From a virus, in IMG/VR virus record IMGVR_UViG_3300009285_000365, positions 1 to 41,179 of that record: a DNA stretch of 41,179 nucleotides; one strand, written 5' to 3'. Of this stretch, positions 1-41,179 are shown in pieces. Positions within the stretch are counted from its first letter, which is position 1. The number at the start of each line of letters is the position of its first letter. The position numbers and the translations under genes are program-made. The notes beneath the pieces were generated by a model. That model saw nothing but the letters and a program-made list of their open reading frames with translations. It had not been told where the DNA came from and did not search any database.

Positions 1-1
1 C

Positions 2-469
2 TATACCGGCAAGCCCAACTGGATCAAACAAATGATCAGCGTTTACCAAAAATACCAGGATCCGGTGGTGGCCCTGGTTAAAGTGACCAAAGAAGACACC
101 AAACGTTATGGTATTTTTTCCGGCCCGGAGGTTGAACGTAACATTTACCAGATCAACAGCATCATGGAAAAACCGGGTCCTCAAAAAGCCAAATCCAATC
201 TCGGCGGCATCGGCGGCTACGTCTTAACGCCCGACATTTTTAACATTTTGGAAAAACTAAAGCCGGGCAAAGGCGGCGAAGTCTGGCTGGCTGACGCCGT
301 TAAACAGCTTAACCGGATCCGCCCCATCTACGGCCGGCTGATTGAAGGCAAACTTTATGACGCGGGCACCATTCTCGGCTGGCTAAAGGCCAATATTGAA
401 CTGGGCTTGTCTCATCCTAAAATCCATAATGAGTTTAAACAATATCTCAAAAAATTAAAAATCCAGTAA
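2..469 (+). CDS. galU: UTP-glucose-1-phosphate uridylyltransferase, C-terminal part (5' end outside window)
   Basis: This enzyme makes UDP-glucose from UTP and glucose-1-phosphate in the cytoplasm, feeding surface glycan synthesis. The frame is open back to base 2, upstream of the first ATG at 32, so the gene is cut by the window edge; about 155 of the usual ~290 residues are present. Seen: the late GalU block GIGGYVLTPDIF, then GKGGEVWLADAV, and the near-terminal pattern GKLYDAGTILGWLKA, which follow the family's order (YVLTPEIF, GGEIQLTDA, YDxGxxxGYLKA). It lies on the host side of the phage junction, 4 bases before the next gene. Base use is more AT-rich than in the phage genes. Confident for the family; closely related nucleotidyltransferases are the only alternative. 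Confidence 0.8.
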   Translation, partial: YTGKPNWIKQMISVYQKYQDPVVALVKVTKEDTKRYGIFSGPEVERNIYQINSIMEKPGPQKAKSNLGGIGGYVLTPDIFNILEKLKPGKGGEVWLADAVKQLNRIRPIYGRLIEGKLYDAGTILGWLKANIELGLSHPKIHNEFKQYLKKLKIQ

Positions 470-473
470 AATC

Positions 474-1073
474 ATGAGATTAATTAAAACGAAAAAATTC
501 TGGCTCTTCAATTTAATCTTAATTTTTTTGCTGACCTCCGGCCTTTCGTGCAAACTCTTTCCGGCCAAAACTCCGCCAACGGCCCTAACACAAAATGTTG
601 AACTTTCCTGGTGGGGCGTGTGGGATAACAGTTCTGACGTTCAACCCCTGATTGATGACTTCCAGGCCCTGCATCCCAACATTTCCATCAAGTACAAAAA
701 GTTTAGATACCAGGAATACGAACAACAACTTTTAGAAGCCTGGGCCGAAGACCGCGGCCCCGATATTTACAGCATTCCCGCCACATGGATCAAAAAATAC
801 CAAAGCCGCATTGCGCCAATGCCTAACAGCGTTAAGTTATCGTTCCAGGAAGTTACCAAAACTTTAGGTAAAACCGAAGTCAACACGTACGTGAGGGAGC
901 TGGGTACCTTTTCTTTAGGTGACATTAAAAATCAATTTACCGACGTTGTCTATAATGACGTTATTTTGGATGGCCGGATTTTCGGCCTGCCCTTTAGCCT
1001 GGATACCCTGGTTCTTTATTATAATCGCGATTTGCTAACCCACACATATCCCACACTATACCAAACTGTATAG
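474..1073 (+). CDS. Sugar ABC transporter solute-binding lipoprotein, truncated at the phage junction
   Basis: The intact protein would bind a sugar outside the membrane and hand it to an ABC permease. Seen: a positively charged start (MRLIKTKK), a hydrophobic segment, and a cysteine at about residue 26 in LLTSGLSC that could be a lipid attachment site, although the lipobox is imperfect. Then come ELSWWGVWD, EDRGPDIYSIPATW and GLPFSLDTLVLYYNRDLL, all typical of family 1 extracellular solute-binding proteins. Family members are about 400-450 residues; here homology-like sequence stops after YYNRDLL (about base 1040), and about ten unrelated codons lead to a stop at 1071-1073. The gene is therefore broken by the junction. 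No Shine-Dalgarno is visible before its ATG, unlike the phage genes. Confidence 0.75.
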   Translation: MRLIKTKKFWLFNLILIFLLTSGLSCKLFPAKTPPTALTQNVELSWWGVWDNSSDVQPLIDDFQALHPNISIKYKKFRYQEYEQQLLEAWAEDRGPDIYSIPATWIKKYQSRIAPMPNSVKLSFQEVTKTLGKTEVNTYVRELGTFSLGDIKNQFTDVVYNDVILDGRIFGLPFSLDTLVLYYNRDLLTHTYPTLYQTV

Positions 1074-1075
1074 GA
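1036..1075. other. Host/phage junction, candidate attachment site (attL)
   Basis: Left of about 1040 the sequence codes for a bacterial transporter protein; right of it there is a phage terminator and leftward phage genes. Composition and coding direction change at the same place. The boundary contains ctatac-caaact-gtatag (1056-1073), which has the layout of a tyrosine-recombinase core: inverted arms around a 6-bp overlap. No integrase is in the window and the partner attR is not visible. A chimeric assembly would look the same, so this is only a candidate. Confidence 0.45.
1056..1073. repeat. Perfect inverted repeat, 6-bp arms with 6-bp spacer
   Basis: Arms ctatac (1056-1061) and gtatag (1068-1073) flank the spacer caaact. 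The repeat sits exactly between the truncated host gene and the phage terminator, which is why a recombination core is suspected. Confidence 0.6.
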
Positions 1076-1080
1076 TAAAG

Positions 1081-1105
1081 AAAGCCCCCTGCGGTAGGGG
1101 GCTTT
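1081..1105 (-). terminator. Rho-independent terminator of the leftward structural operon
   Basis: A perfect 10-bp stem (1081-1090 with 1096-1105) with a 5-base loop starts with AAAG and ends with CTTT. It lies 20 bases downstream of the last leftward gene. The stem's own A/T ends let it work in both directions, so it would also stop host transcription entering the phage. Confidence 0.8.
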
Positions 1106-1125
1106 GTGTTGCGTGACGGGGGAGG

Positions 1126-1551
1126 CTAGGCTGTAATATAAATTAATTCACCTTGTATTGTTTTTGTCCCAGACGCCGTCCACGCAGACAGCGCAAGGTC
1201 TGGATACGCCGTGATTGTAGTAGATGAGTTTGCGGCGACGATAAAACCTGCAACATACGATCCGGTATTATCTCTTGACCGAATAATATTATGCGCCGCT
1301 CCGCTTGCTGCGTGTGGCATGGTAAATGTCGCTACGGTATCGTTGCTTGTTCCAGACAGATTGAATCGCACAAAAACCAATTTACCAATACGCGTACAAA
1401 TCAGAATTTCACTTGTAAAAGATGACCACCCCGTAACGGTAGATGTAGAGTAATAATCCACAATCGCCGTTCCGCTCTCGATCATATAAGCCGATTGAGC
1501 CAGCTTCCTGACCTCGTTGATCTGCTTCTGTAAGCGTTCTATCTCATTCAT
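1126..1551 (-). CDS. Probable tail-tip / fibre protein with N-terminal coiled coil
   Basis: A 141-residue protein. The first ~20 residues (MNEIERLQKQINEVRKLAQS) look like a trimerising coiled coil; the rest is rich in Ser, Thr, Ala, Val and Ile with short alternating beta strands, as in compact C-terminal domains of phage fibres. It is the last gene of the tail module, starts with an ATGA overlap on the baseplate gene and is followed by the terminator. No sequence family is recognised; the role comes from position and fold-like features. It may form the receptor-contacting tip. Confidence 0.5.
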   Translation of the reverse strand: MNEIERLQKQINEVRKLAQSAYMIESGTAIVDYYSTSTVTGWSSFTSEILICTRIGKLVFVRFNLSGTSNDTVATFTMPHAASGAAHNIIRSRDNTGSYVAGFIVAANSSTTITAYPDLALSAWTASGTKTIQGELIYITA

Positions 1552-2669
1552 GCGCCTGATACCTCAACCCGAATGTCCGGTGTCTCGCGCCCGTCATAGT
1601 CCAGCGTGAAGCCTACCGCGTCAATGTCAACGTCAAGCTGCTTGCCGCGCACTTCCATGATGACGGTGTCGCCAAATGAATAATCAACGTCATAGCGCGC
1701 TTGGGTGGTATCCAGCAGCGTACCGCCCGCCCGCCATTGGGGGCGATACTTCTCCAGCTTCGCCTCGGCCTGGGCCAGGGTAGCCGCGTCGCTCGCGCCT
1801 TCCCCGCCCGCCGATGCGTTGCAATAGCCCTCGCGCCTGTTCCAGATGGATGCGTTATAGCGCGTGGCGTCGCTTGCATCGCCCTCGTAGCGCGCATCTT
1901 CTACGCCCTGCCCGCGCCCGTAGATATAATTCATCTCATCAACGTGGTCGTATTCGAGATAGCCGCCTTCCAGATTGCCCCACTGCCGCCCGAAGAATAC
2001 CGGATTATCGCTGGTACTCCCGTGGTCATTCCCGCGTCGCGTGGTAAACGTCTGGAACTGCCAGCCCAACAGCCCTGTGCTGGTGAACTGTGGGATCATA
2101 TCGAAGTACAACGCCGTGCTGTTCTGCGCGCTTGCCTCGGATATGTCTTGCAATACCTCTAACACATTCTGCCAACTCATCCCCTTTGTGCCAGAAGGCG
2201 CGGCGGCCAGGTCGCCTTGCACGGTGAACCCGCCACCCACCGCGGCGATATTACGCCCCGCCGCTGCATCTGCCCCTAAGTTATCAACGACAACCGCCTT
2301 CATCATGTCGTCAAACTGGTCGGTCATTAGCGCCTGTGCGCTGGCTGCGTCGTATGCCACCACGCGTCCCGATAGCAGGTAGTTGGCGTCATAGCCCCAA
2401 AGCTGGGTGCGCTCCGTTCCGCTTGCGTCCGAGTATATCCAGCGGCGCACAAAGTAGGAGTTGAACAGCTTCAGCGCCCCGCCTGCTGACTTGCGCCAAA
2501 ATTCAACGATTGAATCTAAGCCGAATAGACTATCGTACCTTGACGGCAGGGTGATCGTCATTGCGCCGATAGCGTTACGCCTGCGCGTGACACTGAACCC
2601 GCCGGTATAGTCCAGCGTGGTAATCCTGTTACCGCTTGCGTCGTCCAGCCATACTTCCCATTCGCTCAT
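1548..2669 (-). CDS. Siphovirus Gp37-like baseplate / tail protein
   Basis: A 373-residue protein of the kind found directly after the distal-tail protein in many siphophages (ReqiPepy6 Gp37-like family). Seen: an N-terminal beta-rich domain (EWEVWLDDASGNRITTLDY, then FSVTRRRNAIGAMTITLP), a middle helical part with DQFDDMMKAVV, and a C-terminal beta domain ending DVDIDAVGFTLDYDG. This resembles the baseplate-hub fold built around the tail tube end. It overlaps its neighbours by ATGA on both sides and so is probably translated together with them. Family call is moderately sure; host-binding details are not visible. Confidence 0.65.
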   Translation of the reverse strand: MSEWEVWLDDASGNRITTLDYTGGFSVTRRRNAIGAMTITLPSRYDSLFGLDSIVEFWRKSAGGALKLFNSYFVRRWIYSDASGTERTQLWGYDANYLLSGRVVAYDAASAQALMTDQFDDMMKAVVVDNLGADAAAGRNIAAVGGGFTVQGDLAAAPSGTKGMSWQNVLEVLQDISEASAQNSTALYFDMIPQFTSTGLLGWQFQTFTTRRGNDHGSTSDNPVFFGRQWGNLEGGYLEYDHVDEMNYIYGRGQGVEDARYEGDASDATRYNASIWNRREGYCNASAGGEGASDAATLAQAEAKLEKYRPQWRAGGTLLDTTQARYDVDYSFGDTVIMEVRGKQLDVDIDAVGFTLDYDGRETPDIRVEVSGA

Positions 2670-5110
2670 GCTGCTACCCCGTCCGCGCCCATGTGTGTGG
2701 TGGTCCAGGTCAGGTAGCTTGTCACTGTTGGCGATCCTACTTCCTTCACGTATGCGCTGATTGAGTTAGAGCCTGGCGCAAGATAAAAGCCGGAGAAGTC
2801 AGATCCACGCAGCACCGCACGCCAGACTGAGCCGTAGAAGGATGACTTTACCGCACGGCTTCCAGGTCGGAAGTCGAGTATCAATTCTTCCCCGTCTTGC
2901 AGGTCATAATCCAGATAGATTGTAGCGCCCGTGGTGGTGTTCTTAAGCCATTGCGCGTTAGCCGATGTGCCGCCTGTGCGTTTGATGTGACACACCGGAT
3001 AGGCCCGCGCCGTGCCTGCGTTTGTGACGGTGTTCAGATATGCGCTGGTAGCTGTGCCGGCGGTGTCATATCCAAGGTAGAGGTTGTCGCCATCTACGAA
3101 TGACGCATATCCCTTTGGTGTTCCAGGTAGATCAACGGGTAGGTGTGACCATGTATAGCCATTCCATACCGCGTATCTATCTGCAACATCAACCCCGCCA
3201 GCCGCCGTGAAGTAGCCGCCCGCAAGCACGTTCCCGTTACCGAATACGTCAAGTGAATATCCAGCCTCATTGAGCCCTGTTCCTAGCGTTACAAACGTCT
3301 GCCCGTTCCACGCGGCAATCCAGGCGGTTGTCACGCCGCCCGCCGCGTCAAACTCACCCGTTACATAGACAATCCCCTTGCTGTCAATAGCAAGCGCATA
3401 TCCCTCATTCTCCAATCCGGTAGATAGCGCGCTCCACGCTGTACCGTTCCATTTTGCAATATATACCGTACTGGCAACCCCGCCCGCCGTGGTAAATGCG
3501 CCCGTTGCGTACAGGTCGCCATTAGCAGCAACCGCAAGCCCTGAGACGCCCGCAGCCTGCATACCCGTTCCCAAAGCGCCCCAATTCGTACCGTCCCAAG
3601 AAACGATGTAATCTGTTGTACCGCCAGCGACATTTAGAAATAATCCACCTGCGTACAATTTGCCATCGTTGCCAAACGCAAGCGCCCTGACTTCATCGCT
3701 CAACAGGGTGGCAGATAGCGCAACCCATTCTGCCGCGCTAATATCCCAATAGGCAATGTAATCCGCATTGGCAACCCCGCCCGCGTTCAGGAAGTCGCCC
3801 CCGATATACAAATCCCCGTTAGCGGCAACCGCCATAGCCTTGACATCTTTGTTACCGCCCAGCCCAGTACCGAGGCTTGTCAATACCCCCGTTGTAGGAT
3901 TGTATTCGATAACCCCAATCCCGTAACCATCGGCGGCGGTGCTAACATCAGCCGCCCACATTCCCCCTATGTAGATATTCCCATTTGCGGCTTTAGCAAA
4001 CGCGCGCACAATCCCGTCAAACGTGGTGCTGATATTGCTCCACGTCCCATCAATCCGCTTCACAGCGTAATCGGCATTGGAAACGCTCTGTGTGGCAGTT
4101 AGCGCAGCGGCGGCGTCGCCTACCTCGTACGCAAACGGGTCGTAACAGATTAGCCGGATCACGGGCTGGTCATTGGGCGCGCCGTTCATCGTCAGATTTA
4201 ATCCCGTATCATAGTAGGCGCGGAACTCTACCGGCTTCGTACTCAGCGCCCCGCGATAGCGCAGCACAACGGGCTGATTATCCACCACCAAATCCAGTTT
4301 CAGCGCGTCGATAATATCTTTCCTGGCGCTGTGGATTGTGGCGGGTGTGTGCCCTGTACTCATCAGCACAGTCAGGTCAATGGCGCGCGGTTCTACCTTT
4401 GCGCCCATGAATTGCGCGCCCGGTAGCATTGCGTTACTCCATGTGTGGTGCGTGATGGGAGCCATGCCGATACCGTCAGCCCACAGTGGCACAACGTTAT
4501 AGGTATCGTAAATATCTGTAACCGTGCCGCCCGAGCGTTCCTGTGCGCTGCGTGTGCTGGTCGAGGCGTGGGGTGTGCCATTCCATTTGTAGCCAGGGGA
4601 GCTGGTCATAAAGCCAGTAACATCCCCGTCAATGTAGGTTGTCTCTGCGCCCGTCTCTAACTGCAACCCGTCGATATTGAAGAAGTTTGCCGATTCTGTT
4701 GTGCGGCGCACTTCCAGGCGGTATGTGGCATTACTGTCACAGGTCCATGATACGGATTTGCGCTTCCATGTTCTGTCACCCGTCCATGTGGTTGTAGCCT
4801 TTGCGGTTGCCCCGTCGCTTGAATAGATACCAATTATCATTGCGCTGCTGGTCGCGTCATATACATCCGCGCTGAATGTGTATGTCGTTCCACTGGTCAA
4901 GGCAATGCTGTAATATGCGCCAGATGCTACCGCTGTTTCGGCTGTAACCTTGAGGCTGTATGCTCCGCGTAGCGCGGTTGCCGCTGTCACAAGAAATACG
5001 CTTGCGCCGTACCCGCCCCACGGCGCATACACCCCCGCTTCAAATGACGGATTGGTTATCAGGTTCGTCTTAGTTACAGGGATAATGACATCCCATAAGC
5101 CAGTTGTCAT
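2666..5110 (-). CDS. Distal tail protein with carbohydrate-binding module and inserted seven-bladed beta-propeller
   Basis: An 814-residue protein with four visible parts. Residues ~15-185 resemble a carbohydrate-binding jelly roll (starts NLITNPSFEAG, ends near GLQLETGAETTYIDGD). Residues ~205-335 look like the first half of a distal-tail (Dit) protein (AIDLTVLMSTG, PVVLRYRGAL, VIRLICYDPFAYE). Residues ~345-700 hold seven repeats of ~50 residues built on NGDLYIGGDFxxAGG followed by IAxWNGTxWxALGTGL, a beta-propeller. Residues ~700-814 (GATIYLDYDLQDGEELILDF, then SDFSGFYLAPGSNSI) match the usual C-terminal half of Dit-like proteins. The propeller thus splits the Dit core. It probably crowns the tail and binds surface glycans. 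Confidence 0.7.
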   Translation of the reverse strand: MTTGLWDVIIPVTKTNLITNPSFEAGVYAPWGGYGASVFLVTAATALRGAYSLKVTAETAVASGAYYSIALTSGTTYTFSADVYDATSSAMIIGIYSSDGATAKATTTWTGDRTWKRKSVSWTCDSNATYRLEVRRTTESANFFNIDGLQLETGAETTYIDGDVTGFMTSSPGYKWNGTPHASTSTRSAQERSGGTVTDIYDTYNVVPLWADGIGMAPITHHTWSNAMLPGAQFMGAKVEPRAIDLTVLMSTGHTPATIHSARKDIIDALKLDLVVDNQPVVLRYRGALSTKPVEFRAYYDTGLNLTMNGAPNDQPVIRLICYDPFAYEVGDAAAALTATQSVSNADYAVKRIDGTWSNISTTFDGIVRAFAKAANGNIYIGGMWAADVSTAADGYGIGVIEYNPTTGVLTSLGTGLGGNKDVKAMAVAANGDLYIGGDFLNAGGVANADYIAYWDISAAEWVALSATLLSDEVRALAFGNDGKLYAGGLFLNVAGGTTDYIVSWDGTNWGALGTGMQAAGVSGLAVAANGDLYATGAFTTAGGVASTVYIAKWNGTAWSALSTGLENEGYALAIDSKGIVYVTGEFDAAGGVTTAWIAAWNGQTFVTLGTGLNEAGYSLDVFGNGNVLAGGYFTAAGGVDVADRYAVWNGYTWSHLPVDLPGTPKGYASFVDGDNLYLGYDTAGTATSAYLNTVTNAGTARAYPVCHIKRTGGTSANAQWLKNTTTGATIYLDYDLQDGEELILDFRPGSRAVKSSFYGSVWRAVLRGSDFSGFYLAPGSNSISAYVKEVGSPTVTSYLTWTTTHMGADGVAA

Positions 5111-6763
5111 CTATGCACCTGCCATTGATTGCATAATCGAGAAGTCGCGCGCCAGCGTGGATACCGGCGCGTTGGAGGTCATGGTGAGGTTGAAGTTATT
5201 TGTAGTCTGCTGGTTAGGGATAATTTGCCCGTCAAGTGTAGGGACAAACAATTCCGGCCCTTCCTCGCCAACAAGATAAGGTGATCCAGAGTAGACAGGC
5301 CCACCCCCGGCTTTGGGAACAGGCATACCCGGAACGTTAGGAACCCACGACCAGTCTCCGGTCTTGTTTATGTTCGCGGTGATATTGACAGTCTTATCTT
5401 CCAGGGCTTCAATCTCCAACCGTAACGCCTCAACCGCCCCGGCGTACAGCGCGGTTTCCAGTCCAGCGTCAATAGCGCCGTTCTTGTTCAGGTCGTATTT
5501 CTCGGTAAGATCCTCAACGCCCAGCATAGCGTTATAAGTCTGCTTATCTACCAGCCCCATGGATAGCGCCAGGGCAAGCGCCGCCTCTTCGTCAAGTCCA
5601 GCCGATGCCATGTTGAATAGCAGTTCATCCGAATACTTACGCATTGCGTCTTTGGCGTTGATGGACGCTTCAGCAACGGCATCTATACCAGCGGCAGCCT
5701 CGTATGCCTGGCTTTCTTCATCGTCTAATTTCATTGCGTTATCTTGCAGCGCGTCGCGCATATTCCATGTGGCGGTAGTGGTTTCCCCCGTCTTTTGCTT
5801 TAGCCATTCGTGGGCGTCGGCCGCGGCATACATTCCCCCTTGATTGATTTCTATGTGTTCGTTGAATTCTGCCTGCGTAATAATCCCATCTTCAAGGGCT
5901 TCGCGGTATTCGGATACAACGGTAATGTTGTCTGTAATACCGTCAACTAACTCGGTTAGTTTTTCGTTAGCGTCTCTGACTTCCGGTATCAGCCCGCCGC
6001 CGATAGTCTCTTTCAGATTGCCAATCGCGTTAGTCAGCCCGTCCGACTTCGTTCCTGCGTTGTAGATTGACTCAGCCGCACCACCGAACTCAGTTTGTAA
6101 CTCCTGCAAGATGAAGGTCTGCGCCCCCATGAGGTCGCCGCTCTCAACCAGCTTCTCAATCATGTTTTGCTGTTCTTCGTTGAAAGCCACGCCCACGCGG
6201 CGCAAAGCGGTCACGCCCTCGATGGGGTCATTCAGCGCCTTGCCCAATTGCGTGACGGAGGATTGCAAATCCTGACCTAGCACCGCGCTCATGTCGATAG
6301 CGGCTTCCATTGCTTGCGGAAATACCTTCTTGCCAACTTTCGTGAATGTCAGGAGTAGGGCGCTATTCTTCTTTATCAGGTCATCTTCCACGCCCGTAGC
6401 TTTAGACATCTCCCCCGCCATGTCCTCAATATCTTCCGAGGTCAATCCAGCCGCGCCGCCCGTTGACCGGATCACCGCTTCAAGCTGCGCCTGGGCTTCG
6501 GCGGCTGCCTCTGCCTCGACAACAGATGACTTGAAGAAGTCGATCAGCATACCGCCAGCCTTCAGGATAATGCCCGAAGTGGCAAGCACAGAGAACGCCT
6601 TCTTAATGCCCCCCATGCTATCTGCTATCTTATTGGACTGCGCGGAGGTCTTATCCGCTGTCTTGCCAAGGTTCTTCAGGTCATCGTCAACCTTGTCGAT
6701 CCCCTTGACCGCGTCACCTGTGATGGCCTCGATTATGATTTGCAGAGTTGACTTTGCTACCAT
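5111..6763 (-). CDS. Tail tape measure protein (short)
   Basis: This protein sets tail length and is threaded inside the tail tube. Seen: a helical N-terminus (GDAVKGIDKVDDDLKNLGKT), a hydrophobic segment near residues 55-75 (ATSGIILKAGGMLIDFF), and the highly typical blocks LGKALNDPIEGVTALRRVGV and FNEEQQNMIEKLVESGDLMG. The C-terminal region carries the common ending SPYLVGEEGPELFVPT. At 550 residues it is short for the family; at roughly 0.15 nm per residue it predicts a tail near 80 nm. Its start lies within the end of the frameshifted tail-assembly chaperone gene (50-base overlap), the classical order. Confidence 0.85.
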   Translation of the reverse strand: MVAKSTLQIIIEAITGDAVKGIDKVDDDLKNLGKTADKTSAQSNKIADSMGGIKKAFSVLATSGIILKAGGMLIDFFKSSVVEAEAAAEAQAQLEAVIRSTGGAAGLTSEDIEDMAGEMSKATGVEDDLIKKNSALLLTFTKVGKKVFPQAMEAAIDMSAVLGQDLQSSVTQLGKALNDPIEGVTALRRVGVAFNEEQQNMIEKLVESGDLMGAQTFILQELQTEFGGAAESIYNAGTKSDGLTNAIGNLKETIGGGLIPEVRDANEKLTELVDGITDNITVVSEYREALEDGIITQAEFNEHIEINQGGMYAAADAHEWLKQKTGETTTATWNMRDALQDNAMKLDDEESQAYEAAAGIDAVAEASINAKDAMRKYSDELLFNMASAGLDEEAALALALSMGLVDKQTYNAMLGVEDLTEKYDLNKNGAIDAGLETALYAGAVEALRLEIEALEDKTVNITANINKTGDWSWVPNVPGMPVPKAGGGPVYSGSPYLVGEEGPELFVPTLDGQIIPNQQTTNNFNLTMTSNAPVSTLARDFSIMQSMAGA

Positions 6764-6959
6764 TATTCCCGCGCTCCGCTTTCCTGACGTTACCTTCGCT
6801 GTTCATACAAACGATATGCGCCAAGATGGTCTCAGCGTCCTGGTTATCAAGCTCATCGGGTGTGCATTTATACACATCCCGACACAGCCAAAGTTCCTGA
6901 AGCTCTGGCGGCGGCGGTTTTGTTCTGGTGAACAAGGCCTCCGTCACCGCCAGTTTCAG
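6714..6959 (-). CDS. Tail assembly chaperone, -1 frameshift extension (GT-like C-terminal part)
   Basis: This reading frame continues the upstream chaperone gene after a -1 slip at AAAAAAC. After the slip the codons read LKLAVTEALFTRTKPPPP and on to RNNGSKVNSANHNRGHHR-like basic sequence, giving about 81 extra residues and a 187-residue fusion. An in-frame GTG at 6947 exists but has no convincing ribosome site, so independent translation is less likely. Tail chaperones of this kind bind the tape measure protein during tail assembly and are absent from the virion. Position right before the tape measure gene fits exactly. Confidence 0.75.
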   Translation of the reverse strand: MKLAVTEALFTRTKPPPPELQELWLCRDVYKCTPDELDNQDAETILAHIVCMNSEGNVRKAERGNNGSKVNSANHNRGHHR

Positions 6960-7276
6960 TTTTTTTCAGCGTCCTGAGTAAACTCCAGGCGGCCTGCAAT
7001 CGCTTTGCGCGCAACATCAGCAAGGAAGGTTATTTCTTCGTCATACATCTGCTCGAAATCGGCCTCGGATGTTGGCAGCGGAAGATCGTTACCGTCAACG
7101 TCGTGCCAGTTCCATTCTGCGATGTGGGCGATCATCAAACCAAGCGAGTCTAGTTGGCCCTCTTGCGCTTGCTTCTGGACTTCCTTGCGCTCTCCCCACG
7201 TCATGCGCCGCCATAGGATATAACTGCCCTCACCCTGTACGCTGGAAGAATCAACCTTGACCGTGGATTGTCGCAT
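6956..7276 (-). CDS. Tail assembly chaperone (G-like, zero-frame product)
   Basis: A 106-residue acidic protein between the tail tube and tape measure genes, the conserved place for the tail assembly chaperone. Seen: LWRRMTWGERKEVQKQAQEG and FLADVARKAIAGRLEFTQ, consistent with small helical chaperones. The zero frame ends GAA AAA AAC TGA, so the slippery heptamer A-AAA-AAC lies directly on the last two codons. Most ribosomes should stop here and a minority shift by -1 to make the longer fusion. Such a pair is conserved among long-tailed phages even when the sequence is not. Confidence 0.75.
   Translation of the reverse strand: MRQSTVKVDSSSVQGEGSYILWRRMTWGERKEVQKQAQEGQLDSLGLMIAHIAEWNWHDVDGNDLPLPTSEADFEQMYDEEITFLADVARKAIAGRLEFTQDAEKN
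6959..6965 (-). other. Programmed -1 frameshift site (A AAA AAC)
   Basis: On the minus strand the zero-frame codons are GAA AAA AAC followed directly by TGA. The heptamer A-AAA-AAC is a canonical slippery sequence, in phase, and the -1 frame after it is open for 81 codons to 6714. No strong downstream stem was identified by eye. Confidence 0.85.
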
Positions 7277-7288
7277 AAGTTATCCTTT

Positions 7289-7750
7289 CTACCAGCCAGC
7301 CGTGCCGATAGTGGCAGCGGTAACGGTTGCACATTCGAGCTGCACTTCAATCAGGATAGGGTCGCCGCTATCCACTTCGCCGCCAGGATAGGGGGCGTTC
7401 TTGATGATGCCCGCGCCCGTGGTGTACCCAAGATCGCCAGCATCCCCGCCGCCGGGGGACCAGCGGAAGTAGAAGGCTGATCCAGCCTCGTAAGCGGTCT
7501 TGGCGACTGCATACAGTTCGTCTGCGTCAGGCGTGTAAACGCCGCGCACGGTGACGGTGATCGGTCCGCGCTTGCCAGCTTTCAAGATGGGGGTGTCCCC
7601 GTCAAACGTGAAGGCTGTTCCCGTGGTGCGTTCCCCGCCGGATACTTCCACGCTGTTTGAAGAGCCGCTACATTCGGTGTAAGTTACGCCAGCCGTTGAA
7701 TAGCCGACATACATGCCGGTTGCGGCCATTGCTCCAGTCGTCTGTGCCAT
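7289..7750 (-). CDS. Major tail tube protein
   Basis: A 153-residue, beta-rich, cysteine-poor protein (starts MAQTTGAMAATGMYVGYST). Seen: GERTTGTAFTFDGDTPILKAG-like strands and the block VTVRGVYTPDADELYAVAKT, followed by FYFRWSPGGG, which is typical of small siphophage tube subunits made in many copies. It follows the tail-completion gene and precedes the chaperone gene, the standard place. A strong ribosome site (AAGGAG) lies upstream, as expected of a highly made protein. No family match can be proven by eye; the position carries much of the call. Confidence 0.65.
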   Translation of the reverse strand: MAQTTGAMAATGMYVGYSTAGVTYTECSGSSNSVEVSGGERTTGTAFTFDGDTPILKAGKRGPITVTVRGVYTPDADELYAVAKTAYEAGSAFYFRWSPGGGDAGDLGYTTGAGIIKNAPYPGGEVDSGDPILIEVQLECATVTAATIGTAGW

Positions 7751-7763
7751 AGTCTAATACTCC

Positions 7764-8174
7764 TTATCGCCCCTCTACGGTGGCGATTACTGCCCAATAT
7801 GGTGTACCCGCCACGTCTACCTGAGCGTTAGCGGTGATGCTCCAACGCAAGCCAGCCCGCCCGATAGTCGTAGCTGATCTCAATGCGCTGGTTAGATTGT
7901 CCTTTGCCGTAAGTGTGGCGGTGTAGTTCGCTGATTGTGTATTCTGTGCTACGGGTTCAATGGCGATAATCAGGTCACAGAACAGCGCCGGCCAGCCGCC
8001 GTTAGATTTGAATGTCATGGCGGGTTCTTCCGCGCGCGGCAATCCAGGCCACATCGCCGGAAGGTCAGCCGTCCCAAGTGACGCGGGCGGGTTGTCGAAT
8101 ACCCGCGTAACGCCCGTGACGCTGATGTCCATTAGCGCGGTCACAAAAGCGGAGGTGGTGGTAGGGGCTGGCAT
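7764..8174 (-). CDS. Tail completion / terminator-like protein
   Basis: A 136-residue protein between the head-tail connector and the tail tube gene. Seen: an N-terminal helix (TTTSAFVTALMDISVTGVTR), then PPASLGTADLPAMWPGLPRA and a beta-strand series ending YWAVIATVEGR, which resembles minor tail proteins that cap the tube and join it to the head. Its ATG overlaps the previous stop as TGATG. Function rests mostly on gene order; a neck protein is the alternative. Confidence 0.5.
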   Translation of the reverse strand: MPAPTTTSAFVTALMDISVTGVTRVFDNPPASLGTADLPAMWPGLPRAEEPAMTFKSNGGWPALFCDLIIAIEPVAQNTQSANYTATLTAKDNLTSALRSATTIGRAGLRWSITANAQVDVAGTPYWAVIATVEGR

Positions 8175-8761
8175 CAGTTCGCCTTCCTGTACGGCGCAAG
8201 GATGAGCTGCACGTCACGCGGGATGCCTTGCGGCACCTGGATAATTCCAGCGTCGGGGATAGCTGTGGTATCAAACACGCCCGCGTCCTTTTGCTTATAG
8301 AAATATCCTGCCAGCCTGATTGTGGCGTGAACGATGTCATCCGGGGCGCTGGTCGAGTATGCCCACTTGCCAGCCACAGTGATACCCGCGGTTGGGTCGT
8401 CTGTGTACTCCCACGCGTAGTCTGCGCTGCCCATTATCTCAATCGCATAGTATGGTGTGCGGTTGCGCGGGTGCGTGATGTAATAGGTTGATGTAATCGT
8501 TGTTCCGCCCGAGCCGTCGTCTGCATTGGTCTTGACGGTGGTGATAGAACAAATGTCCTCATCGAAGTACAGCATCCGGCCTTCAGTATCCACGCCCACG
8601 GTAAACTTGCGCGTTGTGTCAGCCGATGCCTCGAAGGTGCGCCCGGTGTAGTTGTCAATGGCAGATTGCGCCCGCGCTATCAGGGCGGTCAGCAGGGTAT
8701 CGTCACTCGAGCCGCTAACGCCAAGATAAGTCTTGAGTAGCGCCGCAGTTGTGTATGCCAT
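8174..8761 (-). CDS. Head-tail connector (gp6-like adaptor)
   Basis: A 195-residue protein starting MAYTTAALLKTYLGVSGSSDD, then LLTALIARAQSAIDNYTGRT. This N-terminal helical repeat (residues ~3-45) is the hallmark of the gp6-like family, which forms a ring under the portal and links it to the tail. The C-terminal ~100 residues are longer than in minimal members and contain YYAIEIMGSADYAWEYTDD and a helix (DDIVHATIRLAGYFYKQKDA). It sits right after the capsid gene group and before tail completion. Fairly sure. Confidence 0.75.
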   Translation of the reverse strand: MAYTTAALLKTYLGVSGSSDDTLLTALIARAQSAIDNYTGRTFEASADTTRKFTVGVDTEGRMLYFDEDICSITTVKTNADDGSGGTTITSTYYITHPRNRTPYYAIEIMGSADYAWEYTDDPTAGITVAGKWAYSTSAPDDIVHATIRLAGYFYKQKDAGVFDTTAIPDAGIIQVPQGIPRDVQLILAPYRKAN

Positions 8762-8763
8762 AG

Positions 8764-9075
8764 TTACACCGCCGGTACGCCGTCACCCTCGCCTGCGATT
8801 TGAAGGTACACAACATCATCGCCGCTGGTATCCGCGTCGAAGTAATAGCCCTGCAAGCCGTCTGAGCCACAGACAACTACCAGCACATTACCCAGCGTCT
8901 TGGATAGCGGGTATCCGTTGGTTGAGCCAACGTCATCCGATCCATTGTTGCCAATCCAGCACAGCGTCCCGGTGTTGGCGGTGCTTGCAATCAGGGCAAA
9001 CGTTCCCGCGCCGCTATCCGGTCCGGCAACTGCCGTGCCCGATGTTCCAACTGTGATTAATCCTGATTTAGCCAT
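8764..9075 (-). CDS. Small phage structural protein, possibly capsid decoration
   Basis: A 103-residue, Gly/Ser/Asp-rich beta protein. Seen: the pattern GTAVAGPDSGAGTFALIAST followed by NTGTLCWIGNNGSDDVGS and GDDVVYLQIAGEGDGVPAV. Short proteins with this GP-S/A-GTFAL and IGNDG layout occur in phage head modules, but no function is established to my knowledge. Very acidic, with no charged patch that would suggest DNA binding. It is spaced two bases from the connector gene and so is co-translated with it. Confidence 0.45.
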   Translation of the reverse strand: MAKSGLITVGTSGTAVAGPDSGAGTFALIASTANTGTLCWIGNNGSDDVGSTNGYPLSKTLGNVLVVVCGSDGLQGYYFDADTSGDDVVYLQIAGEGDGVPAV

Positions 9076-9077
9076 AG

Positions 9078-9893
9078 TTACTCCACTGCTGGCGCTCTCA
9101 CGCCCTTTATAACAAGGTCACCCAAGGTGATATCAAACTCCCCCAGGGAGCCAATGTCCATCATTACTTCGCCTTTCTCGTTGACCTCGATCCCGTTGAT
9201 AAAGTCGTTACGGTAGAGACGGGGCGCATCCGGGTCAGGCCAGATCACACGCGGGAGGGGTGTCATGGAGATATGCCCGCACACTACGGACATATCACAT
9301 TTCTGTTTGAAGCCCGCTTGTTGTAGCTCATGCGCGAATACCCAATCATTGTGTACGGTAGGATGCGCCTCGTCTGTGTGAAACGTCAACGTTTCGAGTA
9401 CCTTGCGGCTTATCAATGTGCAGCCTAACCCCACGCCAGCCACTTCGATAACCTTCCCCCAGGCTTCTTTGGCTGCTGCCGGGTCCTTGCGAATGGAGCG
9501 CCCGTAATCCATATTTAGATGGGTCCATGCGCTCCACGTTGACGTATTCCTGAAACAATATAGCCCGTAGGCTACATCAGCGCCCTGGTTCTCGCATACG
9601 TCCAAGAGCTTTACCAGCGCGTCCGGCGGGATTATCATGTCAGCTTCCACGGTGAACAGGTAATCGTAGTCCTGCTCAATCGCCCAGCGCCGCGCTTTCT
9701 CGTAGTTGTGGGCAATGTTATGCCGCCCGTTGCTGTCAAAGAACGGGTTATCGCCCTTCGAAAACCAGATGTCGAATATTGGGTATGTCTGTCTAAAAAT
9801 ACTCTCGTTGGTGCGCCCGAATAACTGCGGCTCTCTCCCTCCGTGGTCATTGCTGATAGGCTTCAACGGGCAGAACAAAAGTACCTTACTCAT
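9078..9893 (-). CDS. GT-A fold glycosyltransferase in the head module
   Basis: A 271-residue putative sugar transferase. Seen: a nucleotide-sugar binding start (SKVLLFCPLKPI), the acidic metal-binding motif VEADM (residues 82-86, a DxD variant) after AIEQDYDYLFT, and AGVGLGCTLISRKVLE further on, which is common in GT-A enzymes acting on proteins or glycans. The final ~30 residues (GSLGEFDITLGDLVIKG) look like an extra beta hairpin. It lies between structural genes, with the same strand and spacing, so it is likely made late. Substrate unknown; virion or host-surface glycosylation is inferred. Confidence 0.65.
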   Translation of the reverse strand: MSKVLLFCPLKPISNDHGGREPQLFGRTNESIFRQTYPIFDIWFSKGDNPFFDSNGRHNIAHNYEKARRWAIEQDYDYLFTVEADMIIPPDALVKLLDVCENQGADVAYGLYCFRNTSTWSAWTHLNMDYGRSIRKDPAAAKEAWGKVIEVAGVGLGCTLISRKVLETLTFHTDEAHPTVHNDWVFAHELQQAGFKQKCDMSVVCGHISMTPLPRVIWPDPDAPRLYRNDFINGIEVNEKGEVMMDIGSLGEFDITLGDLVIKGVRAPAVE

Positions 9894-9908
9894 CGGTATC
9901 CCTTTCTG

Positions 9909-10469
9909 CTATCGCTTAGCGGCGTATAGCTCAATCATGTTTCCGGGGAACGCAAACGGTTTGCGTATCCCCACCAGTCTTAGCGCAAAGCGCCAGAAGT
10001 CACGCGCCGGGCTTGCGTATGGCCCTCCCCAATACGGCCTTAGCGTTTCGATGTCCTCAAAGCCAGCTTTCGTTAGCACGTTGCAAAGTTCTCTGTGTCC
10101 AGGTATCCACCAATTGCGCGGCGGGTCCAGGGCGGGCAGGTCGCCAAACAGCTTGTAGCACAAACTGTCAGCGTCCGGCTGCGCCAGGATTGCCAGCGTC
10201 CCATGCCTGCGTAACAGGCGGGCGGCTTCGCGCAAGGCTTCAAATGGGTTGTCAATGTGCTGCAACACGCCGCGAAAGATAACCAGGTCCAGCGTACCGT
10301 CACCCATTTCGGCGGTGTCCATGATGGTGATGCCCTTCGCTTTACATTGCTGGATGCAATAGCTGGACACTTCCACGCCGTACTTATTCCAGCCGGTAAA
10401 CAGTTCGGTAAACGAACCGTCGCCACAGCCATAATCCAGCAGGTAGCGCCCATAAGCGCGGTCACTCAC
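9909..10469 (-). CDS. Class I SAM-dependent methyltransferase (N-terminus probably extends upstream)
   Basis: Seen: SAM-binding motif I LLDYGCGDGSF at the very N-terminus, motif IV-like LDLVIFRGVLQHIDNPFEAL, and GTLAILAQPDADS. The GTG at 10469 is the only usual start in frame but lies only ~10 codons before motif I, leaving no first helix. The same frame is open upstream to 10550 and encodes YFEARRKNG, then QAAYLQEYERV, which is exactly the helix that normally precedes motif I in such enzymes. That stretch has no ATG, GTG or TTG; an ATT at 10550 sits 9 bases after GGAAGGG. Likely acts with the neighbouring glycosyltransferases on a sugar or lipid; substrate unknown. Confidence 0.7.
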   Translation of the reverse strand: MSDRAYGRYLLDYGCGDGSFTELFTGWNKYGVEVSSYCIQQCKAKGITIMDTAEMGDGTLDLVIFRGVLQHIDNPFEALREAARLLRRHGTLAILAQPDADSLCYKLFGDLPALDPPRNWWIPGHRELCNVLTKAGFEDIETLRPYWGGPYASPARDFWRFALRLVGIRKPFAFPGNMIELYAAKR

Positions 10470-10566
10470 GCGCTCGTATTCTTGCAGATATGCCGCTTGG
10501 CGCTGGTCGCCGTTCTTGCGCCGTGCTTCAAAGTACCGTTGTTCGTAAATGTTATGTGTCCCTTCC

Positions 10567-10603
10567 GCCGGGGCTAACCTGAGGAGGGCAGGCTAACCCC
10601 GGC
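10567..10603 (-). other. Strong hairpin between capsid accessory gene and methyltransferase
   Basis: Arms 10567-10581 and 10589-10603 form a 15-bp stem (two G-U pairs in the minus-strand RNA) with a 7-base loop. It has no T run on either side, so it is not a standard terminator. It could slow transcription or protect the 3' end of the upstream mRNA. Confidence 0.55.
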
Positions 10604-10625
10604 TACCAAGAGGGATACCAGTAAG

Positions 10626-11090
10626 TTAGGCTACGATCTCATCAACGCTCGACAGATCACCGTAAGCGGTGGAGGTCGCGGCGTCAGAGTAGCGCGTCTT
10701 TCCAGCTAGGGTAATGACGGATTGCCCGTTGTTGCCCGTGCCAGTCACGCCAGCCACATACAGCCGCCCCTTGACGTAGCGACAACCAGTGGTCAATTCG
10801 CTTGCGTCCAGGTTGATGATGGCCTGCTTGTTGTGGTCGGTTCCAGCCTGGGTAAGCTGGGTGATGCTCTTGCCGCTGATCGGAACATACGTCCCGCCCG
10901 TGGTAGCGCACTCAGTTACCTTGAAGTCGATAGTGTTGGGCTTCTGGATGTTCCCAACGGCGACGATAAACATCAGCTTATTGTGCATCTGCATATCAAT
11001 CACATCCCCGAGCGTAGTACCCGAGGCGCGGTCTGCTGGGTCGATGACCGAGACTACCGCCAGTTGTTCAGAAAGTAAGTGGGTTGCCAT
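10626..11090 (-). CDS. Phage head accessory / decoration-like protein
   Basis: A 154-residue beta-rich protein 12 bases after the capsid gene. Seen: LGDVIDMQMHNKLMFIVAVG, then FKVTECATTGGTYVPISGKS and DASELTTGCRYVKGRLYVAG, a pattern of short strands without helices that would suit a capsid-decorating or fibre-like protein. I do not recognise a named family. Location directly behind the major capsid gene and a strong ribosome site suggest an abundant virion protein. Alternative: a minor tail protein. Confidence 0.5.
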   Translation of the reverse strand: MATHLLSEQLAVVSVIDPADRASGTTLGDVIDMQMHNKLMFIVAVGNIQKPNTIDFKVTECATTGGTYVPISGKSITQLTQAGTDHNKQAIINLDASELTTGCRYVKGRLYVAGVTGTGNNGQSVITLAGKTRYSDAATSTAYGDLSSVDEIVA

Positions 11091-11102
11091 TGTCTAATCT
11101 CC

Positions 11103-12887
11103 TTATCCAGCCGCCAGCGAGACGAATGGTGAAACGGTGGTTGCGGCATCTTCCAGGGTGATGTAGCTGTTGAGCCACGGTTGCCCATCGACGCGAGCAA
11201 CAAACCGCCAAGTACCCTGGTCGTTGATGAATTTATAGTGTTCAGAGTAGGCGATAGAGATTTGTTTCCGGTCACCAATCAGGTAGTAGGATGGATCAAT
11301 AAGCATGATGTCGCCTACTGTGTTCAGCGCCGGAAGTGCGCCAGTGATATAAACCGGAAGTCCAAGCAGGCTCAAAGGTAAGCCAGCGCGGGCGTTTTCC
11401 AGCCACGAAACAGGGGAAGATACGATCTGGATGACCTGGTCGATTACGGACGGGTTCATAAACCATGCCGCTTTGTTCCAGCTTCCGGGCAGAAGGTCGC
11501 TCATCATCTGGGCGAGATCAGCCAGCGCCACGGTAGAGGCAGCAGAGCGTCCAGCCGCGATGGTTGCACCATGCCCAACGATGCCCAGAGGCTGGCCAAC
11601 GCCGGAACCGCGGAAGAAGGCGTAGTTTTCCTTGCTACCGATGGCGCGCCCAAAAAGAATATTCAATAGCGTCTCAACGCTAGTTGAAGCATCTTCCTTG
11701 AGTTCATTGGATGCCAAGGTGTAACCAGCTAACTTCTTGGCTACAAGATTAATCATGCGCCAGCGGGGTTCGCTCTCGGTGAGCTCGTCAGCTTCGCCTT
11801 CCCAATATGCAACCACGCCGCCAGCGTAGGCGGTGTCACCAGCAGAGGGGGCGGTAGTAACGTCCAGGGACGGTACTTCAGCTTCCTTGCCAGTCATGGG
11901 GATTACAGTCGCACCAGCGCGGCGCAGAACGCTGAATGGTTCAGCTTGCGCCAGGATGGGGGCTACAAACTGAGTAGGCACTAAGTACCCACCCGTTGCG
12001 CCGGCATCTTCAGCCAGGGCGGTCTTGTAAACGCTCTTGATGCGTTTGGTGTTGCCGTTACGCACAGCAAGCAGGAAATCTCCGAATGACTTACTTTCGG
12101 CGTGATCTTCTTCGCTGTCGGGCGCAACATACCCGGCATCTTTCAATGCGGGGGCATTCTCGATAAGCTTGGTCATAGCGTCCAGGCGGTCACTCATTGC
12201 CTTCATCGCCGGGTCTTGTGCCTCAGCGGGTACGGGCGCGGGAGCGTCGGGAGCTTTGACCTGTGCTTTGAGCAGGTCCTTGTATTCCTGCATAGTCAGA
12301 GTAACGTCGGTCATGGTCTTAATCTCCGTAGGGTGAATATCAGTAATTGATGGTGCTTTGGTCGCCCGTCCCGTCGCGCCGTCCGAGGTCTCACCGACCT
12401 CCTGTGGCATAAGCGCCTTTAGTTCTGGGTACTCCGCTGCAAGGGATTTCAACCGCTCCACGCCTAGCGTTCTGGGTTCGGCGGGAGTAGGGGTTAAACT
12501 AAATTCAACGATAGGCCAGCGTTTGTAGGTCTTGCCAGCCTTCTCAATAAGGTGTCCGACTGAGCCGGATGACCAGCCGATAATGCCTTCCTCAACCAGG
12601 CGCAATACTTCTTTGACGTATCGCTTCGAGCGACTGAGCTGCGCTTCTACCCAGATGCCTACATCATCGGCAGCCGCTTTCATGGTCACGCCCAACTGAT
12701 GTGTAACCTCGCTCTGTAATGCGTGGTCGTAATAGACAGGCTTGCTGGGTACTAAGTCCAGCATGAAGTCGGTGTCTTTGGTGAACGTCTCGCCTTCCAG
12801 ATCCATGCCGCCAAAGATCACGCCATACCCGCCAACCGTGGCGGTATTCTCGTCCTGTGATAGCAGCTTCACCGCATAATCAGCCAT
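11103..12887 (-). CDS. Fused HK97-type prohead protease and major capsid protein
   Basis: A 594-residue fusion. Residues ~1-145 are a prohead protease of the S78 type: VYYDHALQ with candidate catalytic His55, WSSGSVGH with the serine region 106-109, and EFSLTPTPAEP. Residues ~190-280 are a charged, partly helical scaffold-like (delta) region with EYKDLLKAQVKAPDAP. From ~300 on is an HK97-fold capsid protein: GGYLVPTQFVAPI, WRMINLVAKKLAGYTLASNE, FFRGSGVGQPLGI and PVYITGALPAL. The protease would cut the scaffold part before DNA packaging. An internal ATG (residue 192) with a good ribosome site could make the capsid part alone in excess. Overlaps the GT-B gene by 8 bases. Confidence 0.85.
   Translation of the reverse strand: MADYAVKLLSQDENTATVGGYGVIFGGMDLEGETFTKDTDFMLDLVPSKPVYYDHALQSEVTHQLGVTMKAAADDVGIWVEAQLSRSKRYVKEVLRLVEEGIIGWSSGSVGHLIEKAGKTYKRWPIVEFSLTPTPAEPRTLGVERLKSLAAEYPELKALMPQEVGETSDGATGRATKAPSITDIHPTEIKTMTDVTLTMQEYKDLLKAQVKAPDAPAPVPAEAQDPAMKAMSDRLDAMTKLIENAPALKDAGYVAPDSEEDHAESKSFGDFLLAVRNGNTKRIKSVYKTALAEDAGATGGYLVPTQFVAPILAQAEPFSVLRRAGATVIPMTGKEAEVPSLDVTTAPSAGDTAYAGGVVAYWEGEADELTESEPRWRMINLVAKKLAGYTLASNELKEDASTSVETLLNILFGRAIGSKENYAFFRGSGVGQPLGIVGHGATIAAGRSAASTVALADLAQMMSDLLPGSWNKAAWFMNPSVIDQVIQIVSSPVSWLENARAGLPLSLLGLPVYITGALPALNTVGDIMLIDPSYYLIGDRKQISIAYSEHYKFINDQGTWRFVARVDGQPWLNSYITLEDAATTVSPFVSLAAG
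12312..12327 (-). promoter_or_regulatory. Internal ribosome binding site and ATG for a separate capsid protein
   Basis: Inside the fusion gene GGAG (12324-12327) precedes an in-frame ATG (12314-12312) by 9 bases. Translation from here gives 403 residues beginning MTDVTLTMQEYKDLLK, a normal size for an HK97 capsid precursor with its scaffold part. This would solve the stoichiometry problem of a one-to-one protease fusion. Confidence 0.55.
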
Positions 12888-13794
12888 TCTTCAAACCCTC
12901 CAACAAACGCACAAATGCGCCTGGATCAAACGCCTCACCGATAAACTCTTGCCGCCACTTCGTAGCTTCTGTCTGGCAGCCTTGTTTCAGCAGGTAGTAC
13001 ATTCCAATATCGCCCAGCCTGCTACCGTCATGCGGGTAGTGCATCATCTCGCGGTACTTATCCCACGACTTCACATAGCGTTTTGTTTCTTCGCTGTACC
13101 CGTCATAGGGGCGGCAGTCCTGCCCGTACATGATGGTTGGCTTGCCCAGCGCAACAGCCAGATATGCCAGCGTCCCGTAACTCACTACAACGTCAGCCGC
13201 CTTGATGCTTTCTATTGCGCTCGCCAGCCGCCGGTCACTTTTCTCGTAGCGCACATTCTCAACAAACGGCACGTGGTTATCTTCTAGCCGGAACACAAAG
13301 CGGCAGGTTATCTCGATGTCGGTCATCCGTGTAAGCTGGTTGAAGATGCGCTCGTTAGCTTCCTTGCCCTCGTCAATCAGCCAGCCTGTTCCCTGGGGAT
13401 GCCAGGGGGCGAACAGTACCCGCTTGGCTGACGTTTTCTCGAATGGCAGGAGTTCACTGTAATGCCAGCCAATCACGCGTATCGGGTGCGGGTATCCGTA
13501 GGCTTCCATCACGGCTTTCTGGCCAGGTGTCTGCGCCAGGTAGCCAGCTATCTTATCGCTGGGTGTCCAGACGCCATCCCATGCGGTGATAGGATGCCCG
13601 CCGTGGCTGTAAAGGTACACGTCTGCGCCTTCTTCGTATGCCCGTTCTATCCTTTTCGGGTAGTATGAAACCGGGCCATCAAAGTCAATCAGCAGCAGGT
13701 CAGCGTTATCGCTTACAATCTCATGCCCCGCGTCGGTGATGGCTTGAATGAGTACATCAGCTTTATCCTGGTGATTTGTGACTTGTATTCGCAA
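12880..13794 (-). CDS. GT-B-like glycosyl/glycerophosphotransferase
   Basis: A 304-residue protein from the TTG at 13794, chosen because GAAAGGG lies 6 bases before it; an ATG at 13866 would run back through the terminator hairpin and is rejected. Seen: LRIQVTNHQDKADVLIQAI at the start, a linker VIGWHYSELLPF, ADVVVSYGTLAYLAVALGKP (residues ~220-240) and TIMYGQD, the donor-site layout of GT-B and CDP-glycerol transferase-like enzymes. It probably transfers a sugar or polyol phosphate to a surface polymer or virion protein. Preceded by an attenuator-like leader, so its expression is separately controlled. Substrate unknown. Confidence 0.6.
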   Translation of the reverse strand: MRIQVTNHQDKADVLIQAITDAGHEIVSDNADLLLIDFDGPVSYYPKRIERAYEEGADVYLYSHGGHPITAWDGVWTPSDKIAGYLAQTPGQKAVMEAYGYPHPIRVIGWHYSELLPFEKTSAKRVLFAPWHPQGTGWLIDEGKEANERIFNQLTRMTDIEITCRFVFRLEDNHVPFVENVRYEKSDRRLASAIESIKAADVVVSYGTLAYLAVALGKPTIMYGQDCRPYDGYSEETKRYVKSWDKYREMMHYPHDGSRLGDIGMYYLLKQGCQTEATKWRQEFIGEAFDPGAFVRLLEGLKNG

Positions 13795-13807
13795 TCGCTG
13801 CCCTTTC

Positions 13808-13950
13808 GGTAAACAAAAAAAGCGGCACACGCTCGGAGTTATCCGAAAACGTGCGCCGCGATACATCGCTTGGTGCGCTGCGCTAAGCCCTTTTACCTCG
13901 CGGTATCACCTACCGCCTGTGAGTTATCCTGACTGTCGCGCTATTCAGTT
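13808..13950 (-). ncRNA. Attenuator-like leader RNA upstream of the GT-B gene
   Basis: The RNA should start near 13950, 7 bases after a -10 box. It can fold a first hairpin (GCGGTA/TACCGC, 13900-13916, loop GGTGA on the minus strand), or pair CCGCGA of that hairpin (13898-13903) with TCGCGG (13856-13861), which destroys the terminator stem beginning there. The three mutually exclusive stems are the layout of an attenuator or riboswitch. A GGTGATACCGCG segment looks superficially like a T-box, but the leader is too short to hold stem I. Class unknown. Confidence 0.5.
13815..13859 (-). terminator. Rho-independent terminator before the GT-B gene
   Basis: Minus-strand arms GCGGCGCACG and CGTGTGCCGC (13850-13859 and 13822-13831) form 10 pairs with one G-U; an inner TCGGA/TCCGA helix extends it; seven T follow (13821-13815). 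It lies just before the gene's ribosome site, so read-through would control the GT-B gene and everything downstream. Confidence 0.8.
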
Positions 13951-13956
13951 GCAATC

Positions 13957-13985
13957 ATTTTAGCACAAGTATTCTTGAAACGCAA
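13957..13985 (-). promoter_or_regulatory. Sigma70-type promoter of the GT-B/capsid transcript
   Basis: Minus-strand TTGCGT (13985-13980), 17 bases, TAAAAT (13962-13957). It lies immediately after the stop of the preceding methyltransferase gene and 7 bases before the leader RNA, which is the expected spacing. Confidence 0.55.
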
Positions 13986-13988
13986 GTG

Positions 13989-14531
13989 CTAAATCTTGAC
14001 TATCCCCAGCCCCGAGCTGTTATCCGTCTGCTCGATCTCCACGTAATCACGTGACGCCTTCAACTCCTGCCAGTAGCGCGGTACTTCCACAGCGCCCGGA
14101 TTGTCGTTGTAGATGTCGTGGAACAGCACAAGCCCGCCATGGCGCACAAGGGGAGAGTATAGCTCGAAGTCAGCCTTCACGTCATCGTACAAATGCCCGC
14201 CGTCCAGGAATAGCAGGTCGATGGGTGTACCGTCCAGGAAGTCAATCACAGCCGCCACGGTGCGCGGGTCTTTGGATAGATGCTCATGCAGGTACAGGCA
14301 ATCTTCCAGGTCGCTAGCCAGCTTCTTGCGGTCAATCGTTATTAGCACATCGGGCTTGAATAGCGCCTGCCACAGTCGCGCCGATCCACCCAGATATGTG
14401 CCAATCTCAACGATAACCTTGGGCTTGATGCGCTTCAAGTGGGGTAGGGCGCGCTTGAAATCCTCCGGCGCAATGTTCGCGCCTTCGAGGTGGTCGGTGT
14501 ATAGATATTCTTTCCAGTTGACTTTAGACAT
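13989..14531 (-). CDS. SAM-dependent methyltransferase (Methyltransf_24 / cephalosporin hydroxylase-like), copy 1
   Basis: A 180-residue Rossmann methyltransferase. Seen: motif I VIVEIGTYLGGSARLWQ (residues ~39-55), LITIDRKK, the acidic block DLLFLDGGHLYDDVKADFEL, and GGLVLFHDIYNDNPGAVEVP. These match small methyltransferases often found in glycan-modification clusters, acting on sugars. It overlaps the next copy by 8 bases and has GGAG before its ATG. Its neighbour is a paralogue with the same motif order but only limited identity, so this is an old duplication or two acquisitions. Target unknown. Confidence 0.7.
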   Translation of the reverse strand: MSKVNWKEYLYTDHLEGANIAPEDFKRALPHLKRIKPKVIVEIGTYLGGSARLWQALFKPDVLITIDRKKLASDLEDCLYLHEHLSKDPRTVAAVIDFLDGTPIDLLFLDGGHLYDDVKADFELYSPLVRHGGLVLFHDIYNDNPGAVEVPRYWQELKASRDYVEIEQTDNSSGLGIVKI

Positions 14532-15129
14532 ACACTACTCCTATCCCGCCGAACTCCGCGCTAGCGCGTAACTCACGCGTCACGTAGCCAGCCTCTTGTA
14601 TCTCGCGCCACAACTTGCCCACCTGAATATGTGGGCTGAACTCAGGCGTCATTAAGTCGTGCAGGGCGATAATACCGCCAGGCTGCACCAGCGGACCGTA
14701 GCGCATGAAGTCATGCTTTGCGCCTTCGTAGGTGTGCAGCGCGTCGATGAACAGGAAGTCCAGCGCGCCGCCTGTGTACTCCACAAGCTGATTGAATACC
14801 GCATCTTCATCGCTGCGCCCGATGATGGTGTGAAGCGTCACGCCTTCGGGGACCCAGCTTTGCCACTGCGCGGGCAATCGCTCTGCCACCTCGGGCGGCT
14901 GGTTCTGCAAGATGTCGATGCTGCACACCACCGCGCCCGGTTGCGCGCCTTCAAGCCAGTAGTACAGCGTCCCGCCTAGCTGGACGCCTATCTCCAACAC
15001 ACGCCGCGGCTGCAATGCGTCGTATATCTTGACAAGCTCGACAAGCTCCCAATCTATCTGTGCGGTGGTTACTACGCCGCGGTGGTGGCGCTTGGGGCGA
15101 GTGGTGATATTATGCCAGCCGCTAAACAT
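14524..15129 (-). CDS. SAM-dependent methyltransferase (Methyltransf_24-like), copy 2
   Basis: A 201-residue paralogue of the previous gene. The start is the ATG at 15129 (MFSGWHNITTRPKR) because AGGAGGTG lies 7 bases before it; a further upstream ATG would run deeper into the preceding gene. Seen: RRVLEIGVQLGGTLYYWLEG (motif I), VCSIDILQNQPPEVAERLPA, LDFLFIDALHTYEGAKHDF and GGIIALHDLMTP. Likely methylates sugars of the same surface glycan as its partner, possibly at another position. Ends within the next gene's start (8-base overlap), so co-translated. Confidence 0.7.
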   Translation of the reverse strand: MFSGWHNITTRPKRHHRGVVTTAQIDWELVELVKIYDALQPRRVLEIGVQLGGTLYYWLEGAQPGAVVCSIDILQNQPPEVAERLPAQWQSWVPEGVTLHTIIGRSDEDAVFNQLVEYTGGALDFLFIDALHTYEGAKHDFMRYGPLVQPGGIIALHDLMTPEFSPHIQVGKLWREIQEAGYVTRELRASAEFGGIGVVYV

Positions 15130-15403
15130 GGGCAGACACCTCCTGTGCAATTTCCAGAGTTCGCCCGTATTCACTGCGTATGGCTACGTGATGTCCATAG
15201 TGAGCCGATAAAAACTCTTGCATCTCATCGGCTGCTAACGCATTACACAGAACCGTAATTCCAACCCATGAATATTTAGTTGGAATATCCTGTACAACCT
15301 TGTACAAGTCGTAGTATTCTCGCAGCAAATCTTCACCGTGGTTGTGCCAGTGGTCGGTTTCGACATTGCAGTCAAGGCACACATAGCCCCAATAGGTGCT
15401 CAT
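15122..15403 (-). CDS. Small phage protein with N-terminal CxxC knuckle
   Basis: A 93-residue protein starting MSTYWGYVCLDC, followed by the His-rich TDHWHNHGEDLLREYYDLY. The Cys pair and His cluster could hold a metal ion. The rest is helical (LAADEMQEFLSAHYGHHV). Not recognised; similar small W-G-Y-x-C-x-x-C proteins occur in phage genomes. Its ATG overlaps the previous stop (ATGA), and its end overlaps the methyltransferase start by 8 bases. Confidence 0.5.
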   Translation of the reverse strand: MSTYWGYVCLDCNVETDHWHNHGEDLLREYYDLYKVVQDIPTKYSWVGITVLCNALAADEMQEFLSAHYGHHVAIRSEYGRTLEIAQEVSAHV

Positions 15404-15579
15404 TTCGCCCTCTCTTTCGCTATCACGCTCAACCCCTGTTCAGGCGCAACGTCAACGTTACCCATGATGCCAAAGCGGCGAATAAACTCGCGCTGTGTCA
15501 CAACCTCGCCGCACCCGCGGCAGCTCCATTGCTCTTTCAGCTTGTCGTAGCGCCATTTGTGACTGTGGTCTTTCTTCAC
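15400..15579 (-). CDS. Tiny zinc-ribbon protein (59 residues, GTG start)
   Basis: Found by hand. It starts at GTG 15579 with AAAGGA 8 bases before it and ends in a TGA that forms ATGA with the next gene. Seen: HSHKWRYDKLKEQWSCRGCG (residues ~5-24) with a CxxC pair preceded by HxH, then helix VVTQREFIRRFG. This resembles a half zinc finger, and its product looks like many short phage regulatory or host-takeover proteins. Coding is supported by the ribosome site and overlap; function unknown. Confidence 0.6.
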   Translation of the reverse strand: MKKDHSHKWRYDKLKEQWSCRGCGEVVTQREFIRRFGIMGNVDVAPEQGLSVIAKERAK

Positions 15580-15594
15580 TTGGTTAGTCCTTTC

Positions 15595-16068
15595 TCACTT
15601 CGATAGTGATATGTCGATCTGATGCTTGATGAAATTCGTCACGGTTTCGGCTTCCTGTTCGGCAACGTCAGCCGTGGTCTGCCAGCCGATGCGCTTCAAG
15701 GCGCTGGCCTGTTCGTCTGCGCCCTGGACATACTTACCGTAACTCACATTATTACCCACCACGCCAGTCAATCCGCTGTTCCTGTATTCCACCGTCCACT
15801 TGCGCCCCAGGTTCTCGGATGACTTGCGCCCATGCCAGCTACCTTTCTTTAGCGCCCACTTGCTGCCCCAGCCGCGCTGATACCATGTATTGTTACCCTT
15901 GCTTGTAAACGTTGTCTTAGGCTCATTCGCTCCCGTGGCTGGTGGGTACTTGGCAACCTTACCCTTGACGTGCAGGGTAGCCGCCTTGATGCCAGCCTTG
16001 ATGCCGGGCTCAACGTTCTCGAACTTGATGCGTAGCTTGTCTAAGCCTTTGATCTGGATGGTGGACAT
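15595..16068 (-). CDS. HK97 gp10-like neck/head protein
   Basis: A 157-residue protein. Seen: an N-terminal MSTIQIKGLDKLRIKFENV and GIKAGIKAATLHVKGKVAKY, a layout common to HK97 gp10-like proteins, then a basic, Gly/Trp-rich middle (NTWYQRGWGSKWALKKGSWH) and YVQGADEQASALKRIGWQTT. Such proteins sit at the neck or complete the head. Gene position between the SPP1 gp7-like gene and the small accessory genes is slightly unusual, since gp10-like genes usually lie after the connector. Moderately sure. Confidence 0.55.
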   Translation of the reverse strand: MSTIQIKGLDKLRIKFENVEPGIKAGIKAATLHVKGKVAKYPPATGANEPKTTFTSKGNNTWYQRGWGSKWALKKGSWHGRKSSENLGRKWTVEYRNSGLTGVVGNNVSYGKYVQGADEQASALKRIGWQTTADVAEQEAETVTNFIKHQIDISLSK

Positions 16069-16086
16069 TGTGAGAATGTGGCAAGG

Positions 16087-16761
16087 TCACGCTTTCGGTT
16101 TAGGCAAGCTGCTATTAATCCAGCATCTACAATTTACATGCGCTGGCGGCGGGTCGTTCCATCCATTGCCCCTTACGTTGCCGTTGAGTGGGGCGCAGAT
16201 CGGACAGGTGATATCGTCGTTATTAGTCGCCCATTCCTGGACCATCTCAACGCCCAACTTTCTCAACTCCTCCACGATAGTCAATTCACCTTGCGCCGAT
16301 GCCCTTGTAACCTCGGTAACAGCAATAGACGACGCCCTGTTTGCCCCAAATATCCTTGCTAGACGCGCTTCCAAATCTCCACGCGTCATGCCCTGTTCAA
16401 AAAACGATGCGATAGATTCTTGTACAGCGCGCCGCGTTGTGTTGGTTATTCCGCGCACTAACTCATAGCTATAATTCCTAGCCCATACTGCCGCCTGTGT
16501 GTTAATCAGATCCCACGAAACGCCAATCGGAATACCCTGCATCAGCCGCTCCGCGCTATCCAAATACACCTCGCTCAGGAATGGCACAAAAGAGCCGTTC
16601 AACTCACTGGCTACCTTATCCCAAAACGACGCGGGCACATTGCCGTAGTTGGGTGGGTTGCCAAGGAGGGTGAGTAGCTCCTTGCGGTGCGCAGAAGATA
16701 GCTTGCTGAAACGGCGGGCTAACTCTGACTCAAGCGTATCGCGATTAGGGATGTCTGCCAT
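16087..16761 (-). CDS. Head morphogenesis protein (SPP1 gp7 / Mu F-like minor head protein)
   Basis: A 224-residue protein associated with the portal and packaged DNA entry. The conserved Mu F-like block is clear: RASSIAVTEVTRASAQGEL, then WATNNDDITCPICAPLNG and the terminal PPAHVNCRCW with the Cys/His residues characteristic of the family. The N-terminal half is helical (ESELARRFSKLSSAHRKELL). It is shorter than Mu F, as in many siphophages. Its place two small genes after the portal fits. Confident for the family. Confidence 0.8.
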   Translation of the reverse strand: MADIPNRDTLESELARRFSKLSSAHRKELLTLLGNPPNYGNVPASFWDKVASELNGSFVPFLSEVYLDSAERLMQGIPIGVSWDLINTQAAVWARNYSYELVRGITNTTRRAVQESIASFFEQGMTRGDLEARLARIFGANRASSIAVTEVTRASAQGELTIVEELRKLGVEMVQEWATNNDDITCPICAPLNGNVRGNGWNDPPPAHVNCRCWINSSLPKPKA

Positions 16762-16762
16762 G

Positions 16763-16993
16763 TTATTTACCCATCATGTAATCAGCCATGTAAATTGCAT
16801 CTCTCGCGGTGCTAAACTGTATCTCTAAAATCTTCACGCTTTCACCTGGAATAGCGACGCGCGCACAGTACGCTTTATTGCCGTGGCAATCCTTTATCCT
16901 GATACACTTACCGAACTTATGAATTGTCACGGTAGCATCTATGCCAAACTTGGTTATATTAAATGCGTCCTTCAGCGTTGGATTGTCTGCCAT
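16763..16993 (-). CDS. Small phage protein of unknown function
   Basis: A 76-residue protein starting MADNPTLKDAFNITKFGIDA. It has two cysteines (KCIRIKDCHG) and the helix ARDAIYMADYMMG at the end. Its ATG shares a base with the previous stop (TAATG), so the two small genes are translated together. Not recognised; no membrane segment or DNA-binding motif is visible. Confidence 0.5.
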   Translation of the reverse strand: MADNPTLKDAFNITKFGIDATVTIHKFGKCIRIKDCHGNKAYCARVAIPGESVKILEIQFSTARDAIYMADYMMGK

Positions 16994-17202
16994 TACTCAA
17001 CCTTTACTAGCTTCACCTCGTTATCGTTGTACCCGCATAGAACAAGAATCGGGTTGTTGCTCTGCAACCACTCGTTGATAACAGCCTTCAATCTCTCAAG
17101 CTCGGAGGGGTGGGGGAATTGGGAGAAATACAGAATATACTTCTTGTTTGGGTCAATCTCGATAACTGCCTGCAATCCTACATCCTTCTTGTTGTCGTCC
17201 AT
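16993..17202 (-). CDS. Small phage protein of unknown function
   Basis: A 69-residue protein (MDDNKKDVGLQAVIEIDPNK) with alternating strands and one helix (PSELERLKAVINEWLQS). A GAAAGGA ribosome site lies before the ATG. It lies directly after the portal gene in a spacer-like position. Not recognised. Confidence 0.5.
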   Translation of the reverse strand: MDDNKKDVGLQAVIEIDPNKKYILYFSQFPHPSELERLKAVINEWLQSNNPILVLCGYNDNEVKLVKVE

Positions 17203-17276
17203 TGTGCATCCTTTCTATAATTCAGTCGCTGAATATTGGCGGTGGGGGAGGGGGCTTCCTGCGCTACTCTAGTCAT
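17178..17276 (-). CDS. Possible very small ORF (32 residues)
   Basis: ATG at 17276 with AAGGAA 8 bases upstream opens 32 codons (MTRVAQEAPSPTANIQRL...) and overlaps the start of the next gene. The spacing and ribosome site are decent, but composition gives no support and the length is minimal. Otherwise the 123-base gap before the next gene shows nothing. Confidence 0.2.
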   Translation of the reverse strand: MTRVAQEAPSPTANIQRLNYRKDAQWTTTRRM

Positions 17277-17325
17277 GGTAAAAATTCCTTGATCGCGATA
17301 AGAAACCTAATCAGAAACAATAACA

Positions 17326-18813
17326 TCACGGGTATCCTAACCATAAACTTGAGAAAATAGCCTTCACATCGGCCTCAGTCTGTGCATCCTCAAGCTGTGC
17401 GCCAACGGCTGCTATCGTCACCGGATCAATGTGGTCGCTCTCGAAGGCACACGCGGCAGGCTTGCCACGCTTCACCAGCTTTAGCGACTTCCCCTCCCAC
17501 TTCCCCAGGTCGATAGAACGCCTGTTCGGTGGGGGCTGCTTCAAAAGCCGTCTGTCGGGTACAACAAGCTCATCTTCGGATTCTTCATATCCACGTTCTA
17601 TATACATATTGTCCGCTTGCGGCTTTGCGTTGTCCATGTTTGCCTGTATCTCCGCGGCGCGCTTGGCTTTCTCCGCTATCATTGCCTCAATACGCTTATG
17701 GACTTCTGGGTCCAGGTCGTAGCCTAGAATGTCGGCGGCAAGCAAGAACTCCTCTGGCTTCTCCAATGCGGCAATCAGCTTTTCAAGGCTGGCGGCGCGC
17801 TCGTTCTCGCTGGCCTGAAACAGGTCCAACGCCTGCGGGTTGAACATGAACTTGTAGCCCAGCGGCTTGAATACCTGATCGTTCAGCACTTCGGCAATGA
17901 ACTCACATTCGGGTATAACAGTTTTGGTATATAAGTGCATATCGTCTTGCTCAGCAGTGGCACGGTTGGATGCGTTGCTGAACAGTACCGAATAAGGGAT
18001 ACCCAACGCGGCGGCAATGTCGATGCGCTTGCTCTCGGTGAGGTTGGTATTCTCTAAGCTCTCCAATCCTTCACCCACTACCACGGGCTTGACGGTATCA
18101 GCGTTGACAATATCCGTCTGCCAACTACCTTTCACCCCACGCTGAAACATGCGCTGCCACCATGATTTCAAGCGTTCCCGTTCAGCCGGCAGGATGTTAG
18201 TCGTGGTCAGCAGCGTTGCCTTGATAGCGCCCCGAGCAAAGAAGGCGGCGGCGAATTGGTCAGTATTCCACAGCACACCCGCGGCGGCGGCGGCTGCCTG
18301 CGCTGGGCTGGCCTGTGGCGGGCCAATCTCCACGAATGGATCACGCCCCCAGAAGTAGATGATGTCATCCACGGTGTAGGCGGTATCCTTGTTGCCCACT
18401 CTGCGCGTGAACGAGATAGCCCCGTCTGTGTCAATCTTCGGCCTGATACTGGAAGGCAGCAGGTAGCGCAATCCTTTTGTCATGAATTCGTTACGCAACT
18501 TGAAGGCATACGCGTAATTCCAGATGACCAGCGCGGCTTCCAACAGCCCGAACAGCCCGCCGGGGTTGGGCAGGAACTTGACCACGTTCTGATAATCTTC
18601 GCTGTTGTCGATCTCAGTCTCACCGCGATAGATCGAGAATGGCATACTGGCTACCGCGTCTGCGCGAATATCCACGCCGCGGAACAGCCAGGGGATTGCC
18701 TTGTAATAGGTCTGGATGTCCTTCTCGTCCTGGGGCTGCCCCGTGATGTACGTCCATGCGCCTTCGGGCAGGTCGCTCATGCTTACCGTCTTGAATGGGT
18801 TATAGTCGCTCAT
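17326..18813 (-). CDS. Portal protein (HK97 family)
   Basis: The portal is the ring at one head vertex through which DNA enters and leaves. Start chosen at ATG 18813 (MSDYNPFKTVSMSDLPE) because GAGG sits 5 bases before it; an upstream ATG would overlap terminase further. Seen: IPWLFRGVDIRADAVASMPF, NPGGLFGLLEAALVIWNYAY, DDIIYFWGRDPF, LESLENTNLTESKRIDIAAA followed by LGIPYSVLFSNASNRATAEQ, the core signature of PF04860 portals. 495 residues, a normal length. The C-terminal ~100 residues are charged and Pro-rich (RRLLKQPPPNRR). Confidence 0.85.
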   Translation of the reverse strand: MSDYNPFKTVSMSDLPEGAWTYITGQPQDEKDIQTYYKAIPWLFRGVDIRADAVASMPFSIYRGETEIDNSEDYQNVVKFLPNPGGLFGLLEAALVIWNYAYAFKLRNEFMTKGLRYLLPSSIRPKIDTDGAISFTRRVGNKDTAYTVDDIIYFWGRDPFVEIGPPQASPAQAAAAAAGVLWNTDQFAAAFFARGAIKATLLTTTNILPAERERLKSWWQRMFQRGVKGSWQTDIVNADTVKPVVVGEGLESLENTNLTESKRIDIAAALGIPYSVLFSNASNRATAEQDDMHLYTKTVIPECEFIAEVLNDQVFKPLGYKFMFNPQALDLFQASENERAASLEKLIAALEKPEEFLLAADILGYDLDPEVHKRIEAMIAEKAKRAAEIQANMDNAKPQADNMYIERGYEESEDELVVPDRRLLKQPPPNRRSIDLGKWEGKSLKLVKRGKPAACAFESDHIDPVTIAAVGAQLEDAQTEADVKAIFSSLWLGYP

Positions 18814-18820
18814 TGTCACC

Positions 18821-20062
18821 TCAATAAACTGTCCAGGGTACGTCACTTGCCCGTAACATCAGCGCCCGCGCCATCACGGTATCATCGTGCATACCCTGGG
18901 GTGCGCTGTACTGGCTGCGCCCCGTGGTAGGCGATACCTTGCGCTCGTAGGCTTCCAGCTCACCCGTCCAGATAGGGTCATTCTGGAACTGCCACTCTGC
19001 GCGCTCAAGCGTCAATGCCATGTTCTCAATCAGCGGCGGCTTGCTCTGCGCGGTGGTGTCAAATGCCACCACGGGTAGCCCATCACGCTGTAACTGTTCG
19101 ATAATCGGCGCGCCCATGGCGTTAGCCTCTGCCAGGATACTCACGGGCTGCCACTTGCCGTTTAGCACGCCCAACCGCCCACGCTGGAAGGCGTAATCGA
19201 TTTGATTGAAGCGGTCACGGTCAACCTCGCAATGGCAGTCAACGCACCCCACGCTGATAGCCGTGTAATCCGCTTGCTTGCCCCAATCTACGCCCATGAT
19301 AATAGCGTGCCCCTTGTGCGCCTCTGGTGTGGTAGCAGGTGCGCCTATGCAAGCGCCAATATTCCTGAATACCGCGCCCTCGTTCTCAAGGAATTCTGCT
19401 AATATCTCTTGCTTAAATGTATCGGTTGGCAGCGTATCGAACAGGTGCGCTATCTCGCCCCAGGGTATGTCGGTGTTCTCGTAGGGGTGCGGTTTGCGAA
19501 TTAGCCGCCCGTCAACGATCTCCGCGCCCAATGTGGGCACTTGCCAGCAGGCGCTATCGTCACGGTCACGCGCCCCGTGATGCTCACGCCAAAACCAGTT
19601 GCGCCCCTTCGGTGTTCCCATGCCCCAGAAGTCGCCGCCCGTGTCAATCAGCATGGCGCGCACCACCTCGTAATAGGCGTTTGGGTCCACGTCTGCTATC
19701 TCATCGAAGCCCACCCTGTCAGCGGTATGCCCGCGGGCGTTGTCTGGATCATCCATAGAACGGTAGATAATCTTCCCGCCCGTCTGCGCGTACTCCGCCG
19801 TCATGGTGGATTGCTTGAAGCTGAATATCCCACCTGCTGCGTGGCGTGTTTCGTTCCAGCCAATACGCACCTGATCGAATGTGGGCGCGCCCCACAAGAA
19901 GGTATTGCCGTGCAGCACAGAGTCAACCGCCAGGCTCATCATCAGCGTTGTTTTGCGCCACCTGCGCCCAGCCGATAGCCAGTTGAACCGCCGTGCTTCA
20001 CTCAGCACTCTCCTCTGTCCCTGGTGCGGGTATGGTAGTATGAGTTCGCCAGTCGTTGACAT
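18821..20062 (-). CDS. terL: Terminase large subunit
   Basis: The packaging motor and nuclease. Seen: N-terminal PYPHQGQRRVLSEARRFNWL, Walker A-like GRRWRKTT (residues 32-39), Walker B VGFDE (118-121 region), coupling block GMGTPKGRNWFW (~147-158), nuclease start IIMGVDWGKQADYTA (Asp259) and last acidic DDTVMARAL near residue 395. Walker A has Arg where most terminases have Gly (GRRWGKT), a single-codon difference. 413 residues is at the lower end for the family but both domains are complete. Overlaps the small subunit by 65 bases. Confidence 0.85.
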   Translation of the reverse strand: MSTTGELILPYPHQGQRRVLSEARRFNWLSAGRRWRKTTLMMSLAVDSVLHGNTFLWGAPTFDQVRIGWNETRHAAGGIFSFKQSTMTAEYAQTGGKIIYRSMDDPDNARGHTADRVGFDEIADVDPNAYYEVVRAMLIDTGGDFWGMGTPKGRNWFWREHHGARDRDDSACWQVPTLGAEIVDGRLIRKPHPYENTDIPWGEIAHLFDTLPTDTFKQEILAEFLENEGAVFRNIGACIGAPATTPEAHKGHAIIMGVDWGKQADYTAISVGCVDCHCEVDRDRFNQIDYAFQRGRLGVLNGKWQPVSILAEANAMGAPIIEQLQRDGLPVVAFDTTAQSKPPLIENMALTLERAEWQFQNDPIWTGELEAYERKVSPTTGRSQYSAPQGMHDDTVMARALMLRASDVPWTVY

Positions 20063-20381
20063 ACATAACCTTTAGGATTGCTTCGCCGCCGCTCGTAACA
20101 TCAAACTCTGACTTTGGCGGCCCGTCTATTTGTGCATACAGCCACTTGACCATATCCATCCAGTCACGCGGCGACAATTTCAGCACCTTGCCATCTGGCA
20201 GGGTTATTTCTCCAATCGTTGCGCCTTGCCACACAAGAACACCAAGCAGGCGCTTGCCGGATAATTTCTTTCCGTTGTACTCAACGGTATTTGCTCCGGC
20301 GCGCTCTAAAATATCTGTAAACGCCCTATTCTTTAGCGGGCGACCAGACGGATTTCCGCTCTGTCCCTTCTTGAATGGCAT
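19998..20381 (-). CDS. Terminase small subunit-like protein (DUF5681 N-terminus)
   Basis: A 127-residue protein starting MPFKKGQSGNPSGRPLKN, the unmistakable DUF5681 signature found in proteins directly before terminase large subunits. Then a helical part (FTDILERAGANTVEYNGKKL) and DPRDWMDMV-like helix (SPRDWMDMVKWLYAQIDGPP). It probably recognises the packaging site and delivers DNA to the large subunit. It overlaps TerL and also the preceding gene, so translation is coupled. Family sure, function by position. Confidence 0.7.
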   Translation of the reverse strand: MPFKKGQSGNPSGRPLKNRAFTDILERAGANTVEYNGKKLSGKRLLGVLVWQGATIGEITLPDGKVLKLSPRDWMDMVKWLYAQIDGPPKSEFDVTSGGEAILKVMYVNDWRTHTTIPAPGTEESAE

Positions 20382-20577
20382 TGCTCTGATCCTTATTGTT
20401 TATCAATGCGGTTGCTTCGATCTCCAACACCGCGCCCAACCGCTTACACTCCATCAACTGAACCGCGGCAAGCGTTTCCATCTCGCCAACGTCGAAGGTA
20501 AACCGCAAGCCACCATCAGCCATTGTCTGTATTCTTGCGACGCTTGCATGGAACTTGATAGTGCTCTCGTTTGGCAT
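20326..20577 (-). CDS. Conserved small phage protein upstream of terminase
   Basis: An 83-residue protein. Seen: STIKFHASVARIQTMADGGL, then RFTFDVGEMETLAAVQLMEC, a strand-strand-helix pattern with K-F-H-x-x-V-x-x-x-Q-T-x-x-D-G-G-L-R that I associate with a recurrent unnamed phage protein. The last ~18 residues overlap the DUF5681 gene in another frame (56 bases). Function unknown; place before terminase suggests a packaging or head role. Confidence 0.55.
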   Translation of the reverse strand: MPNESTIKFHASVARIQTMADGGLRFTFDVGEMETLAAVQLMECKRLGAVLEIEATALINNKDQSNAIQEGTERKSVWSPAKE

Positions 20578-20671
20578 ACCGTCTCCGTCTCCAAATCTCA
20601 GCCGTGCGCTTCATCATCCTTGCCCACGTCCACAGCACCGGCGCATCACTGCGTAGCTGGTCACGCTTCAC
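20516..20671 (-). CDS. Very small basic protein (51 residues, GTG start)
   Basis: Found by hand. GTG at 20671 overlaps the preceding stop as GTGA. The product reads VKRDQLRSDAPVLWTWARMM, then KRTAEIWRRRRYAKREHYQV: strongly basic with two tryptophans, as in small DNA- or RNA-binding proteins. It overlaps the next gene's start by 62 bases, and without it there would be an 90-base gap in an otherwise gapless array. Coding is plausible, function unknown. Confidence 0.45.
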   Translation of the reverse strand: MKRDQLRSDAPVLWTWARMMKRTAEIWRRRRYAKREHYQVPCKRRKNTDNG

Positions 20672-20847
20672 AGGCTGCGGTCCCAGTCACCCATGCTAAC
20701 GTCATCCGCCACTATCCTGGCGCTGTACCACTCGCGCCCCATCTCGTCGCTCCACAAGCAAGCCATAGCCAGCGGCGCGGGCAGCCACAGGCTAACGGGG
20801 TCGCCGTCGAAGGGGGTCAGCACCAGGAGGACAAGCGGATAGGTCAC
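20668..20847 (-). CDS. Small phage protein (59 residues, GTG start)
   Basis: The GTG at 20847 is preferred over an upstream ATG because it overlaps the glycosidase stop as GTGA and removes a low-complexity, shadow-like N-terminus. Product: MTYPLVLLVLTPFDGDPVSL and LAMACLWSDEMGREWYSARI, with strand-like hydrophobic stretches and acidic end SMGDWDRSL. Not a clear membrane protein. Not recognised. Confidence 0.5.
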   Translation of the reverse strand: MTYPLVLLVLTPFDGDPVSLWLPAPLAMACLWSDEMGREWYSARIVADDVSMGDWDRSL

Positions 20848-21638
20848 GTCAGCCTCTTGAACAAGTCCAGGCTTGCGCCGGCTAAATCCGAGTGCTGCCA
20901 GCCGTTGCCGCCGCACGTGTACCAGATAGCGCAGCGCAAATCTTCACGCCGCGCCGTGTCATGCACAATGCCAAGGTACTCCGCCTTCGCCGCGTCGTTA
21001 TCGTCCAGGCTGGATAGCAGGCTGGTTTCGGTAAGGTACAAATCAATATCGGTGTATGTCCGTAGCTTGCCAATCCGCTGCCGCAGGTTGTAATCGTTCA
21101 CCCACGGCATTGCCGAATACGCGTGGAAGCTGATACCGTCCAGCTTGGCAAGCGCCAACACTATCCGTATCCAGTAGTCAATCTCACACAGTCCAGCGCA
21201 CAGGATACGCAAGCCCGGATTGTGGCGCTTCACCGTGGCGTAGAACTCCGCATACTCAGCCGCCTTATCCTCCCACCCACCGCCCAGGTACACGCTGCTT
21301 TCAAACTTCGGCACGTCACACTCGTTACCCAACTCCCAATAATCTATGTGCGGGTATTGCTTCGCAAGGCATGACAGGTAATCCGCTATCATAGCCTGCT
21401 GCCCAGTGTCTGGGATAAATCCATTGGCGTGGATCACCGCTATCGTTTTGTACGCCATCCCGTCCAGCGCCGCCAGGTTGTCGTGCCCGATGTCGTCCGG
21501 CCAGCGTACCCCGTTCCATCGCACCCAGCCAGGATTGCAGTCACGGATGCGCGCATCTTGCGCCGCGGGCGAGCCGCTTTCCACGCCCAAGAGCGAGGGA
21601 GGGGTGGCGATCATGGGGAGATGGACGGTGTAGGTCAT
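20844..21638 (-). CDS. TIM-barrel glycoside hydrolase (clan GH-A-like)
   Basis: A 264-residue putative glycan-cleaving enzyme. Seen: barrel strands VRWNGVRWPDDIG, YKTIAVIHANGF, the acid/base motif YWELGNECD (Asn105-Glu106), HNPGLRILCAGL, GISFHAYSAMPW and the candidate nucleophile YLTETSLLS (Glu204). Spacing between the two glutamates (~98 residues) and the N-E pair fit clan GH-A. No signal peptide. It follows the LamG-phosphoesterase with a TAATG overlap, lying between the lysis and terminase genes, so it may be a virion or lysis-associated depolymerase. Exact family not determinable by eye. Confidence 0.65.
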   Translation of the reverse strand: MTYTVHLPMIATPPSLLGVESGSPAAQDARIRDCNPGWVRWNGVRWPDDIGHDNLAALDGMAYKTIAVIHANGFIPDTGQQAMIADYLSCLAKQYPHIDYWELGNECDVPKFESSVYLGGGWEDKAAEYAEFYATVKRHNPGLRILCAGLCEIDYWIRIVLALAKLDGISFHAYSAMPWVNDYNLRQRIGKLRTYTDIDLYLTETSLLSSLDDNDAAKAEYLGIVHDTARREDLRCAIWYTCGGNGWQHSDLAGASLDLFKRLT

Positions 21639-23248
21639 TACGCTGGCAAATCCGCCGGATAAGTCACGGAAAACGTTTCCTCTGCTCCGGTGGCAAGTTT
21701 CTGTTTGTTGGGGGAATACGTCTGGACGTCTATCGTGTTCGCGGAAGGTCTGAAAGTTACGAGCACAAGGTTGCCATTGCCCTCAACTTGGTAATTGGAT
21801 AACTTCTGATGTATCGCACGCCCGTTGTCTGACTCGCTCTCCAAATAACCAACACCATCAGTAATCACATGCCCAGAACCAACCCAGATGACATTATCAT
21901 GGGTTTTTATAACGCCCCATATACCCTCACCCCACGCGTGAAGTGTATTATCGGTATCAAGGTAAGCATGAGTCACAAGGATTGCATCCTTGTCCGCATG
22001 GGTAGTTAGTAAAGCATCGAGCCATGTCAATACCGCAGCGGGAGGTTCTTCCACCAGAGAAACCAGTAAATAGTCAACACTGTCGTGTGTTATGACCATC
22101 CAGTTATTCTCAGAATGACTGGCTTCGTAAAATCCACCGTTCCACCACGCTTGCCCTGTATAGCGGGCTTGCGGGAAAGTGGCATTGAAAGTTGTTGCGT
22201 CGCGAGTTGTCTTGTCGTCATAGTCATGCCCGCCGCACACAATCAAATAAGGCACACTCCCCGCGTCTAATAAATCAATCGCCTCGTCAGCGGCAGTCCA
22301 CTCCGCCGCCGTGCCAACCGTTTCAACCACATCTCCCTCGTGGAGTACAGCCAAAATGTTATAGGCAGCCATGTTGTCTGCCAGCCATTGACATTGCTGA
22401 TCCATGATCCACTCTCGCGAGGTCAATTGCACTAAATACTGTGTGTCTGGCATATAACAAACTGTGAACCCATCGGAATAGACAGTTGGAGACACAAGGG
22501 ACGCGCGAGCCAACGCCTTGTGCTGTGCGTCACTTAGTGGCGCGTTCCAAACCGCGCTGTTCGAGATATAACCGTCCCACGGGGTGGTAGGTGTAATTGA
22601 TCCCGCGCCTAGTATCGTTGCGCCGGATGTTGGTAGTCCAGTCCAATCCCCCCAGGGCATATCCGCGCCTTGTTTCGCTCCATTTACATATGCTCGCATA
22701 TACCCACCCGCAGCAGACCACGAAAGACCAATGCACATCCAGCCAGCATAAGACTCGGCGGGGTACGAGCGAATATTATCTCCCGTTGGGGTTTCTAGGT
22801 TAAATATGAGGGTTGTGGAAGTGGTAGTTTTTGATACCAATATCTGATGTGATGCGTCTGTGTAAAACCGGATAATAGTCCTGGCTGTGCCGTCCTCCCA
22901 CACGGACACATCGCGCATTTTCACCCAAACCATTAGCGCGCCCTCGTCGCCATTAAAGTCAGCGCGAAACGCAAGCGAGTACAGGTTTACATATCCACCG
23001 TTTGCTGGGTCCAATAAGATAGACCTGCTACTGCTGTCGGGACCAAGTTGGTTTAGTGTTACTCCGGTTTCAGTGTACGCGGCATGATTTTCGTTACCGC
23101 TTATGTCGTTGGCAACCAGACCGGATACTTCGTTCAACGGCCAATAAGCAATCAGATTGTCTGGTGCTGTATCCAGAACTAAATTCCCGTAATCCAACCC
23201 CCCTCCCATCACCACCGGCAGCATCCGTCGTAATAAACTACGTCTCAT
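21638..23248 (-). CDS. LamG-like domain fused to calcineurin-like phosphoesterase
   Basis: A 536-residue protein. Residues ~30-245 are a LamG/concanavalin-like glycan-binding domain (NLIAYWPLNEVSGLVANDIS, GALMVWVKMRDVS, YMRAYVNGAKQG, DGYISNSAVWNAPLSDAQHK). Residues ~260-480 are a metallophosphoesterase of the PDTQ type: MPDTQYL (267-270), HEGDVVE (303-309), GGHDYD where GNHD is usual (339-344), VTHAYLDTD and a late GSGH. The GNHD asparagine being Gly may change metal binding. No secretion signal is evident beyond the basic start MRRSLLRRML. Probably a tail- or capsid-attached protein acting on phosphate-containing surface polymers. Start overlaps the preceding in-frame extension by ATGA. Confidence 0.7.
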   Translation of the reverse strand: MRRSLLRRMLPVVMGGGLDYGNLVLDTAPDNLIAYWPLNEVSGLVANDISGNENHAAYTETGVTLNQLGPDSSSRSILLDPANGGYVNLYSLAFRADFNGDEGALMVWVKMRDVSVWEDGTARTIIRFYTDASHQILVSKTTTSTTLIFNLETPTGDNIRSYPAESYAGWMCIGLSWSAAGGYMRAYVNGAKQGADMPWGDWTGLPTSGATILGAGSITPTTPWDGYISNSAVWNAPLSDAQHKALARASLVSPTVYSDGFTVCYMPDTQYLVQLTSREWIMDQQCQWLADNMAAYNILAVLHEGDVVETVGTAAEWTAADEAIDLLDAGSVPYLIVCGGHDYDDKTTRDATTFNATFPQARYTGQAWWNGGFYEASHSENNWMVITHDSVDYLLVSLVEEPPAAVLTWLDALLTTHADKDAILVTHAYLDTDNTLHAWGEGIWGVIKTHDNVIWVGSGHVITDGVGYLESESDNGRAIHQKLSNYQVEGNGNLVLVTFRPSANTIDVQTYSPNKQKLATGAEETFSVTYPADLPA

Positions 23249-23343
23249 CTGTCACCTCGCTTGTAATCAGTCCCGGCCCCACCCACGTTCACTATTCCCG
23301 CGTCATCGCTAAAATATGTTAGCGGCGCTCCCGCCGGACTTTG
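23245..23343 (-). other. In-frame open extension after the endolysin stop codon
   Basis: After the TAA of the GH25 gene the same frame stays open for 32 codons (QSPAGAPLTYFSDDAGIVNV, then GGAGTDYKRGDR) and its TGA forms ATGA with the next gene's start, which is how true genes are joined here. No ATG starts it; a GTG inside would give only 15 residues. Either read-through of the ochre codon, a short GTG peptide, or a relic of a longer C-terminus. Confidence 0.4.
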
Positions 23344-24372
23344 TTACCACGTCTTGATACAGTCAATATCCCGCACATACAGCGTTTCGTTATCTGCGCC
23401 AAAACGCAACAAAAGCTGGTAGTAGTACCCACCACCATCGGCGCGCACCTTGTCCTTGACGACTTTCAGCAGTCCGCCATTCAAGAACTGGATGCGCTCA
23501 CTCACGGGCGCGGCGTCGCTCGGATAGATTGCCATGATCGGCAAGCCGTTGGCGTTCTCGCCCCTGGCAAAGCGGGCATTAGCCTTGTCTGCTGTAACGC
23601 GAACGTAGTACATCGGCTCAACGGGGGGAACCGGAGGCGGCGGCTCAACGGGCGGGGGTGGCTCTACGTTGTCCAGCGCGGCAAGGATGATGCCCTGGTT
23701 CTCCAGGATGATTGCCTGATTAGCAATTACTTCGTCAAGTTTTTCTAGTATCATCACTTCCTCGCTGTAATCATCTTCGGCAGGCGGCCATTGTGTTAGC
23801 CCCTGATAGGCGATCAATTCATCCCGCGTCCCGTTGAATATCCCATAGTCGCAGCGGGTGGATATGCCGGGGATTTCACCATAGCCCGATACGCCTTGCT
23901 GGTGGAATTTATAGGTTGTCCAGGGTAATGGGATGGATACGGGCGGGGTCCAGTCTGCTACGTACAGGTCGAAGCGCAGCCAGCGCGGGTTGTTATCCTT
24001 CCAGTAGCGCACCGAGGAATAGATTACAACCTTGTGGAAACGCTGTTCGAGTAGCAGGCAGAAGGCATACAGATCGTCGTAGTTGCAGCCGTCAATCTCC
24101 ATATCCACCAGGACAGCACCTTCTCCCCGGTCTGTACCCAGCACGGTCATAAGGTTGGCAAGCTGCCCATCCACCGGAACATTGCGCCAGAAGTGGTACG
24201 GGGCGCGCATCACGCCAGCCTGCAATGCCATAAACCAATTGGTTGTAAACATGGGGTCGTGCCAGTCTATCCATTCGGTACACTTGATGAACGCAAACTC
24301 ACGCTCGGTTGCGTACTGCCCCCAGTTGATGTCGTTCTGATAATGTGATACGTCTGCAATTGGTACTGCCAT
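23344..24372 (-). CDS. GH25 lysozyme endolysin
   Basis: This cuts peptidoglycan for host lysis. Seen: the GH25 start IADVSHYQNDINW (residues 5-17), IKCTEWIDWHDPMF, APYHFWRNVPVDGQL, the catalytic strand VLVDMEIDG (Asp90, Glu92), VVIYSSVRYWKDN and LYVADWTPPVS, complete to about residue 195. A coiled segment (EKLDEVIANQAIILENQGII) and a Pro-rich linker lead to a C-terminal ~85-residue beta domain (YYVRVTADKANARFARGENA), probably wall-binding and SH3-like. No signal peptide, so it depends on the holin. The holin lies about 1.7 kb upstream in the same transcript. Confidence 0.85.
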   Translation of the reverse strand: MAVPIADVSHYQNDINWGQYATEREFAFIKCTEWIDWHDPMFTTNWFMALQAGVMRAPYHFWRNVPVDGQLANLMTVLGTDRGEGAVLVDMEIDGCNYDDLYAFCLLLEQRFHKVVIYSSVRYWKDNNPRWLRFDLYVADWTPPVSIPLPWTTYKFHQQGVSGYGEIPGISTRCDYGIFNGTRDELIAYQGLTQWPPAEDDYSEEVMILEKLDEVIANQAIILENQGIILAALDNVEPPPPVEPPPPVPPVEPMYYVRVTADKANARFARGENANGLPIMAIYPSDAAPVSERIQFLNGGLLKVVKDKVRADGGGYYYQLLLRFGADNETLYVRDIDCIKTW

Positions 24373-24375
24373 CTG

Positions 24376-24699
24376 TTACTCCTTATTCCAATCCCACGTA
24401 CAATCTGCCCCGCTTGCAGTCCAGGTCGTTGTGTTCCCGTAAGTTGTCTTTATCCTGTTCAGCCAGCACGGGCAGGTGCTTACCCACGGCGCGCTAACAC
24501 GCCCGCATACCGGGCACACCCAGCCTTCCGCATACTGCTTTGGCGGTTCGGGTTCAGGCGGGCAGGTGCATATCTGCAAGCCTGATGTTACCGGGGATAA
24601 ATACAACCACTTCCCACACTTGGGGCATTGTCTATTCATGGTGTTTTCCCAAGTGCCGTTGGATATGGGTACTTGATAGAATGTGTAATCTCCTGCCAT
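24376..24699 (-). CDS. Zinc-ribbon phage protein
   Basis: A 107-residue protein from ATG 24699 (MAGDYTFYQVPISNGTWENT), chosen because AAGGAG lies 5 bases before it. Seen: CPKC (residues ~26-29), CTC, CPVC and CPC, four cysteine knuckles that would hold two zinc ions, with Trp-rich C-terminus (TWTASGADCTWDW). It lies directly before the endolysin gene. No DNA-binding family recognised; may be structural or regulatory. Confidence 0.55.
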   Translation of the reverse strand: MAGDYTFYQVPISNGTWENTMNRQCPKCGKWLYLSPVTSGLQICTCPPEPEPPKQYAEGWVCPVCGRVSAPWVSTCPCWLNRIKTTYGNTTTWTASGADCTWDWNKE

Positions 24700-24701
24700 C
24701 G

Positions 24702-24926
24702 TTACTCCTTCTTCTTCCACCATGCCATACGGCTGCCATTCACGCGCTTGTCCATCTTGCCTTGCTCATACGCCCGGTTCAGCCGGCGGTATGCGCTATC
24801 CACGCTGATGCCCCACACGGCGGCTATGTCAGCGGTGGATACATAGCCTTCCGCGGCGTAGTCAGGCTCTTCGAGATAGGCCGCTATCTCGGCGGCTATC
24901 TGTTCGGCGGTTATGCTGTTGCCCAT
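24702..24926 (-). CDS. Winged-helix DNA-binding protein
   Basis: A 74-residue protein: an N-terminal helix (SITAEQIAAEIAAYLEEP) and then a helix-turn-helix YVSTADIAAVWGISVDSAYR RL-type with a wing SRMAWWKKKE. The arrangement is a small winged helix like those that read promoter DNA. It overlaps the phosphoesterase gene by 16 bases and could regulate late genes, although it lies inside the late region. Target unknown. Confidence 0.6.
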   Translation of the reverse strand: MGNSITAEQIAAEIAAYLEEPDYAAEGYVSTADIAAVWGISVDSAYRRLNRAYEQGKMDKRVNGSRMAWWKKKE

Positions 24927-25729
24927 ACATTCCCCTTCCGTGGCTCTAGCTTGAATTTATGCACCTGATACTCGCCTCTGTCACACAACACAACAATGCC
25001 GCCAACGTTGGCAACACCGTTGTACTTGCCCAGTCTGTGCAGGTATTCTGTTCCGCCACTCCAACACGGTAGATAGATTGCCCGTGTGCTGTAGTTGTCA
25101 TACGAATCAGACCACCTGTGGTTATGCCCTCGGATTAGCAGGTGCGGTATCTTCTGCTCCATCTTGAAGGCGTATTCTGCCATCGCTTCTGAGGCGGCTT
25201 TATTGGTTGAGTTCTTCTCGGTCCAGAATGTATTGCCCATGCTGCCATGATGCGCTATGTCAACGCGTACCCCGTCAAACGACTTGCGTACCTGGTAGTG
25301 TGACCGGATACTCTTGGCATGACAAACCGTATTGTCATAATCGGCGGCAACTTCTTCGAGCCAGGATGACTTACCAACATGGGCGGGCGTGCCGCGGATA
25401 AAATACATCTGGTCTGCATACTGCGCCATTGGTTCTAGCGCCTCGGTTATCATGTTTAGGATGGTCGCCTTGTTCATGCTCACCATCTGGTTAGACCGCT
25501 TCTTGGTATCCAACTCGCCCAGGTCGCCGTTGAATACCGCTATCGGCTTGTAACCCTGTGACACATCCTTTGCCCATTCAATAAACTTTAGCCAGCCATT
25601 CCATAGCCAGCGTTGTGTATCGGACGGGTGATAACTGCCGCCATCGTCAAGCTCAACACGCGGCGGGCATAGCGCCACCGACGATCCGATGTGGTGGTCG
25701 CTGGTTATTATGACTGCCGTTTTTGGCAT
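24911..25729 (-). CDS. Calcineurin-like metallophosphoesterase
   Basis: A 272-residue soluble protein with the metal-binding series in order: IITSDHHIGS (residues ~8-17), VFNGDLGELD, FIRGTPAHVGKSSW (in place of GNHD), VDIAHHGSMGN and LLIRGHNHRWSD. These show a functional two-metal centre. Phage enzymes of this family act on nucleotides or DNA ends, or on host signalling molecules. It stands between the lysis genes and a winged-helix regulator. A second, different phosphoesterase domain lies in the LamG protein. Substrate unknown. Confidence 0.7.
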   Translation of the reverse strand: MPKTAVIITSDHHIGSSVALCPPRVELDDGGSYHPSDTQRWLWNGWLKFIEWAKDVSQGYKPIAVFNGDLGELDTKKRSNQMVSMNKATILNMITEALEPMAQYADQMYFIRGTPAHVGKSSWLEEVAADYDNTVCHAKSIRSHYQVRKSFDGVRVDIAHHGSMGNTFWTEKNSTNKAASEAMAEYAFKMEQKIPHLLIRGHNHRWSDSYDNYSTRAIYLPCWSGGTEYLHRLGKYNGVANVGGIVVLCDRGEYQVHKFKLEPRKGNVWATA

Positions 25730-25746
25730 ATTTGTAAAGTCCTACT

Positions 25747-26112
25747 TTACGGCGCTACCAGTTCTACGGTATGTGTAAGGATTGACCAGATAAGGGCGAC
25801 AATCGAACTGCCTAGAAGTACCGCCAGCCAGGTCAATATTTTGTTGGTGAATACTAATGGGTGGATAGACTCGGTTAGCTCTTTCAGCGCATCCTCGAAG
25901 GCGTCCATTCGTTTCTTCAATTCGTCAATCCTGGCGTGGGCGCGCTTGGTATCTTCCACAACCACCGTATGAGAACCGACATACTCCTTGGCAAAAGCGG
26001 TGAACTCATTGGCGTTACACTTTATGTCACTTGACATAGCCTCAACGTTTTTTAGGACGTTGTTTATCTTCTCGAGCAGTACGGCGTTAGAGATAGGCGA
26101 CGACGGGGGCAT
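25747..26112 (-). CDS. XhlA-like membrane-associated lysis protein
   Basis: A 121-residue protein: a long coiled coil (KINNVLKNVEAMSSDIKCNA, then RAHARIDELKKRMDAFEDAL) and one C-terminal membrane segment (ILTWLAVLLGSSIVALIWSI, residues ~92-111). This is the plan of XhlA-type haemolysin partners that work with holins. It lies 5 bases after the holin gene. Function inferred from topology and place. Confidence 0.6.
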   Translation of the reverse strand: MPPSSPISNAVLLEKINNVLKNVEAMSSDIKCNANEFTAFAKEYVGSHTVVVEDTKRAHARIDELKKRMDAFEDALKELTESIHPLVFTNKILTWLAVLLGSSIVALIWSILTHTVELVAP

Positions 26113-26117
26113 AAGGG

Positions 26118-26471
26118 CTACTCCACAGGGTTCAGTTCGTCATTCTCACCCTGGGCGGAGGCGTTGAATTGCTGTTGCAATATGTACCGGCTAACAAAGT
26201 CGTGCAGGTAGTTAGCGCCCCGCCCGATTATCAGCCCCGATAACAAAAAGCCAACCGGAGAAGCTTCCAGTTGACCGATCAGCGCCAGCAGGTCTAGCTT
26301 GTAGTAGAACGCCAGCCCCACACCGGCGAGGGCAGCCACGTACATCAGCGCCCAGCGCCATTTCGATAGCGCCTCGAAGTGATCCACCGCCTGACCGAAC
26401 AGGTATTCCACCATGCTCTCAGTCAAGAAGGCTAAGGCTAAAGCCAGTAACATGATTTGCAAATTCGACAT
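26118..26471 (-). CDS. Holin
   Basis: A 117-residue membrane protein with three likely membrane segments: residues ~3-20 (LQIMLLALALAFLTESMV), ~40-58 (ALMYVAALAGVGLAFYY) and ~72-85 (SPVGFLLSGLIIGRGA). The end is charged (GENDELNPVE). It stands first in the lysis transcript, directly before an XhlA-like gene, with GGAGG 4 bases before ATG. Its promoter and a terminator-containing leader lie just upstream, so its timing is probably set by read-through of that leader. Confidence 0.7.
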   Translation of the reverse strand: MSNLQIMLLALALAFLTESMVEYLFGQAVDHFEALSKWRWALMYVAALAGVGLAFYYKLDLLALIGQLEASPVGFLLSGLIIGRGANYLHDFVSRYILQQQFNASAQGENDELNPVE

Positions 26472-26494
26472 AGTGCCTCCATTCCCCCGATAAC

Positions 26495-26527
26495 AAAAAC
26501 GACGACCTAATATATAGGTCGCCGTTT
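26495..26527 (-). terminator. Rho-independent terminator in the holin leader
   Basis: Minus-strand arms AAACGGCGACCTA and TAGGTCGTCGTTT form 13 pairs with a 5-base loop and a run of five T (26499-26495). The single imperfect position is G-U in the minus-strand RNA but A-C on the other strand, so it evolved to work leftward. It would stop transcripts just before the holin gene unless relieved. Confidence 0.8.
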
Positions 26528-26581
26528 ACTGGTTATCCCTGACGTAATCCGCCAGAGTGCGATAAAAGTATTCGATTGTAT

Positions 26582-26681
26582 GTCAGTCGAGAACGGAATT
26601 GCACCGTCTCAGGTTCTAGCCCTGTTTGTTGTATGCGTGTGGCGTTTGCAACCGCTCACCCTGTCCACGCCGCTGACTGAC
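26582..26681 (-). ncRNA. Structured leader RNA of the holin transcript, unknown class
   Basis: Exactly 100 bases are closed by a perfect 7-bp stem (GTCAGTC 26681-26675 with GACTGAC 26588-26582). Inside are GGCGT/ACGCC, a small CAGG/CCTG hairpin, and GAGACGG/CCGTTCTC with one bulge and the 7-base loop TGCAATT, which looks like a tRNA T-loop. It begins at the predicted transcription start and is followed by the terminator, the layout of a riboswitch or sensor. It fits none of the classes I know; the GGTGCAATTCC piece recalls FMN and cobalamin elements but their other conserved parts are missing. Confidence 0.5.
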
Positions 26682-26689
26682 TTATTGCT

Positions 26690-26698
26690 ATTATAGCA
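26690..26698 (-). promoter_or_regulatory. Extended -10 promoter of the lysis/late transcript
   Basis: Minus strand TGC-TATAAT (26698-26690) is a consensus extended -10. No good -35 is seen, which extended -10 promoters tolerate. Start would fall near 26683, the first base of the structured leader. Confidence 0.6.
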
Positions 26699-26729
26699 TG
26701 GTTGTTCTGTATTTGTTGCTATCAATTTT

Positions 26730-27356
26730 TCATATCGGAATAATGATTTGTCGCTGCGCCTGCGCGATACGCTTCTCGGCTATGGCGTAGTAGGTCGGGT
26801 CAATCTCTATGCCGATGAAGTTGCGGTTCAGTTGTACACACGCCACGCCCGTTGTACCAGAACCCACGAAGCAATCCAGTACCGTATCTCCTGGGTTAGT
26901 AAACATCTCAATACACCACTTCATAAGTGCAATCGGCTTTTGAGTTGGGTGTAATCCATTCTCTTTTAGCATCGCCGCCCGCGGGTATGAGAATATCCGC
27001 ATCGCCTTGTCCTGATTTGTCCAGGCTAACTCACTATCTGCAAGGCTAAAATCTCTCTGTCCCTTATCCCACACCAGCCAGCAGGAATGGGGCGCTACTA
27101 GATAATCAGTGAAGTAATTGCCACCCCAAATAACGGTGGTAACGTTCAGTTTTAGGATTGCATCGAAGTGCGCTTTACTTGGGCGCTTCTTGTCCCAGTC
27201 TCCATCAGCTTTGTAGTCGCGCCAGCCGTTCATTCCGCGCCCGCCGCCGCTGATAATATTTATCCCGTAGGACGGGTCGGTAATCACGGCGTCTATCCCC
27301 GTCAAGGTTGGCATTACTTCTAGGCAATCCCCTAATATCAAACTAACGTCACTCAT
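26730..27356 (-). CDS. N4/N6 DNA methyltransferase (beta class)
   Basis: A 208-residue DNA methylase. Catalytic motif DPSY (residues 27-30, variant of DPPY) comes before the SAM motif FVGSGTTG (163-170), so the order is that of beta-class N4-cytosine/N6-adenine enzymes. HPTQKPIALMKW (~136-147) and NRNFIGIEIDPTYYAIAEKR also match. It is a stand-alone methylase without a partner nuclease nearby, a common phage shield against restriction. Its first 12 residues recur almost unchanged in a fragment at 39196. Overlaps the preceding gene by 8 bases. Recognition sequence unknown. Confidence 0.8.
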   Translation of the reverse strand: MSDVSLILGDCLEVMPTLTGIDAVITDPSYGINIISGGGRGMNGWRDYKADGDWDKKRPSKAHFDAILKLNVTTVIWGGNYFTDYLVAPHSCWLVWDKGQRDFSLADSELAWTNQDKAMRIFSYPRAAMLKENGLHPTQKPIALMKWCIEMFTNPGDTVLDCFVGSGTTGVACVQLNRNFIGIEIDPTYYAIAEKRIAQAQRQIIIPI

Positions 27357-27840
27357 CCCCCGCCTCCACTATCTCTTGCGTCGTTTCCAGTTCTTCCAGC
27401 ATCCCGTGATGCTCCCGCTTCAACAGCCAGTGCATCACCGCCCCGCAGTGGTGGCGTATCTCCGCGTCACCGCGCACCACGAACAGAACGTTATCCGTAT
27501 CAATAACCAGTCTGCGCGGGTGGCGGTAGATAAAGCCGATACACTCCCCGCAGCCTGGGCAGCGCCAGGGTTCGCGATCCTTCTCCATGCCCGCCGAATA
27601 GAACGGTAGTGGTTCAGTCATGTTATCCCTCCTCTTGCGTAGCGTTTCCCCACACGCCGGACAATAGAACGTATCCGGTTTGATTACCTGGAACGTGGTG
27701 ACTTCCTCGCAGAATGGGCAATGCATCGTTACGGTGTCAGCAAGCGGGCATCCTTGCTTGTGCCCGTGTTTTTCAAGTTCAATAGCGGAGATCGGAACGC
27801 AAGTACAATGACGGATATTAGCTTCCTGCGTTTCAGTCAT
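27349..27840 (-). CDS. Multi-zinc-ribbon protein
   Basis: A 163-residue protein with cysteine pairs: CTC and C near residues 12-31, CPFC (~41-44), CPAC (~58-61), CPGC (~94-97) and HHC near 131. Between the second and third ribbons stands a linker with MTEPLPFYSAG, which looks like the start of another small protein; a fusion of two zinc-ribbon genes is possible. Not recognised as a family; could bind nucleic acid. It overlaps the methylase start by 8 bases. Confidence 0.55.
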   Translation of the reverse strand: MTETQEANIRHCTCVPISAIELEKHGHKQGCPLADTVTMHCPFCEEVTTFQVIKPDTFYCPACGETLRKRRDNMTEPLPFYSAGMEKDREPWRCPGCGECIGFIYRHPRRLVIDTDNVLFVVRGDAEIRHHCGAVMHWLLKREHHGMLEELETTQEIVEAGDE

Positions 27841-28006
27841 GCGCGGCTTTCTCCATTGCCCTAAGCGCCCTCATGTATGCGCTCGCGGCAAGCATCCCCG
27901 CTAAATACTGTATGCTCTCTCCGGTGTCTGGCTCAACTGCCATTAGATAAAAGAACCAACACCACGCCAAAAACGCACATACATACTCGACTTTATTCCA
28001 TGTCAT
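27833..28006 (-). CDS. Small two-segment membrane protein
   Basis: A 57-residue protein from ATG 28006 (MTWNKVEYVCAFLAWCWFFY), picked because it overlaps the preceding stop as ATGA and has a GGGAGGCGAG ribosome site. Hydrophobic stretches at ~8-22 and ~33-47 (YLAGMLAASAYMRALRA) suggest two membrane helices. Function unknown; could affect host envelope or superinfection. Confidence 0.5.
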   Translation of the reverse strand: MTWNKVEYVCAFLAWCWFFYLMAVEPDTGESIQYLAGMLAASAYMRALRAMEKAAHD

Positions 28007-28161
28007 TGCCTCGCCTCCCTGTACTCTGCCCGTGTCATGTAACTCACATACCACCCCCAGCCGTCAAACTTGGGGATGCTGGTAACGTAGCCCTTGCCTT
28101 GCAGCCTGCCCATTTCGGCGCAGGCGTCGCGGTAGCTCATCAGCGGCGTGTGGCTGGTCAT
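28003..28161 (-). CDS. Small protein (52 residues)
   Basis: Found by hand. ATG 28161 overlaps the previous stop and its TGA overlaps the next ATG, both as ATGA. Product: MTSHTPLMSYRDACAEMGRL, then QGKGYVTSIPKFDGWGWYVS and TRAEYREARQ. The HTH-like start and a strand ending in W-G-W-Y suggest a small nucleic-acid binding fold. The overlaps on both sides strongly support translation. Function unknown. Confidence 0.6.
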   Translation of the reverse strand: MTSHTPLMSYRDACAEMGRLQGKGYVTSIPKFDGWGWYVSYMTRAEYREARQ

Positions 28162-28493
28162 TTCCACCCCCACTCCTCAAGTTTCCATTCCGGTATCCAG
28201 GCTTTCATCGCCTCGACTTGCGCGCGGAGGCGGGTGATTTCGGCTTGCGGGGCGTCCTCGGCGTTTAGTATCCCTAAAATCTTGTTTGCCTCGTCTCGGT
28301 CACTAGCCTTTTCGTTTTCTGGCAGGTCGCAATATTGCGTTGCCGCCTGCCTCATCCAACGAGAAGTGGATATGTCGTTTATCGTGAATGTTCCATCGTC
28401 ATTGTGTGTGCCTTTGGTGAATAGGTAGTCCATCCACCTAGACCATGCCTCATGTGCATATTGAGCTAGTTTATATCGCAAATCGTCACTCAT
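28158..28493 (-). CDS. Conserved phage protein (YAHEAWSRWMxYLF type)
   Basis: A 111-residue protein from ATG 28493 (MSDDLRYKLAQYAHEAWSRW). Seen: helix HEAWSRWMDYLFTKG, strand FTINDISTSRWMRQAAT, then QYCDLPENEKASDRDEANKI, a layout I know from recurrent phage proteins of unknown role (DLPE-x-EKxSDRxxA). The tail is a coiled coil (APQAEITRLRAQVEAMKAWI). Upstream is a repeated leader element shared with the gene at 34819, suggesting common regulation. Function unknown. Confidence 0.6.
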   Translation of the reverse strand: MSDDLRYKLAQYAHEAWSRWMDYLFTKGTHNDDGTFTINDISTSRWMRQAATQYCDLPENEKASDRDEANKILGILNAEDAPQAEITRLRAQVEAMKAWIPEWKLEEWGWK

Positions 28494-28516
28494 GTTAGGT
28501 TCTCCCTTACTTCCGG

Positions 28517-28541
28517 TTCTGATTGTTACCATTTCGGTAAC
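28517..28541 (-). promoter_or_regulatory. Repeated leader element with GTTACC/GGTAAC palindrome (copy 1)
   Basis: Perfect 6-bp arms GTTACC and GGTAAC around 5 bases (28525-28541), followed on the minus strand by AACAATCAGAA and the ribosome site. The same run recurs before the gene at 35199. Probably an operator or mRNA leader element. No clear -10/-35 was seen in the 74-base gap. Confidence 0.45.
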
Positions 28542-28567
28542 GTTGTATGCGACTTGTAAGCTCTAAG

Positions 28568-28861
28568 CTAACAATGCCGCGCATCAATGGCTTGCAGCTT
28601 GTCCAGCGCATCTTCCAGGCTGAACACGATGTAGCATAGCCCCGTGTAGGTGGCGTGGAATTTCTTCTCCGCTGGCGTGAGCTGGTTGCCCGCCACCTTG
28701 ATTTCGAGGAACACGCTTGCCCCACACTTCGCCACAGCCAGCGCATCCGGTACGCCACAGCCAGCCTTCGAGAGGTCAAGCACGTTGTAGCCGGCGGCGC
28801 GCAAGCCGGTGACGATCTCCGCATGATTGCCGTCAACTCGCTTTGCGTATTCTGATTTCAC
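28568..28861 (-). CDS. VRR-NUC-like nuclease (PD-(D/E)xK)
   Basis: A 97-residue nuclease from GTG 28861, which overlaps the previous stop as GTGA; longer upstream sequence is a low-complexity shadow. Seen: helix EIVTGLRAAGYNVLDL, catalytic GVPDALAV (residues 36-43) and FLEIKVAGNQLTPAEKKF (51-68, the E-x-K motif), then a final strand and helix. This is the VRR-NUC layout of small virus-type replication-repair nucleases, able to resolve branched DNA. Suits a junction-resolving role during replication or packaging. Confidence 0.7.
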   Translation of the reverse strand: MKSEYAKRVDGNHAEIVTGLRAAGYNVLDLSKAGCGVPDALAVAKCGASVFLEIKVAGNQLTPAEKKFHATYTGLCYIVFSLEDALDKLQAIDARHC

Positions 28862-29376
28862 GCCTTCACCTCCATCGCCGCCGCCACCCACGCGGGCATG
28901 TTCGCATCCATCCACGCGCGCACGCCCTTGCCATTGATATTGTCGGAGAATAGCCCCAGCGCCCACACTTCCCACAGGTTGCAAAATCTTTCCGTGTCGT
29001 TGTAGCCTATCAGTAACGGTGGGTGGTTGCCTATCCATGAGCTTGCCGTGGTCGGTAGGATACCGTCTGCCAGTAGTTGCTTTACGGGCAGGTTCTTGGC
29101 GCGGGCAAGGAATAGATGCCCCAACTCATGCACAACCAGCGACAGGTTGATAACGCCGCTGTCACGGAAGCGGATAACGCCCCACTTGGCAAGCGCATGG
29201 TATTGCAGCGTCTTAGTGAAGCGGACGTGGATATCGCCGATCACCGCATCGAAACTGTCTCCAACTGGCATCCCCGTATAATACGATAGCGCATTTCCAA
29301 CAATCGCCCCTGCCAGGCCGATGATACGTTGGTCATACGCATCCCATAGTTTAGGCTGGTCACAAGTAATGCTCAT
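28858..29376 (-). CDS. HELGH metallopeptidase-like protein
   Basis: A 172-residue protein with a gluzincin/metzincin-like active site VVHELGHLFLARA (HELGH at 83-87) preceded by FRDSGVINLSL. Candidate third ligands are the acidic/aromatic residues in TERFCNLWEVWALG. No signal peptide, so it would act inside the cell. In phages such proteins could cleave a host regulator or a virion precursor; no precise family can be given. It lies beside the nuclease with a GTGA overlap. Confidence 0.6.
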   Translation of the reverse strand: MSITCDQPKLWDAYDQRIIGLAGAIVGNALSYYTGMPVGDSFDAVIGDIHVRFTKTLQYHALAKWGVIRFRDSGVINLSLVVHELGHLFLARAKNLPVKQLLADGILPTTASSWIGNHPPLLIGYNDTERFCNLWEVWALGLFSDNINGKGVRAWMDANMPAWVAAAMEVKA

Positions 29377-29615
29377 CTCTCCACCTTCCTCAACACTTCC
29401 GCCAGCAACCCACCATCATACGGGGATTGTGGCGGCGGTAGCATAGACCGAAAATCATCAATCGCGTTATCCAGTCGTTGTAATTCTGCCATTAGTATCT
29501 TGACATCCTCGGCGGTTAATTCCAGCCCAACCTCCGCACCAACAGCGAATGTAATAGCGTTCCAAATCTTGCTAACTTTCGCGGCAAACACTAGATAATC
29601 CATTGTGTCACTCAT
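29373..29615 (-). CDS. Small phage protein ending in the shared LLAEVLRKVER tail
   Basis: An 80-residue helical protein (DYLVFAAKVSKIWNAITFAV, AEDVKILMAELQRLDNAIDD). Its last 11 residues LLAEVLRKVER are identical to the end of the unrelated gene at 30684, due to a 33-bp direct repeat. The body has no known domain. Overlaps at both ends support expression. Confidence 0.5.
   Translation of the reverse strand: MSDTMDYLVFAAKVSKIWNAITFAVGAEVGLELTAEDVKILMAELQRLDNAIDDFRSMLPPPQSPYDGGLLAEVLRKVER
29377..29409. repeat. 33-bp direct repeat, copy 1
   Basis: Identical to 30688-30720. It covers the last codons of a minus-strand gene and codes for LLAEVLRKVER. Both copies end genes that are otherwise unrelated. 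Confidence 0.9.
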
Positions 29616-29847
29616 GGCTCACCTCCGTACCCATCGCCGCCACTTCACGCGATCCTATTATCTCGGTGGCTTTGATAATCAAATACTTGGCCTGCTCCAA
29701 CCCATTGATAAAGCCTTGCCTAAATTCGGGTGTAACGCTTTCTGGGATTGGATTCTGGTAACACCATTGAATCTCCTGGTTGATAACTTTTACAAGTGCA
29801 TCAAGCGAGACTAGATGATCGGTGTCTAGAAATTTTCTATTGCCCAT
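29608..29847 (-). CDS. Small phage protein of unknown function
   Basis: A 79-residue protein (MGNRKFLDTDHLVSLDALVK) with a helix VTPEFRQGFINGLEQAKYLI that has the spacing of a coiled or four-helix element. Not recognised. Overlaps the next gene by 8 bases. Confidence 0.45.
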   Translation of the reverse strand: MGNRKFLDTDHLVSLDALVKVINQEIQWCYQNPIPESVTPEFRQGFINGLEQAKYLIIKATEIIGSREVAAMGTEVSHE

Positions 29848-29852
29848 TATCC

Positions 29853-30131
29853 TTACACCTCCTCGTATTCACACGGGCAACGCATATTCTCTGACGTGTT
29901 CCTTGTCCCGCAACGCTCGCAAGTCCACTCGAAATACACTTCGTCCTTTGTCTCGCGCCACGCCCGCAGCGAACTGATAGCGTCGCGGATAACACTCACC
30001 CATAATTCAGGCCACATCGCAAGGTCAAGCCTCATGTCGGCCAGTGTTGTCCACGCGTGGCCATATTTCTCGGCGGGCAGGTCGGCGGCGTATTTAGCCC
30101 ACAGGCGGTCAGCGATTTCGGAGGGGGTCAT
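29853..30131 (-). CDS. EIADRLWAKY-family small protein with zinc knuckle (paralogue 1)
   Basis: A 92-residue protein from ATG 30131, which overlaps the preceding stop as ATGA. Residues ~1-63 (MTPSEIADRLWAKYAADLPA ... LRAWRETKD) match the gene at 32097 throughout. The C-terminal part adds a zinc knuckle (CERCGTRNTSENMRCPC) that the other copy lacks. Function unknown; the duplication within 2.2 kb suggests local recombination. Confidence 0.6.
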   Translation of the reverse strand: MTPSEIADRLWAKYAADLPAEKYGHAWTTLADMRLDLAMWPELWVSVIRDAISSLRAWRETKDEVYFEWTCERCGTRNTSENMRCPCEYEEV

Positions 30132-30679
30132 AGCACACCCCACTGGTCAGCCATAGCTGCGGCAATGCCTGGATATGTCCGACTGCGTTCCTTCCAGCGG
30201 TCAGGTCCAGGTGGCACCCGGTGTATTCTATCGGCGCGCCCATCCACAATATCAGTCGGCTTTAGTGGTATCAAATTCTTTAACCATAAACATGTCGCCT
30301 TTGTCTCGCCATGCCCGAATTGCCACGGCTGGATAATCTGGTCAGGCTTGCGGATTGCTTTAGATAACTTTCCAATAGGGTTCTCGATAGCGATACACTC
30401 AATCGGCGCAGCCATCAGCAGGCGCACAAACTCGATAGCCTCTGCCTGCTCCTGTTGCCTGCCAGCCCACCACCGCGCACCGCTGGAGGCCAGGTATGTG
30501 CAGGGCGGGTGTGCTATCATCAAATCCCAGCCCCAATCCAGCACGTCGCGCACATCTCCGCGGTAGTGTCTGCCTGGCGTCTCGGACGGTAGCAGGTCAC
30601 ACGACATAGCTTCATGGCCGGCGTCTGTAAACGCATCACGCACAACGCCACTAAACTCGCAGGCTATAAGTACATTCAC
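30128..30679 (-). CDS. C5-cytosine methyltransferase-like protein
   Basis: A 183-residue protein with a Rossmann start VLIACEFSGVVRDAFTDAGH, SCDLLPSETPG, the catalytic-like loop IAHPPCTYLASSGARWW (HPPC 57-60, cf. PPC of C5 methylases) and CIAIENPIGKLSK (IEN 98-100, cf. ENV). It lacks the large target-recognition domain, so it is half the size of a normal DNA C5-methylase. Proteins of this shape are frequent in phages and may methylate or otherwise modify pyrimidines of DNA or nucleotides. Neighbours are a radical SAM protein and a deoxyribosyltransferase-like protein. Confidence 0.6.
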   Translation of the reverse strand: MNVLIACEFSGVVRDAFTDAGHEAMSCDLLPSETPGRHYRGDVRDVLDWGWDLMIAHPPCTYLASSGARWWAGRQQEQAEAIEFVRLLMAAPIECIAIENPIGKLSKAIRKPDQIIQPWQFGHGETKATCLWLKNLIPLKPTDIVDGRADRIHRVPPGPDRWKERSRTYPGIAAAMADQWGVL

Positions 30680-30683
30680 GCCT

Positions 30684-30926
30684 TCACCTCTCCACCTTCC
30701 TCAACACTTCCGCCAGCAACGCCTCGCCGCGTTCCCTGCGCTCCTGCCTGCGCTTGCGCTCATATTCCAACTTCTGCTCACGGTGTTTGGCGTAGTAGCG
30801 GCGGGAGTATTCGCGGGCGAGTATGCGGCGTTCCTCGGCATTGCGCCGGTAGTATGTGCGCTGATACTGGCGTATCAATTCAGGGTTATTCTTTCTCCAC
30901 TCGCGGGCATAGGCGGCGTCGCTCAT
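30684..30926 (-). CDS. Highly basic helical protein with shared LLAEVLRKVER tail
   Basis: An 80-residue protein nearly all helix: MSDAAYAREWRKNNPELIRQ, then RNAEERRILAREYSRRYYAK and a Glu/Arg-rich end. The Y-x-R-x-x-R pattern resembles the basic region beside phage HNH endonucleases, but no HNH motif is present, so it may be a truncated or stand-alone DNA-binding part. The tail is identical to that of the gene at 29373. Overlaps the radical SAM stop (ATGA). Confidence 0.5.
   Translation of the reverse strand: MSDAAYAREWRKNNPELIRQYQRTYYRRNAEERRILAREYSRRYYAKHREQKLEYERKRRQERRERGEALLAEVLRKVER
30688..30720. repeat. 33-bp direct repeat, copy 2
   Basis: Second copy of 29377-29409, again at the 3' end of a minus-strand gene and in the same reading phase. 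The copies are about 1.3 kb apart, so recombination between them would delete the C5-methylase-like gene among others. Confidence 0.9.
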
Positions 30927-31777
30927 GGGTTCACCTCAAATAGCGGTTGTTCTGATTTGCGCGGCTTGTATTCACTAAGCGGCATCGTCCTCCATAGCCA
31001 ACGATTAGCCCAGCGCGCCATGTCATATAACTTTTGCTCTGTCCAGTCATGCCTTACTTGTGGTCGTTTCTCCAATGTGTTCAGCGCCATGATCGGCTGG
31101 CAATGCGGCTCACCACCCCACTCGATAACCTTTAGGATGCGCTCGTGACAGGATGCAATCGGTTCATTCCCGATCAGGACATACACCCGCTTAGATGTGG
31201 CTGGCTCATCCTTGAGTATCGCCATCATCCGGCGCACATCTTCCAGCTCGCCTACTTCGTCAAGCGCAAAGCGCCACGGCCCGCGATTGATTGCCTTCCA
31301 GCGGTGGTATGTATCAGCGTCAAATGTGTGCGGCTCAAATCCGCTATTCGCATCCAGTAGGGGTGTTTCGGTTTCCTGATAGCGCCGGATAATATGCTCC
31401 TGATAATCAACGGGCAGTGCGCTCAGGTTGTTATCGCACAAGATCGGGCGCGGCGTGAAGTCAGGTATCAGGGTAAACGCCTTACCTTCCATTCGTGGCA
31501 CAATGCAGAAGTAGCAACCAACCGGACACCCACGACTGGCAAATGTCGCTTGCGGGTTATGATGCACAACCGCGTCAACGTACCCGCCGATCTGCGCTAT
31601 CCCTTCCAGGTATTTAGGCTTTACCCATACAGCAGGCCCGCCCGCTCGCACTAGATAACCTTGCGCCTTATACCACGCGGCGCGCTGATAAGCCTTCGGT
31701 AGCATCCACGAAAATGCAACCGAGATATAAGCGGTATCGCCATCTATCCAGTCTGCTAATCCGCCTGACCAGCCCAT
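30923..31777 (-). CDS. Radical SAM protein
   Basis: A 284-residue protein with the 4Fe-4S binding motif RGCPVGCYFC (Cys84, Cys88, Cys91; CxxxCxxC) preceded by a short helical region. Other typical parts: LIPDFTPRPILCDNNLSALP, DANSGFEPHTFDADTYHRW and RVYVLIGNEPIASCHERILK, the barrel strands that hold SAM and substrate. It makes a 5'-deoxyadenosyl radical to change an unreactive carbon. In this context, next to a C5-methylase-like and a deoxyribosyltransferase-like protein, a base or nucleotide modification is plausible but unproven. Overlaps the upstream gene by 22 bases. Confidence 0.75.
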   Translation of the reverse strand: MGWSGGLADWIDGDTAYISVAFSWMLPKAYQRAAWYKAQGYLVRAGGPAVWVKPKYLEGIAQIGGYVDAVVHHNPQATFASRGCPVGCYFCIVPRMEGKAFTLIPDFTPRPILCDNNLSALPVDYQEHIIRRYQETETPLLDANSGFEPHTFDADTYHRWKAINRGPWRFALDEVGELEDVRRMMAILKDEPATSKRVYVLIGNEPIASCHERILKVIEWGGEPHCQPIMALNTLEKRPQVRHDWTEQKLYDMARWANRWLWRTMPLSEYKPRKSEQPLFEVNP

Positions 31778-32100
31778 TCCATCACCATATTTTGAAACGA
31801 CTTACCTTCTGTCGCGGGCGGCAAAGAGATAGGTATAACCTTCTTATCCAGCGCAAACGCCATACCCAGGTCAAATAAACTCCCTTGACTCTTGCCGTCC
31901 CAATAGAAAAATACAACGTCAGCCTTACTGATTGCCGCAAGATTATCGCGGCAAATTCTCAGACCTGTTGTATCGTCCTGATCTGTGTCACGGGGAGGCC
32001 AATGCACCTTGTAGCCTTGTGACTCTAGGTCAGCGACTAGTTCAGCCAATTCGTCTGGGTCATGCCCTCGTACTGGACAAATCAAAAATGCGTCGCTCAT
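31756..32100 (-). CDS. Nucleoside 2-deoxyribosyltransferase-like protein
   Basis: A 114-residue protein from ATG 32100 (ATGA overlap). Seen: FLICPVRGHDPDELAELVAD (residues 5-24), VHWPPRDTDQDD, SKADVVFFYWDGKSQGSLFD (59-78) with the Asp and S-x-G-S nucleotide site, and LGMAFALDKKVIPISLP. This is the core of enzymes that swap or cleave the base of deoxynucleosides; related proteins also bind ADP-ribose-like ligands. It may salvage or prepare nucleotides for modification by the neighbouring genes. Exact activity uncertain. Confidence 0.6.
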   Translation of the reverse strand: MSDAFLICPVRGHDPDELAELVADLESQGYKVHWPPRDTDQDDTTGLRICRDNLAAISKADVVFFYWDGKSQGSLFDLGMAFALDKKVIPISLPPATEGKSFQNMVMEWAGQAD

Positions 32101-32297
32101 CCCTGCACGTCCTTCGTCTCGCGCCACGCCCGCAGCGCCGTCTTGGTGTCCTCGATAATGTCCCACGTCAAGCCAGGGAATAGCGCAAGCTGGCGCTTCA
32201 TTTCGTCCAGTAACATCGCGGCATGGGCGCGCTTCTCGGCTGGCAGGTCCGCGACGTACTTAGCCCACAGGCGGTCAGCGATTTCGGCGGCGGTCAT
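32097..32297 (-). CDS. EIADRLWAKY-family small protein (paralogue 2)
   Basis: A 66-residue protein from ATG 32297. MTAAEIADRLWAKYVADLPA and TALRAWRETKD match the gene at 29853 at the same positions. It lacks that gene's zinc knuckle. Helical; function unknown. ATGA overlaps at both ends show a coupled string of small genes. Confidence 0.6.
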   Translation of the reverse strand: MTAAEIADRLWAKYVADLPAEKRAHAAMLLDEMKRQLALFPGLTWDIIEDTKTALRAWRETKDVQG

Positions 32298-32578
32298 TTG
32301 GCACGCTCCGCACACTCGGGGCAAACAATCTTCTTGTCAGGAACAAACGCCCACCCCTCCGCCCTCACAATAGATATAAACTCATCGTCAGATGGTGGGT
32401 GTGTCTTACCCGCAACGCCAATAGATAGGTCACAAGTCGGACAGTCAATCCATGCATCTACGTTGTGCATATCAATCGACCATTTCGTAGCATACGACGC
32501 CTGAAACGCTACCTCTCGATTACGCTCAACGATGATAGTAAATTTGCCCGTAGCATCTAGTTTTTTTGTGAGTCTCAT
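32294..32578 (-). CDS. Small zinc-ribbon protein
   Basis: A 94-residue protein from ATG 32578, which overlaps the preceding stop (ATGA); longer upstream sequence is a shadow frame. Seen: beta start TKKLDATGKFTIIVERNREV, then CPTC (~46-49) and CPEC (~86-89), the two halves of a zinc ribbon around a 36-residue insertion. Not assigned to a family. Confidence 0.55.
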   Translation of the reverse strand: MRLTKKLDATGKFTIIVERNREVAFQASYATKWSIDMHNVDAWIDCPTCDLSIGVAGKTHPPSDDEFISIVRAEGWAFVPDKKIVCPECAERAK

Positions 32579-32784
32579 TTCGCACTCTCCACGTCCCACG
32601 GGACGATAGGCGCCGCGCCAGCGTGTTCGTACTCCACCGCCTCGCGCCGCTGGCATACCGCGCAGCCAGCCTTGTGCGACTGCCAATCTATCAGCGCCGC
32701 CGCCCGCACTCGCCCGCTGGGTAGCCCAGCGTAGCGCGCCCATAGCCGCTGACCTTCCTTGCATCGTTCCGGTATGATACGCAT
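32575..32784 (-). CDS. Small protein with CxxC pair
   Basis: A 69-residue protein (MRIIPERCKEGQRLWARYAG) with CAVCQRREAVEYEHAG near residues 41-56. The G-Q-R-L-W-A-R-Y start and single cysteine pair suggest a small helical zinc protein. Not recognised. Confidence 0.5.
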   Translation of the reverse strand: MRIIPERCKEGQRLWARYAGLPSGRVRAAALIDWQSHKAGCAVCQRREAVEYEHAGAAPIVPWDVESAK

Positions 32785-32789
32785 TTTAT

Positions 32790-33038
32790 TTAGCCCTCCT
32801 CCGGATCACCGTCATACTGTTCGCGGATATAATCAACCACCCACTTGATAGGGCAATTGTTGAACAGCCACACGTCAACCGCCATCGGGAAGTTGGTTAT
32901 CGGGTGTTCGTTGCCATCGTTCCACTCGTCGTACCACTCGTAAAAGTAGCGTAGTATCTCCGGCTTGTTTTCTTGCGCCCACGCGCGGAACTCGTCGTAC
33001 TGTTCTTTTGTGCCGTAAATCTTGTCTATCGCTGCCAT
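32790..33038 (-). CDS. Conserved phage protein (KIYGTKEQY...ITNFPMAVDVWL type)
   Basis: An 82-residue acidic, aromatic-rich protein: DKIYGTKEQYDEFRAWAQEN, LRYFYEWYDEW and ITNFPMAVDVWLFNNCPIKW. I know this pattern from several phage genomes, without a known role. ATG 33038 overlaps the preceding stop (TAATG) and has GGAGGGC before it. Confidence 0.6.
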   Translation of the reverse strand: MAAIDKIYGTKEQYDEFRAWAQENKPEILRYFYEWYDEWNDGNEHPITNFPMAVDVWLFNNCPIKWVVDYIREQYDGDPEEG

Positions 33039-33283
33039 TATTTAGCCCTCCGTTTCTCCGCTAGAAATATCCCCAACTGTGTCAATAATTCGTATGCCCC
33101 AACCACTCCCCCCGCCGCTGGTATAAACGCGTTCACACACCCATCCAATGTCGCCTGCTCGGATAGTGGTAATTCGGTAAAGACGCCGTAGGATACCTGC
33201 GAGTTGTGCGGTAACTTGTTCTGGAAACTCGATAGGTATTTCGCTATGTATATCGGCGGTGGTACGTCCTCTGCGTCGCTCAA
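33038..33283 (-). CDS. Small phage protein in overlapping frame (TTG start)
   Basis: An 81-residue protein (MSDAEDVPPPIYIAKYLSSF) from TTG 33283 with an excellent AAGGAGG site 6 bases before it. Its stop joins the next gene as TAATG. It lies almost wholly inside the longer gene at 33042 in another frame. Both have reasonable composition, so one may be a relic or both may be made. Function unknown. Confidence 0.5.
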   Translation of the reverse strand: MSDAEDVPPPIYIAKYLSSFQNKLPHNSQVSYGVFTELPLSEQATLDGCVNAFIPAAGGVVGAYELLTQLGIFLAEKRRAK

Positions 33284-33416
33284 CTGTCGCCTCCTTCAAC
33301 GCTATGCACACCGGGCAATCTTCACGGTGCTTGATAATCTCTGCGCGCAGCGCGGCGTCGCGAAACGATAGCCAGAGCTGCACGTACTCGCTAAGGGCGG
33401 CGCATTGGTAGGTCAT
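33042..33416 (-). CDS. Small protein with HREDCPVC knuckle, overlapping another frame
   Basis: A 124-residue protein whose ATG overlaps the preceding stop (ATGA). The first ~45 residues (SEYVQLWLSFRDAALRAEII, KHREDCPVCIALKEA) look genuine: a helix then a CPVC knuckle. From there on the sequence is shared with the TTG gene in another frame, and the second half might be a frame that lost an early stop. Function unknown. Confidence 0.5.
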   Translation of the reverse strand: MTYQCAALSEYVQLWLSFRDAALRAEIIKHREDCPVCIALKEATVERRRGRTTADIHSEIPIEFPEQVTAQLAGILRRLYRITTIRAGDIGWVCERVYTSGGGSGWGIRIIDTVGDISSGETEG

Positions 33417-33802
33417 GCTTGCTTATCCCCCGCCCGCCGCTCGTAGGCGATCCATGAAGTGTTACGGCGCATGTCCGCGTCGCTCACCTCACCGCCCAGG
33501 CTGGCGTTGAATAGGTCCATAGCCTGCCAGTAAACGTCACCGCTCCACGCGGGGATAATTTCCTTCTCGGCGGCATACTGCATGTCCTTGCTGTTCGATA
33601 TGCGCTTACTTGCCTCGCGCAGTTCAGCAACGGACGGGAAGAAGCGGCTGGTGCGGATATGTTCCTCGACCGCGGCGGCCAGCAGCCAGTCGGGAATGTC
33701 GGATAAATTCTTTTCGTAAACGTCAAGCAGTCCATCAGGGTTAGGCGGTTTGAAGTTGGGATATGCGTTAATCAATTGTTGGATTTCATCATGCAGATTC
33801 AT
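33413..33802 (-). CDS. Helicase-loader-like replication protein (G39P type)
   Basis: A 129-residue protein. Seen: an N-terminal helical domain (LINAYPNFKPPNPDGLLDVY, EKNLSDIPDWLLAAAVEEHI, RTSRFFPSVAELREASKR), the pattern of phage SPP1 G39P-like loaders that bring the replicative helicase to the origin. It directly follows the initiator-like gene, with which it overlaps by 14 bases. C-terminal half is less conserved. Family is likely, not certain; DnaD-like helical proteins are an alternative. Confidence 0.55.
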   Translation of the reverse strand: MNLHDEIQQLINAYPNFKPPNPDGLLDVYEKNLSDIPDWLLAAAVEEHIRTSRFFPSVAELREASKRISNSKDMQYAAEKEIIPAWSGDVYWQAMDLFNASLGGEVSDADMRRNTSWIAYERRAGDKQA

Positions 33803-34586
33803 TTTTCATTCTCCTATCAAGGGCTTCCGCAAGCGGGTTGTCAGGCTTGCTGCCGCCGCCGTTGGGCGAAGGTTGTAATCCGCGCTTCTCGCCCAATAGA
33901 TTGATGACTGTGTTGTGGATAGACTTGGGGCCGTTGATGTTGTAGCGTTTATCTCTAAGCACCTGGATAGCGTCCTTCACCAGCTCAGGCGTAGCGCCAA
34001 TCTCAACCAGCCCCCGTATGCCTTCTGTCCAGCGCGGCGCACCGCCCGTCAATTCTGGCAATCCCGAATAAAGTACAAACGCTTCTGATAACTGCCTGAA
34101 TGGTGTTATCGCTTGATTTTCGTCATCCATGTTAAGAACAGATACAGATTCAGATGCATATGCAGATGCATTAACATAGTCATCTACCTTTACCTTTGTC
34201 TGTTCTTTGTCTATAGTTTGTCGGGAGTTAGTCGAGAGTAAATCAATAGGCGGTTGTGGATAGGGTGACTTAGCTTCCTTCTCGGTTCCAGTCTGGTATT
34301 CGTACCATGTCGGGACAAAGAAGTAACCGCGTCCGTTGACGGTATAGCGCCGGATCATGCCCCGCTCAGCGAACCAGTCCATAGCTGCTGATACCATGTG
34401 CAGTGTTACGTCCTCGCGTAGCGGGTACACTTTCGATCTAACCCAGGAGGGGTTATCTATCCCCCGTCCATCACGGCATAGCACCAGCGGCAGCATGAGC
34501 CAGGTAAGCCGCGTGAAGTCGTCGGGCATGTCGTTGATGTCTAGACTTTCGATTGCCTTCACGTATGTTTTTCTAAAGTTGGGCAT
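33789..34586 (-). CDS. Replication initiator-like winged-helix protein
   Basis: A 265-residue protein. N-terminal residues ~5-100 form a winged helix (DDFTRLTWLMLPLVLCRDGR, VRSKVYPLREDVTLHMVSAA, MDWFAERGMIRRYTVNGRGY), found in DnaD-like phage initiators. A Ser/Thr/Asp-rich linker follows (YVNASAYASESVSVLNMDD), then a helical C-terminal domain (LVEIGATPELVKDAIQVLRD) and a basic end. It should bind the phage origin and recruit the helicase loader encoded next. No origin repeat was recognised in the gene. Start joined to the previous gene by TAATG. Confidence 0.65.
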   Translation of the reverse strand: MPNFRKTYVKAIESLDINDMPDDFTRLTWLMLPLVLCRDGRGIDNPSWVRSKVYPLREDVTLHMVSAAMDWFAERGMIRRYTVNGRGYFFVPTWYEYQTGTEKEAKSPYPQPPIDLLSTNSRQTIDKEQTKVKVDDYVNASAYASESVSVLNMDDENQAITPFRQLSEAFVLYSGLPELTGGAPRWTEGIRGLVEIGATPELVKDAIQVLRDKRYNINGPKSIHNTVINLLGEKRGLQPSPNGGGSKPDNPLAEALDRRMKNESA

Positions 34587-34681
34587 TATTTCAATCCCAT
34601 TCTTTTATCCGCGTCCCCAGCCGCCTTGCATATCGCCAGGGTGAACACCATCACTACCACGCCGTAGATTAGCCAGCACAT
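34586..34681 (-). CDS. Tiny membrane protein (31 residues)
   Basis: Found by hand. ATG 34681 overlaps the previous stop (TGATG) and its TAA overlaps the initiator ATG (TAATG). Product MCWLIYGVVVMVFTLAICKA plus a short charged tail: one membrane segment. A GTG one codon upstream is an alternative start. Overlaps on both sides support it; function unknown. Confidence 0.5.
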   Translation of the reverse strand: MCWLIYGVVVMVFTLAICKAAGDADKRMGLK

Positions 34682-34809
34682 CACGGCGCCCACGCGTTCA
34701 GCGACGCGCCTAGCCACAGCAGGCCAGCCATAATCAGGATCATCAACGCAAACAGCGCAATGACTTGCAGCTCGCTAATCCAATCGCCCTTGCTGGGTAT
34801 CTTATTCAT
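34681..34809 (-). CDS. Tiny membrane protein (42 residues)
   Basis: Found by hand. ATG 34809 follows GGAGGACAGC. Product MNKIPSKGDWISELQVIALF, then ALMILIMAGLLWLGASLNAW: a short amphipathic start and one membrane segment. It is coupled to the next tiny protein. They may act together in the host membrane, but this is inference. Confidence 0.55.
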   Translation of the reverse strand: MNKIPSKGDWISELQVIALFALMILIMAGLLWLGASLNAWAP

Positions 34810-34818
34810 GCTGTCCTC

Positions 34819-35199
34819 CTACTTCACGTTACGAATGGATACAGACGGTTCGCCTTCCTTGCGGAATTGTACGATTTCAGGATGCCCCGCCGCGTACCCG
34901 TCCAGGGCTTTGGTATCCCAGGATACGCGCCCCTTCGCCCATACCGCGTGCAGGTATTTACCCTTGATGGAATACCCATGCGCCAGTACAGCATCTTTGA
35001 CTTCGGTGGTCACGGTTGAGATAGCGCCGTTCACCGCTTCCAAGGTAGTAGCTTCCTCCGCGTCAACCTCAGCAAGTTTTGCCTTGATTTCCGGGGTCAT
35101 AATCTGGTCGCGCAATTCGTTGAACTTCATACGAACCACGTCTGCCTGCGCTTGCAGGTCTGCCAATCGGTCTAACTGTTGCTCGATAGTCGTGCTCAT
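34819..35199 (-). CDS. Conserved phage protein with coiled-coil N-terminus (Gam-like plan)
   Basis: A 126-residue protein. N-terminal ~70 residues are a coiled coil (EQQLDRLADLQAQADVVRMK, PEIKAKLAEVDAEEATTLEA). The C-terminal part is a strongly conserved-looking block: VLAHGYSIKGKYLHAVWAKG, RVSWDTKALDGYAAGHPEIV and FRKEGEPSVSIR. The plan resembles host-nuclease inhibitors of the Gam kind, but I do not claim homology. Strong ribosome site (GGGAGG) after a repeated leader element shared with the gene at 28158. Confidence 0.55.
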   Translation of the reverse strand: MSTTIEQQLDRLADLQAQADVVRMKFNELRDQIMTPEIKAKLAEVDAEEATTLEAVNGAISTVTTEVKDAVLAHGYSIKGKYLHAVWAKGRVSWDTKALDGYAAGHPEIVQFRKEGEPSVSIRNVK

Positions 35200-35213
35200 G
35201 TCGTTCCTCCCGT

Positions 35214-35239
35214 TTCTGATTGTTACGAATTTCCGTTAC
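35214..35239 (-). promoter_or_regulatory. Repeated leader element (copy 2)
   Basis: Minus-strand GTAACGGAAATTCGTAAC followed by AATCAGAA, 6 bases before the ribosome site. It matches the element at 28517-28541 except for three changes that weaken the palindrome. Both stand at the same distance before a ribosome site. Confidence 0.45.
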
Positions 35240-35258
35240 TGAACCAAACTGTCACGCG

Positions 35259-35576
35259 TTAGTTTTCGGTGGTGGTGAAAACTATTTGGGCGGCCAGGTT
35301 ACGATCCTGGTTTGATGTTCGCGACCACCAGTACACCGCGACTTCATCAGTCGGCGTCGTATGCTTTATCGGCTCTCCCAGTTTTACAAGCGCAGAGCAA
35401 CCCGCCGGAGGCTTTAGCTTGGAAACTACGAATCTGCATCGTACGCTTCGCACTTTACAGGTGTTACGGTATGCGTGTTCCCACCACGCCGCCGCCCAAG
35501 TGGAGCTGCCGCCATCGAAGGCGGGTATCCTGGCGGCTTGCGCGGCCAGGGCGTCACTGCCAGCCCCGTGTGTCAT
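35259..35576 (-). CDS. Small phage protein of unknown function
   Basis: A 105-residue protein whose ATG overlaps the previous stop (ATGA). Seen: an Ala-rich helical start (SDALAAQAARIPAFDGGSST), a Trp-rich section, three cysteines (TCKVRSVRCRF, PPAGCSAL) and a strand end YWWSRTSNQDRNLAAQIVF. No family recognised. It is followed by a 59-base gap with the repeated leader element. Confidence 0.45.
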   Translation of the reverse strand: MTHGAGSDALAAQAARIPAFDGGSSTWAAAWWEHAYRNTCKVRSVRCRFVVSKLKPPAGCSALVKLGEPIKHTTPTDEVAVYWWSRTSNQDRNLAAQIVFTTTEN

Positions 35577-35791
35577 GCCGTTACCTCGCTCCGCTCTAAC
35601 TCCAACATCTGCCGCAGCACTTCACCGGCCAGCCCGCTACCGTCAATCGCCAACTTGGCCAGGTAGAATAGAACCACATCCAAGTCGTTTGTGATGCGCT
35701 CCCGCCCGGCCAACCGGACAAGCTCATCGCGCTGCCCGTTCACACTGGCGGCAAATACTGTGTCTAACATTAAGTCGATGGATGGTTTCAT
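35573..35791 (-). CDS. Small helical protein, first gene of the leftward array
   Basis: A 72-residue protein from ATG 35791 (MKPSIDLMLDTVFAASVNGQ), chosen because an upstream ATG would run across the divergent control region. Helical throughout (DVVLFYLAKLAIDGSGLAGE, VLRQMLELERSE). A TATTAT box at 35803-35798 would place the transcript start at the ATG itself, so this mRNA could be leaderless. Could be an early regulator; not recognised. Confidence 0.5.
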   Translation of the reverse strand: MKPSIDLMLDTVFAASVNGQRDELVRLAGRERITNDLDVVLFYLAKLAIDGSGLAGEVLRQMLELERSEVTA

Positions 35792-35827
35792 ACCTAGATA
35801 ATACACGAAGTCTACAATAATTGCTAT

Positions 35828-35866
35828 ATGACATTCGTCACTATTTTTCATATTATGGTGTATAAT
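35828..35866 (+). promoter_or_regulatory. Rightward promoter of the HTH-nuclease gene
   Basis: ATGACA (35828-35833), 17 bases, TATTAT (35851-35856); a consensus TATAAT also lies at 35861-35866. Either start would lie at or just before the structured leader. The -35 box is inside the palindromic operator. Confidence 0.6.
35829..35840. promoter_or_regulatory. Palindromic operator TGACATTCGTCA (copy 1)
   Basis: TGAC-ATTC-GTCA overlaps the -35 box of the rightward promoter, the usual place for a repressor site. The matching 18 bases (ATGACATTCGTCACTATT) recur at 36581-36598. Confidence 0.55.
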
Positions 35867-35870
35867 TGGA

Positions 35871-35977
35871 TTGTTCAGGTGTTATAGCAGTTTTTTATTT
35901 GCAGACAAAGCCCTCGTTATTTTGCTTAAACTGCTAACTCCTGAACAAAGTTGCAAAAGCAAAGTAGCGAGGGTTTT
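35871..35977 (+). ncRNA. Pseudoknot-type leader RNA upstream of the HTH-nuclease gene
   Basis: A 21-bp stem (35907-35927 with 35957-35977, three G-U pairs) is followed by TTTTGTTT, so it is terminator-like. Its 29-base loop contains AAACTGCT (35928-35935) and CCTGAACAA (35940-35948), which pair perfectly with AGCAGTTT (35886-35893) and TTGTTCAGG (35871-35879) at the 5' end. The two helices together make a pseudoknot, or two competing folds. Transcription should start right at the first arm. Class unknown; probably controls the gene at 35995. Confidence 0.6.
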
Positions 35978-35994
35978 GTTTACTGGAGGGTACG

Positions 35995-36558
35995 ATGATA
36001 GACTGGGATCAAGTTAATAGTCTACGAAAGAACGAAAATATGACATACATAGATATATCCACTTTACTGGGTATTAGTTACGGAACTATCCGCAACCACT
36101 ATTGGAAGAATAAAATAGCAAGAGTTGATCGTCGCGGATACACAAACTGGAATAAACACACCCACCTTTTAGGGGTTGTTTCAGACAAAGAGATTGCCGA
36201 GAAACTTGGAATATCTATTGGAACAGTTGTTCAAAAAAGAAGGAGAGAAGGGATAGGGCCTTTTCATTCAAAAAAGACAGAACTTGAAGTTCAAAGACGG
36301 CTTGTGGCTGGGCTTACTGAGTTTAGCGAATTTGTTAGACTGGACTGTGGAATTGCAGACGTTGTAACCAATGACACGATCTACGAGGTAAAGACAAAGA
36401 TAACTGTATCTAGTGTCCAGCGTGCGATAGGACAATTATTGCTATATTCTTATTCGCTGCCAAACCATAATATGTGCATAGTTGGTGGGTCAAAGAAGAT
36501 AAACAAGCACGTAGAGAAGCGCCTAAAAGAAATTGGCATAAAAACTATTGTTGTGTAA
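35995..36558 (+). CDS. HTH protein with PD-(D/E)xK-like nuclease domain
   Basis: A 187-residue protein, clearly AT-richer than its neighbours. Two helix-turn-helix units: residues ~8-38 (YIDISTLLGISYGTIRNHYW) and ~63-85 (SDKEIAEKLGISIGTVVQKR). C-terminal residues ~95-165 look like a restriction-type nuclease core: RLDCGIADVVTNDTIYEVK (Asp117/Asp122, Glu131, Lys133) and RAIGQLLLYSYSL (Gln147). It therefore may cut or nick DNA next to its binding site, like a homing or defence enzyme. It has its own promoter, leader and ribosome site (GGAGGG), so it is probably an inserted moron gene. Confidence 0.65.
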   Translation: MIDWDQVNSLRKNENMTYIDISTLLGISYGTIRNHYWKNKIARVDRRGYTNWNKHTHLLGVVSDKEIAEKLGISIGTVVQKRRREGIGPFHSKKTELEVQRRLVAGLTEFSEFVRLDCGIADVVTNDTIYEVKTKITVSSVQRAIGQLLLYSYSLPNHNMCIVGGSKKINKHVEKRLKEIGIKTIVV

Positions 36559-36581
36559 TATTACATTTTTCTACCCAGACA

Positions 36582-36593
36582 TGACATTCGTCA
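36582..36593. promoter_or_regulatory. Palindromic operator TGACATTCGTCA (copy 2)
   Basis: The same 12-base palindrome as at 35829, in the 107-base gap before the next rightward gene. Downstream AT-rich boxes (TATTAT 36618, TATATA 36621) could be a -10, but no -35 matches, so a bound protein might activate rather than repress. Confidence 0.5.
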
Positions 36594-36665
36594 CTATTAT
36601 TAGCGGCTAGTTTAGTTTATTATATAGATAATTCAGTAGCGAATAACTTACACGGAGGCCACCAA

Positions 36666-37007
36666 ATGACCCAATACCTAATCACCGTAACGAAAGATAA
36701 CCCCACCTGGGCCGCCCTGGACGCCGCGAACGTGGCAGACGGGCACTACGCCAGCAAGGCAATCCCCGAATGGCTGACCGAGGCCCGCGAAGCAACCACC
36801 CGAGCGCAGAAAGCGTTAGACGAATTCCACGACTACGCTGGAGCTTCAACCGACTGGCTGCCCGAACATTTCCAGGAGTTTGAGCATCTGCTCAGCGCCC
36901 GTAACGCCGCCCTCGAATGGGAACGCGACGTAACCGAAATCAACAACAGAGGCGAAGTACCAGCCAGCATCCTTTACACCGTCCAGATGCGCGAGGACGC
37001 GCGATGA
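36666..37007 (+). CDS. Phage protein of unknown function
   Basis: A 113-residue protein (MTQYLITVTKDNPTWAALDA) with a long helix (WLTEAREATTRAQKALDEFH) and an acidic second helix (HFQEFEHLLSARNAALEWER). Strong ribosome site (GGAGG, 7 bases). First gene after the second operator copy. Not recognised. Confidence 0.5.
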   Translation: MTQYLITVTKDNPTWAALDAANVADGHYASKAIPEWLTEAREATTRAQKALDEFHDYAGASTDWLPEHFQEFEHLLSARNAALEWERDVTEINNRGEVPASILYTVQMREDAR

Positions 37008-37309
37008 ACACCGCCGCCCCAAAACTACAAGAGGGTATCGTTGACCAGTTTATCAGCCGCCGGGTATGCGCCCGCTGTTACGGCGAACTCGAAAAGCGCA
37101 ACACCGAAACCCGCGCGATCTACGAAGTCTACTGCCCGACCTGCAACGGAGAATGGAACTTCACCACCGTAAGCCGCAGCTACGCAGTTGGACTAGGCCA
37201 GCAGGCGTTATCGAAAGTCGATGAAGTCAAACAGAATTTGCACGACCTGTTCCCGCCCACGCGGACGGGTAAGACAGCAGAAGAAATAATCAAGGACTTA
37301 GGTTTTTAG
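37004..37309 (+). CDS. Zinc-ribbon protein
   Basis: A 101-residue protein from ATG 37004, overlapping the previous stop (ATGA). Seen: RRVCARCYGELEKRNTETRA and YCPTCNGEWNF, a CxxC...CxxC ribbon at residues ~21-46, then a helical end (GQQALSKVDEVKQNLHDLFP). It lies directly before the Gp3-like gene and is separated by 9 bases. Possibly a nucleic-acid-binding partner of it. Confidence 0.55.
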   Translation: MNTAAPKLQEGIVDQFISRRVCARCYGELEKRNTETRAIYEVYCPTCNGEWNFTTVSRSYAVGLGQQALSKVDEVKQNLHDLFPPTRTGKTAEEIIKDLGF

Positions 37310-37318
37310 GAGGAAGCA

Positions 37319-38434
37319 ATGAGTATCCCTGGACTAACCGACAAAAGCAAATCGTTTCGTGAGATTGGCCGCCTACGCAAAGGCGCGCCAAAATCAGAGG
37401 GGTTTGTGAACCTGCGTTACTTTCGCCCCGACTTTCGCCCCGGCGAAGAAGCCGCCCGCGATCTCTTTATCCAGCACTACGGCGAACAGCCGACAAAAGT
37501 AAATATCCGCCTTGCCTTCGGTGACATCGAAGAAGTGTGGGACGCATACTTCACGGTTTACACTACCGCCGGGATGTTGGGTAAGGCTGGTGGCGTACCT
37601 GGTCGTGAGGGCTGGTGGTGGATTTATCTGCGAGATAACAAGACTGGCAAACAGGTCGTCAAGGATGCCTACCCAGAAATGAAATTCGACCCAACCATCC
37701 CGGTCTATTCCTACTACTCGCAGAAGAAAAAGCAGGACATCCCGGTGTATGCCAAGCCAGAAGGCAAGCTCAAGTTTTTGATCCCTGAACTGAACCTGCT
37801 CAACTACGTGACCCTTGTCACCCATAGCTGGTACGACATTGGGCGCATCAGCGAGAACCTGGCTGGGATCAAGGACATTGCCGCCCGCTCCGGTATGCCG
37901 CTGCCGATGGTCAAGTGTGTTCTGATCCGCCGCCCCGAAATGATTAGCTGCAACATTGATGGCAAGAAATCCATGCGCGAGGAATACATCATCAACGTGG
38001 ACGTAGACACCGATTGGGCCGGCGCGCAGTTGCGCTTACTGGATGCGATCATCCCTGGCAAACTACTGCCCGCTCCTGACCTTCCTGCACTACCGGACGG
38101 TATCAACGACACCGGATGGGATGATGAGATTGACAGCGACGAAGCGGACGAGGTAGAGGACCTGGAGCTGAACCCCGAATTGTTTGAAGATGAGCCGGAG
38201 CCGGAGGTTGTAGCCAAGAACGGCGACGGTATCCAGTACCCGCCAGAGTTGACGGTGGTAACTGCCAGCGATGGGCGGCACTACGTTGAAATGGACACCG
38301 CCGAACTGTCCAACCACATGAACGGTATCCTGAAAGGCTTGAAGAAAGCCGGGATAACCGAGGACGAGAAAACGCAGTACGGCATGAAGTACGACGCTAT
38401 CCGCCAAATCCTTGCCCTACGCAACGGCAAATAG
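37319..38434 (+). CDS. Gp3-like / recombination directionality factor-like protein
   Basis: A 371-residue protein. Residues ~10-120 show the layout of the Gp3-like family: FREIGRLRKGAPKSEGFVNL, RYFRPDF, EAARDLFIQHYGEQPTKVNI and DIEEVWDAYFTVYTTAGMLG. A helical middle (ENLAGIKDIAARSGMPLPMV) and an acidic low-complexity linker at ~270-300 (DEADEVEDLELNPELFEDEP) precede a C-terminal helical domain (TAELSNHMNGILKGLKKAGI). Such proteins are reported either as directionality factors for integrases or as single-strand-binding-like proteins. If this is a prophage, it could steer excision. Moderately sure. Confidence 0.5.
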   Translation: MSIPGLTDKSKSFREIGRLRKGAPKSEGFVNLRYFRPDFRPGEEAARDLFIQHYGEQPTKVNIRLAFGDIEEVWDAYFTVYTTAGMLGKAGGVPGREGWWWIYLRDNKTGKQVVKDAYPEMKFDPTIPVYSYYSQKKKQDIPVYAKPEGKLKFLIPELNLLNYVTLVTHSWYDIGRISENLAGIKDIAARSGMPLPMVKCVLIRRPEMISCNIDGKKSMREEYIINVDVDTDWAGAQLRLLDAIIPGKLLPAPDLPALPDGINDTGWDDEIDSDEADEVEDLELNPELFEDEPEPEVVAKNGDGIQYPPELTVVTASDGRHYVEMDTAELSNHMNGILKGLKKAGITEDEKTQYGMKYDAIRQILALRNGK

Positions 38435-38447
38435 CACCCACGGACAC

Positions 38448-38470
38448 GGGGCTGGCGCACAACCAGCCCC
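38448..38470 (+). other. Hairpin after the Gp3-like gene
   Basis: GGGGCTGG (38448-38455) and CCAGCCCC (38463-38470) form a perfect 8-bp stem with a 7-base loop, no T run. It lies directly before the next ribosome site and may act as a translation or mRNA-stability element. Confidence 0.5.
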
Positions 38471-38481
38471 AGGAGGTACAC

Positions 38482-38652
38482 ATGCAGACCGAATACCAAG
38501 CCCGCGCCGAAGCAAGGCGCAAACGCAATAGCGCAATCGGGGACGCAATCCTGTTCCTGGTAGTATTCACGGGAGTAATGCTGATCCTGAAATCAGCTTT
38601 GCTCGCGGCAATCATCGCGGCGATTATCGTCGCCGCGGGATGGAGGCGGTGA
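38482..38652 (+). CDS. Small membrane protein (56 residues)
   Basis: Found by hand. ATG 38482 follows AGGAGG by 5 bases. Product MQTEYQARAEARRKRNSAIG, then two hydrophobic stretches DAILFLVVFTGVMLIL and ALLAAIIAAIIVAAGW: a basic cytoplasmic start and a membrane hairpin. Function unknown; could be a holin-like or superinfection protein. Confidence 0.6.
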   Translation: MQTEYQARAEARRKRNSAIGDAILFLVVFTGVMLILKSALLAAIIAAIIVAAGWRR

Positions 38653-38655
38653 GCC

Positions 38656-39048
38656 ATGAGCGACGAATTGGATAGACTTGAAGCGTTGGAGTTTGACGAC
38701 AGCGACGAAAAGGTGCTAAGTAAATCACCCGCACCAAACTCGCAAGAATTGAAACCATGCCCGTTTTGTGGATCTTCTGATGTTCACATTGGGCAAGACA
38801 GAGGTACAAGCTGGTGGTACGTCCACTGTAGCGATTGCCAGATGGAAGGCATATACGACATCGGCGAGAGTGGCGCTATCGAGCAGTGGAACACCCGCCC
38901 TCTCGAAGCCGCGCTGCAAGCGGAGGTGAACAGGCTGAAGGAGGTTATCAAAGCCGCGATAGAGTATTTGGATTTATTCCAGGGGCCTCCCGCGTCCGTG
39001 GTAAAAGTCCAACTAATAACTGCTATAACGGAGGCTCCCGGTGAATGA
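38656..39048 (+). CDS. Lar-like restriction alleviation protein
   Basis: A 130-residue protein. Residues ~31-80 show the Lar zinc-ribbon plan: ELKPCPFCGSSDVHIGQDRG (Cys35, Cys38), WWYVHCSDCQMEGIYDIGES (Cys58, Cys61) and AIEQWNTRPLE. Family members are named for reducing host restriction, but many zinc-ribbon relatives have no proven role. An acidic N-terminus (~30 residues) and a C-terminal coiled coil (LQAEVNRLKEVIKAAIEYLD) are extra. Strong candidate for an early host-defence modulator. Confidence 0.65.
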   Translation: MSDELDRLEALEFDDSDEKVLSKSPAPNSQELKPCPFCGSSDVHIGQDRGTSWWYVHCSDCQMEGIYDIGESGAIEQWNTRPLEAALQAEVNRLKEVIKAAIEYLDLFQGPPASVVKVQLITAITEAPGE

Positions 39049-39199
39049 TAAAAAAGAGTCAATCTTCCGTAGGCTATACGCGTGGCTGAGAGCAAATATA
39101 GCGTGTCGCTTTGGTCGTCACGACATGCATAAAGTGTTTGCCGACGACGAGTTACCAAATCCAGAATACTGCATATATTGTGGGGCTGTGCAGGGATGA
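39041..39199 (+). CDS. Small CxxC protein (52 residues, GTG start)
   Basis: Found by hand. GTG 39041 has GGAGG six bases before it and overlaps the Lar-like stop by 8 bases; its TGA overlaps the next ATG. Product: VNDKKESIFRRLYAWLRANI, ACRFGRHDMHKVFADDELPN, PEYCIYCGAVQG. The CRFGRHxxH ... YCIYCG pattern (C-x15-25-CxxC with His) is frequent in small phage proteins and would bind zinc. Confidence 0.6.
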   Translation: MNDKKESIFRRLYAWLRANIACRFGRHDMHKVFADDELPNPEYCIYCGAVQG

Positions 39200-39372
39200 G
39201 CGACGTTAAGCTGATACTAGGGGATTGCCTTGGTGATGTACCAACGACGACAGATGGCAGCTATATTGCTAGTTTATGGGCACCATTTTTTTACGCGTGG
39301 GATGAGTATGTTCAGGTCGTGCCGAACTGGACTGAGTTTTTGGTATTGTTGAAGATGGTGATGCCGCTATGA
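39196..39372 (+). CDS. Short ORF with a copied DNA-methylase N-terminus
   Basis: A 58-residue ORF. Its first 12 residues MSDVKLILGDCL differ from the DNA methylase at 27356 at one position, and the DNA is clearly related for about 50 bases. The rest (YIASLWAPFFYAWDEYVQVV, PNWTEFLVLLKMV) is unrelated and has no methylase motif. Looks like a fragment produced by recombination and fused to other sequence. ATGA overlaps at both ends imply it is still translated. Confidence 0.5.
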   Translation: MSDVKLILGDCLGDVPTTTDGSYIASLWAPFFYAWDEYVQVVPNWTEFLVLLKMVMPL

Positions 39373-39548
39373 CCACACAATACCGCGTCACAATGTGTGA
39401 CACCCCCTACAATGATTTAATCATGCTGCATGATACATACGGATACTCTTTCCGCCAAATAGCCTGTTTAGCGCCCTACGACGCCATTGGCATCCCCGCC
39501 GGAACACTGTCAACCATCTACAAAAGCGGGCGCATCCCCCGCCGCTAG
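39369..39548 (+). CDS. Small HTH protein, possibly ended early by an amber codon
   Basis: A 59-residue protein (MTTQYRVTMCDTPYNDLIML) with an HTH-like part SFRQIACLAPYDAIGIPAGT, LSTIYKSGR. In similar phage proteins (IA..P..F.GIPAGTL..I..G) the sequence goes on past this point. Here a TAG stops the frame at 39546-39548, and the same frame continues for 48 codons with sense-looking sequence. Overlaps the previous stop (ATGA). Confidence 0.55.
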   Translation: MTTQYRVTMCDTPYNDLIMLHDTYGYSFRQIACLAPYDAIGIPAGTLSTIYKSGRIPRR

Positions 39549-39695
39549 CTGTCACCGTTGGGCGCTACTCGCTATCCCCGTCGCCCGCGCCGCTCTATCA
39601 ACCTGGCAGACGCGGGCAGCGCAGCGGAGACGATACGCAGGCACGCGGGCGCGGAGTACAGGATAGAATTGGCTAGGTTGTTGATGGAGGAATAG
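39549..39695 (+). other. In-frame continuation after the amber codon
   Basis: Directly after TAG the frame reads LSPLGATRYPRRPRRSINLA, DAGSAAETIRRHAGAEYRIE, LARLLMEE and ends at TAG 39693-39695, inside the next gene's ribosome site. Basic and helical, as expected for the end of a DNA-binding protein. No ribosome site or start codon is present, so it is either a pseudogene tail or a read-through product. Confidence 0.45.
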
Positions 39696-39697
39696 AG

Positions 39698-39970
39698 ATG
39701 GACGTAATCAAAGGTTTACCTGGATATGATTGGGCGACAAAAAACAAGTGGGTGCTTCAAGGTTATATAGATTTACCAGTTGGAGGAATTGAGGCTATAT
39801 ATTACAAGGACGGTATATTTTTAGATGTGTATAGTGACAGTAGGGCATCGTTGCGCGCTCACGTTGGTCTTGTTACCTGTACGGTTGGCAAGTTTGCTTT
39901 TCCACCAGATAACTTTGATTTACTTTATGATGATTTGCGCGGCGTTGTTCAAAGGGCAACAGCAAGTTAG
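39698..39970 (+). CDS. Phage protein of unknown function
   Basis: A 90-residue protein (MDVIKGLPGYDWATKNKWVL) of strands with one helix: QGYIDLPVGGIEAIYYKDGI, ASLRAHVGLVTCTVGKF, NFDLLYDDLRGVVQ. Good ribosome site (GGAGG, 7 bases). AT-richer than the flanking genes. Not recognised. Confidence 0.5.
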   Translation: MDVIKGLPGYDWATKNKWVLQGYIDLPVGGIEAIYYKDGIFLDVYSDSRASLRAHVGLVTCTVGKFAFPPDNFDLLYDDLRGVVQRATAS

Positions 39971-40019
39971 TAGCGTATGCGCTACAATTACGCGAGGAGA
40001 TTGAGAGGAGGATAGAGGG

Positions 40020-40331
40020 ATGAAAGAAGATGAGATTGACAGATTGATTGATAAACTGATTGAGGCGTCCAGAGAACACGGCGCTACATGGCACTTTGGT
40101 CAGGACGATGTAGAGACAGAGGCGAAAGCAAACATGCAAGCTACCCGCGCCGCCCTCCGCGCCGCCATTGCCGCGAAGGATGCGGAGATTGCGCGGCTGC
40201 GGTCCGCGCTGATTGACAGCACTATCTTATTACGCAATGCCGCCACAGAGATAGGCAAAGACTATGTCGGCACATCGGTTTACGAAAGTCAAGCCAGTCT
40301 GAATGAGGTTATCTGGAAACGCGGTAAATGA
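40020..40331 (+). CDS. Coiled-coil phage protein
   Basis: A 103-residue protein (MKEDEIDRLIDKLIEASREH) that is helical, with a typical A-x-x-A-A-I-A-A-K-D-A-E-I-A-x-L coiled coil (ALRAAIAAKDAEIARLRSAL) at ~45-65. Such short proteins with the AAKDAEIARLR run are common in phages. Function unknown. The 49-base gap before it carries only a weak TACAAT box. Confidence 0.5.
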   Translation: MKEDEIDRLIDKLIEASREHGATWHFGQDDVETEAKANMQATRAALRAAIAAKDAEIARLRSALIDSTILLRNAATEIGKDYVGTSVYESQASLNEVIWKRGK

Positions 40332-40339
40332 CTAGCCGC

Positions 40340-40367
40340 TTGCCACGCGCAAAATCCATGCTACAAT
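40340..40367 (+). promoter_or_regulatory. Possible promoter before the membrane-protein gene
   Basis: TTGCCA (40340-40345), 16 bases, TACAAT (40362-40367) with TGC before it (extended -10). Its start would lie at the gene's ATG, giving a leaderless mRNA, while the AGGAGG (40368-40373) would serve read-through transcripts. Confidence 0.4.
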
Positions 40368-40374
40368 AGGAGGT

Positions 40375-41004
40375 ATGAAATCCGTGGTATCCCTCACCTT
40401 CGCCGCCCTCGTGCTGCTGTTCAGTGCCGCCTTTGGCGTCATGGTCGGTACAGCCGTTTCCCCCTGGCTGCCCGCATTTGACACAGACCCGCTGAACACA
40501 TGGGTCAACGTGTCTAGCTTCGTTGGGTCCGCGGCTATGCTCTATGCCCTGCGCTGGTGGGCTGGGCTTGTGGAGCGTGAACGCGGGCTGGCCCCCGTCA
40601 CCCTGCCGCCCACGCGCCTGCGCCTGGAAGTCAAGATGCTGGATACTCAGCAGCTGCAATTGCGCGAGCTGGCTAACGTCACGCCGGATACGCTGCGAGA
40701 ATTGGCGCTCCATGTTCAGCGCGGCGGTAGTGTCACTTATCGAAGCTGCTCGCGGATGTTCGCTAACCCAGTGGCGTACTCTGAGTTTGTGGATAGCTTT
40801 ATCGCCGCGCATTATGCTGAGTGGGTGAGTGCTACCAGCCACACGCAGGGGGTGAGGCTCACGGACGCGGGCAAAGAGATGATGGCCGCCCTACTCACCC
40901 AGAAGGCGGATGTTATCGAAAACAGCGCCCCCAGGCGTGAAACACACACAAAACACACGCTGCCAGAGGGGGAGGGATGGGTAAAGTATGAACGGAGGGA
41001 ATGA
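40375..41004 (+). CDS. Membrane-anchored phage protein of unknown function
   Basis: A 209-residue protein with two membrane segments: residues ~3-30 (VVSLTFAALVLLFSAAFGVM) and ~43-63 (VNVSSFVGSAAMLYALRWWA). A ~145-residue soluble part follows, with a conserved-looking winged-helix-like stretch (LQLRELANVTPDTLRELALH, VQRGGSVTYRSCSRMFANPV) and an end GVRLTDAGKEMMAALL. A membrane-bound DNA-binding or superinfection protein is possible, not shown. AGGAGG is directly upstream. Confidence 0.55.
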   Translation: MKSVVSLTFAALVLLFSAAFGVMVGTAVSPWLPAFDTDPLNTWVNVSSFVGSAAMLYALRWWAGLVERERGLAPVTLPPTRLRLEVKMLDTQQLQLRELANVTPDTLRELALHVQRGGSVTYRSCSRMFANPVAYSEFVDSFIAAHYAEWVSATSHTQGVRLTDAGKEMMAALLTQKADVIENSAPRRETHTKHTLPEGEGWVKYERRE

Positions 41005-41179
41005 TGGATGAAACAGCAATATGGCAGCACGTCAACAATGTTTCGAGTGATGCGCCGGATGAATATAAACAGCACTCGCTATTACATACAAGGGACGAGG
41101 TTGGCAGGCAACTATACAGTATCCTTGAACAATGCAAAAACCCGGCGGTAGTTGAGATACACGAGAAGATAACACAACG
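41001..41179 (+). CDS. Protein cut by the window end
   Basis: Starts ATG 41001 (ATGA overlap) or the in-frame ATG at 41004, which has better spacing from GGAGGGA. Visible part MMDETAIWQHVNNVSSDAPD, EYKQHSLLHTRDEVGRQLYS, ILEQCKNPAVVEIHEKITQ, open to the last base. Helical, acidic; not recognised. Confidence 0.5.
   Translation, partial: MMDETAIWQHVNNVSSDAPDEYKQHSLLHTRDEVGRQLYSILEQCKNPAVVEIHEKITQ

Follow-up and report, generated by a model that had tools for sequence, protein, structure and literature searches.

The leaders of T4-type homing endonuclease genes (I-TevI, segB, mobE, and seg43(25)) form simple hairpins, most of which sequester the ribosome-binding site (RBS) (PMC2988022). The leader pseudoknot of gene 32 in phages T4 and T2 serves as a translational operator in autoregulation and carries a 3' A+U-rich tract; no terminator is mentioned for it (PMC3014915). 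Type III toxin-antitoxin systems (ToxIN) consist of a promoter, a structured RNA, a Rho-independent terminator, and a gene, and they need repeats and a ToxN-like toxin (PMC5086642). IsrK of prophage Gifsy-1 is a small RNA that is ended by a terminator and accompanied by a read-through mRNA (PMC4825925). Here, we describe a leader made of two interleaved helices, an architecture for which no description was found in the open-access literature. The Rfam family closest to the analyzed stretch was bglG-cis-reg (RF03530), a weak covariance-model match that scored 33.6 bits where the cut-off is 80.

Interleaved helices upstream of an HTH-nuclease gene

The analyzed stretch of 41,179 nucleotides (the window) is a virus record with portal, capsid, and lysin genes and a terminase match. 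ORFs for an NTP-transferase and a solute-binding protein are present at positions 32 to 1073, the second being truncated at the onset of the phage genes; they may represent a cellular flank or a chimeric assembly. The leader separates two divergent genes, one being a small leftward ORF (35573 to 35851) and the other a rightward AT-rich gene (Table 1), the HTH units of which were matched by Pfam. In the C-terminal core of the rightward gene product, EVK and AIGQLLLY are separated by ten residues, and because the D...EVK...Q core motif also occurs in ORFs of contigs L011, L012, L013, and L016, the product is likely a PD-(D/E)XK-like nuclease. In L011, an ORF resembling an antirepressor N-terminal domain (673 to 1454, minus strand) adjoins the ORF with this core, and the two are apparently split by a frameshift. 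A single-sequence fold model of the window's product was unusable (pLDDT 36). Searches for homologues of the HTH-nuclease yielded none from viral, genome, or phage collections and one weak HTH match in a plasmid; the matches in Pfam, PHROG, NCBIfam, and PADLOC were chiefly to HTH and DNA-binding entries, with none to a ToxN/CptN/TenpN-type toxin.

The leader region is arranged in the order promoter, A, B, A', B', T-rich tail, Shine-Dalgarno (SD) sequence, and start codon, the last being 14 nt 3' of the B' end. Arm A (35871 to 35893) pairs with A' (35928 to 35948), which sits in the loop of the terminator-like hairpin B/B'. The initial annotation had proposed a 21-bp hairpin of this kind, the loop of which pairs with the 5' end of the same RNA to an extent beyond chance. 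The hairpin was found in that place (folding z = -5.0; none of 200 shuffles was equally stable) and is slightly longer than proposed, with 25 bp including G-U pairs. The loop pairing was also borne out: it comprises 9 bp (TTGTTCAGG/CCTGAACAA) and an inner segment (TAGCAGTTT/AAACTGCTA), amounts to about -25 kcal/mol, and was matched in 11 of 20,000 shuffles of the flank and loop, given the hairpin. The A/A' inverted repeat is one of only four of at least 14 nt within 100 nt in the window.

Table 1. Features of the leader region in the window and the elements of the same layout with their downstream genes
Feature	Position	Strand	Remarks
Alternative promoter ATGACA-17-TATTAT	35828..35856	+	10/12 consensus matches; +1 near 35863
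Palindromic operator-like site TGACATTCGTCA	35829..35840	.	Upstream of leader
-10 hexamer TATAAT	35861..35866	+	4 nt 5' of arm A; -35 weak here
Arm A1 TTGTTCAGG	35871..35879	+	At or near RNA 5' end
Arm A2 TAGCAGTTT	35885..35893	+	Partner 35928-35936
U-run, first loop	35891..35896	+	In most relatives; T23-T26 invariant in alignment A6
Possible helix C, 5' strand TTTGCA	35898..35903	+	Partner TGCAAA 35952-35957
Terminator-like helix B, 5' strand	35904..35928	+	Folding, shuffles
A2' AAACTGCTA	35928..35936	+	Within B loop
A1' CCTGAACAA	35940..35948	+	Within B loop
Possible helix C, 3' strand TGCAAA	35952..35957	+	Partner TTTGCA 35898-35903
Terminator-like helix B', 3' strand	35957..35981	+	End is TTTTGTTT (35974-35981)
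Shine-Dalgarno GGAGGG	35985..35990	+	Sequence
Downstream gene	35995..36558	+	Two N-terminal HTH units and C-terminal PD-(D/E)XK-like core (EVK...AIGQLLLY)
Operator-like site TGACATTCGTCA, second exact copy	36582..36593	.	Upstream of next operon
Element, window	35871		HTH-PD-(D/E)XK-like gene
Element, L036	15032		T5orf172 domain protein
Element, L036	9882		Replication initiator
Element, L005	5694		Helicase, then methyltransferase-like ORF
Element, L005	8933		HNH
Element, L005	15817		Gene without known function
Element, L002	8169		MT-A70 methyltransferase
Element, L061	15326	minus	Zinc-finger HNH
Element, L062	17209		HNH; 45% identity to Bacillus phage HNH endonuclease, among HNH-AP2-annotated matches
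Element, L063	5829 (5829-5927)		Gene without known function

The number of promoter matches in the window varies with the choice between two -10 hexamers. Across the elements listed in Table 1, the -10 hexamer ends 3 to 7 nt 5' of A1, and the 5' end of the RNA is therefore expected to coincide with the start of this arm or to lie only a few bases away from it. The operator-like site occurs in just two exact copies in the window, each followed by CTAT, and both copies are retained in the related contig L002. A variant of this site, RTGACATTCGTCACTAT, was seen in seven other viral contigs; a site of this type precedes a likely -10 hexamer in L021, and several variants are present in L024.

The replication protein of L002 is 61% identical to that of the window. 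At positions 7456 to 7560 of L002, the promoter region is fused straight to the final codons of the nuclease gene, which persist as a remnant, and the junction lies at a GGTG repeat. A single deletion thus took the leader together with most of the gene. Over the short tail of the nuclease gene that can be aligned, the DNA of the window and that of L002 are 74% identical, which indicates that the gene predates the split between the two.

Recurrence and compensatory changes in related phages

At least ten elements of the same layout are present in five related uncultured phage records, nine of them recovered by a descriptor scan and the tenth (L063 5829-5927) by inspection. A first scan for interleaved 9-bp stems in every fetched locus gave two further sites in related phages, both just upstream of start codons; its other matches were repeats. 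The descriptor was shaped once these first three elements had been seen. With a promoter and an SD sequence required, it returned seven elements with scores of 24.9 to 35.9 (next score, 17.4; shuffles, up to 21.5), and relatives of the replication gene, with the rest of their records, added two more (31.7 and 29.4). Over 0.92 Mb in 61 loci, these nine scored 24.9 to 35.9, compared with 18.5 for the next real sequence and 22.6 for the best shuffle; the element in the window had the top score (35.9) across the window and the related phages. When the T tail was required instead of the promoter, eight elements scored above 24 (best shuffle, 21.9), namely, seven of the nine and L063 5829-5927. All eight have a promoter in the right place, with 9 to 12 of 12 matches (TTGACA-17-TATGAT in L063), against a background rate of 1 to 3.5%. 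Scans that used energy alone and allowed gapped duplexes did not separate from shuffles, and ungapped stems were used in their place; one region that scored in the gapped scan, L029 12566-12677, seems to lie inside a coding sequence and was not counted. No elements were present in the controls, for which stretches of other records from the phage group and of additional phage records were scanned, nor in the HNH-AP2 gene relatives in two phages.

The leaders are about 90 to 112 nt long, with A1 of 8 to 15 bp, a loop L1 of 19 to 36 nt that carries a U-run in most cases, B of about 9 to 24 bp, L2 of 3 to 15 nt, and L3 of 8 to 20 nt, followed by a T-rich tail after B' and then 14 to 23 nt to the start codon (values for L063 were read by eye from the sequence). 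Helix A is lengthened by A2 in most elements; this pairing, which was outside the scan descriptor, had a shuffle fraction of 0.0007 in the window and a Fisher p of about 1e-6 over seven elements. Pairing of L1 with L3 could form a third helix, C, that is weaker than A2 (0.16 in the window; Fisher p of 6e-4 over nine elements) and is left out of the argument.

The primary sequences of the elements diverge while their helices are retained. The window and its closest relative, L036 15032, have sequence in common around the U-run, and in A1, four of the nine pairs are changed on both sides and none is broken. The leaders L005 5694 and L005 8933 are paralogues, promoter included, and a base change on one side of helix A in one of them is matched on the other side. 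Arms drifting without compensation would have spoken against the RNA fold; instead, they are kept through compensatory changes, and the recurring layout and retained helices give good support to the earlier description of a pseudoknot-type leader RNA. An ordinary terminator whose loop matches the flank by chance could account for a single element, given the 11 matches among 20,000 shuffles, but for ten elements of one layout with compensation, this explanation is hardly credible.

Assignment of the leader to a nuclease gene is too narrow, as elements also precede helicase, methyltransferase, and replication-initiator genes in addition to several nuclease genes. Nucleases (HNH, GIY-YIG-like, or PD-(D/E)XK-like) appear to be the products of at least five of these ten genes, the T5orf172 domain protein being one that we take to be GIY-YIG-like. 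With nucleases making up half of these genes, some of homing type, the inverted repeats could in principle be RNA-like in appearance only and mark a recombination, homing, or replication site in DNA. We consider this very improbable, since all of the elements lie in one orientation between promoter and SD sequence and the T-rich tail follows B' on the strand of the transcribed RNA.

No Rfam 15 family reached the gathering cut-off in the loci scanned (L061 and L063 were left out), and the elements gave no Rfam match to HDV-like or other known ribozymes. A match to the type II hammerhead ribozyme that falls slightly short of its threshold (34.4 bits; cut-off, 37) was seen at L062 18429-18501, about 600 bases past the HNH gene. 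At L017 1950-2090, a unit of ~54 nt with an internal inverted repeat occurs in three tandem copies directly before a start codon.

Transcription attenuation as the favored reading

The helices have predicted energies of -25 to -32 (A) and -19 to -38 (B) kcal/mol across the elements; until B' is transcribed, the predicted fold is helix A by itself, and after that it is B in most elements. For the window, A/A' is predicted to be best until ~35970 (-26 to -29 kcal/mol) and B/B' once B' is complete (-42 kcal/mol). The region after B' contains a mean of 5.9 T per best 8 nt versus 2.8 at control starts (0 of 20,000 resamplings), with weak tails (4 of 8 T) in the L002 and L062 elements, and this T-richness points to an intrinsic terminator. 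Pairing of the SD region, which would indicate its sequestration, was not enriched, either with arm A (Fisher p, 0.67) or with the loop (Fisher p, 0.08). Together, these two results make attenuation the leading reading, and the arrangement expected of an attenuator is present as judged by sequence, with a promoter upstream and a T-tailed terminator-like hairpin between the promoter and the start codon. We thus favor, with moderate confidence, the view that the leader belongs to an undescribed class of phage 5'-leader RNA working as a transcription attenuator.

Transcription would start at, or a few bases from, arm A, and helix A/A' could form once A' is transcribed. B' would then emerge, and B/B' would become a GC-rich, T-tailed intrinsic terminator whose loop encloses A'. 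Termination just 5' of the SD sequence would be the fate of most transcripts and would leave a small, compact RNA that is paired at both ends; a fraction would read into the gene. How large that fraction is may depend on whether helix A helps or hinders helix B, or on a factor binding to the fold. Transcription, termination, competition between A and B, and a signal are all inferred here from the sequence. The earlier suggestion that the two folds compete and set expression is plausible; the strands of A and B share no more than a few bases, and loops of these lengths might accommodate both helices at once in an H-type pseudoknot. Because A and B barely overlap in sequence, helix A would not be a classical antiterminator. 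No ligand or protein common to the elements was found, nor was a leader peptide indicated, as no start or stop is common to all of them. Open frames with a good SD sequence and an ATG are seen inside two L005 leaders: the frame at 5730-5812 (element 5694; MSRARKVQRTGFLTKAALRLASFCV) has a stop that adjoins the SD sequence of the gene, and that at 8958-9062 (element 8933) continues in frame into the HNH gene.

Two other readings rank behind attenuation. In the first, A1 and B would form together as a static 5' pseudoknot, and little termination would occur; the fold would instead shield the 5' end of the mRNA from decay or adjust translation. The position of arm A at, or within a few nucleotides of, the RNA 5' end is in keeping with this, and L1 of 19 to 36 nt and L3 of 8 to 17 nt seem sufficient for an H-type fold with A1 of 8 to 15 bp; such a structure, however, has no need of T-rich tails after B', and the SD pairing results above also count against it, so that we regard it as rather unlikely. 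In the second, the terminated leader would act in trans on nascent copies or other targets, and the gene would be expressed by read-through. The order of promoter, RNA, terminator, and gene, as in IsrK (PMC4825925), and the paired ends that a terminated RNA would have are compatible with this role, but the downstream genes are unrelated and the pairing sequence differs in each element. No shared target is therefore evident, and we consider a trans-acting RNA less likely still.

An extended form of the attenuator reading is offered only tentatively, as possible rather than probable: a new class of phage riboregulator, built on a modular interleaved-helix leader that is exchanged between genes. 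Such a leader would respond to the speed of transcription or to a factor from the phage or its host, and controlled termination would let it gate early replication genes as well as homing nucleases. Since sequence searches and Rfam miss these leaders, the class may extend past the five records. If attenuation is correct, a single RNA architecture, nearly free of fixed sequence, would control many early and mobile genes in a group of uncultured phages, which bears on how phage genomes keep homing nucleases quiet, and the leader would be a compact system in which to test how pseudoknots fold during transcription.

Comparison with known leader RNAs

The order of promoter, RNA, terminator, and gene is shared with ToxIN (PMC5086642), but here the product is not ToxN-like, the downstream genes are diverse, and no repeated unit that would form a tandem array was found within the window's leader. 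As with IsrK and the P4 CI RNA, a terminator-ended RNA would be accompanied by a read-through mRNA, whereas the fold differs and no antisense partner was found. The elements resemble the leaders of T4-like homing endonucleases in that a phage RNA structure stands directly 5' of homing nuclease genes, and the hairpin of seg43(25) also stands just before a free RBS (PMC2988022). They differ from these leaders in having two interleaved helices and a terminator tail, with no signal of SD sequestration. In T4 and T2 gene 32, a leader pseudoknot likewise precedes a phage gene whose product binds nucleic acids (PMC3014915), whereas here a long terminator-like helix closes the leader and unrelated genes are served. 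The BglG/LicT antiterminator leader (RF03530) is also a 5' leader with a terminator, from which the elements described here are set apart by their interleaved topology.
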